A stretch of DNA of 64,000 bases from Flavobacterium indicum GPTSA100-9 = DSM 17447 (lineage in GTDB: Bacteria > Bacteroidota > Bacteroidia > Flavobacteriales > Flavobacteriaceae). The first letter of the stretch is position 1; each line of letters opens with the position of its first letter. Positions 1 to 64,000 of the stretch are shown here, piece after piece. The notes beneath the pieces are model-generated. The model was given only the letters and a program-made list of their open reading frames with translations, was not told the DNA's origin and did no database searches. Location of the stretch: positions 1,674,001 through 1,738,000 of the forward strand of contig NC_017025.1 in NCBI RefSeq assembly GCF_000455605.1, written 5' to 3'. The position numbers were made by a program, and so were the translations under genes.

Positions 1-3561
<3,561 letters not shown>

Positions 3562-3611
3562 AAACTATAGGATATATTTTTATTAATAAATAAGAACTAT
3601 ATTTGATTTTT

Positions 3612-5384
3612 TTAATTAATAATGACTTTAAATACTTTATTATCATCTTTTGTTTTCAACTGAACGAAATAAACACCTGAAAAATCAAAGCGTAGTTTTA
3701 TTATATCAGTATTTAAATCTTTGTAGTTTAATAGTTGAATTAGCTTTCCTTTGATATCATTAATCTTAACTTCAACAAATTCATTATTTTTCTCTGCAAG
3801 TTGGACTGTTATTTCTTGATTTGTTTTACAAGGATTCGGATACAACGAAATACTACTATTTTTATTTGAAACTACTTTAAAATTGAATTTTTCATTACAA
3901 ACACCATTAGTAACTTCCAAAACATAATCACCTTCTGTCTCAAGTTGAATTGTTTTTTCTATTCCTAGAGTTAAGTCATCTTTCTTCCAAGTATACTGTA
4001 GTTTTTTATCAGATTTTACAATTTCTGGAACGATAGTAACTAAATTATTTTCATTTAAATTCCAAGTTTCTTTTAATATTACTTGAAATTTATTTTCATT
4101 TTTCAAATCAACTTGAATCTTTTTAGTATTTTTATAATTATCTGTTACTTCAACATTATATTTCCCTTCAGGTAAATCATTAATGATATAATTAGAATTC
4201 TCAACAAAATAATTTTTACTAAACTTTTCATTACTTACTAAAATATTAAAAGGATATTTTCCTTCTACAAAATCTAAATGAAGTTGGGTAGTTTCTCCAC
4301 ATTTACTTAATGTTCTTGAAAAAAGATTCATTACTGGAGCTTTAATAAAAATAAATCTGGAGTCATTTAAAAAATTAATATTATTAAATATAACATCATT
4401 ATTAGAATTAAATACTCCAACATAGTGTTGCCCCGAAAACAAATCAATTGATTCTTGAGAATTAATATGTGATACGTATAAATAAATTCTTTCGTTTACT
4501 AATAATGTATCAATAACACTATCCAATAATTCTTTACTTATTTTTATCTTAAATAGTTTGTTATTAGTAGAATCTAAATATTTTTTAAAATGCCAAATCT
4601 TGTAATTTTCTATAGACAATTCATTATGATTCGCAATCATTTTAGATTTCCCATTATGCCCCCATAAAACATAATTATTATTAGAAGAAATACTATCAGT
4701 AGAAATTTCTAATCCTTTAAGATTATGATTATAACTCTTTTTACTATTATAAAAATTATCACTATCATTTCCCAAACCAGTAACATCCTTTGAAAAAGAT
4801 GCTAAAGAACTAGGATTCCATAAAGTATCATTTTTGAAATTTCTATAGTATTGATTCTCTTCTAAAGAAAAACCATATTTTAAAGATAAATAAGTCTCTA
4901 TTTTTTCCTTATGGAATTTATTTACTACTTTAGGAATGAAAATAATTTCCAAGATATCATCACCTTGAACCTGATTATTTAACAAATCTAAAATTAGCTT
5001 TCCTTTTTTATTAAAACTCGCATCATTATGCAGATAACTAACTATTTTAGTACTTTTATTATTATCTAAAACGGCAACATTATCTGCTTGTTTAATGACA
5101 TTTTTATTTGTGATTTTTATAGTTTTGTTACCATACTTTAATGAAACAACATTCTTCTCAATTTCAGTGTTTGATTTAAATGCAATAAAAAACGAAAATT
5201 GATTACTATAAATATTATAATTACTTTCCAATTGAGCCAAAGAACAATTGTAATTATAATTTAAACAATTTGAAACAGTATCGTTTTTCAGCCATAAAGT
5301 TGCATTGTTTTTAATAAAATCTGTTTGACTATAAGAATTCAAACTTAGAAGAAAGATAAAAACTATAGAGAATTTTTTTAACAT
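3612..5384 (-). CDS. Secreted surface protein with T9SS type A sorting domain
   Basis: The ATG at 5384 is preferred over an in-frame TTG at 5405, since it starts directly on a signal peptide (MLKKFSIVFIFLLSLNSYS, cleavage before Q). About 590 residues follow. The N-terminal half has a pattern (FIAFKS, LSLKYGFSLEE, VTGLGNDSDNF, YVLWGHNG) seen in Bacteroidota surface proteins annotated as DUF8202-like. The middle is Ig-like or PKD-like (CGETTQLHLDFVEGKYPFNI). The end is a classic T9SS sorting domain (SLYPNPC, then GVYFVQLKTKDDNKVFKVIIN). The protein should cross the inner membrane by Sec and be anchored at the surface by T9SS. It precedes the SpvB/RHS gene on the same strand, a frequent pairing of surface adhesin and large secreted protein. 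The family name is from memory; the sorting signal is certain. Confidence 0.8.
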   Translation of the reverse strand: MLKKFSIVFIFLLSLNSYSQTDFIKNNATLWLKNDTVSNCLNYNYNCSLAQLESNYNIYSNQFSFFIAFKSNTEIEKNVVSLKYGNKTIKITNKNVIKQADNVAVLDNNKSTKIVSYLHNDASFNKKGKLILDLLNNQVQGDDILEIIFIPKVVNKFHKEKIETYLSLKYGFSLEENQYYRNFKNDTLWNPSSLASFSKDVTGLGNDSDNFYNSKKSYNHNLKGLEISTDSISSNNNYVLWGHNGKSKMIANHNELSIENYKIWHFKKYLDSTNNKLFKIKISKELLDSVIDTLLVNERIYLYVSHINSQESIDLFSGQHYVGVFNSNNDVIFNNINFLNDSRFIFIKAPVMNLFSRTLSKCGETTQLHLDFVEGKYPFNILVSNEKFSKNYFVENSNYIINDLPEGKYNVEVTDNYKNTKKIQVDLKNENKFQVILKETWNLNENNLVTIVPEIVKSDKKLQYTWKKDDLTLGIEKTIQLETEGDYVLEVTNGVCNEKFNFKVVSNKNSSISLYPNPCKTNQEITVQLAEKNNEFVEVKINDIKGKLIQLLNYKDLNTDIIKLRFDFSGVYFVQLKTKDDNKVFKVIIN

Positions 5385-5402
5385 AAAATATTTTTTTTTG
5401 CG

Positions 5403-5410
5403 CAAAAATA
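5403..5410 (-). promoter_or_regulatory. Promoter -7 element TAnnTTTG for the 5384 gene
   Basis: The minus strand reads TATTTTTG here, matching the Bacteroidota -7 consensus TAnnTTTG, and lies about 19 bp before the ATG at 5384. No clear -33 TTTG was located. It probably drives both the T9SS-sorted protein and the SpvB/RHS gene. Confidence 0.5.
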
Positions 5411-5694
5411 TATAAAAATTCTCACTAAAAAAACAGGTAGAATTTCCTGTTTATTAAAATAAGTAATTCTACCTATTTTACATTAAAAAGAAGTTTGAAT
5501 TTCTACTCCATAATTCAAAAAGAATGTAAATAGAAAAAAATACAATAAAATAGAGATAAATAATTATCAATAATTAGCCAGCCCTCAGACGTATCAATAT
5601 AACAAGTCTGGGAAAGTTATCTTTACTAATATCAGAATGTAAAAAGTTAAACTTTTTAAAAGAAATATTTTTAATTTATTAAGCAATAATCATA

Positions 5695-6087
5695 TTATTC
5701 AATGTAATTACTAATTATTTTCAAATAAATACCTTTAATATTATCCTCATTAAACTCTAAATGAGGGTATTCTTCTTGATTTTCCAATGGGTCTTTAGAA
5801 TCAATTAATTCCTTTAATTTTTTGACATGAAAAGTTATTGTATTTTCATTTTCCCATTTCTCATAAACTTCTGACCAATTTTCTTCTAAAGTCGAATAAA
5901 TAAAGTCTATTATTTCTGATTTATAATTTGTAACTACAAATCCATAAAAAGTAATTTCATCCAAAGATAATTTATTGTTAGCTTGAAGAAATTCTTTATA
6001 TAAATTTTCAACATATTCTTCATCAACTGTTAAATCTGGTCTAAAGTTCCAAAACCAATTTAGCACATCTTTTTTTTCTATTTCCAT
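5695..6087 (-). CDS. Hypothetical acidic protein, 130 aa
   Basis: I do not recognise this protein. It is 130 residues, starts at a clear ATG, has no signal peptide or membrane segment, and is rich in Glu and Asp (for example LEENWSEVYEKWENENT), with a mostly helical look. Small acidic cytoplasmic proteins beside polymorphic-toxin loci are often immunity proteins. However, immunity genes normally lie downstream of the toxin C-terminus, and this one is upstream of the SpvB/RHS operon, so that role is only a guess. The next gene upstream (6623) is on the same strand 23 bp away, suggesting co-transcription. Confidence 0.6.
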   Translation of the reverse strand: MEIEKKDVLNWFWNFRPDLTVDEEYVENLYKEFLQANNKLSLDEITFYGFVVTNYKSEIIDFIYSTLEENWSEVYEKWENENTITFHVKKLKELIDSKDPLENQEEYPHLEFNEDNIKGIYLKIISNYIE

Positions 6088-6110
6088 ATTAAATTTAATT
6101 TAAAAGTTAG

Positions 6111-6623
6111 TTATTTAAAACTACCTAATTTGTTAATTATATCAATATATTCTGATTTTGTTATAATTTTAGAGTCTGAAAATTCAAAATAAAAAATAAA
6201 CTCAAATTGTAAAATAAAATACAAGACTAAGGATCTACTAAATTTTGCTTCTTCTTTATAACTCAATAAATCAATTAGAATTTTATTTTGAATTGATAAT
6301 GTATTTTTTTCATCTGGTGACAATCCATTTTCTAACAAATTACCAATAGTCAAAGTATTAATAAAAATATCATTATTAAAAATAACATTAAATAAATGTT
6401 TTCTTCCTTTGGGAGACAATTCTTTTAAATAAAAACAAACTCTTTTTGTAAAGAAGTTATCCTCTATTTTAGTTGGATTACTTGTTTTAACAGCTTCAAT
6501 AAAAAAATCAGATAATTTTTTAGAATCTGAATCTAGAGAATCAAATTTATCAAATAATAATAAATTAACAAATGGAATAAGGACTTCGTACTTATGCGCC
6601 GGTTTTGACTTGTTGTCTTTCAT
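6111..6623 (-). CDS. Hypothetical protein, about 170 aa
   Basis: The reading frame opens at 6725, but its first 34 codons lie in a strong compound inverted repeat (6659-6791) and encode only hydrophobic residues. I therefore place the start at the internal ATG at 6623 (MKDNKSKPAHKYEV). The product is about 170 residues, probably mostly helical, with a hydrophobic stretch near the end (SLVLYFILQFEFIFYFEF). No family is recognised. It is followed 23 bp later by the 130-aa acidic protein gene on the same strand. If the longer start is used the protein would gain an N-terminal membrane segment encoded by the repeat. Confidence 0.55.
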   Translation of the reverse strand: MKDNKSKPAHKYEVLIPFVNLLLFDKFDSLDSDSKKLSDFFIEAVKTSNPTKIEDNFFTKRVCFYLKELSPKGRKHLFNVIFNNDIFINTLTIGNLLENGLSPDEKNTLSIQNKILIDLLSYKEEAKFSRSLVLYFILQFEFIFYFEFSDSKIITKSEYIDIINKLGSFK

Positions 6624-6658
6624 GTATGTAAAAAAAATGCGTGAGACAATAATCAACA

Positions 6659-6791
6659 GCCAAAGAGGTACTCGGATACCCAAAAACCAGAAGACTACGC
6701 CCACGCAAGTATTATACACGGGCATAAGCCTATTAATTTTGGTTTTTAAGAAGATTCCGAGTTTTCTTTGGCCAAATTAATAGCTTACGCG
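6659..6791. repeat. Compound imperfect inverted repeat
   Basis: Two overlapping inverted repeats are present. Arms 6659-6688 and 6741-6773 share GCCAAAG, CTCGG and AAAAACC blocks in inverse order. Arms 6722-6742 and 6771-6791 share GCxTAAGC, TATTAATTT and GG. The whole could fold into a branched structure of about 130 nt and holds a GC-rich block (cgcccacgc) unlike its AT-rich surroundings. It resembles recombination-site or repeat-family structures, but I cannot assign it; it lacks the GTTRRRY/RYYYAAC boxes of integron attC sites. Confidence 0.6.
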
Positions 6792-6872
6792 ATTAATATT
6801 AATTTATTACTGTAAAATTAAGACATTCTTTTGAAATAAAATTTTTGTTTAATTAAAATTAAAGTTTATTTT

Positions 6873-7058
6873 CTATGGATATCTTTTTAACTTTTTAAGC
6901 AAATATTCTGTTGCTTCTGCATCAGTAATAAGAGCTTTCTTTTTTGATTTATTTGTTTTAGTATGTAAAGGAGACTGCACACCCAGCATTTTATACAAGC
7001 GAGCTACTTCCGATTCTGGAAGGGCTTGAATTACACTTAATGCAGTCTCGGCTTTCAC
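6873..7058 (-). CDS. Small protein of mobilization module, 61 aa
   Basis: A 61-residue, basic C-terminal protein beginning at GTG (7058), 6 bp downstream of the relaxase stop. It contains ALPESEVARLYKMLG and a lysine-rich tail (KTNKSKKK, LLKKLKRY). Small proteins with this look often follow mobA in Bacteroidota mobilizable plasmids, but I know no demonstrated function. Its position as the third gene after mobC and mobA supports a real gene. Its short length and non-ATG start leave some doubt. Confidence 0.6.
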   Translation of the reverse strand: MKAETALSVIQALPESEVARLYKMLGVQSPLHTKTNKSKKKALITDAEATEYLLKKLKRYP

Positions 7059-7064
7059 TATTGA

Positions 7065-8015
7065 TTAACTTTTAAATCTAAATCTTGGTTTGTTATTTAC
7101 ACTTTTAACAGTAGTGTTAATTTCTTGTCTAGTATCATTTGGTTTTGGACGTTCTTTTGATGAAAATTCTGAACTGCTTCCATTAAAACCATTTGATTCT
7201 TTTTTAGTTGTTCTATTTCCAGCATTAACTTCTGGAATAATAGAATGGTCTCTGTTTTGTTCATCTGTTATAATTTTAGTTTTAATATTATTCCAAGAAA
7301 AGTTTTTATGTATTTTACTTCCTTTGTAGAAAATTCCTTTATATTCAAATGATATTCCTGATATAAATCCTGTTGTTAAACTTTGATTGATTTTGACATT
7401 AACGTCTTTTAACTTCAGCTTAACAATAAAATCTTTCATCAGCAAATCTTGATTTAGAATTTCTAATAAAATATTTTGCAATTCTAAACGCTCTGGCACA
7501 TCACCAGTTCGTAAACATTTTTCTATTTCACCTTTTGATAAAACATTAGATTGTTCCTTTCGAACGAATTCGGTTAAATTATATTTCTGCTCTAATTTTC
7601 TAATTATTGCTTCACTACGTTTATAATCATTTGAATCGCTTACTACATCACCAGAATACTTGACACGATTCGCAACTATATGGATATGAGAATGATACCT
7701 GTCAAAGTGTTTATATATTACGTATTGACTATCTTTGAAACCCATTCCTTCAAGGTAATCTCTTGCTAAGTTTGCGAATTTCTCATCAGATAATTTATTT
7801 GCGTCCTCATAGGGTAAGTTCAAACTCACATGATAAACTGCTTTTGATAAGTTGGGCTTAAGCTGCCGAACCACGTTTAACTCTTTGGTTTGTTTTATAA
7901 CCGAACTAGATGCTAAATTGGAATCCAATATAATAGCCTCACCTTTATCTACTTTATTTTGATTGTATTTCAAAACATTACAGAAATCAATACCCTTTAT
8001 CTGCTTGGCTATCAT
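7065..8015 (-). CDS. mobA: Relaxase/mobilization nuclease (MobA type)
   Basis: Relaxase of the Pfam Relaxase (PF03432) type, which nicks oriT and stays bound to the transferred strand. The 316-residue protein has the N-terminal MIAKQIKG block, a conserved AVYHVSLNLP strand, and the metal-binding triad HSHIHIV near residues 108-114, followed by NRVKYSG. The likely catalytic Tyr is among the N-terminal third. The C-terminal part (after residue 230) is polar and low in complexity. mobC ends 5 bp upstream. The gene appears intact, so the module may still be mobilizable in trans. Length is in the lower range of the family, typical of small plasmid relaxases. Confidence 0.9.
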   Translation of the reverse strand: MIAKQIKGIDFCNVLKYNQNKVDKGEAIILDSNLASSSVIKQTKELNVVRQLKPNLSKAVYHVSLNLPYEDANKLSDEKFANLARDYLEGMGFKDSQYVIYKHFDRYHSHIHIVANRVKYSGDVVSDSNDYKRSEAIIRKLEQKYNLTEFVRKEQSNVLSKGEIEKCLRTGDVPERLELQNILLEILNQDLLMKDFIVKLKLKDVNVKINQSLTTGFISGISFEYKGIFYKGSKIHKNFSWNNIKTKIITDEQNRDHSIIPEVNAGNRTTKKESNGFNGSSSEFSSKERPKPNDTRQEINTTVKSVNNKPRFRFKS

Positions 8016-8019
8016 ATAG

Positions 8020-8358
8020 TTATATCAATAATTGATTTTTAATTTCGTTTAATTGTTTGTGTAAACTCGATAATTCACTTTCTAATCCTTTTAAATTAGG
8101 ATTTCCTTGATTTACTCTTTTTGACATTTGATTGATGTTGTTCCCAATTCGAGAAAGTTCAATAAGCAAATCTCTTTGTAATCCTGACATTGTGAATTTT
8201 GGCAACTGTTTTTGTAAAACTCTTCGTCTAATATATTGAACTACAGTTAAACCATAATTTTTAGCAACTTCCTCTAATTGAACTTGCTCATTTAAAGTAA
8301 CTCTTAGATTTATTTGAAATAACTTGATTTCATCTAATTTCTTTCTTGGTCGTGCCAT
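8020..8358 (-). CDS. mobC: Relaxosome accessory protein MobC
   Basis: A 112-residue basic protein beginning MARPRKKLDEIK with a ribbon-helix-helix-like start (FQINLRVTLNEQVQLEEVAKNYG), then the MobC signature LIELSRIGNNINQMSKRVNQG and a C-terminal coiled coil. MobC proteins bind oriT and help the relaxase open DNA. It is directly upstream of mobA and is separated from the likely oriT by the tandem repeats and an inserted IS3 element. Confidence 0.88.
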   Translation of the reverse strand: MARPRKKLDEIKLFQINLRVTLNEQVQLEEVAKNYGLTVVQYIRRRVLQKQLPKFTMSGLQRDLLIELSRIGNNINQMSKRVNQGNPNLKGLESELSSLHKQLNEIKNQLLI

Positions 8359-8638
8359 ACTTTTTATTTCTAATTTGAATAATTATTGGGTCAAATCCAA
8401 AATAATAAACCCACTTAAACTTGTTTAATAGGACAAATTTAAGTGGGTAAAAAATAAAAAAAACGGTTAACCGTATTCAAAAAAACATTACGGCTAAAAG
8501 TCAATATTAAATGATATTTTGCTAATCGTTCTCTCTAACTATTTTAACAATCAACACTCTTAACTTGTTCAACGTAAAAAATACAATAATGTATTTTTGT
8601 ATATATACATATAAATATATTTGTATATATATACTTTT

Positions 8639-8846
8639 GTATTAATGTACTTATGTATTAATGTACTTATGTATTAATGTACTTATGTATTAATGTACTT
8701 ATGTATTAATGTACTTATGTATTAATATACTTTTTTATTAATTTACTTTTGCATTAATGTACTTTTGTATTAATATACTTTTGTATTAATATACTTTTGT
8801 ATTAATATACTTTTGTATTAATGTACTTTAGTATTAATTTATTTAA
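8639..8846. repeat. Thirteen tandem 16-bp repeats, iteron-like
   Basis: The unit GTATTAATGTACTTAT is repeated head to tail with exact 16-bp spacing from 8639 to 8846. The first five copies are perfect; later ones vary (ATAC for GTAC, TTTT for TTAT). Each unit holds two small palindromes, ATTAAT and GTAC. There are no spacers, so it is not CRISPR. Lying between mobC and the candidate oriT, it may be a plasmid replication or partition site, but no rep gene is seen nearby. The 281 bp between mobC and the array are AT-rich with no recognisable gene. Confidence 0.9.
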
Positions 8847-8887
8847 ATTAAACTTATTGGATATGCAAATAAAAATTACAGTTTAAG

Positions 8888-9766
8888 TTAAGCTACATTT
8901 TTGTAAATGTTTTTTTGATTATTAAATTCTTCGATTGTTTTATAATTCAATGAACTGTGGCGTCTTTTTTTATTATACCAAATTTCGATGTATTCAAAGA
9001 TTTCCAGTTCCATTTGCTTTTTAGTTATTAGTTTATTGCCATAAATTAATTCGGTCTTCAATGATTTAAAAAAGCTTTCTGCTACTGCATTATCCCAACA
9101 ATTTCCTTTTCTACTCATACTTCTAATTACTCCGTAAGATTCAATTGTATTTGCAAATTTTTTGTTTGCATATTGAACTCCTCTGTCAGAATGAAAAATC
9201 AATCCTTTCTCAACGATTCTATTTTTTATAGCCATTTTCCACGCTGAGAGAGTTGTATCTTCAGTATTCATTGTGTTGCTTAAACTCCAACCAATCATTT
9301 TACGGTCGTACAAATCGATGATTGTTGTTAGATATAAAAATCCTTCTTTGGTTTGAATATAAGTGATGTCTGATACCCAAACTTTTGATGGATTAGCAAC
9401 CATAAAGTTTCTATTCAACACATTTTCTACCACTAAATAATTATGCTTTGAATCGGTGGTAACTTTGAATTTCTTACTTAATTTACTTTTTAAACCAAGT
9501 TCATTCATATATTTTGCAACTGTTATTCTTGATATTTTGTAGCCCAATGTATTTAACTCAATAGTGATTCTTGGACTTCCATAGCGTTGTTTTGAGGCAA
9601 AATAAATGGTTGTTATTTGTTGTTTTATTTCGTTTTTTCTAATTGTTCTTTTAGAAAGCGTTTTGCTTTTCCATTTATAATAACTACTAGAACCAACTTC
9701 TAACACTTTACACATTTTTTCAATCGAAAATAGATATTCATGATGTTTAATGAATTTATATTTCAT
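8888..9766 (-). CDS. IS3-family transposase OrfB (DDE integrase domain), copy 1
   Basis: A 292-residue rve-type transposase. An HTH_21-like region (RYGSPRITIELN) precedes the DDE core, with Asp in WVSDITYIQT, Asp in HSDRGVQYAN, and Glu in DNAVAESFFKSLKTEL. Full length is normal for IS3 OrfB. It overlaps OrfA by four bases (ATGA). A run of seven A then G near the end of orfA would allow the -1 frameshift that makes the OrfAB transposase in this family. Confidence 0.95.
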   Translation of the reverse strand: MKYKFIKHHEYLFSIEKMCKVLEVGSSSYYKWKSKTLSKRTIRKNEIKQQITTIYFASKQRYGSPRITIELNTLGYKISRITVAKYMNELGLKSKLSKKFKVTTDSKHNYLVVENVLNRNFMVANPSKVWVSDITYIQTKEGFLYLTTIIDLYDRKMIGWSLSNTMNTEDTTLSAWKMAIKNRIVEKGLIFHSDRGVQYANKKFANTIESYGVIRSMSRKGNCWDNAVAESFFKSLKTELIYGNKLITKKQMELEIFEYIEIWYNKKRRHSSLNYKTIEEFNNQKNIYKNVA

Positions 9767-10062
9767 CGACCGCTCTTGGAAAAAATGCCGATTGCTTTTT
9801 TTAATATATCACGTTCTAGTTCTGCATCTTTTAGCTTTTTCTCAAGCTCAACAATCTTTTCTTGTTCTGGTGTTAGTTTAAGATTTCCTTTTCCAGGAAA
9901 ACTGCCTTCGCCAAATTCTTCGTATTCTTTTCGCCATTTATAAAGTAAACTAACTTTTATTCCTAGTTCTCTTGCCAGTTCTGAAATATTATCTCTTTCA
10001 TTACTTAATTGAACTGCTTTTGTCTTAAAAGCTGGATCATAGATTTTTCTTTCTCGTTTCAT
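9763..10062 (-). CDS. IS3-family transposase OrfA (HTH), copy 1
   Basis: A 99-residue protein with an N-terminal helix-turn-helix (ISELARELGIKVSLLYKWRKEY) and a C-terminal leucine-zipper-like coiled coil (EKIVELEKKLKDAELERDILKKAI). This is the DNA-binding OrfA of IS3-type elements. The A7G slippery run sits at the ILKKA codons about 15 codons before the stop. Confidence 0.95.
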   Translation of the reverse strand: MKRERKIYDPAFKTKAVQLSNERDNISELARELGIKVSLLYKWRKEYEEFGEGSFPGKGNLKLTPEQEKIVELEKKLKDAELERDILKKAIGIFSKSGR

Positions 10063-10174
10063 ATGTTAAAAATAAGATTTTATTCTTAACTCATACTGGA
10101 AGCTAAATTAGTATATCCACATTTTATATTTTCAAGTGACTATACTTTTTAAAAAAATATAAGTTGTCATGAAG

Positions 10175-10251
10175 CAAGCCATGTTTTTGATAGCAAAAAC
10201 CTCCCTTTGGTCGCATGGCTTGGCAGGGTTGCACCCCACACCCCGCTTTGG
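10175..10251. other. Candidate origin of transfer (oriT)
   Basis: Nine-base inverted arms CAAGCCATG (10175-10183) and CATGGCTTG (10214-10222) flank a 30-nt loop and are followed by a GC-rich run (gcaccccacaccccgctttgg, 10231-10251), sharply unlike the surrounding AT-rich DNA. If the IS3 copy is removed, the site lies upstream of mobC in the usual oriT position. Inverted repeat plus nearby nick region is the normal oriT layout. I infer the function; the nick site cannot be read from sequence alone. Confidence 0.45.
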
Positions 10252-10455
10252 ATTTGATTTGAGAGAAAACTTTATTTGATTAAAACAGTTAATATAAAAA
10301 TACATTTTTAATAAAAAAACATCTGAATTTTTATAAAATTTTTTAAAAAGTTATTACAAAATAGAACCAAAATTTAATCAGATTTTGATTAAAAAAATTA
10401 ACAATTTTGTAAATCTTCAAACGTATTTGAAAGTGATTTTATAGCCTCCTCTTTC

Positions 10456-10902
10456 TCAAAAAAAATGAAAAGGAGTTTCTAATATTTTTCTAAGAGCTGC
10501 TCTATATTGTCTTTTACTTTGATTTGATTCAAAATTTTCATAATATAGACATGGGTTTTTAGGATGTACTTTTTCTGGTGTATCTAAATCCTTTTTGTTC
10601 TTGTTAGTAACTTCAAATCGAATAGATGCTATTCTTTCATATCTAGTTAAATCTTGAAAATCATAATTTTTTTTATCATAGAAATCCTCTTCTAAAAGTA
10701 CAATTAGAGCAATTCTTCGTGATGCAAAATATTTATATTTGATATTAATATTAATGTAAAGTTCTTTGTTTTTATCAACCCATTCATGTATTTTTTTCAA
10801 TTGCTCAACAGTAAATAATTCGCCTTCAACATAAATTTGTTCAATACTTATGTCTGTTCGTTTTAATATGTCAAAAACTAATTTAAGATTTGTTTTTATC
10901 AT
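10456..10902 (-). CDS. Hypothetical protein, 148 aa
   Basis: An unrecognised 148-residue protein with no signal peptide or membrane span. It begins with a helix-strand pattern (MIKTNLKLVFDILKRTDISIEQIYVEG) and ends in a conserved-looking segment (NPCLYYENFESNQSKRQYRAALRKI). Its start overlaps the stop of the 253-aa gene upstream by four bases (ATGA), which indicates translational coupling and probably joint function. Codon use matches neighbours. Nothing identifies it as plasmid replication or defence. Confidence 0.65.
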   Translation of the reverse strand: MIKTNLKLVFDILKRTDISIEQIYVEGELFTVEQLKKIHEWVDKNKELYININIKYKYFASRRIALIVLLEEDFYDKKNYDFQDLTRYERIASIRFEVTNKNKKDLDTPEKVHPKNPCLYYENFESNQSKRQYRAALRKILETPFHFF

Positions 10903-11660
10903 GGTCTTCTTCCTTTTTTGATTTTCAATTTTTGATCTAGTGATAGTAATTCATTCAGAGCTTGTTTTAAGTTTTGTTCTCTTTTGAATAAATAGTACAT
11001 CTTTTGACTTGAAATTCTTCCCAATAAGAAATAATTTTGCATATTTAAATCTTGTTTTTCTATTTTGCTTTTGATGTAAAATCCCAATAGAACAGCTTCA
11101 TAATTTTCAATAGGTTCTTTGATGCTTTCCATTTTATCATATAAGTTGTCCCAAAATTTTGCTGAATTTTTATTACTTTGATTTACTTTGATCTTTATAT
11201 GTGATATACAAGAATCTAAAATATTTGAATAGGATTGAAAAAAATATTTCCCATATTCCCATTGTCTTATATTCATTTGATCTATTAAAGCTTCCTCAAC
11301 AAACTCATTCAAGTTTTTATCACTTCCAACTTTTACTAGGCTAAATGATTGCTTTTTAAGTCCATTAAACCATTCTAATTTATAGTCTTCTAAATTTTCT
11401 AATAACAACCTACCAAATTCTTTGGAAATTTTATAATAGTAATTTTGTTCACTTAAAAATTTTAATCTTTCTTCTTTACTATTTTTTTCTAATTCAGGCA
11501 AGTGAAGTTGGTAAGCAAAAATTAATGATAAAATTGATTTGAGTTCGTTATCGGTAAATAAAACTTTATCATTTTCATTATAATTAGCTAGATATTTTCT
11601 ACCAATATCATGAAAATTGATATGTACAAATTCATTAGTCTTTAAAACATTATAAACCAT
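10899..11660 (-). CDS. Hypothetical protein, 253 aa
   Basis: An unrecognised soluble protein of 253 residues, mainly alpha-helical, with no motif I can name. Notable segments are HINFHDIGRKYLANYNEND near the start and a lysine-rich end (LDQKLKIKKGRRP). It is the first gene of a two-gene unit coupled by ATGA overlap to the 148-aa gene. About 800 bp of AT-rich DNA precede it. Position between a mobilization module and a peptide operon suggests accessory cargo. Confidence 0.65.
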   Translation of the reverse strand: MVYNVLKTNEFVHINFHDIGRKYLANYNENDKVLFTDNELKSILSLIFAYQLHLPELEKNSKEERLKFLSEQNYYYKISKEFGRLLLENLEDYKLEWFNGLKKQSFSLVKVGSDKNLNEFVEEALIDQMNIRQWEYGKYFFQSYSNILDSCISHIKIKVNQSNKNSAKFWDNLYDKMESIKEPIENYEAVLLGFYIKSKIEKQDLNMQNYFLLGRISSQKMYYLFKREQNLKQALNELLSLDQKLKIKKGRRP

Positions 11661-12455
11661 GATATTTAATTTTGTTAAATTATTCTCTGCAATTATAAAA
11701 ATTTAAGACTTAATATTAAAAAAATAGTTAAATATATAAACATATTATAAAGTAATTCTATAATTTGAATAGTGATATAGATTTTTTAGATATATTTAAT
11801 TAAAAAAGATATGCTAATTTTGAATTGCAGCATTTAAAAAAATGTCGCTTAACTAAAATTTTTATTTACATACGTTATTTGTATAAATATTTTACATAAC
11901 CTACATTATTTAAAAAAATATTATTCTATAATATTATTATAAAAAATTTCAATGTTAATTGAAGTAGATTTAAATAACCATTTGAATTAGTTTTATTAAA
12001 TTGCAAACAACTAAACTAATTTTGATACAAAATATTTATTCATAAGCTACACTTTTAATTGCACTGAAAAGTAAGCGAAGAAGAAAAAACCGCAGTACTT
12101 CACGATTGAATTAGGAATAAAACAATTAAAAAGGATGAGCAATTTACAGATCTTATATAATTCTATTTTTTTCATTATTTTCAAATTTAAGAACTTTTAA
12201 AAACAATCAAAATTTTAATTTTTTATTTCTTATTTTTACAATTAGAAAAAACACAGAAATATTTATTAATCAAGTTCTATTCCTGAACACGAAATTGAAC
12301 ACGATTTTATAAAAAACTAGTAAATTTTGGTCTCGGAAGCCCAGTAAATACGTTGAAAATTTACTGATTGCCGAATTCATAGTTATTCATTAAATAAATA
12401 TAAGCGTCCATCACATTAGCTTCAAGACTATTGGCTGATACCAAATCTCTTATAA
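11661..12455. other. AT-rich degenerate intergenic stretch
   Basis: No intact gene is visible. The DNA is AT-rich with frequent stops in all frames. Ten-base inverted arms AGTAAATTTT (12319-12328) and AAAATTTACT (12356-12365) flank a short GC-richer segment. A minus-strand open stretch at about 12363-12549 may be a gene fragment, but it overlaps the radical SAM reading frame and was not accepted as a gene. Confidence 0.5.
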
Positions 12456-13859
12456 TATACCATTTTCGAAGAAACCAATTTCGTATTCCACTTAATAATA
12501 GACGATTTACCTCTAGATTATTCAATTCTTGATGAAATTGATTATAAATACCCTACAGGTAGTGCTTATTTTACATTTATGACTAAAGGGTGCACTCGCA
12601 AATGTTCATTTTGTTCTGTTCCTATTCTCGAACCAACATACAAACCAAAAATTAATACTATTGACAAGTTTAAGGAAATAAAGGATAGATTTGGAGAACA
12701 ACAGAATTTATTACTGATGGATAATAATGTACTTGCATCTCCTCAATTTGTAGAGATCATTGATGAAATAAAAGCAATGGGTTTCTATAAAGGAGCAACT
12801 TTTGTTGAACCCAACCAATTTGAAATTGCTATTAAAAACTTAAAAGAAGGATTTAATGATATAGCATTTATAAAAAAATGCTTCTATTTATTAAATGAAT
12901 TATTAACTAAAAGAATTAAAAACAAAGATAAAGCCGAGGAGTTTAGAAGCATTTTAGATAGTTACCACCTTTTAAATATAAAGACCACCACAAAAGAAAA
13001 TTTAATCAATTCTTTTCCAGAACTAAATCCTTTGTTTGAAAAATATAGAGATAAGACTGCAAAAGCTAGATATGTCGATTTTAACCAAGGAACAGATGCT
13101 AGGTATGTTACTGATGAATTAATGAACAAGATGAGTGAGATTCCAATAAGACCACTTCGAGTAGCATTTGATTATCTTGGTATGGAAAAACAATATGTTA
13201 ATGCTGTTAGATTAGCAGCTAAATATGACATTAAAGAATTGTCAAATTATCTACTATATAATTTCAAGGATAAACCAGAAGAATTATATAGAAGAATGGA
13301 AATAAATATTGAATTGGCAGAAGAATTAAATTTACACATATTTTCGTTCCCTATGAAATATATTCCTTTATTTGGTGAAGATGCTAAACATAGAGAATAT
13401 GTTGGAAATCATTGGAATAAAAAATATATTAGAGCAATTCAATCAATTTTAAATGTAACAAAAGGCATTGTTGCTTCTGGAAGAAATTTCTTTGAGAGAG
13501 CGTTCGGTAAAGATGTAAATGAATTTTATGAAATATTACACATGCCTGAAACTTATATCGTTTACAGAAGTTTATTTGAAGAAACAGGATTAACTGATAT
13601 TTGGAAAAGTGAATTTAGAGCAATAAAAGAAAGTAACTTTTGGGATGAAGTTAAAATAATTATTGAAAATAGTGATTTTAAAAATTTAGAGGATAAAACT
13701 AAAAATCCAGATATTTTATCTTTTCTAAAACATTATACAATTACAAGAGATGATGTTAATGAGGAAGATAAAGAGGTTGAAAAAATCAGAAAAAGATACA
13801 ACAACTTGATTAAAAAAGATAAATTCGTAAACCTTACTCTAACATATGATTTTGAATAA
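12456..13859 (+). pseudogene. Radical SAM protein, 5'-truncated
   Basis: The radical SAM cluster motif CxxxCxxC is seen as GCTRKCSFC, followed by strands typical of the TIM barrel (LLLMDNNVLASP, RYVDFNQGTDARYV). The in-frame sequence upstream of the first ATG (12579) still looks like family sequence (DDLPLDYSILDEIDYKYPTG), back to a stop at 12453. Related Bacteroidota proteins carry a further N-terminal domain of roughly 100 or more residues before this point, which is absent. The remaining 426 codons from 12579 include the cluster motif, so a shortened protein could be made. Substrate is unknown; no B12-binding domain or SPASM domain is visible. It converges on the peptide operon but is separated by a strong terminator. 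Confidence 0.7.
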
Positions 13860-13877
13860 ATCATATGTTAAAGTAAG
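13833..13877. terminator. Bidirectional hairpin terminator
   Basis: Nineteen-base arms (13833-13851 and 13859-13877) pair with one mismatch around a 7-nt loop, overlapping the radical SAM stop codon. A long A run follows on the plus strand (13881-13894). It lies between convergent genes, the radical SAM gene and the HlyD gene. Confidence 0.85.
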
Positions 13878-13895
13878 TATTAAAAAAAAAAAAAA

Positions 13896-15179
13896 TTACC
13901 TCCTAAAAACATCTCTAAACTGATATAACAACCTTTCCAATAAACGTAAATCTTCTGTTATAATATCAGCTGTTCCAGTCATTTCCTGTTGAAAGTTGAC
14001 TTGCTTTTTATATGAAGTTTGGAGTCCGTTTGGAAGTTCTATATCTAAAAGTAAATTGCCTTCTTTATCAGGAGTTAATGATATTGTTTTTAATTTTCCC
14101 TCGATTACTCCAAATTCTCTATCTGGATAATTGGCTAATCGAATGTTTACTTTTTGACCGATTTGTAATTTTCCTGAGTTTTGAGCTACGGCTTTAACTT
14201 TTCCAATGTAGCCTTTTTCAGTTGAAGGTATAATGGCAAACATGTTTTCTCCTGCGTTTATGGTTTGATTTTCTGACCAAATTTGTAAAAAGGAAACAGT
14301 ACCTTTAACTGATGAACGAAAGACATAATTTAACTCCCAATCTTTAATTGCTTTTTTAAGTTGGTAAAACGATTGCATTACACTTCTTTCTAAATTAATT
14401 GAAGTGGTACTTTCATTTATTACGGTTGTTTTACTACTTCTATTCAATTCGTTAATGGAAGATTTCAATTGTGAAATCGAACTTAATAAACTTTTGTAGT
14501 TCTTTTCTGCTTGCAAATAAACCAATCGTTGCTTTTCGATTTCTTGAACTGAAATGACACCTTTTTTAAACAATTTCTCATAACGCTCAACATCAGTTTT
14601 TAATAACTGAAGTTCTGATTGATTAATATCTTTTTGTCCCTCCAAAAGTTCTAATCGATCTCTTAGTTGTTTGGCTTCAAAATTTTGCGCACTAGATTCA
14701 ACTTTATAAGGTTGTAATTGTTTGTTTAATTCGCTTGCGATATACTCTTTTTGAAACATAGCAAAACTATTTTCAATTTCTCCCAATTGTGCCGCTTGTA
14801 ATTTTTCAAAAGGGAATTTTGAATTACTTAAAGAAATCGTATCTGTGATGACTTTTAAAAGAAATACATCTTTATAATTGGCCGCATTTTCTATTACTGC
14901 TAATGGTGTATTTTCATTAACTATTGCTTTATCATCAATTAAAATAGCTTGAATTTTACCAGATGTTTTAGCAACTAGTTTTTCAGGTGGGATTTGGGTT
15001 GTAATAGTGATTTCAGTAGTTATTATATCTGGATATTTAACCATCCAAGATACCAAAAATAAAAGCAGTAAAATAACTAAAACTACCAAAGAGCCCCATC
15101 GAATAATCCAATGTGGAATTTTAGTTAATATATCCTGAACTTCCTCGCTTCTGAGTTCTATTTCGTTATGATTTGGCAT
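13896..15179 (-). CDS. HlyD-family membrane fusion (adaptor) protein
   Basis: Periplasmic adaptor linking an inner-membrane ABC exporter to an outer-membrane channel. The 427-residue protein has an N-terminal membrane helix (residues 28-48, WGSLVVLVILLLLFLVSW), a first lipoyl half (KTSGKIQAILIDD), a long coiled coil (about 150-270), the second lipoyl half (VKGTVSFLQIWSENQ) and a beta-barrel part (LQIGQKVNIRLANYPDREFG). It starts one base after the ABC exporter stop, so the two are co-translated. As last gene of the operon it completes the route for secretion of the matured peptide. Confidence 0.92.
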   Translation of the reverse strand: MPNHNEIELRSEEVQDILTKIPHWIIRWGSLVVLVILLLLFLVSWMVKYPDIITTEITITTQIPPEKLVAKTSGKIQAILIDDKAIVNENTPLAVIENAANYKDVFLLKVITDTISLSNSKFPFEKLQAAQLGEIENSFAMFQKEYIASELNKQLQPYKVESSAQNFEAKQLRDRLELLEGQKDINQSELQLLKTDVERYEKLFKKGVISVQEIEKQRLVYLQAEKNYKSLLSSISQLKSSINELNRSSKTTVINESTTSINLERSVMQSFYQLKKAIKDWELNYVFRSSVKGTVSFLQIWSENQTINAGENMFAIIPSTEKGYIGKVKAVAQNSGKLQIGQKVNIRLANYPDREFGVIEGKLKTISLTPDKEGNLLLDIELPNGLQTSYKKQVNFQQEMTGTADIITEDLRLLERLLYQFRDVFRR

Positions 15180-15180
15180 A

Positions 15181-17376
15181 TTAATTTCCTAATTGCAATT
15201 GATTTTTTACTAACTCGTAATAGTTTCCTTTCTTGGCTACCAATTCACTATGGTTACCCATTTCAATAATTTTTCCTTTTTCCAAAACCACAATTTGATC
15301 AGCATTCATAACTGTACTTAATCGATGTGCAATGACCACAACAGTTTTGTTTTTGAAAAAGATATTTAGCTTCTCCATAATTTCTTTTTCGTTATTAGCA
15401 TCTAAGGCAGAAGTAGCTTCATCAAAAAATAACATTTCCGGATTTTTGTAAACAGCTCTAGCTATTAATAAACGTTGCTTTTGTCCTGTACTCATACCGA
15501 CACCTTCTTGCCCAATTTTGGTATTGAATCCTAAAGGATATTCTTGAATGAAGCTTAAAATATTAGCCACATCAGCGGCATAAACTAAACGTTCTTTATC
15601 AATTATATCAACACCAACCGCAATATTATTGGCAATTGTATCATTGAAGATATATCCTTCTTGCATTACTGTTCCAATATGAGAACGCCAGGATTTTTGT
15701 TTGATATTATTTAAGTCCGTTTTACCAATTGTAATTTGACCTTTATTCGGTTCGTAGAACTTTAATAATAGTTTCATTAATGTTGTTTTACCACTTCCAC
15801 TGGTTCCAACAATTGCGGTTATTTTATTAGTAGGGATATTCAAATTCAAATTATCTAACACATTAGTATCTGAACCTACATATCTAAAAGAAACTTCATT
15901 TAAGGCAATATCACTTTCTAATGGAATATCATTGGTTTGTGTTTCTTCTTGTTTTGCTTCATCCTCTTTTTCGTGAATTTCAGACAATCGAGCTAATGAT
16001 ATTTTAGCATCTTGTACTTCTCTAATGAATCCGATTAATTGCAAAACTGGACCATTTAGATTTCCAACAATACTACTAATTGCCATCATCATCCCTAAAG
16101 TGATTTGCCCATCAATAACTAATTTTGCTGATAGAAAAACAATGATGATATTTTTTAATTCGTTGATGAAGTTAGAACCAATACTTTGCGTTTGTTCTAA
16201 TACTAAACTTTTCATTGAAACTCTGAATAATCTTGCTTGGACATATTCCCAACCCCAGCGCTTTTGTTTTTCTGCATTATGAAGCTTGATTTCTTGCATT
16301 CCATTGATAAGTTCAATTACCTTACTTTGCTCTTGTGAAACTTCAGCAAAACGCTTGTAATCTAAAGCTTCTCTTCGTTTTAAAAACAAAACTACCCAGC
16401 CAAAGTATAAAATACTTCCAATAAAGAAAACTGCAAATATTTTTAAATTGTAGTAAGCCAAAACACCACCCATGATAAACATATTTATTGTAGAAAACAA
16501 TACACTTAATGAAGATGTAGTTAAAATTCGCTCAATTCTTTTATGGTCATTAATCCGTTGCATGATATCTCCAGTCATTCTGACATCAAAAAATGAAATC
16601 GGTAAATTCATTAATTTAATGAAGAAATCAGAAATAAGTGAAATATTGATTCGAGTAGATAAATGCAATAATATCCAACTTCTAATTAGTTCTAAAGCCG
16701 TTTTACCTAAGAACAAAAAAAGTTGAGCAAACAATACTAAATATATAAAATGCAGATTTTGGTTTTGAATACCAACATCTACTATACTTTGTGTAAGAAA
16801 TGGAAAAATTAGTTGCAATAAACTACCAGCTAATAAACCAATAGCTAACTGAACAACAAAAGATTTATAAGGAATAATATATTTAGTTAACAAAGCGAAA
16901 CCAAATACTTTACTATCTTCATTATCCCACTCATTTTTATAAAAAGTTGGAGTAGGTTCTAATAGCAGCGCAATTCCTTCTTCTGTTTCGGAAGTTGCAT
17001 TATTGCCTACCCATAATTTCAAAAAATCTTCTTCATTGTATTCCAACATACCATGTGCAGGATCAGAAACATAAAATTTATTTTTCTTGATTTTATAAAG
17101 AATAACATAATGGTTATTATTCCAATGTAAAATACAAGGCAACGGAGCTTCTTCTAACTTTTTAATTGATAATTTAACCCCAAGTGTTCTAAATCCAATC
17201 TTTTCTGCTGCATCACTGAGTGATAATAAATTACTACCCTCACGAGTAGTTTCTGATAAACTTCGTAAAGTTTGAATGTTCAAAGTTTTACCATAAAACT
17301 TAGCAATGATTTTTAGGCATGTTGGACCACAGTCTTTGCTGTCGGGTTGTTTGAAGAATGGGAATTTATTAAGCAT
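15181..17376 (-). CDS. Peptidase C39-domain ABC exporter (double-glycine leader processing)
   Basis: A 731-residue bacteriocin-type exporter that cuts the precursor after Gly-Gly and exports the core. The N-terminal C39 peptidase has catalytic Cys in DSKDCGPTC (about residue 16), His in NNNHYVILY and Asp in VSDPAHG. A six-helix membrane domain follows (about 165-440). The ATPase has Walker A GTSGSGKTT, signature MSTGQKQR, Walker B MLFFDEATS and the H-loop VVIAHR. All catalytic residues are present. It overlaps the SPASM gene upstream by eight bases and is followed directly by HlyD. The visible NVNGG motif in the precursor at 19895-19632 is its expected substrate. Confidence 0.95.
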   Translation of the reverse strand: MLNKFPFFKQPDSKDCGPTCLKIIAKFYGKTLNIQTLRSLSETTREGSNLLSLSDAAEKIGFRTLGVKLSIKKLEEAPLPCILHWNNNHYVILYKIKKNKFYVSDPAHGMLEYNEEDFLKLWVGNNATSETEEGIALLLEPTPTFYKNEWDNEDSKVFGFALLTKYIIPYKSFVVQLAIGLLAGSLLQLIFPFLTQSIVDVGIQNQNLHFIYLVLFAQLFLFLGKTALELIRSWILLHLSTRINISLISDFFIKLMNLPISFFDVRMTGDIMQRINDHKRIERILTTSSLSVLFSTINMFIMGGVLAYYNLKIFAVFFIGSILYFGWVVLFLKRREALDYKRFAEVSQEQSKVIELINGMQEIKLHNAEKQKRWGWEYVQARLFRVSMKSLVLEQTQSIGSNFINELKNIIIVFLSAKLVIDGQITLGMMMAISSIVGNLNGPVLQLIGFIREVQDAKISLARLSEIHEKEDEAKQEETQTNDIPLESDIALNEVSFRYVGSDTNVLDNLNLNIPTNKITAIVGTSGSGKTTLMKLLLKFYEPNKGQITIGKTDLNNIKQKSWRSHIGTVMQEGYIFNDTIANNIAVGVDIIDKERLVYAADVANILSFIQEYPLGFNTKIGQEGVGMSTGQKQRLLIARAVYKNPEMLFFDEATSALDANNEKEIMEKLNIFFKNKTVVVIAHRLSTVMNADQIVVLEKGKIIEMGNHSELVAKKGNYYELVKNQLQLGN

Positions 17377-18469
17377 CTTTTTTTATTAATTCTTGCATGC
17401 CGTAATATTCAATTGCTTTTTGTTTTAATGGATTGGTACTCCATTCTGCCCATTCATTTTTATAAGGATTATAACCGCATTTCAAAGGTTTGGATAAGTC
17501 AATGTCTCCTTCAAAATGAGTACGTTCTGTATAAGCTCTACAATCAGTACAAATATGACGAAATTCACAATCTTTACAAACGTCTATCATATCTTTAGTT
17601 ACATTCCAATATTTTTTAAAATCTGGGTGATTTAAAGGGTTTTCTAATGAAGTGTCTTTTATGTTGCCAAAATGTTTTGGTATTGCTGGACAATTACGAA
17701 TAAAGCCTTCTTCATCAATAGATATTTTTTTGTGTAAACATGTATTATAGTTAAATGATTCTAATACTTTCTTTTGATTAGTCTTGAAATTTGAAAAATT
17801 AATTTTCCCACAACTCTTAAAAGTATCAATTTTTTCATTTGTTAAAATTACCTCAAATAAAACAAGTTCAGAAAATTCATATATCTTATTTTCATTTGAA
17901 GAATGAAAAATTAATTTGGTAATTGAAAAATTTAAATTTTGGATATCTAATAATGAGTTAAAAATCTTTTCATTAAATTTCATAATAATTTCAATTGAAC
18001 GAAAATCTTTATTATTAAAATCTTTTAAAAGTGAATAGAATTTATCTTCTACAATTTCTTCAAAAAAAATGATTTGTAAAAATTTACACTGCATTTTTTG
18101 AAGTTCAAGAGCTATTTTTTCAGCTTTTAATAACAAAGTGTCAGAAAATACTAAAACTGTATTTGATATTTGATTTGATGTTTCAAATTCTTTAGAAAGT
18201 TCAGGAAAATTTTTAAATTCATTTAAATTTAAAAAATGACCCAATTCATTAATTTCTAAAAATTCTATATATTCATCAATTATTAATTTATTTTCTTTGC
18301 CATATTGATTATATACCGAATCTAAACTTTTTTTGCTATTTAATAAATCTATTACATCAACCATTGAATTCGGAATTGCAAATGATTTATTTCTTTGTAT
18401 ATCAAGGATTATACTATTATTAAATCCTTTAGTTAATATACAATTTGAAAATAATTTAAAGTAGTTCAT
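17369..18469 (-). CDS. gwsS: Grasp-with-SPASM system SPASM-domain peptide maturase
   Basis: The start is taken at ATG 18469 (MNYFKLFSNC), which shares one base with the preceding stop (TGATG). The C-terminal third is a SPASM iron-sulfur domain, with FNYNTCLHKK, IRNCPAIPKHFGNI and the cluster CKDCEFRHICTDC. No CxxxCxxC radical SAM motif exists in the N-terminal two thirds, which is the known, odd property of this family. Its partner is the ATP-grasp enzyme encoded two genes upstream. It is thought to take part in maturation of a double-glycine precursor, but its chemistry is not established. Length of 366 residues fits the family. Confidence 0.88.
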   Translation of the reverse strand: MNYFKLFSNCILTKGFNNSIILDIQRNKSFAIPNSMVDVIDLLNSKKSLDSVYNQYGKENKLIIDEYIEFLEINELGHFLNLNEFKNFPELSKEFETSNQISNTVLVFSDTLLLKAEKIALELQKMQCKFLQIIFFEEIVEDKFYSLLKDFNNKDFRSIEIIMKFNEKIFNSLLDIQNLNFSITKLIFHSSNENKIYEFSELVLFEVILTNEKIDTFKSCGKINFSNFKTNQKKVLESFNYNTCLHKKISIDEEGFIRNCPAIPKHFGNIKDTSLENPLNHPDFKKYWNVTKDMIDVCKDCEFRHICTDCRAYTERTHFEGDIDLSKPLKCGYNPYKNEWAEWSTNPLKQKAIEYYGMQELIKKDA

Positions 18470-18660
18470 CAAAATTGAGTAATTTGTTTATAGTATGGAA
18501 AAATTTGATAATCTCCGTCTTTGTAATAGATAGATTTAACAGACTTTAAGTTTTTTTTTGAAAAATCTACTTTATCTCTTACAATAGTTTGATTAAAAGA
18601 AATTGGCAAAATTTCTTCATCTCTTTTTAGTACTTGTTTAATTTCTTCTTTATCAATCAT
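18469..18660 (-). CDS. Small protein between the two maturases, 63 aa
   Basis: The start at ATG 18660 (MIDKEEIKQVLKRD) overlaps the end of the ATP-grasp gene by eight bases; an earlier ATG at 18672 is possible. The stop overlaps the gwsS start as TGATG. Such tight packing implies real translation. The protein is charged at the N-terminus and aromatic at the C-terminus (SIYYKDGDYQIFPYYKQ). It has no GG motif and does not look like a precursor. It could be a leader-binding or maturase accessory protein, but this is inference from position only. Confidence 0.65.
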   Translation of the reverse strand: MIDKEEIKQVLKRDEEILPISFNQTIVRDKVDFSKKNLKSVKSIYYKDGDYQIFPYYKQITQF

Positions 18661-19579
18661 AATAATCTGCAATTAATTTTTCTAAATTATAATTACACGG
18701 ATATGAAACCATCCCGAATTGACCAATTGGATTAACTTCTAAAAAAACGTATTCATTTTTAGGTGTTAAAATCAAATCAATCGAACCACAATCTAAGTTT
18801 AGTACATTCATTAACTTTATTATTTTCTTTTCAACTTTTAGAGGTAATTTATATGGAACACATCTGTTTGGATTTTCTTTATTATAATTTCTAAAATCGA
18901 CATTTGTCATATTATCTTTTTGAGAGAAAATAGCCATTGAATAAAATTTCATTTTAAAATAAAAAACACGCAGTTCGAATTTTTTTTCTATATAGTTTTG
19001 AATTAATGAAGGAAAAAAAAAGTCACTATTAATTAATTTTAAATCAACAATACTACTATAATTGAATAATATATAATTGTTTAATTCAAACATAGAATCT
19101 CCACTAATTGACTTACTAATATATTTTAAATTGGAATTTAGTTTTTTTTCTAATTCTTTTTTACTAGAATAAATAAAATCTAATGGAGTCAAAATTTTTA
19201 ACTGCCTAGCAATATCGGTAACAATAAGTTTGTTTAAATCCGAATTTTCAATTCCATTAATACTTTTCAATTTATTTAATGAAAAATGAATAAACTCTAA
19301 TATTTTACTAATCTCAACTCTTCTGAAACCTGCAAATGCATCATTTACATTTAAACCGTCACAAGATATATTTAAACTACCTCTTCTATACCAATACCCA
19401 GTAAGTTCACTTAGTTTAAACTCTTCTGTTTCGAGTACGAAATTAATGTCGTCACCAATAAAAGAAACTTTTACTAATTCATTTCCATTTACTCTTATCC
19501 ACTTTTTATTTTTGGCATTTAACCAATCTATTACCAATGTTGTTGAAGTATCGTATTCGTTAGAAAGAATTAAAATCAT
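18653..19579 (-). CDS. gwsG: Grasp-with-SPASM system ATP-grasp peptide maturase
   Basis: An ATP-grasp ligase of the graspetide-maturase type, expected to join Asp/Glu side chains of the precursor to Ser/Thr or Lys. The start is set at ATG 19579 (MILILSNEYDTST); an in-frame upstream extension to 19594 is coded by the terminator's A run. Visible features are the N-terminal preATP-grasp fold (WIRVNGNELVKV, YWYRRGSL), an ATP-binding strand (YISKSISGDSM), the FELRVFYFKMKFYSMAIFSQ region, and metal-binding residues in FLEVNPIGQFGMV. 308 residues is typical. It lies directly behind the precursor gene, across a hairpin terminator. Confidence 0.9.
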   Translation of the reverse strand: MILILSNEYDTSTTLVIDWLNAKNKKWIRVNGNELVKVSFIGDDINFVLETEEFKLSELTGYWYRRGSLNISCDGLNVNDAFAGFRRVEISKILEFIHFSLNKLKSINGIENSDLNKLIVTDIARQLKILTPLDFIYSSKKELEKKLNSNLKYISKSISGDSMFELNNYILFNYSSIVDLKLINSDFFFPSLIQNYIEKKFELRVFYFKMKFYSMAIFSQKDNMTNVDFRNYNKENPNRCVPYKLPLKVEKKIIKLMNVLNLDCGSIDLILTPKNEYVFLEVNPIGQFGMVSYPCNYNLEKLIADYYD

Positions 19580-19608
19580 AAAAAAAAAAGGCAATCACAA
19601 GGATTGCC
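19580..19608 (-). terminator. Intrinsic terminator between precursor and maturase genes
   Basis: On the minus strand the seven-base stem GGCAATC/GATTGCC (19590-19608) with a 5-nt loop is followed at once by ten T residues (19589-19580), which abut the ATG of the ATP-grasp gene. This should stop most transcripts after the precursor gene while letting some read through, giving more precursor than enzyme. Such partial terminators are common in peptide operons. Confidence 0.85.
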
Positions 19609-19631
19609 ATAAATTATAAATTAAAATAAAA

Positions 19632-19895
19632 TTAACACGGCATTTGGTATTCTGTTGACCACGAGCCGTCTGGCTGTTCTGTACCTGTTTTTGCCCAATT
19701 ACCCCAATCACCTCCATCTCTTTTTGTTCTTGATTCAGAATCAGCACAATTCCAATCAGCTTGGGTTGGACGGCTTTCACAAACAAAAGAAGAATCATCA
19801 GCAATTGCTATTCCACCATTTACGTTTTTCATTGATAGAGCATCTAAATTTTTGTTCTCTTCTCTAAATTCTGTTAAAGATTTTAAATTTCTCAT
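19632..19895 (-). CDS. Grasp-with-SPASM precursor peptide with double-glycine leader
   Basis: An 87-residue precursor. The leader (residues 1-28) contains LTEFREENKNLDALSMKNVNGG, matching Bacteroidota double-glycine leaders cut by C39 peptidases. The core of 59 residues starts IAIADDSSFVCESRP, is rich in Ser, Thr, Asp, Glu, Trp and Gly, and has three Cys (FVCES, WNCAD, QMPC-end). Acidic and hydroxyl residues suit ester cross-linking by the ATP-grasp partner. It starts 11 bp after the lipoprotein gene and is followed by the maturases. The final product is unknown. Confidence 0.9.
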   Translation of the reverse strand: MRNLKSLTEFREENKNLDALSMKNVNGGIAIADDSSFVCESRPTQADWNCADSESRTKRDGGDWGNWAKTGTEQPDGSWSTEYQMPC

Positions 19896-19906
19896 AATAT
19901 ATTAAT

Positions 19907-20839
19907 TTAATTGTTTAATTTTTTATAAAAATCTCCAAATAATTCTTCATTTCTCCATTTGTTATAGTTAAGACTAGGCAAACCTATAGACTTCCTAATT
20001 GAATCAACTTTTGATTCATTGATTAATTTTAATTTTTTAAATTTAATTTCTCCATACAATTGACTTCCATCAAAATTTGTTTCATCAAGAAGCAATCTAT
20101 CATAAACACCTGCATAGATTTGTGGCAAACAAAAACCTCTTTGTGAATAATCTTTTAACTTAGGCAATAAATATTCTCTCTTAAATTTTACTGAGGTATG
20201 TAAAAAAACAGCACCCAAATCAATATCTTTATCATTAAAAAGCGAATAGCCTATTAACGAATGAGAAGGATAACCATATTTATCAAAAATTATTTTTATT
20301 AAAGCCATATTTTCTTCGTTTACTTCTCTTAATTTATCATCTGAAATATACCCTTTACCTCTGACAGACTTATCTTTTTCAATCATTTTTTCAATTGTAT
20401 CTCTCAAAGTCAAATTAATTTTCTTTTTATGCATTTCAAGAAATGAATCCAAGTCCTTTCTGGTAAAACCAGTTTTTTTTAATGCAATATTTAAAATCGA
20501 ATCTTGTTCATAATTTGAAATTACAGCACCATAATTGACAAAAGATTTTTTAACTTTCTTTTTTAATCCATTAAAATTATTAGAAGCAACAGAAGTTCTA
20601 ATATAAGTTTTATATTCAGAATACCCTTCTAGGTTTATTGGTTCAAACTTTTTAAACAAACTGTCTAAAATTTCAAATGAGCGTTGATAGTTTCCTACAA
20701 TATACAAACTATCAGCTTCATTTATTTTTAGATAATAAGGTAAATAATTTGCATTTTTATCACCAATTCTTGTATAATTACTTTTACAAGAAATTAGACA
20801 TAAAAATAAAAACACGACTATTAGAAAACAATTTCTCAT
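19907..20839 (-). CDS. Lipoprotein with DUF6624-like domain, first gene of peptide operon
   Basis: A 310-residue protein with a lipoprotein signal (hydrophobic segment, then LISCKSN; lipidated Cys at 18), so anchored in a membrane. The C-terminal half resembles DUF6624: a FDKYGYPSHSLIGYSLFND segment, later LPQIYAGVYDRLLLDETN and LYGEIKF. DUF6624-type proteins often appear near Bacteroidota peptide clusters, but their role is unknown. It lies immediately upstream of the precursor and probably shares its promoter. It could be a self-protection or sensing protein; this is inference. Confidence 0.75.
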   Translation of the reverse strand: MRNCFLIVVFLFLCLISCKSNYTRIGDKNANYLPYYLKINEADSLYIVGNYQRSFEILDSLFKKFEPINLEGYSEYKTYIRTSVASNNFNGLKKKVKKSFVNYGAVISNYEQDSILNIALKKTGFTRKDLDSFLEMHKKKINLTLRDTIEKMIEKDKSVRGKGYISDDKLREVNEENMALIKIIFDKYGYPSHSLIGYSLFNDKDIDLGAVFLHTSVKFKREYLLPKLKDYSQRGFCLPQIYAGVYDRLLLDETNFDGSQLYGEIKFKKLKLINESKVDSIRKSIGLPSLNYNKWRNEELFGDFYKKLNN

Positions 20840-20885
20840 TTCATTATTTTGTTTTACAATATTAAATTATTGTTTTTAAACTTAA

Positions 20886-20918
20886 TTGCGGTTTTTTGTT
20901 AAAAGTGTTGCGGTTTTT
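20886..20918 (-). promoter_or_regulatory. Paired direct repeats upstream of the peptide operon
   Basis: The minus strand carries AAAAACCGCAA twice, ending at 20886 and 20908, spaced 22 bp, about two helical turns, so both sites face the same side. They lie 47-79 bp before the ATG of the first operon gene and downstream of the response regulator gene. Such spacing suits a dimeric response regulator; the neighbouring regulator is the obvious candidate. No convincing TAnnTTTG was located. Confidence 0.5.
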
Positions 20919-21007
20919 CTATTTTGTATTTATCTTAAAAATAGTAAATCTAATCCAATCTTTATAACAAATGTAATAAGTGGATTTTTGTGTAATAAAT
21001 GGTTGCT

Positions 21008-21031
21008 AATCTAAAAAAAGTTTTTTAGATT
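21008..21031 (-). terminator. Hairpin terminator of the response regulator gene
   Basis: Arms AATCTAAAAAA (21008-21018) and TTTTTTAGATT (21021-21031) form an AT-rich hairpin that overlaps the regulator's stop codon. It would separate regulator transcripts from the peptide operon. Confidence 0.6.
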
Positions 21032-21696
21032 AAATTAAGTTTTCTAACCCTTTCAATTAATTCATTATCATTTCCAGATTGATTTAAAACTTGAAATTTA
21101 ATCTTAACTTTTCTCTTTTCAATTGCACTTAAAGTTATCGGAATATAATTAGGCAAGTCTTTCGTTTTAATTCCTTTTTCAATTAAACTAATTATTTCAT
21201 AATCAATATTATCAAAACCAAATTTTTTATTATTTAGCTCATTAATTGAATTATATATTGTTTTTGAAATAAACTTCTCTCCTCCTAAAATTACTTTAAA
21301 AACTTCACTGAAAGTTTCAAAACCTACATCTGACTTATTAATAAAACCTTCTGGATTTACTTTTGAAATAATTTTATCAATTATTATACCTTCATGATGC
21401 ATCGTGATCATTATCACTTTAGATGTAGGATATTTTTCTTTAAATACTTTTGCTAGGTCACCACCACAAAAAATTTTTTCTTCTTTATATGCTGGCAAAC
21501 TAACATCTAGTAAAGCTATATCGATTTTATTCTTTAATTTAGAATTCTGTTCAATAATTTTAAAAGCTTCTTCTGAATTATACGCACAATAAATATTAAA
21601 GTTATAACCTTCAACTAAATTATTGAAAATTGTACAATATCCATCAACAATCATCGGGTGGTCATCTACAATAAGTAGATTTAAATCTTTATTCAT
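21025..21696 (-). CDS. LuxR/NarL-type response regulator
   Basis: A 223-residue two-component regulator. The receiver domain (1-140) has the acidic pair DDHP, the phosphoacceptor Asp in IALLDVSLPAY, the Thr switch in VIMITMHH and Lys in GFINKSD. A short C-terminal helix-turn-helix follows (ISLIEKGIKTKDLPNYIPITLSAIEKRKVKIKFQ), shaped like LuxR/NarL domains. No histidine kinase gene is present in the window, so it is an orphan here. It is transcribed toward the peptide operon and may bind the paired repeats upstream of it. Confidence 0.85.
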   Translation of the reverse strand: MNKDLNLLIVDDHPMIVDGYCTIFNNLVEGYNFNIYCAYNSEEAFKIIEQNSKLKNKIDIALLDVSLPAYKEEKIFCGGDLAKVFKEKYPTSKVIMITMHHEGIIIDKIISKVNPEGFINKSDVGFETFSEVFKVILGGEKFISKTIYNSINELNNKKFGFDNIDYEIISLIEKGIKTKDLPNYIPITLSAIEKRKVKIKFQVLNQSGNDNELIERVRKLNLI

Positions 21697-21792
21697 TTTA
21701 ATAAATTTTGTATTTTAACGAAGAATTACTTGTAAAAGTATTATAATTTAAAATTTATAGTAAATGGTTTACATAAAAAAATTGAAAAAAAT

Positions 21793-22713
21793 ATTTGGCC
21801 ATTACACGTTCCTCCTCTTCCAGACGAGCTATTTTCATCATGGATATACAGATTAGCAAATAATCATCGAATTAGCCCAGAGACATTAATAAATGAATCT
21901 TTGAATAAAAAATTGCTTATTAAGATTAACAGCCTTGATATTGAACCTGATTCAATTCATATTGATCTAATAACTCAAAATACACCTTTGAGCTCTGAAC
22001 AATTTGAGAAACTATTTTTAAATCATTATAACTCTAACATTCTTGAAGAAATAATCAATTCACTACACTTTTTAAAAGTTAACGATCCTAAAAACAAGAA
22101 AAATGGAATTGTTTTTTGTCCAAACTGTTTATCTAAAGGAATAGCCTATTTTAAAAGAAAGTGGTTATTGACTTCATCTATTGTATGTTGTGAATGTAAC
22201 TCATATTTAATGGATTATTGCCCTAATTGTTTCAAACATTTTTCGTATTGGGACACAACAAAAAAATCAGAACTAGTTAATAACTCTATAACATCTTGTA
22301 GATGTGGTTTAGATATTTCAAAATTTTCTTTTCCATTAAGCCCTACTCAATTAGAAATTGACTATCAAAAATATATTGATTTCACAATTGAAAATGGATT
22401 TAATAACCATACCCAATACTCATTCACGTATTTAAATACGCTAATGTTCACGGCTTCAATGATTAAAAAAATTATAAAATCGCCAAAGTATAAGAAAAAG
22501 TTAAATAAAATATATCCTGATCTAATTATTGACATCGAAGTACCTACAAATAAATGGACGCTTTCAGAAAGGCAATACTTACTGCCAATTGCTTATTATT
22601 TACTTGATAATTTCCCGAATCGGATAAAAGAGGTATTTCCAAAGAAATATAATCTTAAAAAGGAATTTGGGCAGCTACCATATTGGTTTGAAAAAGAATT
22701 AATTTTCAGATGA
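21793..22713 (+). CDS. TniQ/TnsD-like transposition target-selection protein, start codon unclear
   Basis: The frame is open from 21737 and begins to look like TniQ at 21796 (WPLHVPPLPDELFSSWIYRLA), the family's classic N-terminus. Zinc ligands follow in the expected order: FCPNCLSKG, IVCCECNSYLMDYCPNCF and SCRCGL. TniQ/TnsD proteins recognise the insertion site and recruit transposase in Tn7-like elements. There is no ATG or GTG before the conserved N-terminus; ATT codons at 21793 or earlier, or TTG at 21901, would have to serve. The start may have been lost. It converges with the TnsE-like remnant, overlapping by 15 bp, and is divergent from the response regulator. At about 300 residues it is the size of short TniQ proteins. 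Confidence 0.8.
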   Translation: MWPLHVPPLPDELFSSWIYRLANNHRISPETLINESLNKKLLIKINSLDIEPDSIHIDLITQNTPLSSEQFEKLFLNHYNSNILEEIINSLHFLKVNDPKNKKNGIVFCPNCLSKGIAYFKRKWLLTSSIVCCECNSYLMDYCPNCFKHFSYWDTTKKSELVNNSITSCRCGLDISKFSFPLSPTQLEIDYQKYIDFTIENGFNNHTQYSFTYLNTLMFTASMIKKIIKSPKYKKKLNKIYPDLIIDIEVPTNKWTLSERQYLLPIAYYLLDNFPNRIKEVFPKKYNLKKEFGQLPYWFEKELIFR

Positions 22714-24491
22714 TTCCCTTAAGTCAGCAATTATTTTTTTATGAATTTTATTAGCTAAATTTTCTATTGTTTTTGTTCTTACATCGTCTTTTCCAAATTC
22801 ACCTATAATTTCATGAGTATTGTTTCTTAAAAAAGAAATGTCATTATCCTTAAAAAAATCAATGCTTGAAAACTTATCAATACTTTTTAGAAATTTCTTA
22901 GTTGAAACAATAGACCAACTTGATTTGTAGTCCTTTTTTATTACATTAATTATATCATAAATTACATTAATGTCAATTGATTTAAACTTATCTCTATTTC
23001 TAAATAATGGAAAATAATTATTCCCACCAGAGTCTACAATATAATAAATTATACCTTCATAAGATAAACCAAATATTATCTTTTTTGTTAACTTTTCACT
23101 AATTATATCAGATAAACGTTCGTTTTTATAGTGATATTCTTTTTCTAAATATTCCAATGCTTTTTCAATAATTTCAATCCATTCAAAATCTTTGAAGTTA
23201 TTGATATTCCTGCCGTTAGGCTCATCATAATTAGAGAAATCTTGATGTTCGTCAGGTCTTTCGTCATTCACATAAATTGGGTTTCCTTCATTATCCTTAG
23301 ACATGACCAAATGATTAATTCCTGGAGATTCAGCAAATCTATTTCTTAAAGCAATTGGATTATCAATTATTCTATCATTATTATTTAAATTTAATGGCAA
23401 ATCTTCGGATTCATTTGGATTTCCATTTGTAGGTTTTGTTTCGTTATTAGTTCTAACATCCTGACCATTTGTTATGTTTTGTTCATCACTTTGATTTTGC
23501 GAACTATTAGTATCTATTAAATCAATATCACCATCTACTAAAAAAAATCTTCATCAGCTGATATCTCTAGTATTTGATTTACAATAATTTTTTTTAAAGA
23601 TATTTCAGAATTATTTTTTGTAAAATATTGTCCAACAAATACAAAGTCACATGGAAAATCAAACGGAATCTTATACTTAATAAAGGAACCTTCTTTTATA
23701 TTATTTAATCTTAACATCGAAAAATATGATCCTATATTGTAAAATAACTTTTCGGCATAGTTATTTTTTGTAAAAAAATATTTTGCAATTAAACTTGCAT
23801 CTGATCTAGTTATATAATTGCTATCATAATATAATTTTCCCTTTCTTGTTTTTGAATCAAATGATTTATTAAAAATGACATAACGCATTCTATTTGTAAT
23901 TAAAAGATCTAAAATCAAAGAAGAATATCCAATAAAAAACTTTAATATTACATCAATTGGAATTATATATTGATAAGTTATTGTTTTATCATCCTCTCCT
24001 TCTCTCTTTATAACTGATTCAATTTTTCTTGTAAAATATGAAGAATCCCTATAAATTGAAACTCCATTTTCGATAACATCCGGGAATAAAGTATTTGAAA
24101 AAATAGTATCCAATTCTTTGATTCTAAAATTGTAATCATTACTTATTTTTAATTTATTGATTTAATAAAGTCCATTCCGCAATACTTTTCCATCAGTGTT
24201 GTAAAGACTTGACATCCTGAGAAACCTTCCTTGATAATCAAATTGAGAACTTAAAGGAAATAAAATGGATTTAGAAAAAGGTATTTCAACTTTTTCAATT
24301 CTATTTTTATTAATATTATTCAAAAAATATTCATCATTTCTCATTAGAGCTAAATATGCTTCAATGTAAAATCTAGACTCCCTATAATTAAAGAAGACTC
24401 TACCATACCAAAATAATGACCAGATATTACCTTCTACATTATTCGCGAAATTTTTGAAATTTATTGTTCTTTTATGGTGAATAGCTATCAT
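22699..24491 (-). pseudogene. TnsE-like Tn7-family protein, disrupted by a stop and a frameshift
   Basis: Three reading frames join into one protein of about 580 residues. A 109-codon frame from ATG 24491 ends in TAA (24162-24164) and continues in the same frame for over 200 codons to 23538. There an eight-T run with a one-base shift would fuse ISADEDFF to LVDGDIDLIDTN, which stays open to 22699. The layout resembles TnsE: an N-terminal ANNVEGNIWSLFWYG, a middle DASLIAKYFFTKNNYAEKLF, an Asp/Asn-rich linker, and a C-terminal NTHEIIGEFGKDDVRTKTI before a final helix. TnsE directs Tn7-like insertion to replicating DNA. Similarity is judged by eye and is weak; adjacency to TniQ and to a Tn7-like terminus supports it. 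Confidence 0.5.
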
Positions 24492-24549
24492 AATCTTAAG
24501 TTTATTATAACCTAAATTATAAAACTAATTCTAATATTTAATTTTTTTT

Positions 24550-24613
24550 CTCATTTTCTTTTGTAATTTTCTCATTTACTCTTGTAGATTCTCATTTTCT
24601 TTTGTAATTGACA
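24550..24613 (-). repeat. Tn7-like transposon terminus with three TnsB-site-like repeats
   Basis: Reading inward on the minus strand, the end starts TGTCAATTACAAAAG and holds three copies of TACAAAAGAAAATGAG (third-base variants in the middle copy), at 24591-24606, 24571-24586 and 24550-24565, spaced 20 and 21 bp. TGT termini with tandem sites of about 20 bp are typical of Tn7-like ends. It sits exactly where the istB reading frame is lost and 59 bp before the TnsE-like gene. The matching other end was not found in the window. Confidence 0.6.
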
Positions 24614-25061
24614 TAAGAACCATCTGCTTTTGCCATTTTTAGCTTAGTGAACAACTTAGATGTGTTGTAATAACTAACTTTATATCCTTGAATACAAGCT
24701 TGATAACCTAATGCGGTTCCAAAAAACTTTTACCTACTCCTGTACTTCCTGTGATTAATACATTCTGATTTTTCTCAACAAAATCGCATGCAGCTAATCT
24801 CAACACCACGTTTCTATCCAGATTGCGTGAAGCATCAAAATTGATATTTTCAATATTAGATTTGTAATGGAATCGAGCGTTTTTTATGCTTCGTTCAATG
24901 CGACGATTGTGACGTTCATTCCATTCAGCATCAATGAGCATTGCGATAAATTGATCTAGCGTGTAGTGGTCTGTTTTTCCGCTTTCGATGGCGATTTTAA
25001 AAGCATTATGCATGCCATAAAGCTTCATTTGTTTCATTTTGGTTGTGGTGATTTCATTCAT
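24614..25061 (-). pseudogene. istB: IS21 helper ATPase IstB, frameshifted and truncated
   Basis: The N-terminus (MNEITTTKMKQMKLYGM), the HNRRIERSIKNARFHY block and the Walker A motif GSTGVGKSF are intact. One base is missing after GKSF, giving a premature stop at 24708. The shifted frame then restores family sequence (GTALGYQACIQGYKVSYYNT, KLFTKLKMAKADGSY). Homology stops at 24613 where the TGT terminus begins. The product could not be an active AAA+ ATPase. Confidence 0.9.
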
Positions 25062-25078
25062 AAGTGTTTGATTTTAAT

Positions 25079-26621
25079 TTATTTGTAATAATTTTTTCCT
25101 CTGATGTTGTTGTGATTAAGCAATTCAAATTCTTCTTCTTGCTCATTATCAGCGTTGTCTAAGTTGTTTTCTAAAATGTTTTGGATGGCTTTAAAACTGT
25201 AAATCCTAAAATCGAGTGCGCGTTTACAAGCATTGATTAATCTTTGTTTTCCGACTTTTTTCTCAAAGTTCAATATGCCTAAACAACTTTTATAAGCTTG
25301 TTCGGGGTGATTTCTACTTTCAATAATTTGGATAATATAATCTGCTACGGCTTGGTCAATACTATTTGCCCAATCAATAAACCGACTAGCACTCCAATCA
25401 GCAACAAACTGATGTGTGCTGGATAAATGTTCGGCAATAGTAGTATAATCGTAAGGCTTATAATTTCTTGGATGTATGGCGATTCGGTTGTATTTGTAGA
25501 AGATTTCAACCGTAGTTTTGGGATACAAAAGTTTTACTTTTTTCCTCACGTATTGGTACGGAACACTATAATAACTCTTGTCTTGACTCAGTAATACATG
25601 ACCGTTTTGCATAACTGTTGCAAAGGATTGGTATCTGATTTCAAAGCGTTCTTGAGGTAATGGACGTAGTTTTTGTTTCCCATCTTCTATAAATAATTCA
25701 TAGCGAGAATAGGGTCTTCCTGTGAGTTTTTTGTGATTATGGGCATCTAATAAATCCCATATTTGTTGGTTTAATTCATCTAAGTTATAAAACTGTTTTT
25801 GTTTTAGATGCACATAAATTCTTCGGTATAAGATTTTTACAGCACCTTCTGCCAATGATTTATCTCTTGGTTTGTAAGCTCGGCAATATGGTAGTTTCGT
25901 AATGCTCTGCTATCAGCCAAGGTTTCATTAATTGTTGGTTCAAAACGACCTGGCTTTTAATTACGGCTGACTTTAGATTATCGGGAACAATTGTCGCAGG
26001 AACACCTTCAAAAAAACGCATAGCATTCTCTACCGAAGTTACAAAATCTTCTTTCTGTTGGCTCATAGAAGCTTCAGCATACGTGTGTTGACTTGCGCCT
26101 AGTATGGCAACAAAAAACTGAACTTCTTTAATCTCTCCCGTATCTTTTGCAATAATAGAAAGTGTTTTTCCAGCATAATCCACATACATTTTATCACCTG
26201 CTTTGTGATTCATATGCATTACTAGATTAACGCGTTTACTCCATATTTTAAAGTGATGTCTAAATTGAGAACTCTTAAAACCATCAGGATGTATAGTAAT
26301 ATATTGCTCCCACATGTGCTGGACGGTAACTCCAACTTTCTTGAGTTCGCGTTCCATTTGTGGAAAAAAATCATGAAGCTTTTGTAGTCTGGGATCTATG
26401 GTTTCAACTGTATTTTGTGAAAATAAAACTTCAAGTTCTGCATCTGTTTTGGCATCAATAGCTTCAAAACTTAAGCCTAGAAGTTCAAATAAAGAAATAT
26501 ATTTCTTTACCTTATTTCTTGAAAGCGATAAGTAATTGCTAATAAATAACTTACTCTTACCACTACAGTGAAATTTAATTACTTTTCTAATCTTACTCAT
26601 GTCTGTTACTTTGTTTGCCAT
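25079..26621 (-). pseudogene. istA: IS21 transposase IstA, frameshifted
   Basis: ATG 26621 (MANKVTDMSKIRKVI) begins an HTH domain, followed by the DDE core with Asp in KMYVDYAGKT and in TIVPDNLKSAV. After AEHYETTILP the frame shifts and meets a stop at 25860; the next frame resumes the family sequence (RAYKPRDKSLAEGAVKILYRR, holding the catalytic Glu) down to 25079. The two halves total about 515 residues, the normal IstA length. Its end lies 17 bp upstream of istB. Confidence 0.9.
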
Positions 26622-26706
26622 AATCCGTATTTTTTGTACGAATGTATGTGCTAACAACATGAAAAAAAGTAACTGTTTTTAATGGCTAATTTACCCTAAA
26701 ATTTAG

Positions 26707-26804
26707 GTGGTCAATTTGGACTGGAATTAGGTGGTCAGTTTGCACCGAAATCGATAGTCAATTTAGACTGGAAAGTGGTGGTCAATTTGACCGTTTTTTC
26801 CACA
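26707..26804. repeat. IS21 terminal multiple repeats
   Basis: Four related segments (26707, 26732, 26756 and 26778) share the core GTCAATTTG or a one- or two-base variant, often preceded by GGTG and followed by ACTGGAA. They are spaced about 22-25 bp and lie between the istA start and the element end at 26804. They look like IstA binding sites. Confidence 0.75.
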
Positions 26805-26940
26805 TTCAATTCTAATTGTAGAATCAGCTCCAGCCAAATGTAAATCCTTTTTTGGATCTACTGTACCAATTCCAACTTATGCACATATGTATGAACAACA
26901 AAAAAATGCTAGCAAAAAAAGTTGATTGTTTTTTTTCATA
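26805..26940 (-). pseudogene. Secreted protein gene fragment interrupted by IS21
   Basis: ATG 26940 starts a signal peptide (MKKNNQLFLLAFFCCSYICA). The next codon is TAA where CAA would give the common flavobacterial start of mature proteins, QVGIGT. The frame continues VGIGTVDPKKDLHLAGADST, then IRIE, until the IS21 end at 26804. Proteins with the VGIGT motif are large secreted or surface proteins, often tail-fibre-like. Only the first 45 codons remain. About 250 bp of AT-rich DNA before it shows no gene. Confidence 0.75.
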
Positions 26941-27193
26941 TTTATTTTATTACATATTATTAAATTAGTATTAATAATATAAAATTTATTCATTTTTACT
27001 AATGAGAAAGATATATTCTTTAAATATTTTATTTTAACAAGAGAAAGAGAGGAATTAATTTACAAACTATTACCCCAATTTAGTTTTTCAAAACAATATG
27101 ACATAAAAAGAATATTAATTTTAGACATAAAAATATCTTTCTATAATATTGAAAATCAAAATGTAAACTAATATATCCTCTCTTCTACTTTAA

Positions 27194-29152
27194 TTATAAT
27201 TTAACAATTATAAATTCACTTCGTCTATTTTTTTTATGCTGTTCTTCGCTACAGTTAGAATGGTTTGTTGGTTCGCAACCACAATCGTTTACTAGTAGTG
27301 TTTCACCATAACCTTTACCTGTTAATCTATCTTTTTCGATACCGTTTTTCACTAACCATGCGATTGTTGATTTTGCTCTTCTGTCAGATAAAGCTTCATT
27401 GTATTTAGCGGTTTGACGACAATCGGTATGAGAACGAACATCAATGTGCATGTTTGGATATTGTTTCATTACTTCTACAATTTTTGCTAATTCTACTGCT
27501 GCATCTGGTCGAATATTTGATTTGTCTAAATCGAAGTAAATAATATCAATTCCTAAAGCATTTCTTAAATCATCACCTGGTTTCATAGGTTTTTCGGTAA
27601 GTTCCAAAGTGATTCTAGATTCTGTTATTCCTGGTTTGTTTGGAATGATAGCTAAAATTTCATTGGTGTTAAACTCTGGTTTTTCTACCCTAATTTTAAA
27701 TTTGGTATCACATTCTACTATTCCAAAATCGTACTTTCCATTAGCGTCAGAAGTTACGGTTTTAATTTTATTTTCACTATTGTCAAATAAAGTTACAGTG
27801 GCTGATGAAATAGGTTCTTGAGAATCAAAATCTACAATAATTCCTTTTAATTGTTTTTCACAATCTTTAGGGATTGCTGCTATTTCTAAAAATTTGTAAA
27901 TATCATCGTATCCTAAATTATCTTCTTTTCTATTAGAGGATACAAACCCTCTTTTAGATTTAGTATCAATAATAAAAGCAAAATCATCCATCGAACTATT
28001 TACAGGTTCTCCCACATTTTTAATGCTTCCAACAGTTCCATCATCTTTCAATTCGGTTACAAACACGTCTAATCCTCCAAGTCCAGGATGTCCGTCTGAG
28101 GCAAAGTATAATTCGTTATCCTTTGATATAAAAGGGAATGTTTCTCTAGCTTCGGTATTGATTTTGTTTCCTAAATTCATAGGAGTTCCAAAGCTTCCAT
28201 CAGTATTAATATTTACTTTAAAAATATCGGAAGCACCAAGAGTACCTGGCATATCAGAGGCAAAGTACAACGTTTTTTCATCAGCACTTAAAGCGGGATG
28301 TGCTACACTGTAATTATTATTGTTAAATGGAAGTTCTTCAATGTTTGTCCATTTATCGCCTTCTTTTTTAGCTCTGTAAATTTTTAGAAGAATGGTTTGT
28401 TCTGCATTTTTACCCTTTTTTCCATTGAGATAATTGTTTCGGGTAAAATACATGGTATTTCCATCTTTTGTAAAAACAGGAGTAGACTCATGGTACTTTG
28501 AAGCTACACTTTTAGAGAATTTCTCAGGAGTTCCTAAATTATCTTCTTCCGATTTAGAAGCGCTGTACAAATTAGTAAATGATTGATTGGTCCAATTGTG
28601 TTTTTTATCAACAATCCCTCCAGTATCCTTAGCAGAAGTGAAAACAATTTCATCTTTATAAAAAGCAGTTCCATAATCTGAAAATTGTGAATTGATTCCA
28701 GCATTTTCAATTTTATAACGTCCAGAGTTTTTCTTAATTTCAGCTAAATAATTGCTTTGCGATTTGGCTAATTTTCCTCTTAAATCGGTTCCGTTTTTTG
28801 CATTAAATTGCGCCATCATTTGATCAGCCTTTTTATAATCGCCAATTGCTTTTAAAGTTTGTGCATATCTAAAATAATATTCATTATCTACAGGTTGATT
28901 CATAGCGAAAAGCTCAGAATACCATTTGTTAGCATCTTGTAGTTTACCATTATAGTAATAAGAATTTGCTAGTTTTTGAAATAATTCAACTGATTTATAA
29001 CCTTTTCCAGCAACTTTTTCATAAGTTTTGATAGCATCGACATAAGCAAATTTTTCAAAATCTTTATCAGCATTTTTAATTTTAACTTCTTGTGCATCTA
29101 CTAAAAAACTCTTAAGTAACGATGCTACTATAACTATTGTTTTTGTTTTCAT
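27194..29152 (-). CDS. OmpA-family outer-membrane/T9SS-associated protein
   Basis: The ATG at 29152 (MKTKTIVIVASLLKSF) gives a signal peptide; an upstream in-frame start at 29185 would add residues not fitting one. Domains in order are TPR-like repeats (about 20-130), a WD40-like PD40 propeller (about 160-420, SDYGTAFYKDEIVFTSA, HPALSADEKTLYFASDMPG), a carboxypeptidase-regulatory-like fold (LKGIIVDFDSQEPISSATV) and an OmpA peptidoglycan-binding domain (IYFDLDKSNIRPDAA, HTDCRQ, NRRSEFIIVKL). Such proteins pair with PorP/SprF partners in T9SS and gliding machinery. The PorP-like gene lies 10 bp upstream but is cut by an IS, so expression of this gene may be altered. Confidence 0.9.
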   Translation of the reverse strand: MKTKTIVIVASLLKSFLVDAQEVKIKNADKDFEKFAYVDAIKTYEKVAGKGYKSVELFQKLANSYYYNGKLQDANKWYSELFAMNQPVDNEYYFRYAQTLKAIGDYKKADQMMAQFNAKNGTDLRGKLAKSQSNYLAEIKKNSGRYKIENAGINSQFSDYGTAFYKDEIVFTSAKDTGGIVDKKHNWTNQSFTNLYSASKSEEDNLGTPEKFSKSVASKYHESTPVFTKDGNTMYFTRNNYLNGKKGKNAEQTILLKIYRAKKEGDKWTNIEELPFNNNNYSVAHPALSADEKTLYFASDMPGTLGASDIFKVNINTDGSFGTPMNLGNKINTEARETFPFISKDNELYFASDGHPGLGGLDVFVTELKDDGTVGSIKNVGEPVNSSMDDFAFIIDTKSKRGFVSSNRKEDNLGYDDIYKFLEIAAIPKDCEKQLKGIIVDFDSQEPISSATVTLFDNSENKIKTVTSDANGKYDFGIVECDTKFKIRVEKPEFNTNEILAIIPNKPGITESRITLELTEKPMKPGDDLRNALGIDIIYFDLDKSNIRPDAAVELAKIVEVMKQYPNMHIDVRSHTDCRQTAKYNEALSDRRAKSTIAWLVKNGIEKDRLTGKGYGETLLVNDCGCEPTNHSNCSEEQHKKNRRSEFIIVKL

Positions 29153-29162
29153 ATTGTGTTTT

Positions 29163-29920
29163 TTAGAAGAATCTTGGTGAAACAACTTTTTCTGATTTGC
29201 TTTTGAACTCGTAGCGCAAGAATATTTCGTGCGAACCCGAATTATAGTTAGCTAGTTTAGTAGTTTCAGCATCATAACCATAACCTATGAACCAACAATC
29301 AGAAACTTGAAAGCCAACTAAGCCACTTAATGCAGCATCCCAACGCCAAGCCGCACCTAAAACAAATTTTTCATTAAACATAAAATTGGCAGTTACATCC
29401 AATTGTAACGGGGCACCAGTTACCATTTTTGATAAAAAGGCTGGTTTGAATTTTACTATTGGAGACAAGTCAAAAACATATCCACCAATTAAATAATAGT
29501 GCATTCTTTCTTTTGCCGTAGCAGAAATGTTATCATCAAAGTGATTGGTTTCTAAAAAGTTTGGAACCGATAATCCAGCATATAATTTATCTGAATGAAA
29601 GTAAATACCAGCTCCAATATTTGGAGAAAATCGGTTATCAATGTTATTTTGAAATTGTGTATCGGTTAAATCATATCGATCTAATTTAGTGTAATCTACA
29701 TTAAGTAAATTGGCCGTTCCTTTTAAACCAAATGATAATTTATAAATTGTAGAAGTTTTAATAGTATACGAAATATCTGCTGAAACAGCGTTTTCGTCAG
29801 AAGGACCTATTCTATCATTAACAAAAGATATTCCTAATCCAAAGTTAGAATTATTAATAGGAGTATTCACAGAAAGAGTGTTAGTTACTGGTGCTCCATC
29901 TAATCCTACCCACTGAGTTC
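29163..29920 (-). pseudogene. PorP/SprF-family protein, 5' end lost at IS3 copy 2
   Basis: The open frame reaches the IS boundary and begins in mid-protein (TQWVGLDGAPVTNTLSVNTP), the conserved block usually found about 50 residues into PorP/SprF proteins. It then continues through the beta-barrel domain (FGLGISFVNDRIG, PNIGAGIYFHSDKLYAGLSVPN, HYYLIGGYVF) to the end, about 250 residues. These proteins sit in the outer membrane and help anchor secreted adhesins. The N-terminal segment and signal peptide are not found beyond the IS. An internal ATG at 29870 could start a protein without signal. Confidence 0.88.
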
Positions 29921-29977
29921 TGGATATACTAATTTAGCTTCCAGTATGAGTTAAGAATAAAATCTTATTTTTAACAT

Positions 29978-30277
29978 ATGAAACGAGAAAGAAAAATCTA
30001 TGATCCAGCTTTTAAGACAAAAGCAGTTCAATTAAGTAATGAAAGAGATAATATTTCAGAACTGGCAAGAGAACTAGGAATAAAAGTTAGTTTACTTTAT
30101 AAATGGCGAAAAGAATACGAAGAATTTGGCGAAGGCAGTTTTCCTGGAAAAGGAAATCTTAAACTAACACCAGAACAAGAAAAGATTGTTGAGCTTGAGA
30201 AAAAGCTAAAAGATGCAGAACTAGAACGTGATATATTAAAAAAAGCAATCGGCATTTTTTCCAAGAGCGGTCGATGA
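29978..30277 (+). CDS. IS3-family transposase OrfA, copy 2
   Basis: Identical in sequence to the product at 9763-10062: a 99-residue HTH plus leucine-zipper protein. The slippery A7G run at 30238-30245 would let ribosomes shift by -1 into the orfB frame upstream of its ATG, producing the fused OrfAB transposase usual for the family. Confidence 0.95.
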   Translation: MKRERKIYDPAFKTKAVQLSNERDNISELARELGIKVSLLYKWRKEYEEFGEGSFPGKGNLKLTPEQEKIVELEKKLKDAELERDILKKAIGIFSKSGR

Positions 30278-31152
30278 AATATAAATTCATTAAACATCAT
30301 GAATATCTATTTTCGATTGAAAAAATGTGTAAAGTGTTAGAAGTTGGTTCTAGTAGTTATTATAAATGGAAAAGCAAAACGCTTTCTAAAAGAACAATTA
30401 GAAAAAACGAAATAAAACAACAAATAACAACCATTTATTTTGCCTCAAAACAACGCTATGGAAGTCCAAGAATCACTATTGAGTTAAATACATTGGGCTA
30501 CAAAATATCAAGAATAACAGTTGCAAAATATATGAATGAACTTGGTTTAAAAAGTAAATTAAGTAAGAAATTCAAAGTTACCACCGATTCAAAGCATAAT
30601 TATTTAGTGGTAGAAAATGTGTTGAATAGAAACTTTATGGTTGCTAATCCATCAAAAGTTTGGGTATCAGACATCACTTATATTCAAACCAAAGAAGGAT
30701 TTTTATATCTAACAACAATCATCGATTTGTACGACCGTAAAATGATTGGTTGGAGTTTAAGCAACACAATGAATACTGAAGATACAACTCTCTCAGCGTG
30801 GAAAATGGCTATAAAAAATAGAATCGTTGAGAAAGGATTGATTTTTCATTCTGACAGAGGAGTTCAATATGCAAACAAAAAATTTGCAAATACAATTGAA
30901 TCTTACGGAGTAATTAGAAGTATGAGTAGAAAAGGAAATTGTTGGGATAATGCAGTAGCAGAAAGCTTTTTTAAATCATTGAAGACCGAATTAATTTATG
31001 GCAATAAACTAATAACTAAAAAGCAAATGGAACTGGAAATCTTTGAATACATCGAAATTTGGTATAATAAAAAAAGACGCCACAGTTCATTGAATTATAA
31101 AACAATCGAAGAATTTAATAATCAAAAAAACATTTACAAAAATGTAGCTTAA
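30274..31152 (+). CDS. IS3-family transposase OrfB, copy 2
   Basis: Identical to the 292-residue product at 8888-9766, with the complete DDE set. The perfect identity of two copies implies recent transposition. Together with OrfA it could mobilise both copies. Confidence 0.95.
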   Translation: MKYKFIKHHEYLFSIEKMCKVLEVGSSSYYKWKSKTLSKRTIRKNEIKQQITTIYFASKQRYGSPRITIELNTLGYKISRITVAKYMNELGLKSKLSKKFKVTTDSKHNYLVVENVLNRNFMVANPSKVWVSDITYIQTKEGFLYLTTIIDLYDRKMIGWSLSNTMNTEDTTLSAWKMAIKNRIVEKGLIFHSDRGVQYANKKFANTIESYGVIRSMSRKGNCWDNAVAESFFKSLKTELIYGNKLITKKQMELEIFEYIEIWYNKKRRHSSLNYKTIEEFNNQKNIYKNVA

Positions 31153-31182
31153 CTTAAACTGTAATTTTTATTTGCATATCCA

Positions 31183-31660
31183 GAGTTGTTTTGTATAGAA
31201 GTTTGAATAATTATTTTTTTACCTCAAATACAATTGCTACATCATCTAATATGGTGGGTTTTTCATTAAAAAAACATGAAAAAGATAGTTTTGCTTTACG
31301 CCCTTTACTAAGAAACCCATTTACAAATAAAATAGTTGTAATAAATGAAGGAGTCAATAAAAGTAATCGAATAAACAAAGCTTCAAAAAAAGCTACAGTA
31401 GTATCACCTGTTACCACATCTTTATTTAAAAAACCTTCTGTTCCCAAAAAATCTGTAACTCAAACCAAAGTTTTCAATTTATTGGTACAATAAAAAATCA
31501 AAGTAAAGGTGAAATGGTAATATTAAGGATAAATAATGAAATTAAACATCTTTATCTTGGTGTAAAACAGGAAGATTATTTAATTAAAAAAAATTATAAA
31601 GATTCGGTAGTTTTATTTACAAATGGTGAAAAGATTATTGTAAAAAAACGGTATAATTAG
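31183..31660 (+). pseudogene. Frameshifted remnant of an unknown gene
   Basis: One frame (31191-31493) encodes LKKHEKDSFALRPLLRNPF ... KKPSVPKKSVTQTK and then hits a stop. A one-base shift near 31470 continues as FQFIGTIKNQSKGEMVILRI, EIKHLYLGVKQED, KDSVVLFTNGEKIIVKKRYN and ends at 31660. The Pro/Lys-rich linker followed by a small beta domain resembles pilus or secretion GspC-like C-termini, but I am not sure. The 5' end is missing at the IS boundary and no ATG is available. Confidence 0.55.
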
Positions 31661-31738
31661 AGCATTTATTTAAACTTTTTGATACAGTTTAATCTGTCTC
31701 AAAAATGATTTTAGACAAATTAAAATGTAAAAATATAA

Positions 31739-31765
31739 AACCAACTTTTATACAAGTTGGTTTTT
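31739..31765 (+). terminator. Hairpin terminator after the remnant
   Basis: Nine-base arms AACCAACTT and AAGTTGGTT around a 6-nt loop are followed by Ts. It lies about 80 bp after the stop of the remnant at 31660. The next 420 bp up to 32183 hold no recognisable gene, only a small GC-rich inverted repeat (cgcgaaaggattcgcg) near 31787-31802. Confidence 0.75.
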
Positions 31766-32182
31766 GTGGTTATTTGATACTTACCACGCGAAAGGATTCG
31801 CGCGGGAGCTGGGAATTCAAGAACCTAAATGTTATAATTTATATGTTTAATAATATAAAAGAGTATATTTTTAATTAATATTAACAAAATACTCTTCAAT
31901 AAAAACTAATTGACGTAAGAATTATGTAACAAAAAAATAAAAAATGTTTTTTGAAAATTATTTTTATTTTTATAATATTGCATAATAATAAAACAAGATT
32001 AATCTTACTATCATTTTTGTAATTACAATTATAAGATCTAGCTAACCTTAAAAAAGGATTTGATAAATAAAAGATTGGATTTTCAAATACCTCTAGTTAC
32101 CAATCAATTAGTAAAAGCAGCCTTACTGAAAAAATGTTTGGAGACATAAAGTAAGACTGCAATTAAATTAAAAAACAAATTT

Positions 32183-32890
32183 ATGAAAAAAATCGTATTT
32201 GGTATTTTACTTTTAGCACTTATAGCTACAATTTCGTGTAATAGCGATGAAAATTCAGAAAGTAATGATGGAAAAGTAACTCCATTTAATAACAGTATTA
32301 CACATATTAATAACAATATTACACAAAGAAGCACATCAACTATTTCAGAATTAGCTAATAAAGTTTTTTACGATGATGATTTTACAAATTACACAAATAA
32401 ATACTTTGAGTTTGAAGAGAAAATAGTAACTAAGGAAAACTATAATGAAATTGTAATATTAAAATCAGATGATGAATTGTTTAATTGGATTGAAAATAAC
32501 ATTGAAAAAACCAGTTTTAGCTCTATATCAGAATTTCAAAATATGAAAGCTGAATGTCTTTATTTAAAATCTATTTTTATCAGTAAATTTGAATCAGATT
32601 TTGAATTTAATATTAAATCAGATGTCGATTTACAAATTTTTACTGAGGAGATTCAACATGTTGCTGACGAAGCTAGTAAAGCACAAGGAGGTGGAAGTGG
32701 TTGTTATGATTCAAACGTTAGATGCATAAGAAGGGCAAGAAATAATGCGGCTACAGGTTTAGCAGTTTCAGCAGTTTCAGCTTGGTTTAATCCAATCGTT
32801 GGTGCAGCAGGTGCTTTAGCAACAAGTATATATTTGTCAAATGCACTTGAAGCTTGTTCGGACGCTTTTGATTCTTGTATGGGCAATTAA
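32183..32890 (+). CDS. Lipoprotein with Cys- and Ala-rich C-terminal segment
   Basis: A 235-residue protein with a lipoprotein signal (MKKIVFGILLLALIATISCN, lipidated Cys at 19), then an Asn/Ser linker and an acidic middle. The last 65 residues differ: GGGSGCYDSNVRCIRRARNN, then a hydrophobic Ala/Gly-rich helix (GLAVSAVSAW, VGAAGALATS) and LEACSDAFDSCMGN, giving four Cys in two pairs. No family is recognised. The hydrophobic, disulfide-capable C-terminus looks like a secreted antimicrobial or pore-forming part. A small membrane protein gene follows 10 bp later. Toxin-immunity is a hypothesis only. Confidence 0.7.
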   Translation: MKKIVFGILLLALIATISCNSDENSESNDGKVTPFNNSITHINNNITQRSTSTISELANKVFYDDDFTNYTNKYFEFEEKIVTKENYNEIVILKSDDELFNWIENNIEKTSFSSISEFQNMKAECLYLKSIFISKFESDFEFNIKSDVDLQIFTEEIQHVADEASKAQGGGSGCYDSNVRCIRRARNNAATGLAVSAVSAWFNPIVGAAGALATSIYLSNALEACSDAFDSCMGN

Positions 32891-32900
32891 ATTAATTACT

Positions 32901-33194
32901 ATGAAGAAAAATAATATTACTTTACTGAAACTAATTGAATATTCAGTTTACGCCTTTACTTTTTTTATAATTACTTATGATTTTATTCTTCCAAAGAATA
33001 TATCAAATTCTATTTATGAATTTGGCACTGCTAAATTATCAATATTGGTTTTATCAGTATTAATAGTTGGTTATATTTTAATAGGTTTAAAAGAGCGAGA
33101 ATATTTATATCAAAAATTCACTAAAAAGCATATCATATCTGCTTTTTTAGTGAGTATTATATGCTTATTATTATATTTCACTTTTGTAGTATAA
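32901..33194 (+). CDS. Small membrane protein, 97 aa
   Basis: The start is set at ATG 32901 (MKKNNITLLKLIEYSVYAF), since the upstream in-frame part overlaps the lipoprotein gene. The 97 residues carry three predicted membrane helices (about 12-30, 44-62, 75-95) with a charged loop (GLKEREYLYQKFTKKH). No family is recognised. Its position directly after the lipoprotein gene and before a strong terminator makes a two-gene operon. Small multi-helix proteins beside peptides often give immunity, but this is not shown. Confidence 0.65.
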   Translation: MKKNNITLLKLIEYSVYAFTFFIITYDFILPKNISNSIYEFGTAKLSILVLSVLIVGYILIGLKEREYLYQKFTKKHIISAFLVSIICLLLYFTFVV

Positions 33195-33207
33195 TTTTTT
33201 ATCATTC

Positions 33208-33238
33208 AAAAAGGCTATCTTTATAAGATAGCCTTTTT
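33208..33238 (+). terminator. Strong hairpin terminator
   Basis: Arms AAAAAGGCTATCTT and AAGATAGCCTTTTT form a 14-bp stem with a 3-4 nt loop and T tail, directly after the two-gene lipoprotein operon. It would act in both directions. Confidence 0.9.
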
Positions 33239-34319
33239 AATTAAATCAATTTATAAAATACATCCAAACGGAATTAATTATAAAACTAATAAAAAAGAAA
33301 TATTCTTAAAAATTAAAAATAAACTAGTAATGGTTTATAACATCAATTTTATATAAGTGGGGTTTTAGTGTGTATTTGTAAGAGCTGGTGTTTTTCTTTC
33401 TTCTCTGAAGTAAGGTATTTCTTTTTAACTTTACGGTATATTTGTAAACGTCAGTAATAAAAATCCATGACTGACATAAAGACTACGGAACGTTATAATG
33501 TATTATAGTTTAATAGCTTTAATTTTTTTATTTGTTGCAAACAATTAGGGCAAGAAATACCACTACTAGCAACGTTTTTTTACTTCATATTCGCAACCAC
33601 TTTTTACCCTCTCCGAAAAATTCTATTTCGCAAAAAACTTGATTCTCACCTTTGTTAACTACATAATACCAAAACTACAAATCTTTTTCTCTTGGCTCTC
33701 AATAAATATTTGTTAATACTTTTACTAAATAATTTATAATTAACTGTTTATAATAATGGTTAGTAGCAAAACTAATGTAGACTATTTTTTAATTTTTTTT
33801 TCCATCATTAAGTTCTTTTAGTTTTAATTGCAATTCTTATGAAAGGATATATCTGTTTGGCAATCCATTGAATTTTACAAACAACAAAAAATCTTTGCTT
33901 GTTATTTTTTGCATTGAAAAATCATTCCTTTTCGCAAGCCTCTATTTACTTGAATTATTTAATTAATTTCATTAGTAATAAATCTGAATTCCATATGATT
34001 ACAGTACAAATATTTTAATTATTGGTTGGTTCTATATAAACTTAATTCTTTTAAATTAGAATTTGTAATAACTGTAAATTTATGATTGATGTATCTTCAT
34101 AAAAAAATAATTATTGCAACCAATATTGAAAAACTAAATCATTCATTACACCCAAAATAAATACAGGTTACTTTTTCTATTGTAATATTGTTAATAGTTA
34201 TTCAAACATTGAAATTCGTTTTAACTTTGTATTTGATGTAGTAGATACAGAAGCAAATTTCTATAATTTTTAGAAAATAATTTTTTAAAAATATATTTAC
34301 ATTAAGAATCAAAGAGTAA
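33239..34319. other. AT-rich stretch without intact genes
   Basis: No open frame of convincing length is seen. A minus-strand patch near 33600-33670 reads YYVVNKGENQVFCEIEFFGEG in one frame and may be debris of a gene. Stops are frequent in all frames. Confidence 0.5.
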
Positions 34320-34715
34320 ATTAAATTGAAAAAATACAATATTTCTTCATTTGAGAAAAAAATAGATGTTAAGAATAATTATAAAAAAAACTCTAATGTG
34401 TCGGGAGAAATATTAAGCAAAATTCTAAATTAATTTTAAATATAAATCATGATTAGTTGATAACTGGAAAAAATATTTTATAAAAACTGTAACATCTAAA
34501 GAAAATTAAGTACTTTTTGATAAACTAAACAAAAAAGAAGTAGAAAATTATGAAAATATAAATTTTGCAACAATTGATGTTGAAAATAAAAAAATCAAAT
34601 TTTTAACAATAAAATTCTGGTATATTTGGATATAAAACTAGATTAAAAACTGACGATAATCATAATTTAAATATTCCTAAAAAAATAAAACATATATAAT
34701 GAATGTTGAGTGTAG
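34320..34715 (+). pseudogene. Heavily degraded coding remnant
   Basis: Short open segments in changing plus-strand frames look like former protein: KKYNISSFEKKIDVKNNYKK, then EVENYENINFATIDVENKKI, then after a shift FGYKTRLKTDDNHNLNIPKK. Stops and frameshifts separate them. The family is not recognised. Confidence 0.4.
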
Positions 34716-34825
34716 TGCAGATTAGAATACAGAACTAAATTTGAACGTTAATATTAATAATAATATTATTTTTGAAGACGATATTAAGGTGTTTTTATAA
34801 TTTAAAATCAAAAAATATATCAATT

Positions 34826-34850
34826 AAATCGCTTTTTAGCGGTTTTTTTA
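34826..34850 (+). terminator. Hairpin with T tract
   Basis: The sequence aaatcgctttttagcggttttttt forms a short stem (AATCGC with GCGGTT) followed by T residues, after the degraded remnant. From here to 35354 no gene is seen; the stretch has small hairpins, for example TTTGTTGC/GCAACAAA near 35172-35191. Confidence 0.5.
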
Positions 34851-35354
34851 TGCCTAAAATTTCCTTTTTTTCTCTTTTTTTCTTTTTAATTTATTATAGT
34901 TTCCAAAAATTTAGAAACAAAAAAGAAAATAGAAACAATATAGAAACCAATAAAAACTGCTAAAACCCAATAAAATCAAGTATTTTTCGGTTTGGTTTCC
35001 AAGTTTCCAAAAAAATCAAATATAAATATAGTGTTGGGGTTGGGGGAAGAAAACCGAGCTCTAAAAATCGGGTTAATTTATATGGTGTGTAAAACAAGTT
35101 TTGCATGTGTGTAGTATTACTTGCGGAATAAGTTATTAGGTAATGAAGCTGTCGCTTCATTGGTTTAATTTATTTGTTGCTAAGGCAACAAATGTAGGGG
35201 CAAAAAAAAGAACGGCTTAAAACGCTTTAAAATAGATGGACTTTCATATATTTGTGTGTGCCAAATTTGTGGCAAAATAGTGTGTAATTACGTGTTTTTT
35301 TGTTCGGTAAGTATCTGATTTACAATGTCAATAGAAACGGAATGTTTTAAAATA

Positions 35355-35372
35355 AAATCCCGTCTTCGCTAC
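35355..35372. other. Possible integration site core (tRNA 3'-end-like sequence)
   Basis: The sequence AAATCCCGTCTTCGCTAC resembles the T-arm/acceptor 3' end of a tRNA gene, but no tRNA is present around it. Such fragments mark att sites of integrated islands. The position fits: accessory, decaying DNA lies to the left and housekeeping genes to the right. A nearby short inverted repeat (TGCCA/TGGCA near 35260) is compatible with an integrase-binding region. The call is inference. Confidence 0.35.
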
Positions 35373-35380
35373 AAAACACA

Positions 35381-35412
35381 AACCCTAACTAATCAAACAG
35401 TTAGGGTTTTTT
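35381..35412. terminator. Hairpin terminator
   Basis: Arms AACCCTAACT and AGTTAGGGTT around an 8-nt loop, followed by six Ts. It marks the edge between the accessory region and the DUF2892 gene. Confidence 0.8.
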
Positions 35413-35499
35413 AATTCTCCATTTTTAAATATTTCAACTACTTCAATATCTCAATCTTTTTTTGTAAATTTAAAATATCAATTTTAAAAAATCATATTT

Positions 35500-35709
35500 A
35501 TGAAAAAAAACATGGGAAATGCAGACAGATTAATTCGAGTAATTATTGCTGCCCTAATTGCTTATTTATATTATAATGGAACGATTTCAGGAACTTTAGG
35601 TACAATTTTATTAATTTTTGCAGGTGTGTTTGTCTTAACAAGCTTAATTAAGTTTTGTCCACTATACACACTTTTAGGTATCAACACGTGTTCGATTAAA
35701 CAAGAATAA
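35500..35709 (+). CDS. DUF2892 (YgaP-like) small membrane protein
   Basis: A 69-residue protein with the DUF2892 start NMGNADRLIRVIIAALIAYLY and a second membrane helix (LGTILLIFAGVFVLTSLI), then FCPLYTLLGINTC. This YgaP-type transmembrane domain often accompanies rhodanese or sulfur genes; here it stands alone. Two helices, inner membrane. The two Cys near the C-terminus are typical of the family. A bidirectional terminator follows. Confidence 0.92.
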   Translation: MKKNMGNADRLIRVIIAALIAYLYYNGTISGTLGTILLIFAGVFVLTSLIKFCPLYTLLGINTCSIKQE

Positions 35710-35741
35710 AAAAACGCCTAGAAAAATACTAGGCGTTTTTT
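35709..35741. terminator. Bidirectional terminator between DUF2892 gene and mdh
   Basis: A 13-bp stem (AAAAAACGCCTAG with CTAGGCGTTTTTT) and a 7-nt loop, with A and T runs on both sides, serves the converging DUF2892 and mdh genes. Confidence 0.92.
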
Positions 35742-35763
35742 ATACTATTTAATTACGAAAGGA

Positions 35764-36699
35764 TTAACTTAAAACTGCTTTTAAATCTCCATTCATTGCT
35801 CTTACAGCATCAGCAGATTTTGCAAATAATGCTTTCTCTGCATCATTTAATTGAATATCTACAATTTCTTCAATTCCATTTTTACCTATGATACAAGGAA
35901 CACCTAAACAAATATCAGATTGTCCGTACTCCCCTTCTAAAAACACAGAACATGGAATCATTTTCTTTTGATCATTTAAAATAGAATCTACTAAATAAGC
36001 AACCGATGCTCCAGGTGCGTACCAAGCAGAAGTTCCTAACAATCCAGTCAATGTAGCGCCACCAACCATTGTATCAGCCGCTACTTTATCTAAAACTTCT
36101 TGAGATAAGAAATTAGAAACAGGCGAACCATTGTAAGAAGCTAAACGCGTTAACGGAATCATCGTTGTATCTCCATGTCCACCTATAACCATACCTTGAA
36201 CATCGTTAGATGGCTTAGCTAAAGCTTGAGATAAATAATATTTAAAACGAGAACTGTCTAAAGCACCTCCCATTCCAATAATTCTGTTTTTTGGTAATCC
36301 TGTTGCTTTTAATGTTAAATATGTCATAGTATCCATAGGATTAGAAACTACAACAATAATAGCATCAGGAGAAAATTTTAAAACATTATCTGCAACTGTT
36401 TTTACGATACCTGCATTGATACCAATTAATTCTTCACGAGTCATACCTGGTTTTCTTGGAATACCAGATGTAATTACTACTACATCAGAATTAGCAGTTT
36501 TAGAATAATCATTTGTACTACCAGAAACTCTTGTATTAAAACCAGTAGTTGTTGCACATTGCATAATGTCCATTGCCTTTCCTTCAGCAAATCCTTCTTT
36601 GATGTCTAGTAAAACCACTTCACTAGCAATTCCTCTATACGAAATCACGTCAGCACAAGTTGCACCTACATTACCAGCACCTACTATTGTTACTTTCAT
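35764..36699 (-). CDS. mdh: Malate dehydrogenase
   Basis: Interconverts malate and oxaloacetate with NAD in the TCA cycle. The 311-residue protein is of the lactate-dehydrogenase-like MDH type: Rossmann motif VTIVGAGNVGATCAD, cofactor-selecting Asp in VVLLDIKEGFAEG, substrate Arg residues in PRKPGMTREEL, VVSNPMDTMTYL, and the catalytic His in MVIGGHGDTTM. Length is normal. A TAnnTTTG promoter lies upstream. Confidence 0.97.
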   Translation of the reverse strand: MKVTIVGAGNVGATCADVISYRGIASEVVLLDIKEGFAEGKAMDIMQCATTTGFNTRVSGSTNDYSKTANSDVVVITSGIPRKPGMTREELIGINAGIVKTVADNVLKFSPDAIIVVVSNPMDTMTYLTLKATGLPKNRIIGMGGALDSSRFKYYLSQALAKPSNDVQGMVIGGHGDTTMIPLTRLASYNGSPVSNFLSQEVLDKVAADTMVGGATLTGLLGTSAWYAPGASVAYLVDSILNDQKKMIPCSVFLEGEYGQSDICLGVPCIIGKNGIEEIVDIQLNDAEKALFAKSADAVRAMNGDLKAVLS

Positions 36700-36734
36700 T
36701 TTATATTAATTAAAAATATTGGTTGTTATTTCTA

Positions 36735-36769
36735 CAAAAATAAAGAATTAATTATTGTTTTATGACAAA
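36735..36769 (-). promoter_or_regulatory. mdh promoter
   Basis: On the minus strand TTTG (36769-36766) and TATTTTTG (36742-36735) are separated by 23 bp, fitting the Bacteroidota -33/-7 pattern. The -7 box ends 36 bp before the mdh ATG. Confidence 0.65.
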
Positions 36770-36776
36770 TGTATAT

Positions 36777-38765
36777 TTATTTCACAATTATTTTTTTTGT
36801 AATTGATTTTCCGCTAGTTGTTACATTAACAAAATAAACTCCAGCAGGGAAATTTATTGAAATTTGATCATTGTTTTGAACTAAAGAACCATATACTTTT
36901 TGACCTGAAATGGTATATATTGCTACATTTGTATTGTTTTCTATTCCTGAAACATATAAATATTCGGATGCTGGATTGGGAAATACTTTTACTGATTCAA
37001 ATTCAAATGTTGATGAGGCTAAACTAGAAAACCATGGTTCTCCATATTTTATACCAAAAACGTAGTCTACCAACTGCGGATAATCAATAAACGGATTTCT
37101 ATTGTTTTGCCAAGTGTAAACATAGTTATTTCTATTCATTTCATAATCATCTCTAGGATCTTGTGTATTCCAAGCTAATAGTGTCGCTAAATCTCCAATA
37201 TTTCCTGATGGATTAGCACCGTTATATTCACTAGGATCGCCATTAACCACATTTAAACCATTAAAACGTACTGCCATATAAAACAAGGAACGAGCAACAT
37301 CTCCTTTCCATGAACCAAACGTACCTGTAGGCCCCGCATAAACAGTTGCAGAATTTATATTCCCGTAATTTTTATTATTTCTAGAAGAGTTTTCTTGTCC
37401 GTTCTCTACTCGGATGTGATGCGCATCAGAAACTCCATCCACAACGCTAGCCGCACTTGTGGTATTCCAAATTGAAATTCCATCTGCAGTGTCTCCCAAC
37501 GCTACTTCAAATCCTCCTCTTGATTGACAAAAGATGTGTTCTCTATTCCATTTTCCTATAATACTTGAACCTTGTTGTTGATCAATTTTCGACATGGGTT
37601 GTTCGATATACATACACCATACTTTTGAATGATTCGCAGGATTTTGATCGGCAATTCTAATAATATCCCAAATATCAGCATAACTGTGTAAATGAACAAC
37701 AGAAGGATTAGCAATAATATCTTGAATTGCTTGTTTTAGTGTTGCCCCAGATAAGCCTTCTAAACTAGCATAATACCCTGCAGGTGTTGTCGGTAAAACA
37801 TTGCCAAACGTTGGCGCTAAAGGTGTACCAAAGTTTGAAATTTGAAAATCGTTATCTTCTACCCTTCTTAAAACTGAATTATTACTTGCAACAACTGTTG
37901 TTGGTAATCCTGAAATATAAACAATAAATTCTTCATCACCTTCATCCAATGAATCATCAACTAAATTTAAAGTGGTTGAAGCGGTATTGGTTCCTGCAGG
38001 AATTACAATTGATGTTGTCCCTGAATAATCTGCAGTAACAAAACTGCCATTTACTAATGTAATTGAAAAAGCAGTATCAACTGTTACATTTGTTGAAGTT
38101 GTAAAAGTTATGTCTACATTTTGACCTTCTGTATAAATTGTATTATTTAAGGTAGTTGTCATGTAATTAAATACAATTCCCGAACCATCATTATTCATAC
38201 CTGGTGTTGGCGCTTTAACTTCATAAGTTCCGTCAACTTTTCGTTGAATGGAATGATTGGCAGCATTTGAAGTCGCATTTTCATTGACACATACGGTTAA
38301 ATTCAAAGCAGTCATTAATGCTGTAGGTTGTGTTGTTGCTGCGTTAGAATAGGCAATTGCATCCATTAAATTAGTTGAAGTAGCCGATGTACCAACCGGA
38401 AAATCAGATCCATTTCCTGTATAAAGTGCAATAACATCCGGACCATTTTGTAAAGTTGTTTCTGGTAAATTTAAAGCCGGAGTTGGAGAAACTTGTGAAT
38501 TTCCAATTAAAAAGTTGCCATTTGCATCTGTAGTATATCCATCTAAATCGATTGCATAATAACTCAATACTCCAGTAAAAGGCGTACTCCCCGCGTTATA
38601 CATAACAAGTACTAAACCGTTTAATGAATAATTAGGCGAAATGGAATGAAGTTCTATAAATTCTTTAACATCAGTCGACGGAGTGTCAGGATCAATTTCA
38701 TTAATCACCACTTGAGCATTAGAAAAAATACTTACAAAAAACAGAATTAGTAATTTTATTTTCAT
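36777..38765 (-). CDS. T9SS-secreted endonuclease I with lamin-tail and Calx-beta domains
   Basis: A secreted nuclease of 662 residues. Order: signal peptide (1-17), lamin tail domain (VVINEIDPDTPSTDVKEFIELH), Calx-beta domain (about 205-290, ending EGDEEFIVYISGLP), endonuclease I domain (about 310-570; EHIFCQSRGG and DAHHIRVENGQENSSRNNKNYG hold the metal/catalytic residues), and a T9SS sorting domain (VKVFPNPASEYLYVSG, GVYFVNVTTSGKSITKKIIVK). It likely degrades extracellular DNA for nutrients. Single gene. Confidence 0.93.
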   Translation of the reverse strand: MKIKLLILFFVSIFSNAQVVINEIDPDTPSTDVKEFIELHSISPNYSLNGLVLVMYNAGSTPFTGVLSYYAIDLDGYTTDANGNFLIGNSQVSPTPALNLPETTLQNGPDVIALYTGNGSDFPVGTSATSTNLMDAIAYSNAATTQPTALMTALNLTVCVNENATSNAANHSIQRKVDGTYEVKAPTPGMNNDGSGIVFNYMTTTLNNTIYTEGQNVDITFTTSTNVTVDTAFSITLVNGSFVTADYSGTTSIVIPAGTNTASTTLNLVDDSLDEGDEEFIVYISGLPTTVVASNNSVLRRVEDNDFQISNFGTPLAPTFGNVLPTTPAGYYASLEGLSGATLKQAIQDIIANPSVVHLHSYADIWDIIRIADQNPANHSKVWCMYIEQPMSKIDQQQGSSIIGKWNREHIFCQSRGGFEVALGDTADGISIWNTTSAASVVDGVSDAHHIRVENGQENSSRNNKNYGNINSATVYAGPTGTFGSWKGDVARSLFYMAVRFNGLNVVNGDPSEYNGANPSGNIGDLATLLAWNTQDPRDDYEMNRNNYVYTWQNNRNPFIDYPQLVDYVFGIKYGEPWFSSLASSTFEFESVKVFPNPASEYLYVSGIENNTNVAIYTISGQKVYGSLVQNNDQISINFPAGVYFVNVTTSGKSITKKIIVK

Positions 38766-38861
38766 TTATTTTGGGATTTTATACCAAAAATAGTCTTTTT
38801 TCGTATATGATTATAAAATTTATTATTTTTTCACTAATATTGAGCTGCTAGAAAAGAATAA

Positions 38862-41660
38862 ATGAAGAATTTAATTATATACCTGTTTTTACTACTAACA
38901 GTACAAGGGTTTTCTCAACAACAGAATCAAATAGAGGCCAAAATTTCAAATCAGGGGAAAACTATTGAAGTTGTTCAACATATACAGTTTTTAAACACTA
39001 CAACCAACGACTTATTAGAGTTAGATTTTAATGATTGGAATTATGCCCTTTCAACAAAAAAATCTGCTATTGCTAATAAATTTTCTGATGAATACAACAG
39101 AAGTTTTCATTTGTCATCTAAAAAAGAGCGTTCTACTACTGAAATTCATCAAATTAGTGATTCTGAAAATTCAGTTTTAGAATATTACAGGAGAGAATCT
39201 CAACCTGATATTCTTCATTTAAAATTAAAAAATCCGCTAAAACCAAACCAAATGGGAACCTATACTTTTAGCTATACGGTAACTTTGCCTGATGCTAAAT
39301 TCACAAAATTTGGATGGTACAATGAAAATAAAATAATTCTAAAAAATTGTTTTTTAAGTGTTTGTTCTTTTGTTGATGGAAAATTCACGAATCAGAGTGA
39401 AAATAATTTAGACGATTGTACAACTAATTATGCCGACTACTTTATTAAAATTTCTACCGAAAAGCCTTATTTTATAACAACCGATTTAGATGAATTAACA
39501 AAAACTGATAATCAACTCACATTAAAAGGTATAAATAGAAATACTTTCAGTATTGTTCTTGAAACAGAGAATAGCTATGAAAGCTTTAATAATGAACATG
39601 TAAAAGCAATTACTAACATAAAAAGTAAAAATTTAAATGAGTATTCTAGAGTAATTTTAATCGATAGAATTACAACTTTTGTTGCTCAAAATTTAGGTCA
39701 ATCTAAACAAGAAAAAATAGTCGTTTCTAATGAAGATTATGAACGTGAACCATTTTATGGCTTAAACGAATTACCTGCATTTATTTCTCCATTTAATGAA
39801 GATTTTATCTTTGAATTAAAGTTTCTAAAAACGTACTTAAATAATTATCTATATTCCCAATTACACATCAATTTCAGAAAGGATCATTGGATTTTAGAAG
39901 GAATTCAACACTATTTTATTAAAAAATATATTGATGAATTTTATCCCGACATGAAGGCTTTTGGAAAATTGGCTGACTTTAAAATCCTTAAAGGATATAA
40001 AATTATTAACATGCCTTTTTCTGAACAATTTTTATATAACTTTTTATTAATGGCCCGAAAAAATTTAGATCAACCTATTGGCTATGATAAAGATTTACTA
40101 ATAAAATTCAATGAAAAAATAGCAGGAAAATTCAAAGCTGGCTTACTATTAAATTACACTTCATCCTTACTTAAAGAAGGAGAATTTGATTCAAAATTAA
40201 AAGAATTTATTGCATTAAATCAAGTTTCAAAACATGTTACAAGAGAAAATTTTTATCAGCTTTTCAGTTCTGATTCAACAGCTAATTTTTGGCTAAAAAA
40301 TTTAGTTGAAAAAGACGAAATAACCGATTTAAAATTCAAAAAAAGAAAACGAAAAAATGAAGTAATTGAATTTGAAATAACTAGTTCTCATGATTACAAA
40401 TTACCTTTTACGTACGCACTCTATAAAGATAAAAAATTAATTGAAAGAGTACAGGATACTATAATTAAAAGTAAAAAATTAAGTTTCAATCAAAAACAAT
40501 ACGATTATATTGAACTAAACGACCAAAATTTATTACCTGAGTGGGATAATAAAAATAATTTTAAAAAATTTAAAACCAATTTAACGGGTAATAAACCCTT
40601 AAAATTTACTTTTTTTAAAGATATAGAAAATCCAAAATACAGTCAAATTTTCTTTGTTCCTACAGGCGAATTTAATTTTTATGATGGTATTTTACTAGGT
40701 ATGAGAATTAATAACCGCTCAGTAATTGACAAACCTTTTACGTTTAGTTTAACTCCTAATTATTCTACAAAAACGAATACTTTAGCGGGTTCTACTGGAT
40801 TTACCTATACAAAAAACTATAAAAATTCAGGATTTTTTAATACACGATACGGTTTAGGATTAACCAGAATGCATTATTTACCTGATGCTTTTTACACTAA
40901 AATAACGCCTTCCATTTCCTTTAATTTTAGAAATAAAGATTTAAGAAAAAACGAAGGTGAAAATATTTTAATCAGACAAGTTTATGTCTATCAAGAGAAA
41001 TCGGCCTTTGTAAAACAACAAAATGAGAATTATTCCGTATTCAATTTAAGATATAACTATTTTAAAAGTGAATTGGTAAATCAATTTTCATACAATACCG
41101 ATTTACAAATTGCAAATTCATTTAGTAAACTTTCAGGAAGTATCGGATATCGAAAATTATTTGAAAATAACCGATACATCACATTAAGAGGATTTGGAGG
41201 TTTTTTTATGTATAATGACAATAAATCTTCAAATTTTTTCAGTTTTGGTGTAGACAGACCCTCTGATTATTTATTTGATTATCCTCTTTTAGGAAGAAGT
41301 GAAAGCACAGGATTATATAGCCAACAATTTGTATATGGAGAAGGCGGATTTAAATCAAAATTGAATCAACGCTTTGCCAATCAATATATATTCACATTAA
41401 ATGCCAGTTTAAATATTTGGAATTGGATTGAAATTTATGGTGATATTGGAACTTATAAAAGCCGCAACTTAGCACCAAAATACGTATACGATAGCGGAAT
41501 ACACTTAAACCTAGTACAAGATTATTTCGAACTATTTTTTCCTGTATATTCTTCTAATGGATTTGAATTAAATGATAAAAACTACGGTGAAAAAATTCGC
41601 TTTGTGGTAACGCTAAGTCCAAAAATACTTACTTCTTTATTTACGAGAAGATGGTTTTAA
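38862..41660 (+). CDS. M1-peptidase-like outer-membrane protein without zinc motif
   Basis: A 932-residue protein with signal peptide (MKNLIIYLFLLLTVQGFS). The N-terminal part resembles the beta-rich domain of M1 aminopeptidases (HIQFLNTTTNDLLELDFNDWNYAL). The place of the active site (YSQLHINFRKDHWILEGIQHYFIKKYIDEFYPD) keeps the EG and Tyr positions but has no HExxH, so peptidase activity is doubtful. The last 300 residues look like an outer-membrane beta-barrel (KLSGSIGYRKLF, IYGDIGTYKSRNL) ending in an aromatic (RRWF). This is a flavobacterial conserved protein of unknown function. Single gene. Confidence 0.75.
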   Translation: MKNLIIYLFLLLTVQGFSQQQNQIEAKISNQGKTIEVVQHIQFLNTTTNDLLELDFNDWNYALSTKKSAIANKFSDEYNRSFHLSSKKERSTTEIHQISDSENSVLEYYRRESQPDILHLKLKNPLKPNQMGTYTFSYTVTLPDAKFTKFGWYNENKIILKNCFLSVCSFVDGKFTNQSENNLDDCTTNYADYFIKISTEKPYFITTDLDELTKTDNQLTLKGINRNTFSIVLETENSYESFNNEHVKAITNIKSKNLNEYSRVILIDRITTFVAQNLGQSKQEKIVVSNEDYEREPFYGLNELPAFISPFNEDFIFELKFLKTYLNNYLYSQLHINFRKDHWILEGIQHYFIKKYIDEFYPDMKAFGKLADFKILKGYKIINMPFSEQFLYNFLLMARKNLDQPIGYDKDLLIKFNEKIAGKFKAGLLLNYTSSLLKEGEFDSKLKEFIALNQVSKHVTRENFYQLFSSDSTANFWLKNLVEKDEITDLKFKKRKRKNEVIEFEITSSHDYKLPFTYALYKDKKLIERVQDTIIKSKKLSFNQKQYDYIELNDQNLLPEWDNKNNFKKFKTNLTGNKPLKFTFFKDIENPKYSQIFFVPTGEFNFYDGILLGMRINNRSVIDKPFTFSLTPNYSTKTNTLAGSTGFTYTKNYKNSGFFNTRYGLGLTRMHYLPDAFYTKITPSISFNFRNKDLRKNEGENILIRQVYVYQEKSAFVKQQNENYSVFNLRYNYFKSELVNQFSYNTDLQIANSFSKLSGSIGYRKLFENNRYITLRGFGGFFMYNDNKSSNFFSFGVDRPSDYLFDYPLLGRSESTGLYSQQFVYGEGGFKSKLNQRFANQYIFTLNASLNIWNWIEIYGDIGTYKSRNLAPKYVYDSGIHLNLVQDYFELFFPVYSSNGFELNDKNYGEKIRFVVTLSPKILTSLFTRRWF

Positions 41661-41799
41661 ATTCTCAATTATTTCAAAATATTTTATTAATAATTCAATA
41701 AAATTGTTTTTAACTGATATTATTACAATATTTTAAAGTATTTTAATCTGTTTTTTCATAAAAATTAAATTCAAATTAACAACATATAGTCAAAATTTT

Positions 41800-41807
41800 T
41801 AAATTTG
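41800..41807 (+). promoter_or_regulatory. Promoter -7 element of the E1 gene
   Basis: TAAATTTG matches TAnnTTTG and lies 18 bp before the first ATG at 41826. Confidence 0.55.
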
Positions 41808-41825
41808 TAGCAAAGCATATTCAAC

Positions 41826-44228
41826 ATGAACAAAATGGCAAACACAGAAACTTTAACTTTTGAAGATTTTAAAAAAGAAGTTTTAAACGATTTTAAAATC
41901 GCAACCATTAGTAGAGAATGTAGTTTATTAGGTAGAAAAGAAGTTCTAACTGGTAAAGCTAAATTCGGTATTTTTGGAGACGGAAAAGAGGTGCCACAAC
42001 TAGCATTAGCCAAAGCTTTCCAAAATGGAGATTTTCGTTCTGGATATTACCGTGACCAAACTTTTATGATGGCTATTGGAGCATTAAATATCGAACAGTT
42101 TTTTGCCGGATTGTATGGTCATGCAGATATAAATTTTGATCCAATGAGTGCAGGTCGTCAAATGGGCGGGCATTTTGCTACACATTCGTTAGACGAAAAT
42201 GGCAATTGGAAAAATTTAACACAACAAAAAAATTCAAGCTCTGACATCTCTCCTACTGCTGGTCAAATGCCACGTTTGTTAGGATTGGCTCAAGCTTCAA
42301 AAATTTATAGAAATGTAAAAGAAATTCCATCTGAAAATAATTTTTCTGTAAATGGAAACGAAATTGCTTGGGGAACTATTGGAAATGCTTCCACTTCTGA
42401 AGGCTTATTCTTTGAAACCATCAATGCTGCTGGAGTTCTTCAAGTTCCAATGGTAATGAGTGTGTGGGACGATGAATACGGAATTTCAGTTCATGCCAAA
42501 TACCAAACAACTAAAGAAAACATTTCTGAAATCTTAAAAGGATTTCAACGTGATGAAGAAAATAATGGATATGAAATTTTCCGCGTAAAAGGGTGGGATT
42601 ATCCTGCATTAGTGGATACGTACCAAAAAGCGGCTGCAATTGCTAGAAAAGAACATGTACCTGTTCTAATTCACGTACAAGAATTAACACAACCGCAAGG
42701 CCACTCAACATCTGGCTCGCATGAACGTTATAAAAATGCTGAACGTTTAGCTTGGGAAACTGAATTTGACTGTTTAGCTCAAATGAAAAAATGGATGTTA
42801 GAAAATAATATTTCCACAGCAGAAGAAATTGAAGAAATTGAAAAATCATCTAAAAAAGAGGTTTTAGAGGGTAAAAAAGTAGCCTGGAACAATTTCATAA
42901 CTGCAATTAAAAATGATGTTGCTGAAGCAGTTGCTGTTTTAAATCAAGTAGCACAAAATTCTGAGAACAAAGTTTTTATTGAAAAATACAGTGCAGATTT
43001 AGCTGGAATTAAAGAACCTATTCGAAAAGATATTTTAGTAACAGCACGCAAAGTATTGAGAATGCTTTCTGGAAATGACAGAGCTACTTTAGCCCAATGG
43101 ATAACGGAATTTACTAAACGGATACAACCAAAATACAGTTCTCATTTATTCTCTGAATCCTCTAAAAATTTAGCTTCAACTACAGAAGTTAAACCGACTT
43201 ATGACGAAACTGCTGAAGAAGTTGATGCACGTTTAATCATTAGAGATAACTTTGATAAAATATTTGCTAAATATCCTGAAGTTTTAATATTTGGAGAAGA
43301 TTCTGGTAATATTGGAGATGTTAATCAAGGATTAGAAGGTATGCAAGAGAAATATGGTGATTTACGTGTTTCAGATGCTGGTATTCGTGAAGCTACCATT
43401 TTAGGTCAAGGAATTGGAATGGCCATGCGTGGATTACGACCAATTGCAGAAATTCAATATTTAGATTATTTATTGTATGCTATTCAAATCATGAGTGATG
43501 ATTTAGCAACTTTACAATACAGAACTCAAGGTCGTCAAAAAGCACCATTAATTATCAGAACGCGTGGACACCGTTTAGAAGGAATTTGGCATTCAGGCTC
43601 GCCTATGGGAATGATTATTAATGCAATTCGAGGAATTCATGTTTTAGTTCCAAGAAGTATGACTAAAGCAGCCGGATTCTATAACACTTTATTAGAAACT
43701 GACGAACCTGCTTTACTTGTTGAATGTTTAAATGGATACCGTTTAAAAGAGAAAATGCCAACCAATTTAGGTGAATTCAAAACACCAATTGGTGTAGTAG
43801 AAACGATTAAAGAAGGAAAAGATATAACCTTAGTTTCTTATGGTTCAACATTACGTATCGTAGAACAAGCGGCTAAAGAATTACAAGAAATTGGAATAGA
43901 TGCTGAAATTATTGATATTCAATCGTTGTTACCATTTGACATCAATAAAGATATTGTTAAATCAGTTGCTAAAACTAATCGTTTATTAGTAATTGACGAA
44001 GATGTACCTGGTGGAGCAAGTGCGTATATATTACAAGAAATAGTAGAAAATCAAAATGCTTATAAATATTTAGATAGTGCTCCTCAAACATTAACAGCAA
44101 AAGCACACAGACCAGCCTATGGAACGGATGGGGATTATTTCTCAAAACCAAGTGCAGAAGATATTTATGAAAAAGTATATGAAATCATGCACGAAGCATT
44201 TCCTGCTAAGTTTCCAAAATTATATTAA
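41826..44228 (+). CDS. 2-oxoacid dehydrogenase E1, fused alpha and beta subunits
   Basis: A fused thiamine-diphosphate E1 enzyme of 800 residues; start at 41826 or at the internal ATG 41835 (MANTETLTFED). The alpha half has FRSGYYRDQTFMMAIG, HADINFDPMSAGRQMGGHFA and the ThDP motif region EIAWGTIGNASTSEG. The beta half has FGEDSGNIGDVNQGL, AEIQYLDYLLYAIQ, LIIRTRGHRLEG and a transketolase C-domain (LLVIDEDVPGGAS). It decarboxylates branched-chain 2-oxoacids or pyruvate for acyl-CoA formation; the exact substrate is not readable. No E2/E3 genes are adjacent. Confidence 0.92.
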   Translation: MNKMANTETLTFEDFKKEVLNDFKIATISRECSLLGRKEVLTGKAKFGIFGDGKEVPQLALAKAFQNGDFRSGYYRDQTFMMAIGALNIEQFFAGLYGHADINFDPMSAGRQMGGHFATHSLDENGNWKNLTQQKNSSSDISPTAGQMPRLLGLAQASKIYRNVKEIPSENNFSVNGNEIAWGTIGNASTSEGLFFETINAAGVLQVPMVMSVWDDEYGISVHAKYQTTKENISEILKGFQRDEENNGYEIFRVKGWDYPALVDTYQKAAAIARKEHVPVLIHVQELTQPQGHSTSGSHERYKNAERLAWETEFDCLAQMKKWMLENNISTAEEIEEIEKSSKKEVLEGKKVAWNNFITAIKNDVAEAVAVLNQVAQNSENKVFIEKYSADLAGIKEPIRKDILVTARKVLRMLSGNDRATLAQWITEFTKRIQPKYSSHLFSESSKNLASTTEVKPTYDETAEEVDARLIIRDNFDKIFAKYPEVLIFGEDSGNIGDVNQGLEGMQEKYGDLRVSDAGIREATILGQGIGMAMRGLRPIAEIQYLDYLLYAIQIMSDDLATLQYRTQGRQKAPLIIRTRGHRLEGIWHSGSPMGMIINAIRGIHVLVPRSMTKAAGFYNTLLETDEPALLVECLNGYRLKEKMPTNLGEFKTPIGVVETIKEGKDITLVSYGSTLRIVEQAAKELQEIGIDAEIIDIQSLLPFDINKDIVKSVAKTNRLLVIDEDVPGGASAYILQEIVENQNAYKYLDSAPQTLTAKAHRPAYGTDGDYFSKPSAEDIYEKVYEIMHEAFPAKFPKLY

Positions 44229-44244
44229 TTAAAATAGAAATATT

Positions 44245-44277
44245 AAAATAGGAAGTAGTAATTTTGCTTCCTATTTT
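44245..44277 (+). terminator. Terminator after the E1 gene
   Basis: Arms AAAATAGGAAG and CTTCCTATTTT with an 11-nt loop, followed by a T run, 17 bp after the stop codon. Confidence 0.88.
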
Positions 44278-44300
44278 TTTATGTTTTAAACCGAAATAAC

Positions 44301-45140
44301 ATGTCAAATATTTATATAGGATATCATTTTACCATTGAACCTCTTGAACTTGGTTCAGAAATATTAATTGCTGAATTAGGAGAAACTGCCTTTGAAAGCT
44401 TTATTGAAACAGAAACGGGCGTATCTGCTTTTGTTCAAAAAGATTTATGGACTGAAGATATTTTAAATGATATCTATATTCTTGAAAACCCTGAATTTAA
44501 AATCAAGTATACGTTTGAAGAAATTGAACAAGTCAATTGGAATGAAGAATGGGAAAAGAACTTCTCTCCTATTGATGTTGATGGAATTTGTCATGTTCGC
44601 GCACCATTTCATGAAGCAACAAATGCCACTTATGAAATTGTAATTGAACCAAAAATGAGCTTTGGAACGGGTCATCATGAAACCACACACATGGTTATTC
44701 AACATTTACTAGAGTTAGATGTTACCGATAAAAAGACTATGGACATGGGTTGTGGCACTGCTATTTTGGCTATTTTAGCTGAAATGAAAGGAGCAAAACC
44801 TATTGATGCCGTTGACATTGACAACTGGTGTTATTTAAACTCAATTGAAAATGCTGAACGTAACAATTGTAAACATATTACTGTATATGAAGGAGATGCT
44901 TCTTGGTTGAATCAAGGTCAAAAATACGACTTGTTTATTGCTAATATTAATAGAAACATTTTATTAAATGACATGGCAAGCTATGTAAATTGCATGAATG
45001 TTAATGCTACTTTATTACTTAGCGGATTTTATACAGAAGATATTCCTGCAATTCAAGAATGTTGTGAAGCTTTAGGGTTAACATTTGTTTCAAAAAAAGA
45101 ACGCAACAATTGGGTCGCATTAAAATTTGAAAAAAAATAG
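44301..45140 (+). CDS. prmA: Ribosomal protein L11 methyltransferase
   Basis: A 279-residue SAM methyltransferase that trimethylates ribosomal protein L11. N-terminal substrate-recognition domain (1-110), then the PrmA signature IEPKMSFGTGHHETTHMV, the SAM loop TMDMGCGTAILAIL, the acidic strand DAVDIDNW and the NIN motif DLFIANINRNILL. Short Bacteroidota form. The clpS gene follows after 33 bp with its own -7 box. Confidence 0.95.
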   Translation: MSNIYIGYHFTIEPLELGSEILIAELGETAFESFIETETGVSAFVQKDLWTEDILNDIYILENPEFKIKYTFEEIEQVNWNEEWEKNFSPIDVDGICHVRAPFHEATNATYEIVIEPKMSFGTGHHETTHMVIQHLLELDVTDKKTMDMGCGTAILAILAEMKGAKPIDAVDIDNWCYLNSIENAERNNCKHITVYEGDASWLNQGQKYDLFIANINRNILLNDMASYVNCMNVNATLLLSGFYTEDIPAIQECCEALGLTFVSKKERNNWVALKFEKK

Positions 45141-45148
45141 TATTTTTG
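45141..45148 (+). promoter_or_regulatory. clpS promoter -7 element
   Basis: TATTTTTG follows the prmA stop directly and is 26 bp upstream of the clpS ATG, matching TAnnTTTG. Confidence 0.5.
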
Positions 45149-45173
45149 CATTATTAATTTTAATCAATTAATT

Positions 45174-45449
45174 ATGAGTACATTAGAACAAGTTCAAGAA
45201 GAAGTATTAGTAGAGGAAGCAGTTGGAATCAACAATGAAATTGTTTTATACAATGATGATGTAAATACATTTGATCATGTAATTGAAACTTTAGTTCGTG
45301 TTTGTGATCATACTTGGGAGCAAGCAGAACAATGTGCTATTTTAGTCCACTATAAAGGTAAATGTACCGTTAAAACTGGGGAATTACCTAAACTTAAACC
45401 ACAGTGTTCGGCATTATTAGAGGCTGGATTGAGTGCTGAAATTATATAA
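45174..45449 (+). CDS. clpS: ATP-dependent Clp protease adaptor ClpS
   Basis: A 91-residue adaptor that delivers N-degron substrates to ClpAP/ClpCP. The core LYNDDVNTFDHVIETLVRVCDHTWEQAEQCAILVHYKGKC includes the N-end-rule pocket residues (NDD, and the His of VHYKGKC) and the alternating helix pattern. Length is normal. It is followed by a strong terminator. Confidence 0.95.
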   Translation: MSTLEQVQEEVLVEEAVGINNEIVLYNDDVNTFDHVIETLVRVCDHTWEQAEQCAILVHYKGKCTVKTGELPKLKPQCSALLEAGLSAEII

Positions 45450-45478
45450 AAAAGTCCCAATATATTTGGGACTTTTTT
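45448..45478. terminator. Bidirectional terminator after clpS
   Basis: A 13-bp stem (AAAAAAGTCCCAA with TTGGGACTTTTTT) and a 5-nt loop between the convergent clpS and HMA genes. It overlaps the final bases of both. Confidence 0.92.
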
Positions 45479-45746
45479 ATTTTGTTATTTTACCTATGGC
45501 ACAACTGATATAGGATTTAGCTTTATCAGTTAAACTGTTTCTTTCACCATCTTCGGGATAACCTAAATCAGCTAGAGTATCTTTAACAAGATGCAATGTG
45601 TTTTCATCACTATAATCAAAAGTTACAGATTCATCTTCAACTTCAACTATAACATCAGAAACATCGTCTAATGCAGTTAAATTTTTGGTAATCGTTGAAG
45701 CGCATCCACCGCACTTTAAGTTTTGTATATGAACTGTTGTTTTCAT
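45477..45746 (-). CDS. Heavy-metal-associated (HMA) domain protein
   Basis: An 89-residue metal chaperone-like protein: beta strand TTVHIQNLKCGGCASTITKNL with the CxxC metal site (Cys-Gly-Gly-Cys), then VSDVIVEVEDESVTFDYSDE and LADLGYPEDGE. A short C-terminal extension (DKAKSYISCAIGKITK) adds a third Cys. It probably binds Cu(I) or another soft metal in the cytoplasm. No P-type ATPase lies nearby; the YeeE/YedE pair is upstream on the same strand. Confidence 0.92.
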   Translation of the reverse strand: MKTTVHIQNLKCGGCASTITKNLTALDDVSDVIVEVEDESVTFDYSDENTLHLVKDTLADLGYPEDGERNSLTDKAKSYISCAIGKITK

Positions 45747-45818
45747 TTTCTATTTATTTTTGTTACCCTAAAGTTACAAAAAATATAAAAAGAAAACTAA
45801 ATTTTATAAAATTCAATT

Positions 45819-46241
45819 TTAATGAGGTAATTTATCTTTTATCACTCCATAAACATAAGTCCCCAACAGAGCACCTAACAAAATTAATCCAATAGACTGA
45901 ATACCTGTACCTAACAATATAAAAATGGGACCAGGACAACAACCAACTAATCCCCAACCTAAACCAAACATAGTTCCGCCAACAATATATCTAAAAAACA
46001 CACGGTCTTTTTCCATAATTTCAATAGGAGCGCCTTTAATATCCTTTACTTCTTTCTTTTTAATTAAATAGATACCTGTAACTCCAACAAAAATAGCAGT
46101 CCCTATAATTCCATACATGTGAAATGATTGGAATTGAAACATTTCATAAATACGATACCAAGAAATGGCTTCGGCTTTAGTCAATACAATACCAAAAATT
46201 ATTCCTACTATAAAAAACTTAAGTAACTTCATATTATCCAA
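45819..46241 (-). CDS. YeeE/YedE-family membrane protein, second half (DUF6691)
   Basis: A 140-residue inner-membrane protein with four helices and the conserved Cys motif GLGWGLVGCCPGPIF. With its partner gene (overlapping by 8 bp) it makes the split form of the YeeE/YedE thiosulfate/sulfur-compound transporter, in which Cys residues line the passage. Order and overlap indicate one complex. Confidence 0.9.
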   Translation of the reverse strand: MDNMKLLKFFIVGIIFGIVLTKAEAISWYRIYEMFQFQSFHMYGIIGTAIFVGVTGIYLIKKKEVKDIKGAPIEIMEKDRVFFRYIVGGTMFGLGWGLVGCCPGPIFILLGTGIQSIGLILLGALLGTYVYGVIKDKLPH

Positions 46242-46797
46242 AAATTAAAGGGATTAAAAAATGTGCAGAAATTAAACCACCAATAAAAAAACCTATTACT
46301 GCAATTAATGAAGGTATTTGTAAATTACTTAATCCAGATATAGCATGTCCTGAAGTACATCCTCCAGCATATGGTGTACCAAAACCAATCAAAAAACCTC
46401 CTCCTACTAATAACAAGAACCCTTTTAAAGTAAACATAGTATCGAAACTAAAAATCGCATCTGGTCCTAACTTACCATTTGGAGCATCAATAGCTAAATC
46501 TTGTAATTGTTGAATCGTTTTTGGATTTAACTGTACAACCTGATTAACGTCCATCATAAAATGATACGCAATAAATCCACCAACTATTGCACCTAAAACA
46601 ATGGCTAAATTCCAACGTTGTTCTCTCCAATCAAAATTAAAATAAGAACTTTGATTTTTTGCAGGTGTCATACTACATAAAGTTCTTAAATTAGAAGACA
46701 TTCCGAATGTTTTTCCAAAATAAGTTAACGCTAACATGATTAATCCTATCAATAAACCTGATATTGACCAATGCCAAGTACCAAAAAATACATCCAT
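46234..46797 (-). CDS. YeeE/YedE-family membrane protein, first half
   Basis: The start is placed at ATG 46797 (MDVFFGTWHWSISG), as the upstream in-frame start at 46830 adds a polar, promoter-like stretch. The 187 residues form about five helices and include the Cys motif IGFGTPYAGGCTSGHAISG typical of YeeE/YedE. It is expected to import thiosulfate or a related sulfur compound together with the next gene. Confidence 0.9.
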   Translation of the reverse strand: MDVFFGTWHWSISGLLIGLIMLALTYFGKTFGMSSNLRTLCSMTPAKNQSSYFNFDWREQRWNLAIVLGAIVGGFIAYHFMMDVNQVVQLNPKTIQQLQDLAIDAPNGKLGPDAIFSFDTMFTLKGFLLLVGGGFLIGFGTPYAGGCTSGHAISGLSNLQIPSLIAVIGFFIGGLISAHFLIPLIFG

Positions 46798-46879
46798 ATT
46801 TACTATTTTTGTACAAAAATATAAATTCAAACGGTCAAATGTAACTTTTGTTACAAAAGAATTAACATTAAACTAAAAA

Positions 46880-47362
46880 ATGGGAAAAATTAAATTAGAA
46901 ATTTATTGGGGCTTTTATCTAGCTTTTACGTTTATTTTATGGATGCAAATTGAAAAATGGTTAGGATTTCACAGCGAAAAACTATTTTTACAACCAATTT
47001 TTTCTATTTTAATTTCAATTCCTTTTTCTGTTCTTTATTACTTAGCATTGCACTTAAAAAAAGAAAAAGACTATAAAAAAGTAATTACTTTTCAGCAATC
47101 TTTCCTATCAAGTTTATTAATAACTGGGGTATTTGCACTTTTCTTACCTGCAGCTTTATATTTTTCATTAAAATACATATCTCCTGACTTAATAGATAAT
47201 TTCGTTTCAGCTACAATCAAAACAGGAAAGACTACTTTAGAAGAGGCACAATCGTATTATAGTTTTAAAAGTTTATTATTAATGAATTATTCCTCATTGT
47301 TACCAATTGGTATAATTATTGGATATATAGTGTCGAAAAAAAATGCAACCAAAAAAAAGTAA
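46880..47362 (+). CDS. DUF4199 family membrane protein
   Basis: A 160-residue protein with four membrane helices (GFYLAFTFILWMQIEKWLG, IFSILISIPFSVLYYLAL, FLSSLLITGVFALFLPAALYF, YSSLLPIGIIIGYIVS), fitting the DUF4199 pattern common in Flavobacteriia. Function unknown. It overlaps by a few bases the frame of the following lipoprotein gene and is probably co-transcribed with it. Confidence 0.75.
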   Translation: MGKIKLEIYWGFYLAFTFILWMQIEKWLGFHSEKLFLQPIFSILISIPFSVLYYLALHLKKEKDYKKVITFQQSFLSSLLITGVFALFLPAALYFSLKYISPDLIDNFVSATIKTGKTTLEEAQSYYSFKSLLLMNYSSLLPIGIIIGYIVSKKNATKKK

Positions 47363-47363
47363 A

Positions 47364-47810
47364 ATGAAAAAGATAATATTACTAGCTTTAGTTTCTTTAG
47401 TTACTTCATGTATTAGTACAAAGTCTACTATTCAAAATATTAATGATAAAGCACTAATGCCAAAAGTTGTTGGAGATCATTTTGAAATAAAACAGATGGC
47501 AAATGACGGAAAATACGGTTTCCATCAAGATTACCCAATAAATTTAGGATTTTATAAAACAGAAGCGAGCAATTTAAATAATGTAAAGCGATTTTTTAAC
47601 GGAATCACTGCCGCTAATGGAGAGAAATTATCCTATAAAAAAATAGACACTTGCTGTCCTTATCCTTCAAAAAATAATGCTGTTGGTGTAGGAACATTAG
47701 AAATTTATGAAGTTTGGATTGATGGCAAAACCGATAAATGGCTACTTTATATTAATTTAACCGATAAAGGTGATGTCTTATGCCCCAAAGGATTCTTACC
47801 TAAAAAATAA
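47364..47810 (+). CDS. Conserved lipoprotein upstream of kdsA
   Basis: The start at ATG 47364 (MKKIILLALVSLVTSCIST) gives a lipoprotein signal with lipidated Cys at 16; an earlier in-frame start is inside the upstream gene. The 148-residue protein has a conserved-looking KKIDTCCPYPSKN segment and VGVGTLEIYEVW. It is found next to kdsA in flavobacteria and sometimes mislabelled as KDO-8-P synthase. Function unknown; membrane anchored. Confidence 0.8.
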   Translation: MKKIILLALVSLVTSCISTKSTIQNINDKALMPKVVGDHFEIKQMANDGKYGFHQDYPINLGFYKTEASNLNNVKRFFNGITAANGEKLSYKKIDTCCPYPSKNNAVGVGTLEIYEVWIDGKTDKWLLYINLTDKGDVLCPKGFLPKK

Positions 47811-47855
47811 TCAAATTATGTAACCTTTAGAACATTCGTTTTAAAGGTTTTATTT

Positions 47856-47863
47856 TATCTTTG
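47856..47863 (+). promoter_or_regulatory. kdsA promoter -7 element
   Basis: TATCTTTG matches TAnnTTTG, 20 bp before the kdsA ATG. Just upstream, AACCTTTA and TAAAGGTT (47823-47850) form a hairpin that may end the previous transcript. Confidence 0.6.
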
Positions 47864-47883
47864 CACAACAAAATTTTAAAGCA

Positions 47884-48702
47884 ATGAATTTAAACAACAT
47901 ACCTCAAATTAAACATACTACAAGCGGTAACTTTTTTGTTTTAGCAGGACCTTGTGCTATTGAAGGTGAAGAAATGGCCATGCGTATTGCAGAAAAATTA
48001 GTTACTATTACCAATAAATTAGAAATTCCATACGTTTTTAAAGGCTCTTTCAAAAAAGCAAACCGTTCTCGTGTAGATAGTTTTACAGGAATTGGTGATG
48101 AAAAAGCTTTGAAAATTCTACAAAAAGTATCGAAAGAATTTGGTGTACCTACTGTAACCGATATTCATACCAATGAAGATGCTGCGTTAGCTGCTGAATA
48201 TGTAGATGTATTACAAATTCCTGCTTTCTTAGTGCGTCAGACAGACTTAGTAGTAGCGGCGGCTCAAACAGGCAAAACAGTTAACCTTAAAAAAGGTCAA
48301 TTCATGAGTCCGGAAAGTATGCAACATGCGGCACAAAAAGTAATCGATTCAGGAAATGAAAATTTCATGATTACTGATAGAGGAACTATGTTTGGTTACC
48401 AAGATATGATTGTTGATTTTAGAGGTATTCCAACAATGAAACAATTTGGCACAACTGTATTAGACGTTACACATTCTCTACAACAACCCAATCAAACAAG
48501 CGGCGTTACTGGAGGTAGACCTGATATGATTGAAACAATTGCTAAAGCAGGTATTGCTGTTGGAGTAGATGGAATTTTTATTGAAACGCATTTTGATCCT
48601 GCAAATGCTAAAAGTGACGGTGCTAATATGTTGCACTTAGACTATTTTGAAGGATTAATGACCCGTTTAGTTGCTATACGTAAAACTATAAACCAATTTT
48701 AA
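47884..48702 (+). CDS. kdsA: 3-deoxy-D-manno-octulosonate 8-phosphate synthase
   Basis: Condenses PEP with arabinose 5-phosphate to KDO-8-phosphate for lipopolysaccharide core. The 272-residue barrel shows FVLAGPCAIEGEE, YVFKGSFKKANRSR, PTVTDIHTNEDA, LVVAAAQTGKTVNLKKGQFM and the C-terminal IETHFDPANAKSDGANML. It belongs to the DAHP synthase class I family. Length is normal. Confidence 0.97.
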   Translation: MNLNNIPQIKHTTSGNFFVLAGPCAIEGEEMAMRIAEKLVTITNKLEIPYVFKGSFKKANRSRVDSFTGIGDEKALKILQKVSKEFGVPTVTDIHTNEDAALAAEYVDVLQIPAFLVRQTDLVVAAAQTGKTVNLKKGQFMSPESMQHAAQKVIDSGNENFMITDRGTMFGYQDMIVDFRGIPTMKQFGTTVLDVTHSLQQPNQTSGVTGGRPDMIETIAKAGIAVGVDGIFIETHFDPANAKSDGANMLHLDYFEGLMTRLVAIRKTINQF

Positions 48703-48805
48703 TTATTTTAATTTTCAAATAAATCGCCTGTAAATCACATTGGCAAAAGCAGTACCAATAATTAGGCGAAAATATATATTTGACCACTAACTTTTTTATT
48801 TTAAT

Positions 48806-49702
48806 ATGAAACAATCATTTTTAATGGTTGTACTATCTTTTTGTGTTTTTTCACAGTACACCTTTTCACAAGAAACAGTTGAAACACCTGAAAAATACAC
48901 GGCTCACAATAAAGGTAAATTTTATGTTTTTTGGGGAGGAAATCGTGAATCTTATTCAAAATCAGATATTCACTTTAAAGGAGAAAACTATGATTTTACG
49001 GTTTATGATGCTCAAGCTCATGACAAACCAAAAGGTTGGCACATGGATTATTTCAATCCTTCAAGAATGACTATACCTCAAACTAATTTACGCTTTGGAT
49101 ATTTCATTACTGATCATTACAATATCTCTATTGGTGTAGACCATATGAAATATGTATTTACTCAAAACCAAACTGCTAATGTTTCTGGATATGTTAATTT
49201 ACCAGCAACTGAAGAAGGTGCAATGTATAATGGATCTTACAATAATACTCCTGTAGATTTTAGTAATAACTTTAATCCAGATACTGATTCATCACCGCCT
49301 CCATTTTTAACTTTTGAACATACCGATGGTTTAAACTATATTAATACCGAATTTTCTCGGGTGGATGATATCTCTTCTAAACTATTTAAAACTTGGAATA
49401 GCGATAAAGTTCAAATTAATGTAACAGAAGGTTTAGGGGCCGGACTTTTATTCCCTAAAACCAATACAAGACTTTTAGGAAAAGAACGTTATGATGAATT
49501 TCATGTTGCAGGATATGGTCTTTCTGCTAAAGCAGGTTTAAACTTTACTTTTTTCAAACATTACTTTATACAAACCGAATTAAAAGGTGGTTATATTAAT
49601 ATGAATGACATAAGAACGACTAAAAATTCAGCCGATAGTGCACAACAACATTTTTGGTTTTTACAAAGTATTGTAAGCTTTGGAGGAATATTTAGAATTT
49701 AA
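48806..49702 (+). CDS. Predicted outer-membrane beta-barrel protein
   Basis: A 298-residue protein with signal peptide (MKQSFLMVVLSFCVFSQYTFS) and amphipathic strands (FYVFWGGNRESYSKSDIHF, LRFGYFITDHYNISIGVDHMKYVF, GLSAKAGLNFTFFKHYFIQTELKGGY). The C-terminus (QSIVSFGGIFRI) fits an outer-membrane barrel. Specific function is unknown. It is a single gene ending at a bidirectional terminator. Confidence 0.75.
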   Translation: MKQSFLMVVLSFCVFSQYTFSQETVETPEKYTAHNKGKFYVFWGGNRESYSKSDIHFKGENYDFTVYDAQAHDKPKGWHMDYFNPSRMTIPQTNLRFGYFITDHYNISIGVDHMKYVFTQNQTANVSGYVNLPATEEGAMYNGSYNNTPVDFSNNFNPDTDSSPPPFLTFEHTDGLNYINTEFSRVDDISSKLFKTWNSDKVQINVTEGLGAGLLFPKTNTRLLGKERYDEFHVAGYGLSAKAGLNFTFFKHYFIQTELKGGYINMNDIRTTKNSADSAQQHFWFLQSIVSFGGIFRI

Positions 49703-49723
49703 TTTTCTTTTAAAATAATATTT

Positions 49724-49752
49724 AATAGCGTGATTAAAACAATCACGCTATT
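49724..49752. terminator. Bidirectional terminator
   Basis: A 12-bp stem (AATAGCGTGATT with AATCACGCTATT) and a 5-nt loop, followed by Ts, between convergent genes. Confidence 0.92.
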
Positions 49753-50102
49753 TTTTTATACAACAATTTAGCTTCTTGGATTAAATCCCTTAACACTGAA
49801 TCATCAACGGAATCTATGTTAAAATAACGCAAAGATTTTACTGTATTTCGGTTTTCATCAATTAAAATAGATTGATGCAAATGCAACTGAAAACCTCGAG
49901 CAAAACCAACATCAACAAACCCTTTCGTTTTATTTGGCGCAATGTAAATAAACGGCTTTTTGTGATAATAAAAATAAGGAATACCCCATTTAAAAAGTAA
50001 CTCTACTCCTTCTATCTCTTGTTCAATCACGGAGATTACATAAAATATTATCTCTTGAAATGCAGAAGATTGACGTAAAATATAGACTTCAGAAGGCTTC
50101 AT
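49743..50102 (-). CDS. DUF1801 domain protein
   Basis: The ATG at 50102 (MKPSEVYILRQSS) is preferred over the upstream one at 50171, which would add a Lys/Cys-rich leader with no family match. The 120-residue protein has the DUF1801/YdhG fold: VELLFKWGIPYFYYHKKPFIYIAPNKTKGFVDVGFARG. It is related to frataxin-like or iron-related proteins, but its function is unsettled. Confidence 0.8.
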   Translation of the reverse strand: MKPSEVYILRQSSAFQEIIFYVISVIEQEIEGVELLFKWGIPYFYYHKKPFIYIAPNKTKGFVDVGFARGFQLHLHQSILIDENRNTVKSLRYFNIDSVDDSVLRDLIQEAKLLYKKIA

Positions 50103-50182
50103 GAAATTATTTTTTATAAAATTACATTTTTTGTTGCAGAATTGAAATTTATATTTAACTTTGTATTTCAAAGTACTTTACT

Positions 50183-50791
50183 ATGGACACTAAAAACTAT
50201 TTAGACGATATCAAAGAAATTAAGAACATGATGAGTAAATCATCTACTTTCTTATCATTAAGTGGATTATCTGGAGTATTAGCAGGAATATATGCTCTAG
50301 TTGGTGCTATAATTGCACATGTAGTGATTAGAGAAAATGGTTATGTTTATGTGACTCTAGAAAGCAGTACTTTTAAATTTTTAATTATGGATGCACTTTG
50401 TATTTTAATAGCATCTATAATTACTGGGATCATATTATCGCATAATAAAGCTAAGAAGAATAATGAAAAACTTTGGAATACTACTTCTATACGTCTACTA
50501 ATTAATTTTATAATTCCACTCGGGACTGGAGGAATTTTGATACTACTATTATTAAACGAGGAAGTTTATGGCTTAGTGGCTCCTTTGTCACTTATATTTT
50601 ATGGTTTGGCATGTGTTAACGCAAGTAAATATACTTTTAGAGATGTTCGATTCCTTGGAATAACGCAAATTATTTTAGGTTTAATTGCAGTTAAACTTTC
50701 TGGATATGGATTGTATTTTTGGGCTATTGGATTTGGATTTTGTCATATCTTTTATGGAACATTAATGTGGTATAAATACGAAAAAAATTAA
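50183..50791 (+). CDS. Membrane protein paired with a winged-helix regulator
   Basis: A 202-residue protein with about six membrane helices (LSGLSGVLAGIYALVGAII, DALCILIASIITGIILS, LLINFIIPLGTGGILILLLL, and three more). No family name is sure. In Bacteroidota such proteins often precede a MarR/ArsR-like winged-helix gene, as here 38 bp downstream, and the two are likely one operon. Confidence 0.75.
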   Translation: MDTKNYLDDIKEIKNMMSKSSTFLSLSGLSGVLAGIYALVGAIIAHVVIRENGYVYVTLESSTFKFLIMDALCILIASIITGIILSHNKAKKNNEKLWNTTSIRLLINFIIPLGTGGILILLLLNEEVYGLVAPLSLIFYGLACVNASKYTFRDVRFLGITQIILGLIAVKLSGYGLYFWAIGFGFCHIFYGTLMWYKYEKN

Positions 50792-50829
50792 ATTTGAATA
50801 GTACATTTGTTATTTGAACATAAATTCCA

Positions 50830-51126
50830 TTGAAAAACATCATCCAACATATTAATAAAGCTTTTGATCATAGAATAAGACTAGGTATTATGTCTGTTCT
50901 AATGGTGAATGAAAGCGTGGATTTTAATTCAATGAAAGAAATTTTAGGAGTAACCGATGGTAATTTAGCTAGTCACATCAAGGCATTAGAAACCGAAACA
51001 TTTATAACTGTAGAAAAACAATTTATTGGTAAAAAACCAAATACAAAATACAGCATTACTCCTTTTGGTAGAAAAGCTTTTCAAGAGCACATCAATGCTT
51101 TAGAAAAATTGATACAAGGAAATTAA
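50830..51126 (+). CDS. Winged-helix transcriptional regulator (HTH_34-like)
   Basis: A 98-residue DNA-binding protein. TTG at 50830 must be the start because the conserved domain begins at once (NKAFDHRIRLGIMSVLMVNESVDFNSMKEILGVTDGNLASHIKALE) and no ATG is available before it. The recognition helix is DGNLASHIKAL and the wing GKKPNTKYSITPFGRKAF. It probably regulates this membrane-protein cluster. Confidence 0.88.
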   Translation: MKNIIQHINKAFDHRIRLGIMSVLMVNESVDFNSMKEILGVTDGNLASHIKALETETFITVEKQFIGKKPNTKYSITPFGRKAFQEHINALEKLIQGN

Positions 51127-51177
51127 ATTTTTTTGTTTTTTTACTTTGAAATACAAAGTACTTTAAATATTAAAAAG

Positions 51178-51636
51178 ATGAAAGAACTAATAATAGAAAC
51201 TTTATACAAATCAATTAAAAAACCTTATCAAATGGCATTTAAAAAAACCGTTGACGCATGGAATGTAAGCATTTCTGAATTTTTGCAATATGATGAAAAT
51301 TCACTAGGATTTCACCTGGGTTGTTTTTTATTAAAATATAACTTTCAAGTGCAACCTCAATTGGAAGAACATGATGTGTATCATGTATTAACTAATACTG
51401 GAATTACAGTGAAAGATGAAATTGATATGCAGTTTTATCTATTTGGAAATGGTAAAAGAAGCCCTTTTGTTTTAATTGTTTTGCTTACGGGTATATTATT
51501 CTACCCTTTCGAATATAAAAGTTTTATAAACTCCTATAGAAAAGGAAAAAATGCACATCAATTTTATCATTTAAACTTTTTAAAAATGTTGCATATTCCT
51601 TTAAAAGACATACAATTTTCTTTCAATATTAAATAA
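51178..51636 (+). CDS. COQ4-like protein
   Basis: The start at ATG 51178 (MKELIIETLYKSIKKPY) excludes an upstream in-frame extension that overlaps the promoter region. The 152-residue protein carries a HDVYHVL motif, similar to the HDxxH zinc motif of COQ4, followed by DMQFYLFGNGKRSP. COQ4 supports ubiquinone synthesis in other organisms; flavobacteria use menaquinone, so the role here is open. Confidence 0.75.
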   Translation: MKELIIETLYKSIKKPYQMAFKKTVDAWNVSISEFLQYDENSLGFHLGCFLLKYNFQVQPQLEEHDVYHVLTNTGITVKDEIDMQFYLFGNGKRSPFVLIVLLTGILFYPFEYKSFINSYRKGKNAHQFYHLNFLKMLHIPLKDIQFSFNIK

Positions 51637-51643
51637 TCCCAAC

Positions 51644-51961
51644 ATGGATCAATACATTAAATCTAATTATTATTGGATCGAAACTAGTACCAAATTAATA
51701 TTCTATACTTCATTTGGAATAGGTACACTTCTATTTAGCTTATTCTTATTAACCCAAAAAGAGGTATTCATCTTTTTCGGATTTTTTTATGTAATCGGTG
51801 CAATAATTGTCAATCTACTCATGTGTATTTATTTAAGCATTTTAGTTCTTGGCACTACTAAATACCAAAAAAATATATTTAAATTAATCGGACTTCTTTT
51901 AATAAATATACCCATTTCAGCATTTTATTTTAGCTGTGTTTTTCAAATATTAAAATACTAA
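51644..51961 (+). CDS. Small membrane protein, 105 aa
   Basis: A 105-residue protein with three membrane helices (FYTSFGIGTLLFSLFLL, FFGFFYVIGAIIVNLLMCIYLSILVLG, LIGLLLINIPISAFYFSCVF). It begins 7 bp after the COQ4-like stop and is likely in the same operon. Family not recognised. Confidence 0.7.
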   Translation: MDQYIKSNYYWIETSTKLIFYTSFGIGTLLFSLFLLTQKEVFIFFGFFYVIGAIIVNLLMCIYLSILVLGTTKYQKNIFKLIGLLLINIPISAFYFSCVFQILKY

Positions 51962-52004
51962 AATTTAAATCTTAAAAACATTTAATTCAATTAAAACTTT
52001 AAAT

Positions 52005-52673
52005 ATGATAACAACTCTTTCTCGCTTCTATTTTTCCAATAGAAAATTAAACTTCATTCTTATCATGTGTAGTTTTTATGCATTCGTTTTATTATTGCTT
52101 CGCGCAAAAATTACGCATTCAATTTTTTTGTTTTTCTTAATCTGGAATTTATTTTTAGCTTGTATTCCTTATGTCATTTCTACTTATCTCTATTTTAATT
52201 CACCCACAACAAGTCTAAAAAAAGGAATCCTCTACTCTATTTGGTTGCTTTATATTCCAAACTCATTTTACATATTAACCGATTTTGTTCACTTAAAACA
52301 TACGGAATCTACTATATTTTATTACGACTTACTAATTATTGCAGTTTACGCTTCTTTGGGTTTTACAATCGGAATCATTTCTTTCCAACAAATGTTAACA
52401 AGCGCTAATACTTATTTAAACCATAAGCTTATGAATTTGGGATTACCATTCATCTGCTTTTTAATTGGATTTGGAGTTTATATAGGTCGTGAATTACGCT
52501 ATAATTCATGGGATATTCTACATAAACCAATAGCATTAATAGCTGACTTAGCAATTGAACTTACACAATATCAAACTATTGGATTTGCTTTTTCTTATGG
52601 TTCATTGGTTTATATCACATTAAAAATAATCCAACATTTAAATAAAAATAATAAATCTAATATCAAATTATAA
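52005..52673 (+). CDS. DUF1361 membrane protein
   Basis: A 222-residue protein with about seven helices and the DUF1361 signature ILYSIWLLYIPNSFYILTDFVHL plus FYIGRELRYNSWD-type loops (here VYIGRELRYNSWD). Function unknown. It precedes creD by 17 bp, a usual neighbourhood in Bacteroidota. Confidence 0.9.
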   Translation: MITTLSRFYFSNRKLNFILIMCSFYAFVLLLLRAKITHSIFLFFLIWNLFLACIPYVISTYLYFNSPTTSLKKGILYSIWLLYIPNSFYILTDFVHLKHTESTIFYYDLLIIAVYASLGFTIGIISFQQMLTSANTYLNHKLMNLGLPFICFLIGFGVYIGRELRYNSWDILHKPIALIADLAIELTQYQTIGFAFSYGSLVYITLKIIQHLNKNNKSNIKL

Positions 52674-52690
52674 TTAAAAACGTCACTAAT

Positions 52691-53986
52691 ATGGAACTTC
52701 ACACACCTTCAACAATGCCTGAAAATAAATCTTTTTTTCAGTCTTCAACAGCCAAAATGATTATGGTTGGAATGTTAACTCTTGTCTTATTAATTCCTCT
52801 TGTTTTTGTTCAAGAATTAATAACCGAACGCAGTATTCGTCAAAAAGAAGTAGTATCTGAAACTACTTCAAAATGGGGCGGCAATATCTATTTTAATGGA
52901 CCCATTTTAAAAATACCTTACTACAATACTTCCACCAAAAGCAGAGAATATGCTTATTTTTTTCCAAATGAATTAAAAAACAACACACAAGTTAAAATGG
53001 AAAAACCACTTGAAAGAGGTATTTTTAAATCAAATGTTTTTACTACTCAAATGAATTTTTCTGGAAATTATAAAGAGACCAATTTTGCTTCTCATGGTAT
53101 TCGTGCCGAGGATGTTTATTGGAACCAAGCCAAAATAATTATTCGAACAACGAATTTAAAAAGTTTAAAAGATGAAGTAAAACTGAACATCGGAAATCAA
53201 GTCTTGACTTTTGAACCTGTAAATGGATCAGAACGCGACAGTGTGGAATCTTTGGAAACGCTTCCATTTGATTATAAAAGTCTACAAAATTCGAACTTTA
53301 AATTTGACATCAGTTTCAATGGAAGCAAACAAATAAAAATGGTGCCAATAGGAAAAACTACTTCGGTAAAAATGCAATCGGATTGGCAATCTCCAAATTT
53401 CAATGGCTTCTTCTCTCCAAGTAATCGTAATGTAACTTCAGGCGGATTTCAAGCCGATTGGAAAGTTTTACACTTTAACCGACCTTTTGCGCAACAGTAT
53501 TTTGATGCGCTTCCTGAACTTACAAATTACTGCTTATCTGTAGATTTTATCAATCCTGTTGATGAATATCTACAAAACGAACGTGCTAGCAAATATGGCT
53601 TTTTAGTGATTGGATTAACCTTTTTAATCTTCTTTCTAATTCAATCTATTAGTAAAATTTCTATTCATATTTTTCAGTATTGTATGATTGGTATTGCTTT
53701 AATTATGTTTTATACCTTGCAAATTGCCATAACCGAACACAGTAGTTTTAGTTTTGCTTATGCCGTAGCAGGTAGTAGTGTTGTAACCTTAATTAGCTTG
53801 TATTCAATATCTATTTTAAAAAACAAAAAATTCCCTGCTTTTATTGCGGCCTCATTAACCGTTTTATACACTTTCATTTATGTAATTATTCAATTGGAAG
53901 ATTATGCCTTATTAGTAGGAAGTATTGGTTTATTCTTCATTCTTGCAGCCGTAATGTACTTCTCAAGAAAAATAGATTGGAAATAA
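52691..53986 (+). CDS. creD: Inner-membrane protein CreD
   Basis: A 431-residue CreD-family protein linked to envelope integrity and beta-lactam or colicin tolerance in other bacteria. An N-terminal helix (MIMVGMLTLVLLIPLVFVQELI) precedes a periplasmic domain (ERSIRQKEVVSETTSKWGG, PILKIPYY, FNGSKQIKMVPIGKTTSVKMQSDWQSPNFNGFF compressed here into short blocks), then five or six C-terminal helices. The sequence DWQSPNFNGFF and VDFINPVDEYLQNERASKYG are family hallmarks. Last gene of the cluster. Confidence 0.92.
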   Translation: MELHTPSTMPENKSFFQSSTAKMIMVGMLTLVLLIPLVFVQELITERSIRQKEVVSETTSKWGGNIYFNGPILKIPYYNTSTKSREYAYFFPNELKNNTQVKMEKPLERGIFKSNVFTTQMNFSGNYKETNFASHGIRAEDVYWNQAKIIIRTTNLKSLKDEVKLNIGNQVLTFEPVNGSERDSVESLETLPFDYKSLQNSNFKFDISFNGSKQIKMVPIGKTTSVKMQSDWQSPNFNGFFSPSNRNVTSGGFQADWKVLHFNRPFAQQYFDALPELTNYCLSVDFINPVDEYLQNERASKYGFLVIGLTFLIFFLIQSISKISIHIFQYCMIGIALIMFYTLQIAITEHSSFSFAYAVAGSSVVTLISLYSISILKNKKFPAFIAASLTVLYTFIYVIIQLEDYALLVGSIGLFFILAAVMYFSRKIDWK

Positions 53987-54131
53987 AAGCGTTTAAATTT
54001 TAGTTTTTAGTTGAACACAGCATTGCAAGGTTAAATCCAAACAATGTTGTGTTTTTTTTTAAAATTAATTTGCGCAACCAAATAGCTTCATTACATTTGC
54101 AACTGAATGGTTTCATTATATACTGAAATTT

Positions 54132-54452
54132 ATGAGAAGAGATGTTTATCAGGCCATAGCTGACCCTACCCGCAGAGCCATACTTACACTTATTGCAACA
54201 CAGGCTTTAACTCCTAATTCTATCGCCGAAAATTTTAATACAACACGACAAGCCATTTCAAAACATTTAAAAATATTAAATGAATGTGATTTAATTCAAT
54301 CTACACAACAAGGAAGGGAAATATATTATTCCTTACAAGTTGAAAAAATGAAAGAAATTGATCAATGGTTAGCCCAATTTCGAAAACACTGGGAGTCTAA
54401 ATTCAATCAATTAGACCAACTTTTAGAAACAATGAAAAACAAAAACATATGA
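54132..54452 (+). CDS. ArsR-family transcriptional regulator
   Basis: A 106-residue winged-helix protein: [46 protein letters not shown], then [24 protein letters not shown]. This subgroup is usually followed by SRPBCC/AHSA1 genes, as here (overlap of 4 bp). No metal-binding Cys are seen, so it likely does not sense metals. Confidence 0.93.
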
Positions 54453-54943
54453 GAAATGAAACCGAATTAAAGAGAAATGATGCTGAAAAACAGTTAATCA
54501 TTACACGAAAATTCAATGCTCCTTTGGAATTAGTATGGGATGCGTTCACTACAAAAGAGCTTATGGAACAATGGTGGGCGCCTAAGCCCTACCAATGCGT
54601 GATTAAAACAATGGATTTTGTGGAAGGAGGCAAAATTCATTATTACATGTTGAGTCCTGAAGGTGACAAACATTGGTGTATGGCCGAATATTTAACCATC
54701 AATAGTTATCAAAATTATACAGCAAATGATGCATTTTGTGATGAAAATTTGGTAATCAATACAGATTTCCCTTCTACACATTGGAATAATGCGTTTAAAG
54801 CCGAAGGAGAAAATACAATTTATCAAGCTACTTTAACCTATGCAACTATTGAAGATATGGAGCAAATTATTGCTTTAGGTTTTAAAGAAGGATTCGATAT
54901 GGGCCTCAATCAATTAGATACGTTATTATTACAATTAAAATAA
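54449..54943 (+). CDS. SRPBCC (AHSA1-like) protein 1
   Basis: A 164-residue START-like fold protein: [33 protein letters not shown], then [24 protein letters not shown], ending [16 protein letters not shown]. Such proteins bind hydrophobic ligands; the ligand is unknown. Start overlaps the arsR stop. Confidence 0.92.
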
Positions 54944-54950
54944 GCTATTT

Positions 54951-55439
54951 ATGTCTGATTTATTTTTTGATTTCACAGTAGACAAAGCCGCTAAGAAAGT
55001 GTTTATCACTCGCGATTTTAACGCACATATAGATTTAGTGTGGGAAGCTTTTACAAATGCAGATTTGTTAGATCAATGGGTAGCTCCCACGCCATTTACA
55101 GCCAAAACCAAATACATGAATTTTGTAGAAGGCGGTAAACGTTTTTATGCCATGGTAAGTCCAGAAGGAAACGAACGATGGGCTCTACAACAGTATAAAA
55201 GTATTCAACCAAAAACCTTTTTCTCTTTATATAATACTTTTACAGATGCGGATGAAAATCCAGATCCTACAGGCTCCGATTGGGAATACACTTTCAACTC
55301 TATAGATGATAAAACTCAAGTTCATATAGAAATTTATAATGAATCTTTTGAGCGAATGGAAAGTTTATTAGAAGGATTTAAAATCGGATTTACAATGACG
55401 TTAGAAAACTTAGATTCATTATTTTCTAATTTAAAGTAA
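54951..55439 (+). CDS. SRPBCC (AHSA1-like) protein 2
   Basis: A 162-residue paralogue of the preceding gene, with FITRDFNAHIDLVWEAFTNADLLDQWVAPTPFTAKTK and FVEGGKRFYAMVSPEGNERWALQQY. The shared order and 7-bp spacing suggest tandem duplication followed by divergence. Confidence 0.92.
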   Translation: MSDLFFDFTVDKAAKKVFITRDFNAHIDLVWEAFTNADLLDQWVAPTPFTAKTKYMNFVEGGKRFYAMVSPEGNERWALQQYKSIQPKTFFSLYNTFTDADENPDPTGSDWEYTFNSIDDKTQVHIEIYNESFERMESLLEGFKIGFTMTLENLDSLFSNLK

Positions 55440-55441
55440 AG

Positions 55442-55876
55442 ATGGAAATAAAATTAGCTATCTCTAATTATATAAATAATTTACCTGAACCCAAAAAAAC
55501 TGAAATTACAAGAATACATCAAGCAATTATAGAAACAATTCCAACGGCACAACTATGGTTTTTAGAGGGCACAAATGCATCAGGTAAAGTTGTGACTAAT
55601 CCAAATATAGGCTACGGCAATTGTACACTTCAATTAGCAGGAGGGAAAACTAGAGCCTTTTATAAAATTGGTTTAAGCGCCAATTCGACGGGAATATCGG
55701 TTTATATCATGGGAATTAAAGACAAAAACTATTTAAATAATACTTACGGTAATATAATTGGAAAAGCAAAAATTACAGGGTATTGTATTAAATTTAATAA
55801 ACTTGAAGCTATAGATTTAAATGAATTAATTGAAGCAATTAAAATTGAATTTTATAAAAAAGAGCTAAACAGTTAA
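55442..55876 (+). CDS. DUF1801 domain protein
   Basis: A 144-residue protein with the DUF1801 pattern: YINNLPEPKKTEITRIHQAIIETIPTAQLWF, NPNIGYGNCTLQLAGGKTRAFYKIGLS, GKAKITGYCIKFNKLEAIDLNELIEAIK. It starts two bases after the second SRPBCC stop and ends in a terminator hairpin (55859-55890). Function unknown. Confidence 0.88.
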   Translation: MEIKLAISNYINNLPEPKKTEITRIHQAIIETIPTAQLWFLEGTNASGKVVTNPNIGYGNCTLQLAGGKTRAFYKIGLSANSTGISVYIMGIKDKNYLNNTYGNIIGKAKITGYCIKFNKLEAIDLNELIEAIKIEFYKKELNS

Positions 55877-55890
55877 CTATTTAGCTCTTT
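55859..55890. terminator. Terminator at the end of the ArsR/SRPBCC operon
   Basis: Eleven-base arms AAAGAGCTAAA and TTTAGCTCTTT overlapping the stop codon of the DUF1801 gene, between convergent genes. Confidence 0.88.
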
Positions 55891-55914
55891 TCTATTAATT
55901 AGAATCGAATCTAC

Positions 55915-56331
55915 CTAAAAAAACAACTCATCCAAAACAGCATCAGTCAATTGACGATTGGTTTGATTATTCCACACTTTACTCGCTTCTGGAAAACCAG
56001 TACGGCTACATCCTCTATGATTCGCAAAATCAAAAAGGGCGTGGTAATAATTATTTATTGATAAAATGGCTATTGAATGATCTTCAGTCCATAAAATTTT
56101 AACTAAACATTGTTCGTCTGTATTTACTACATCTTTCACATTATAAATATGTAAAGCATCTAAAACAACTAATTCTTCATTTACTTTATCAATAGCATAA
56201 AAGTAACCTGTTTCTCCATTATCCTGAAACACCACACAATTTCCATTATCTGCTTCTGAATCAATACTCGTTGTTTGTCCAACATGTAAAGCCTCTTCGG
56301 TATATATAATCAATTTTACTTCGTTATTCAT
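55915..56331 (-). CDS. DUF2251-like protein
   Basis: A 138-residue protein with the DUF2251 pattern NCVVFQDNGETGYFYAIDKVNEELVVLDALHIYNV and ILWTEDHSIAILSINNYYHALFDFANHRGCSRTGFPEAS. Cytoplasmic, function unknown. The assignment rests on the DNGETGYFYA block. Confidence 0.85.
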   Translation of the reverse strand: MNNEVKLIIYTEEALHVGQTTSIDSEADNGNCVVFQDNGETGYFYAIDKVNEELVVLDALHIYNVKDVVNTDEQCLVKILWTEDHSIAILSINNYYHALFDFANHRGCSRTGFPEASKVWNNQTNRQLTDAVLDELFF

Positions 56332-56352
56332 TTCGTTCTATATTTAATGAGA

Positions 56353-56385
56353 AACCCCTAATTTCAAGTTTCAAAATTAGGGGTT
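56353..56385. terminator. Terminator after the sugar transporter gene
   Basis: Arms AACCCCTAATTT and AAATTAGGGGTT with a 9-nt loop, 25 bp past the transporter stop on the minus strand. Confidence 0.85.
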
Positions 56386-56410
56386 ATTTTTCTATTTTTT
56401 CAATATTTTT

Positions 56411-58066
56411 TTAATGACTTCCTTCAACTTCAATACTATCCACATCGATATGTTGCTTTTTCAACAATCCTTTTACTAATACAGCAAATAAAGTTAAATA
56501 AGCAAAACAAAGTACTGAAACAATATAAGATTGATGAATTCCGATAATGTCTGATAATTTTCCTTGAATAGGTGGAATAATTCCCCCGCCTAATATCATC
56601 ATAATTAAGAATGCAGAACCTTGTGAGGTGTATTTTCCTAATCCAATAATAGATAAACTAAAAATAGCGGGCCACATGATACTACAAGCTAATCCGCCCG
56701 ATAAGAATGCATAGATAGCGACAGTTCCAGTTGAAAATAAACCTATAAGCATGGCGCTTAATCCAAATAATCCAAAAACCATTAGAGTACGAGCGGGTTT
56801 GTCTTTACTTATAAAAAATGCAATAACTTGTAGCAACACACAAACAACATACCAATACAACGGTTTCATATCTTTACCAGAAATAATATTCACCCCTAAA
56901 ATAATCCCAAAAGCAACTAAAGGAATAAAGATTAATGCCATTGTTTTAGCCATTCCTTTTAAATTAAATACACTAATGGCACCTGCCCAACGGCCAATCA
57001 TTAAACTTCCCCAATACATAGAAATATAAGGAGCAATATCAGAAGATTGTAATTTACCAAATTCTTCTAATTTTAATAATTCACCTAAATTGCTTCCTAT
57101 GGCTACTTCTACCCCTACATATACAAATATAGCTAACATCCCTAATACTAATTGTGGGTATTGCATAGCACCCCAACCATTAGCATTAACTTTAGCTGAT
57201 CGGTAAGAAAATAACACTCCAAAAATTACTACAGCCAAGGCTAATAATAAAAATCGCATACGATAAGCCTCTAAATCAGCTACCGCTTGTACATCTAAAT
57301 TAATAACATCATTTTGATAGGTTCTGAAAATAGGTACAAAACAAGCAGCCAATAATAGGGTCATTATAACTAATGTACGTAATGCTTTATTAGCTTTTTC
57401 AATTGGTTCTGTTACTACACCAGCAGGTACTTTTTTAGAAAAATAAAATAAAGCTGCGGCCGCCACAAATAATAAACCTACACAAATATATAATGTCACT
57501 ACTTTATTCAATGCTAAAGCTTTGATTTGCTCATCAGAAACAGTTGCAGCAGTTCCGAATAAGGCCAAAGCTACTACGATTGGGCCTATAGTAGTACCAA
57601 AAGAGTTAATTCCTCCACCTAAATTCACACGACTTGCACCTGTTTTGGGATCGCCTAATAAAATAGCGAAAGGGTTCGCTGCTGTTTGTTGTAATGAAAA
57701 ACCTAATGCCACAATAAACAAGCCGACTAACATACCATAATACACACTTGCTTCAACCGCAACAATCATTGCGCCTGCACCTAATGCAGAAAATAATAAG
57801 CCGTAAACAATACTTTTCTTATATCCCCAAGTTCCTACGATGTCTTTTCCAGAACGATCTCCTAAAGCAAAGAGTAATAAGGCACCAATATAATAAGCAG
57901 TATAAAAAGCAAAATCGACTAATTGCGACTGAAATTGGTCTAAAGAGAAATAACTTTTACAAAAGGGTATAAAAATACTGTTTCCTGCAGCAATAAAACC
58001 CCAAAAGAAGAAAACCGTAATTAAAGTATACAATGCTGGATAATTCGTTTGTTGATTGGAATTCAT
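56411..58066 (-). CDS. Sugar MFS transporter (FucP/GlcP-like)
   Basis: A 551-residue major-facilitator protein of the fucose/glucose-galactose permease group. Visible: [44 protein letters not shown] at the start, [19 protein letters not shown] and [67 protein letters not shown]. About twelve to fourteen helices; longer than the usual 430 residues through extended central loops. Sugar substrate not readable. Own promoter upstream (58099-58106). Confidence 0.9.
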
Positions 58067-58098
58067 TTGTTTATTTAAGTTTTTGATTAGTTGAAAAA

Positions 58099-58106
58099 CA
58101 AATATA
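58099..58106 (-). promoter_or_regulatory. Sugar transporter promoter -7 element
   Basis: The minus strand reads TATATTTG, matching TAnnTTTG, 32 bp before the transporter ATG. Confidence 0.55.
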
Positions 58107-58134
58107 AACCTTTATTTATTGTATTTAAAAAAAA

Positions 58135-58156
58135 ATATCCCGATTTCTCGGGATAT
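58135..58156 (-). terminator. Terminator after the saccharopine dehydrogenase-like gene
   Basis: Nine-base arms around the loop tttc (ATATCCCGA and TCGGGATAT), followed on the minus strand by about ten Ts. Confidence 0.88.
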
Positions 58157-58259
58157 ATAAGTAAATCAAGTATCTCTCTAAATTATCAAGAAGAAACATT
58201 TGTTTCTGATTAATCAAATACTTCGTACACGACAGCAATTGAAAACTTATAAAAATGTA

Positions 58260-59468
58260 TTATTCTTTACCGTCTACATAATCTTGTAAATAGGCAAAAC
58301 GTGGCGTTAATTTACCATTTTCGGTAATTTTTGCTCTTTCTAAAATACCATCAGCATCATTATTATAAAATGCAGGCACAACATGTTTTAAAAACATTTC
58401 TCCAAAACCTTCGCTAGCATCTTTCGGTAATTCACAAGGTAAATTATCAACTGCCATAACCACTATGGCACCTGGATGATACATATCTACTTCTTTATGT
58501 TCATTAGGCAAATAACCATACAAAGGATCTGCAATAGTACTTGAACGTAACGTACACGCAACAGGTCCATCAATATCACAAGAAATATCTGCTACTACTT
58601 TTAATTTACATTTAGGTGAGGCCAACATTTCTTTAGATAAAATAATAGGTGCCCCATTACCGTAAAAATGACCCGCCATAAAAATATCAGAAACTTCAGC
58701 AAATCGTTCAAAATTACTCACGTAATCTTCTGGATGCGCATAAAAATCTTTTTTATCTGCTACAGCTTGTCCGTCTTTACGCTTGTTATAATCCAATACG
58801 TCTATAAAAGTATAAACAGGTTGAGTATAAGTTTTAGATAAATAATCTTCAACACTCACTTGCTTAACTTTCATAGCATCTAACATCTCTTTTGCACCAT
58901 AAGCTACTTTACCGGAACCTGTTAAAACAATTTTAATTGGTGGGATAATAGCTTTTTTCAATTGAGAAATTAACGCCTGCTGATCAGATAATGTTTCAGC
59001 TTTAGGCAAATTAAACAATTCGAATTTTAAACCAAAAGCACGTATACCATTATAAGCACCAACGATACCCGCATAACGACCGAATCCAATTAAACGATGG
59101 TTCGATGCATTTACAATAGTCTCGTGGTCTAATAATTCAATGTTTTTAGCTAAAATTGCTTGAAGTAATTTTCTGTTATAGGCTTGTTTTTTAATAGTAT
59201 GTGAAAAGAAAAAATATTTTTTATTGGGAATTAATGCCTCAACAGGAACTTCTTTTACTCCAATCAAAACATCACAATCTGTTACATCTTCAGTAACAAC
59301 AATCCCTTTTTCAATATAACTTTCATCTGAAAAAACACGAATATCCGATGACTCTACTACAATTTCGGCTTTTGGAAATAAACTTTTAAAGGTAAGGATT
59401 TCATCAGGCGTAAAAACCACTCTTCGGTCCGGTGGATTTTTTCTTTCTTTTATGATTCCGAACTTCAT
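58260..59468 (-). CDS. Saccharopine dehydrogenase (lysine-forming)-like / AlaDH-PNT N-terminal enzyme
   Basis: A 402-residue NAD(P)-dependent enzyme. The start MKFGIIKERKNPPDRRVVFTPDE is the AlaDH/PNT N-terminal motif; the Rossmann strand is IKIVLTGSGKVAYGAKEML; further blocks are LLDHETIVNASNHRLIGFGRYAGIVGAYNG and VADISCDIDGPVACTLRSSTIADP. This pattern fits the LYS1-type saccharopine dehydrogenase family present in many Bacteroidota. The reaction would interconvert lysine plus 2-oxoglutarate and saccharopine; alanine dehydrogenase is less likely. Single gene. Confidence 0.85.
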   Translation of the reverse strand: MKFGIIKERKNPPDRRVVFTPDEILTFKSLFPKAEIVVESSDIRVFSDESYIEKGIVVTEDVTDCDVLIGVKEVPVEALIPNKKYFFFSHTIKKQAYNRKLLQAILAKNIELLDHETIVNASNHRLIGFGRYAGIVGAYNGIRAFGLKFELFNLPKAETLSDQQALISQLKKAIIPPIKIVLTGSGKVAYGAKEMLDAMKVKQVSVEDYLSKTYTQPVYTFIDVLDYNKRKDGQAVADKKDFYAHPEDYVSNFERFAEVSDIFMAGHFYGNGAPIILSKEMLASPKCKLKVVADISCDIDGPVACTLRSSTIADPLYGYLPNEHKEVDMYHPGAIVVMAVDNLPCELPKDASEGFGEMFLKHVVPAFYNNDADGILERAKITENGKLTPRFAYLQDYVDGKE

Positions 59469-59809
59469 TTTACTACAATTTTTTTAAATAATTAGTTTGT
59501 TTGCGTTACAAATATAGCATTTTCAGTACTAAAATGTTATATTTTTTTAAACATTAAATGTCTATTTAACGCAATCAACCGTTACATTTATTAATTATTT
59601 TATTTTTTATTTAAAACTCATTAATTATTTAACAAAAAAATTAATGAATATAAAAAACAAGACAAAACAAATACTTTATTTTTTATCAAATACTTTGTAC
59701 TTTTCTTACTTTTTTAATAATTAATTTAAAACTTTAACACTTTAAGTAATAAAATTAGTTGATTGAAGGTGACAAGATGTCAAACACTTTTATTATTAAT
59801 AAATATTAG
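59469..59809. other. AT-rich intergenic region upstream of tmRNA
   Basis: No gene is seen. The stretch is very AT-rich with many short A and T runs, likely the promoter and upstream region of ssrA on one side and of the saccharopine dehydrogenase-like gene on the other. Confidence 0.6.
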
Positions 59810-59817
59810 TATCTTTG
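59810..59817 (+). promoter_or_regulatory. ssrA promoter -7 element
   Basis: TATCTTTG matches TAnnTTTG, 38 bp before the mature 5' end of tmRNA, leaving room for a leader removed by RNase P. Confidence 0.6.
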
Positions 59818-59855
59818 GCACGAATTTAGCAATTCAGTCTTTGCAAACAATAATT

Positions 59856-60251
59856 GGGGTCGACTGGTTTTGACAGCGAGTGGCATTGATTAGTAAGCAT
59901 GTCGAGCATTGTATTTTTGGCTCGTAAATATCAAGGATACGAACTTATAAACGGCGAAAATAATTACGCTTTAGCTGCATAATCTGAATCATAGTAAGAT
60001 ACGCCTAGTCTCGTCAAGGACGAGAAGCTAGATTCTCCTCAAAAGCCTTGGTTTATGGCGTTTGGATTAGGGGAACCGTAAAAGTAAACCTAGGAAAGGT
60101 AAAGCTTTAAATCCTTTCTGACACTAATAAAGCTAAGTTAGGAGTGGCGGTTTTGGGCCAAGCTTCTAATCGAAAATCCAATCCAAAACTAAACATGTAG
60201 AAAGCTCTTTGATGGCTTGTTTGGACGAGGGTTCGAATCCCTCCGACTCCA
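59856..60251 (+). ncRNA. ssrA: Transfer-messenger RNA (tmRNA)
   Basis: The 5' end GGGGTCG pairs with CGACTCC at the 3' end as acceptor stem, and GAGGGTTCGAATCCCTC forms the T-arm. The resume codon GGC at 59953 starts the tag reading frame GENNYALAA ending in TAA at 59982, the flavobacterial proteolysis tag. tmRNA rescues stalled ribosomes and marks the product for Clp/other proteases. CCA is not encoded. Length of about 396 nt is normal. Confidence 0.97.
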
Positions 60252-60345
60252 CTATAAATCCTCTATTTCCTTAGAGGATTTATTGTTTTACTACTTTATC
60301 GATTCACAAATTTTTAATTCGCCCATCCTTTTGTACTTTTGCCCT

Positions 60346-60804
60346 ATGAACGACAATTTTATCAACGAATATTTTGGTATTGGTATCCAAAACGGAAAAA
60401 CACCCGAAAACTTAGGGGTATTATGGCGTACCGCTCAAAACATGGGAGCTAGTTTTATTTTTACCATTGGCAATCGCTACGCCAAACAAGGTTGTGATAC
60501 ACACAATGCGGTGAAAGCCATGCCTTATTTTCACTACGAAAACTTCGATGATTTTTTCAACAATCTGCCTAAAGGGGCTCGATTGGTAGGCGTGGAATTG
60601 GATGATAAAGCCGAAGAATTGGAAACGTTTCATCATCCCCGTAGATGTGTCTATCTTTTAGGTGCTGAAGACCATGGTTTATCTAAGGCTGCGATGGAAA
60701 AATGCCACTACTTGGTCAAGTTCAAATCAGAGAAAAGCTTAAATGTTGCGGTTGCGGGTAGCATTGTTTTGTACGACCGAGGCATTAATAAACCGAGATC
60801 CTAA
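60346..60804 (+). CDS. TrmH/SpoU-family RNA methyltransferase
   Basis: The start at ATG 60346 (MNDNFINEYFGIGIQNGK) is chosen, because the longer frame from 60217 runs into tmRNA. The 152-residue SPOUT enzyme shows KTPENLGVLWRTAQNMGA, then RCVYLLGAEDHGLSKAAMEKCHYLVK and KSLNVAVAGSIVLYDR, the knotted SAM-binding C-terminus. It methylates a ribose in tRNA or rRNA; the target is not readable. Confidence 0.93.
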   Translation: MNDNFINEYFGIGIQNGKTPENLGVLWRTAQNMGASFIFTIGNRYAKQGCDTHNAVKAMPYFHYENFDDFFNNLPKGARLVGVELDDKAEELETFHHPRRCVYLLGAEDHGLSKAAMEKCHYLVKFKSEKSLNVAVAGSIVLYDRGINKPRS

Positions 60805-60822
60805 AATAGCATTGTATTTCGG

Positions 60823-61749
60823 CTAGAGTGTTTCATACCAACTGAAATGTGTTTTAATAATTTCTTCTTTATTTTTAATTAAATATTCTAAAAACGCTTG
60901 TGCTTGGGGACTGTGCTTTTTCCCTTTATTCCAAATTAAACTCCAATTGGTTCGAATGGGTAAACCTGCTACAGGAATAATCTGTAAATCATTGTTTTGA
61001 ATTTCTTTTCTTATACCAATTAAGGGCATTAAAGAATTGCCTAACCCAGCTAAAATGGCTTGTTTTACGGCCTCATTGGAGGTCAATTCCATTTTCTTAT
61101 TGATACTTATATTATTTTTTTCAATAAAGCGTTCTAAAGTTTGTCGGGTTCCCGACCCCATTTCACGAAACAACAACGGACGAGAATTAAAAATAGACTC
61201 AATTTTTTTCTTACCCGAAGTAATTTTAACATTCGTATGTCCCACAAAATACAATTTATTCTGCATCAAATCCACTTGCTCTACATTCAGATTGTCTGGA
61301 ATAATGGACACCAAGGCAAAATCAACCTCATTTTGCTCTATACTTTGCAAAACACTCCTTTTATTGGTCACATCCATTTCTAATTCTACACCACTGTGTT
61401 CATTTAAAAATTCCGATAAAAAATACGGCATCACATATTTTCCTGTAGAAACAACCGATAACTTTAACTTTCCAAACAACTGTCCTTTGTAGGCTAATGT
61501 CTTGTAATTAATGGCGTTGACTTGTTCTAATATTTGTTGGGCTGCATCTGCAATCTCTTTACCAAAATCGGTCACATAAATTTTTCTACCCACGACCTCG
61601 GTCAACGGAATTTCAAATTGATCTTGAAAATTTTTCAACTGAATGGATACCGCCGGTTGGGTCAAATGCAACGCTTCTGAAGCCTTTGTAACGCTCTCTA
61701 ATTCAACAACCTTAAGAAAGATACGGAGTTGGTTTAAGGTGTAATTCAT
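60823..61749 (-). CDS. LysR-family transcriptional regulator
   Basis: A 308-residue LysR protein. HTH: YTLNQLRIFLKVVELESVTKASEALHLTQPAVSIQLKNFQDQFEIPL. Effector domain follows with KLKLSVVSTGKYVMPYFLSEF and SMGSGTRQTLE-like block (REMGSGTRQTLERF), close to CysB/CbbR-type regulators. It is divergent from the isocitrate dehydrogenase gene across an 85-bp gap, so likely controls it and itself. Confidence 0.93.
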   Translation of the reverse strand: MNYTLNQLRIFLKVVELESVTKASEALHLTQPAVSIQLKNFQDQFEIPLTEVVGRKIYVTDFGKEIADAAQQILEQVNAINYKTLAYKGQLFGKLKLSVVSTGKYVMPYFLSEFLNEHSGVELEMDVTNKRSVLQSIEQNEVDFALVSIIPDNLNVEQVDLMQNKLYFVGHTNVKITSGKKKIESIFNSRPLLFREMGSGTRQTLERFIEKNNISINKKMELTSNEAVKQAILAGLGNSLMPLIGIRKEIQNNDLQIIPVAGLPIRTNWSLIWNKGKKHSPQAQAFLEYLIKNKEEIIKTHFSWYETL

Positions 61750-61834
61750 AAAAATAATTAATGATTAACATAGCAAATATAAATAAAAATATATCAAATA
61801 ATGTGTAGAGATTTGCAGCAAATAAAAAACCATT

Positions 61835-63265
61835 ATGAAAAAAGTAACGATTGCAAAAGGAGACGGTATCGGACCAGAAATCATGGAAGCGGTACTAAAA
61901 ATTATTAAAAAATCGAATGCTCCCATTGAATTTGAAGAAATTGAAATCGGAGAAAAAGTATACTTAAGTGGCAATACTTCGGGTATTTCTGAATCCTCTT
62001 GGGACAGCATCAGAAAAAACAAAGTCTTACTAAAAGCACCCATCACTACGCCACAAGGGGGCGGTTACAAGAGTTTAAATGTAACCATGCGAAAAGCATT
62101 GGGCCTTTTTGCTAATATTAGACCGTGTGTGGCTTTACATCCATTTGTTAAAACGAACTTTCCTAATTTGGATGTGGTCATAATCCGTGAAAATGAAGAA
62201 GATTTGTATGCCGGAATTGAACACCAACAAACCGACGAAGTGGTGCAATGCTTAAAATTGATAAGTCGTCCTGGTTGTGAAAAAATTATCCGTTATGCTT
62301 TTGAATATGCGCAAAATTATGGCCGAAAAAAAGTGACTTGCTTCAGCAAAGACAACATCATGAAACAAACGGATGGGTTATTTCATCAAGTATTCAAAGA
62401 AATTGCCATGGAATATCCAAACATTGAATCGAACCACATGATTATCGATATTGGTACGGCTTATTTAGCCGAACGTCCAGAAAAATTTGATGTGATTGTA
62501 ACGTCGAATTTATATGGTGATATCATTTCTGATGTAGCAGCTCAAATTGCCGGGTCTGTAGGCTTAGCCGGTTCTGTGAATATCGGTAACGAATGTGCCA
62601 TGTTTGAAGCCATTCATGGTTCGGCACCTGATATTGCCGGATTAAATGTTGCGAATCCATCGGGTTTACTGCAAGCAGCAGTGGCCATGTTGTACCATTT
62701 AGGGCATTCCGAAACCGCTACAATGATTCAAAATGCTTGGTTAAAAACATTGGAAGACGGAATCCATACGGCTGATATTTATAACGAAAAAACGAGTAAT
62801 CAGCTAGTGGGTACTGCCGAATTTGCAGAGGCAGTAATTGCCAACTTCAATAAGGTACCAACATTACTAAAACCGGTTTTACCTCCTAAAAACTCTGTCA
62901 TTGAGTTACCAAAATACATTCGTAAACAAGCGTCACAAAAAGAATTAGTAGGAGTTGATCTTTTTATCCACTGGAATGGATACGACGCCAATCTGTTAGC
63001 GGAACAACTAAAGAATATAAACCATTCGGCTTTAGAATTAATCATGATTTCTAATCGTGGTGTTAAAGTATGGCCTGAGGGTTTTTCTGAAACTTTTTGT
63101 ACCGACCACTGGAGATGTCGTTTTCAAGCGCCAACCCCTTTAACTAATGCAGACATCATTCACTTATTAGGTGCAGCACTAGAAGCGGGATTAGATGTGA
63201 TTAAAACTGAAAATCTGTATCAATTTGATGGGGTAAAAGCCTATTCCATGGGACAAGGACAATAA
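61835..63265 (+). CDS. icd: NADP-dependent isocitrate dehydrogenase (476-aa type)
   Basis: Oxidises isocitrate to 2-oxoglutarate in the TCA cycle. The protein shows VTIAKGDGIGPEIMEAV, substrate motif SLNVTMRKALGLFANIRPC, VIIRENEEDLYAGIEH, the metal site SNLYGDIISDVAAQIAGSVGLAGS and EAIHGSAPDIAG. A C-terminal domain of about 140 residues (KELVGVDLFIHWNGYDANLLAEQL) is present, as in the Thermus-like dimeric type. Two small genes follow with no gap. Divergent LysR gene upstream. Confidence 0.95.
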   Translation: MKKVTIAKGDGIGPEIMEAVLKIIKKSNAPIEFEEIEIGEKVYLSGNTSGISESSWDSIRKNKVLLKAPITTPQGGGYKSLNVTMRKALGLFANIRPCVALHPFVKTNFPNLDVVIIRENEEDLYAGIEHQQTDEVVQCLKLISRPGCEKIIRYAFEYAQNYGRKKVTCFSKDNIMKQTDGLFHQVFKEIAMEYPNIESNHMIIDIGTAYLAERPEKFDVIVTSNLYGDIISDVAAQIAGSVGLAGSVNIGNECAMFEAIHGSAPDIAGLNVANPSGLLQAAVAMLYHLGHSETATMIQNAWLKTLEDGIHTADIYNEKTSNQLVGTAEFAEAVIANFNKVPTLLKPVLPPKNSVIELPKYIRKQASQKELVGVDLFIHWNGYDANLLAEQLKNINHSALELIMISNRGVKVWPEGFSETFCTDHWRCRFQAPTPLTNADIIHLLGAALEAGLDVIKTENLYQFDGVKAYSMGQGQ

Positions 63266-63460
63266 ATGTTTCGTATGAAAAGAAAAACGCTACAATGGCT
63301 TTGCGGTATTTGTGGAAGTACGGCACTGGTAATGACCTATAAAATATTGGATACACAAGAGGAAATTTACCAACAATTTTTTAGTGCTTTAGCAATTTTT
63401 AATTTACTAATCCTCATCAAATTAATTTCAATTCTAACTGAAAAAAAATATGAAAACTGA
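63266..63460 (+). CDS. Small membrane protein behind icd, 64 aa
   Basis: It begins immediately after the icd stop (ATG 63266), so is translationally linked. The 64 residues form two helices (LQWLCGICGSTALVMTYKIL and FFSALAIFNLLILIKLISIL) with a charged tail. Family not recognised. It overlaps the next gene by 11 bp. Confidence 0.65.
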   Translation: MFRMKRKTLQWLCGICGSTALVMTYKILDTQEEIYQQFFSALAIFNLLILIKLISILTEKKYEN

Positions 63461-63725
63461 AAAATTCCTTTTTATAAACGGACAATATAATCCTTTGGAA
63501 GCAAAAGAAATTTTATCTGAATTGTATCACAAAAACATCAATTTCAATAAAATTAAGAATTTTAGTTCTCAAATCAGATTTGGAGAAAACGACCCGATGG
63601 CTCTCAATCAAATTGAAGAATTAAAGAATAATACGGAGCAAATTTCAAACCTAATTGAAGAGGCGAAAACCAAAAATAAGAACTTACAAATTCATTCTTA
63701 TATTGAAATAAAATATGAAGAGTAA
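63450..63725 (+). CDS. Hypothetical protein, 91 aa
   Basis: A 91-residue soluble protein, MKTEKFLFINGQYNPLEAKEILSELYHKNINFNKIKNF at its start and a coiled-coil-like QIEELKNNTEQISNLIEEAKTKNKN near its end. Not recognised by name. Position between a small membrane protein and a DUF6671-like gene, with overlaps on both sides, indicates one operon with icd. Confidence 0.65.
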   Translation: MKTEKFLFINGQYNPLEAKEILSELYHKNINFNKIKNFSSQIRFGENDPMALNQIEELKNNTEQISNLIEEAKTKNKNLQIHSYIEIKYEE

Positions 63726-64000
63726 TTCTCATTTATTTCACAATAGACCTTTGTTAATAGTCACTAAACATGATAAAAATAAAGTAATGGCCCCAATTCT
63801 TGAAAAAGAGTTGGGTGTACATTGCTTGGTTTCTAAACAATTTGACACCGATTCTCTAGGTACATTTAGTGGGGAAATTGAACGAAAAAAAGACGCCTTT
63901 CAAACCCTGAGAGACAAATGTCGTTTAGCCATGGAATTGGAAGGATATGATTTAGCGCTTGCTACGGAAGGTTCTTTTGGGAATCACCCCACTGTTTTTT
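63715..64000 (+). CDS. DUF6671-like protein, 3' end outside window
   Basis: ATG 63715 overlaps the upstream gene. The visible 95 residues (RPLLIVTKHDKNKVMAPILEKELGVHCLVSKQFDTDSLGTFSGEIERKKD, later LALATEGSFGNHPTVF) match the start of Bacteroidota proteins annotated DUF6671. Function unknown. The frame is open to the window end. Confidence 0.75.
   Translation, partial: MKSNSHLFHNRPLLIVTKHDKNKVMAPILEKELGVHCLVSKQFDTDSLGTFSGEIERKKDAFQTLRDKCRLAMELEGYDLALATEGSFGNHPTVF

Follow-up and report, generated by a model that had tools for sequence, protein, structure and literature searches.

A grasp-with-SPASM peptide operon of Flavobacterium indicum with a SPASM protein that lacks the radical SAM motif

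The group of peptide systems to which an operon of Flavobacterium indicum GPTSA100-9 = DSM 17447 (NC_017025.1) belongs has been described in print as using radical SAM enzymes, but the SPASM proteins that we examined lack the motif that defines these enzymes. This raised the question of what a SPASM domain does without a radical engine, and natural proteins that lack one of the two four-cysteine sites of the domain (Aux I) provide ready comparisons for it. The stretch of DNA that we analyzed (64,000 nucleotides, hereafter the window) carries the operon region on its minus strand at 13896-21696, with eight intact open frames and a predicted terminator:

21025..21696, minus strand: orphan response regulator of NarL/LuxR type, receiver domain PF00072 above cut-off; possible regulator of the operon
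19907..20839, minus strand: lipoprotein related to DUF6624, with conserved Cys and His and an all-helical predicted model
19632..19895, minus strand: precursor peptide with double-glycine leader, 87 aa, matched by no Pfam or NCBIfam model
19590..19608, minus strand: predicted intrinsic terminator at the precursor/ATP-grasp junction, a 7-pair stem followed by ten T
18653..19594, minus strand: ATP-grasp peptide ligase (gwsG type), TIGR04192
18469..18660, minus strand: LPL-type small protein of 63 aa between the ATP-grasp and SPASM genes, with an LPI segment and C-terminal YKQITQF
17369..18469, minus strand: SPASM protein (gwsS type), TIGR04193, with predicted RRE, shrunken barrel and SPASM domain
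15181..17376, minus strand: C39-peptidase ABC exporter, PF03412, PF00664 and PF00005 above cut-off
13896..15179, minus strand: HlyD-type membrane fusion protein, PF13437 above and TIGR01843 below cut-off

These frames confirmed a preliminary description of the locus, which had reported tightly packed and intact minus-strand genes. The lipoprotein and precursor genes are 11 nt apart, and the precursor gene is followed after 37 or 52 nt by the ATP-grasp gene, depending on whether the latter starts with the TTG at 19594, inside the terminator stem, or with the ATG at 19579, right after the T-run. Further downstream, the ATP-grasp gene and the 63-aa gene overlap by 8 nt, the 63-aa and SPASM genes by 1 nt and the SPASM and C39 genes by 8 nt, and 1 nt separates the C39 gene from that for HlyD. 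This close packing from the lipoprotein to HlyD is compatible with one operon, and the response regulator gene lies 185 nt upstream of the lipoprotein gene. A search of positions 13500-22000 against Rfam returned nothing at the gathering score. The operon is flanked by two integrase-core (IS3-like) transposase genes that are identical in DNA and opposite in direction (8888-9766, minus strand; 30274-31152, plus strand), and the region looks mobile from these and from two other features, namely the C-terminal domain of a Mu-type transposase (25079-25855) and a pair of relaxase and MobC genes (7065-8358).

The operon is a grasp-with-SPASM system, a member of a named family. The ATP-grasp protein scored 326.4 bits against TIGR04192 (cut-off 230) and the SPASM protein 332 bits against TIGR04193 (cut-off 175), which upheld the family assignment of the preliminary description; the family scores of the operon proteins are far beyond chance. 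As is characteristic of grasp-with-SPASM systems, a precursor with a double-glycine leader (NVNGG at residues 24-28) adjoins the ligase. Eight residues of the ATP-grasp protein, which we take to be those of the conserved site (K161, E207, R209, D233, R235, D273, E286 and N288), are identical in 29/29 aligned sequences. The available text of PMC13097080 lists grasp-with-SPASM as graspetide group 14, always accompanied by a SPASM-domain protein, and that of PMC8939145 treats the same system as ATP-grasp branch 5. The NCBI gene names gwsG and gwsS appear in one plasmid record that carries relatives. To our knowledge, no product of such a system has been characterized.

The genome holds three such loci, the window operon and two more, and of the ATP-grasp proteins of these two, one scores above the TIGR04192 cut-off and one below it; all three SPASM paralogues exceed the TIGR04193 cut-off. 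Beyond this genome, SPASM proteins above the cut-off were present in 10/199 genomes of the genus, 11/299 of a family sample and 43/395 of an order sample. Three plasmid records, two of them from Elizabethkingia, carry SPASM relatives, and the precursor was unmatched in the plasmid search; no ATP-grasp relative was confirmed in viral contigs. Our comparison set consisted of 91 loci (the window, ten designated L004-L013 and eighty designated L024-L103), some of which share a genome and some of which are cut by contig ends, and profiles detected ATP-grasp in 89/91 and SPASM in 90/91. Twelve extra loci have weaker SPASM relatives, of which eleven are full-length and stand beside an ATP-grasp gene and one is a fragment only.

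The preliminary description had described the SPASM protein as lacking a radical SAM motif, and this was borne out well beyond the window: CxxxCxxC occurs in 0/101 distinct full-length proteins, that of the window included. The predicted structure (pLDDT 94) begins with a putative RiPP recognition element (RRE, a leader-binding winged-helix fold) and continues through a shrunken barrel into the SPASM domain, which matches PF13186 with 23.7 bits (cut-off 21.5); the barrel is short in the model and is the least conserved part. Fold matches to TigE and CteB span the N-terminal domain, the barrel and the SPASM domain, and that to SuiB covers residues 93-334, with whole-chain superpositions that are loose (5-7 Å). 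When the SPASM profile was run against solved structures, the sole matches were a designed barrel (2.7e-5) and one so weak that it resembled chance. Next to the operon, a radical SAM open frame at 12579-13859 (plus strand), convergent with the HlyD gene, has its start right where CxxxCxxC lies, and its N-terminal part may be missing. As a candidate for the missing engine we rejected it, since phmmer found a relative in 0/90 other loci.

The cysteines of the SPASM domain are kept or lost as sets. All eight are present in 85/101 proteins and only the four of Aux II in 16/101, with no intermediates; an earlier count on 79 proteins had given 64 with all eight, 15 with Aux II alone and none mixed. 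Aux I comprises positions 220, 244, 260 and 310, and Aux II positions 298, 301, 307 and 331, an assignment for which we presume the arrangement of anSME. The SPASM signature reads C-X9-15-G-X4-C ... CX2CX5CX3C ... C, and the window protein matches it except for CX2C in place of CX3C; CX2C was found in 64/64 proteins. In the 15 proteins without Aux I, residues that are otherwise invariant near that site were kept in 6/15 (N259), 2/15 (P261) and 5/15 (R311), and those near Aux II in 14/15 (E302), 13/15 (R304), 14/15 (Y333) and 13/15 (P335). The RRE residues G15 and D23 were retained in 15/15 each, and conservation across the SPASM domain of these proteins (0.51) was no better than across the RRE (0.51). 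A full-length ATP-grasp gene adjoins all 15, and members in L081, L082 and L083 stand beside curated GG precursors, that in L080 beside a GA variant.

Because the proteins without Aux I are interrelated, the 16 do not represent 16 independent events, and we do not claim that Aux I was lost repeatedly: the ATP-grasp tree required 7 changes (at least 3 of them forced by starred branches) and the SPASM tree 2. Placing these proteins in one clade was barely rejected on the ATP-grasp tree (p 0.048), and holding them together on the SPASM tree gave a better likelihood (p 0.63). One loss of Aux I with exchange of partners explains these trees as well as repeated loss does, and long branches were flagged in both. 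We also considered whether recent gene conversion explains why the SPASM ends are nearly identical among the three paralogues of the genome. Synonymous agreement was 0.48-0.70 there and 0.40-0.76 elsewhere, and, since it was not consistently higher at the SPASM ends, we rejected gene conversion in favor of purifying selection as the simpler explanation.

On the substrate side, the precursor consists of a 28-residue leader ending in NVNGG and a 59-residue core, with cysteines at 39, 50 and 87 (precursor numbering). In two metagenomic relatives, at 76% and 66% identity, the three cysteines are all conserved, as are the segments WNCADSESRT.RDGG and DGSWS, and the residues just after GG vary; the paralogous precursor at L004 has little core in common with that of the window beyond WNCxD. 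Precursors were highly diverse (111 curated candidates from 83 loci), matching the published diversity of the group, and with this variety agrees the earlier remark that the window core is unlike known short graspetides. A universal core motif was sought and dropped: an ungapped motif of 14 residues scored 254 in the training set against 204-222 in 8 shuffles, but, cross-validated with related cores kept together, it gave held-out z values of 0.4-4.7 (mean 2.3, 12 halves), and a training set without the window core gave this core a score no higher than those of its shuffled versions (p 0.73). An EF-hand-like calcium loop (D.D.DG.h...E type) is present in 6/74 non-redundant cores, where shuffles led us to expect 0.07; such cores occur in L048, L050, L069 and L102, and the loop is absent from the window core. 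Inspection by eye of the paralogous locus (L004:4958-7982) revealed three additional genes next to a C39 exporter, which encode a further GG peptide, a membrane protein of 503 aa whose end resembles thioredoxin, and a thioredoxin-like lipoprotein; the further peptide is perhaps a disulfide peptide that shares this exporter.

The position of the predicted terminator, between the precursor stop and the ATP-grasp ATG, may bear on the supply of this substrate. Using a detector of our own, we found a terminator-like site in the same junction in 23/41 loci whose precursor lies no more than 700 nt away, compared with 35/615 random windows of the same lengths on the same strands; in junctions below 200 nt the count was 16/30. 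Judged from sequence, the site may act in attenuation, keeping the precursor in excess over the enzymes because part of the transcripts would end before the ATP-grasp gene. In the available main text of PMC8939145, no word begins with terminator or attenuat. The gene after the ligase is also recurrent, with an LPL-like small open frame at the same place in 67/82 grasp-SPASM pairs, as judged with a loose pattern. The LPL protein has been proposed as a PqqD-like carrier (PMC8939145, in the part available), a role that the RRE-like domain predicted in the SPASM protein makes unnecessary, though possible.

Taken together, we favor, with a probability of roughly 60%, the view that in this RiPP operon of the grasp-with-SPASM kind (graspetide group 14) the SPASM protein is a non-radical, leader-binding partner of the ligase. 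Through the terminator before the ATP-grasp gene, precursor would be made in excess over the enzymes. The N-terminal RRE of the SPASM protein would bind the leader, with the barrel as a vestige, and the SPASM domain would carry metal at one or both of its four-cysteine sites, which would give shape to, or gate, the surface where the ATP-grasp ligase and the 63-aa protein meet it. Within the core, Asp/Glu side chains would then be linked by the ligase to those of Ser/Thr/Lys, as lactones or lactams of the sort that define graspetides, the C39 exporter would cut the leader at GG, and the peptide would leave through HlyD. Family membership, the missing radical SAM motif, the predicted fold, the cysteine pattern and the terminator-like site provide the computed support, and we infer leader binding, the partner role, the bond type, cleavage and export. 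A metal-containing, leader-binding partner of this kind would more likely present the peptide to the ligase than modify it radically, and, since graspetide ligases that need a partner are known (PMC13097080, in the text available), we take a partner role as the simplest interpretation. A more specific proposal, which we hold only tentatively, is that GwsS proteins employ a SPASM domain with no radical SAM domain at all, as RRE-carrying pseudo-radical adaptors whose Aux II cluster gates the ligase, and that Aux I, of no use where the radical center is missing, disappeared as a whole from one branch, whose members then came to work with different ligases.

The alternative that survives best, though we consider it unlikely, is an enzyme of other chemistry, in which the Aux II cluster would be the source of sulfur or electrons when the peptide is modified. 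The Aux II ligands are kept in 101/101 proteins with nearly invariant polar residues adjacent to them, and the residues that remain conserved near Aux II without Aux I are compatible, too, with an active site of some unspecified chemistry; comparison of folds, however, identified no site for a second substrate or cofactor. We likewise regard as improbable that the four-cysteine sites hold zinc in a purely structural capacity, leaving an RRE adaptor without redox function. All-or-none loss of cysteines fits any four-ligand metal site, but the spacing of seven cysteines is that of SPASM domains (C-X10-G-X4-C, CX2CX5C and the last C), which in studied enzymes holds [4Fe-4S], even if the CX2C shortening departs from the canonical spacing. 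It is very hard to sustain that the protein works as a true radical SAM maturase making thioether or other cross-links from core cysteines. In favor of this, the available text of PMC8939145 calls the branch 5 SPASM protein a radical SAM enzyme and suggests core-cysteine thioethers, a SPASM domain is present, and the window core shares three invariant cysteines with those of its two close relatives. Radical thioether chemistry is opposed by the absence of the motif and by the 25/83 loci in which no curated precursor has a core cysteine, as well as by the short barrel, the least conserved part, and by the lack of the neighboring radical SAM frame in the 90 other loci.

Two genes remain, at the upstream end of the region. 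Among 34 relatives of the lipoprotein, Cys 18 is nearly invariant and His 214 invariant; 8/34 match PF20329 (DUF6624) at E values up to 1 (best 1.2e-7), and the window protein itself has no match to this model. Its predicted structure (pLDDT 93) is all-helical, and a Foldseek search of the PDB with it found nothing below E 0.001. The lipoprotein probably belongs to the 'cluster 23' family of Makarova et al., and DUF6624 is listed for graspetide groups 18, 20, 23 and 42 in the available part of PMC13097080. As to its role, immunity or periplasmic handling is our guess. In some loci (L024, L035 and L057), lipoprotein genes are duplicated along with those for precursors or ATP-grasp proteins, a pattern that would suit immunity proteins or partners specific to one peptide.

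The preliminary description had also proposed the adjacent response regulator as a switch for the operon. NCBIfam NarL-type models match the regulator along most of its length, below cut-off. In its favor, L061 has the same gene order with a regulator 33% identical, relatives of the regulator and of the lipoprotein apparently co-occur in at least 4 cases (matched indirectly), and, according to the available text of PMC8939145, one family of OmpR-type regulators (cluster 11, 92 occurrences) is peculiar to this branch. Against it, relatives were found in 3/91 loci (4/91 with a looser profile; some loci are cut by contig ends), related regulators occur in 180/199 genomes of the genus (best non-self identity 49% among the matches listed), where SPASM proteins above cut-off occur in 10/199, and the regulator is of NarL type, not the OmpR type, which was itself hardly seen in our 91-locus search. 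These data weakly suggest that the regulator belongs to the operon system. No histidine kinase was recognized among the open frames inspected by eye or by family. Divergent from the regulator lies a gene for a TniQ-like protein (21901-22713, plus strand; below the Pfam cut-off).

Compared with known systems, the SPASM protein resembles TigE, CteB and SuiB, radical SAM/SPASM maturases with an N-terminal RRE, in the regions of matching fold given above, and differs from them in the absence of CxxxCxxC, the shortened barrel and CX2CX5CX2C instead of the canonical CX3C ending. The pseudo-rSAM protein TIGR04150, whose name implies a relative of radical SAM enzymes that is not itself one, is a different model: it also matches 1/67 members (1.4e-6), whereas TIGR04193 matches 67/67. 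Given that name in another family, the idea of a radical-free relative is not new in itself, and the founding papers of the grasp-with-SPASM family may already state that its SPASM protein has no radical domain. The first report of graspetide ligases depending on a partner protein dates from 2026 (PMC13097080, in the text available), with dependence demonstrated there only for groups other than 14. One of these is the rosaritide system (group 21; same source), in which the ATP-grasp protein MirB requires MirC, a PpiC-like and not a SPASM protein, so that partner dependence in group 14 is suggested by analogy. With the published grasp-with-SPASM systems, the window operon shares the ATP-grasp and SPASM proteins, the small protein at the LPL position, the lipoprotein, the GG precursor, the C39 exporter and HlyD; its precursor core is new, and its regulator is of NarL type where that of the published branch is OmpR-type.
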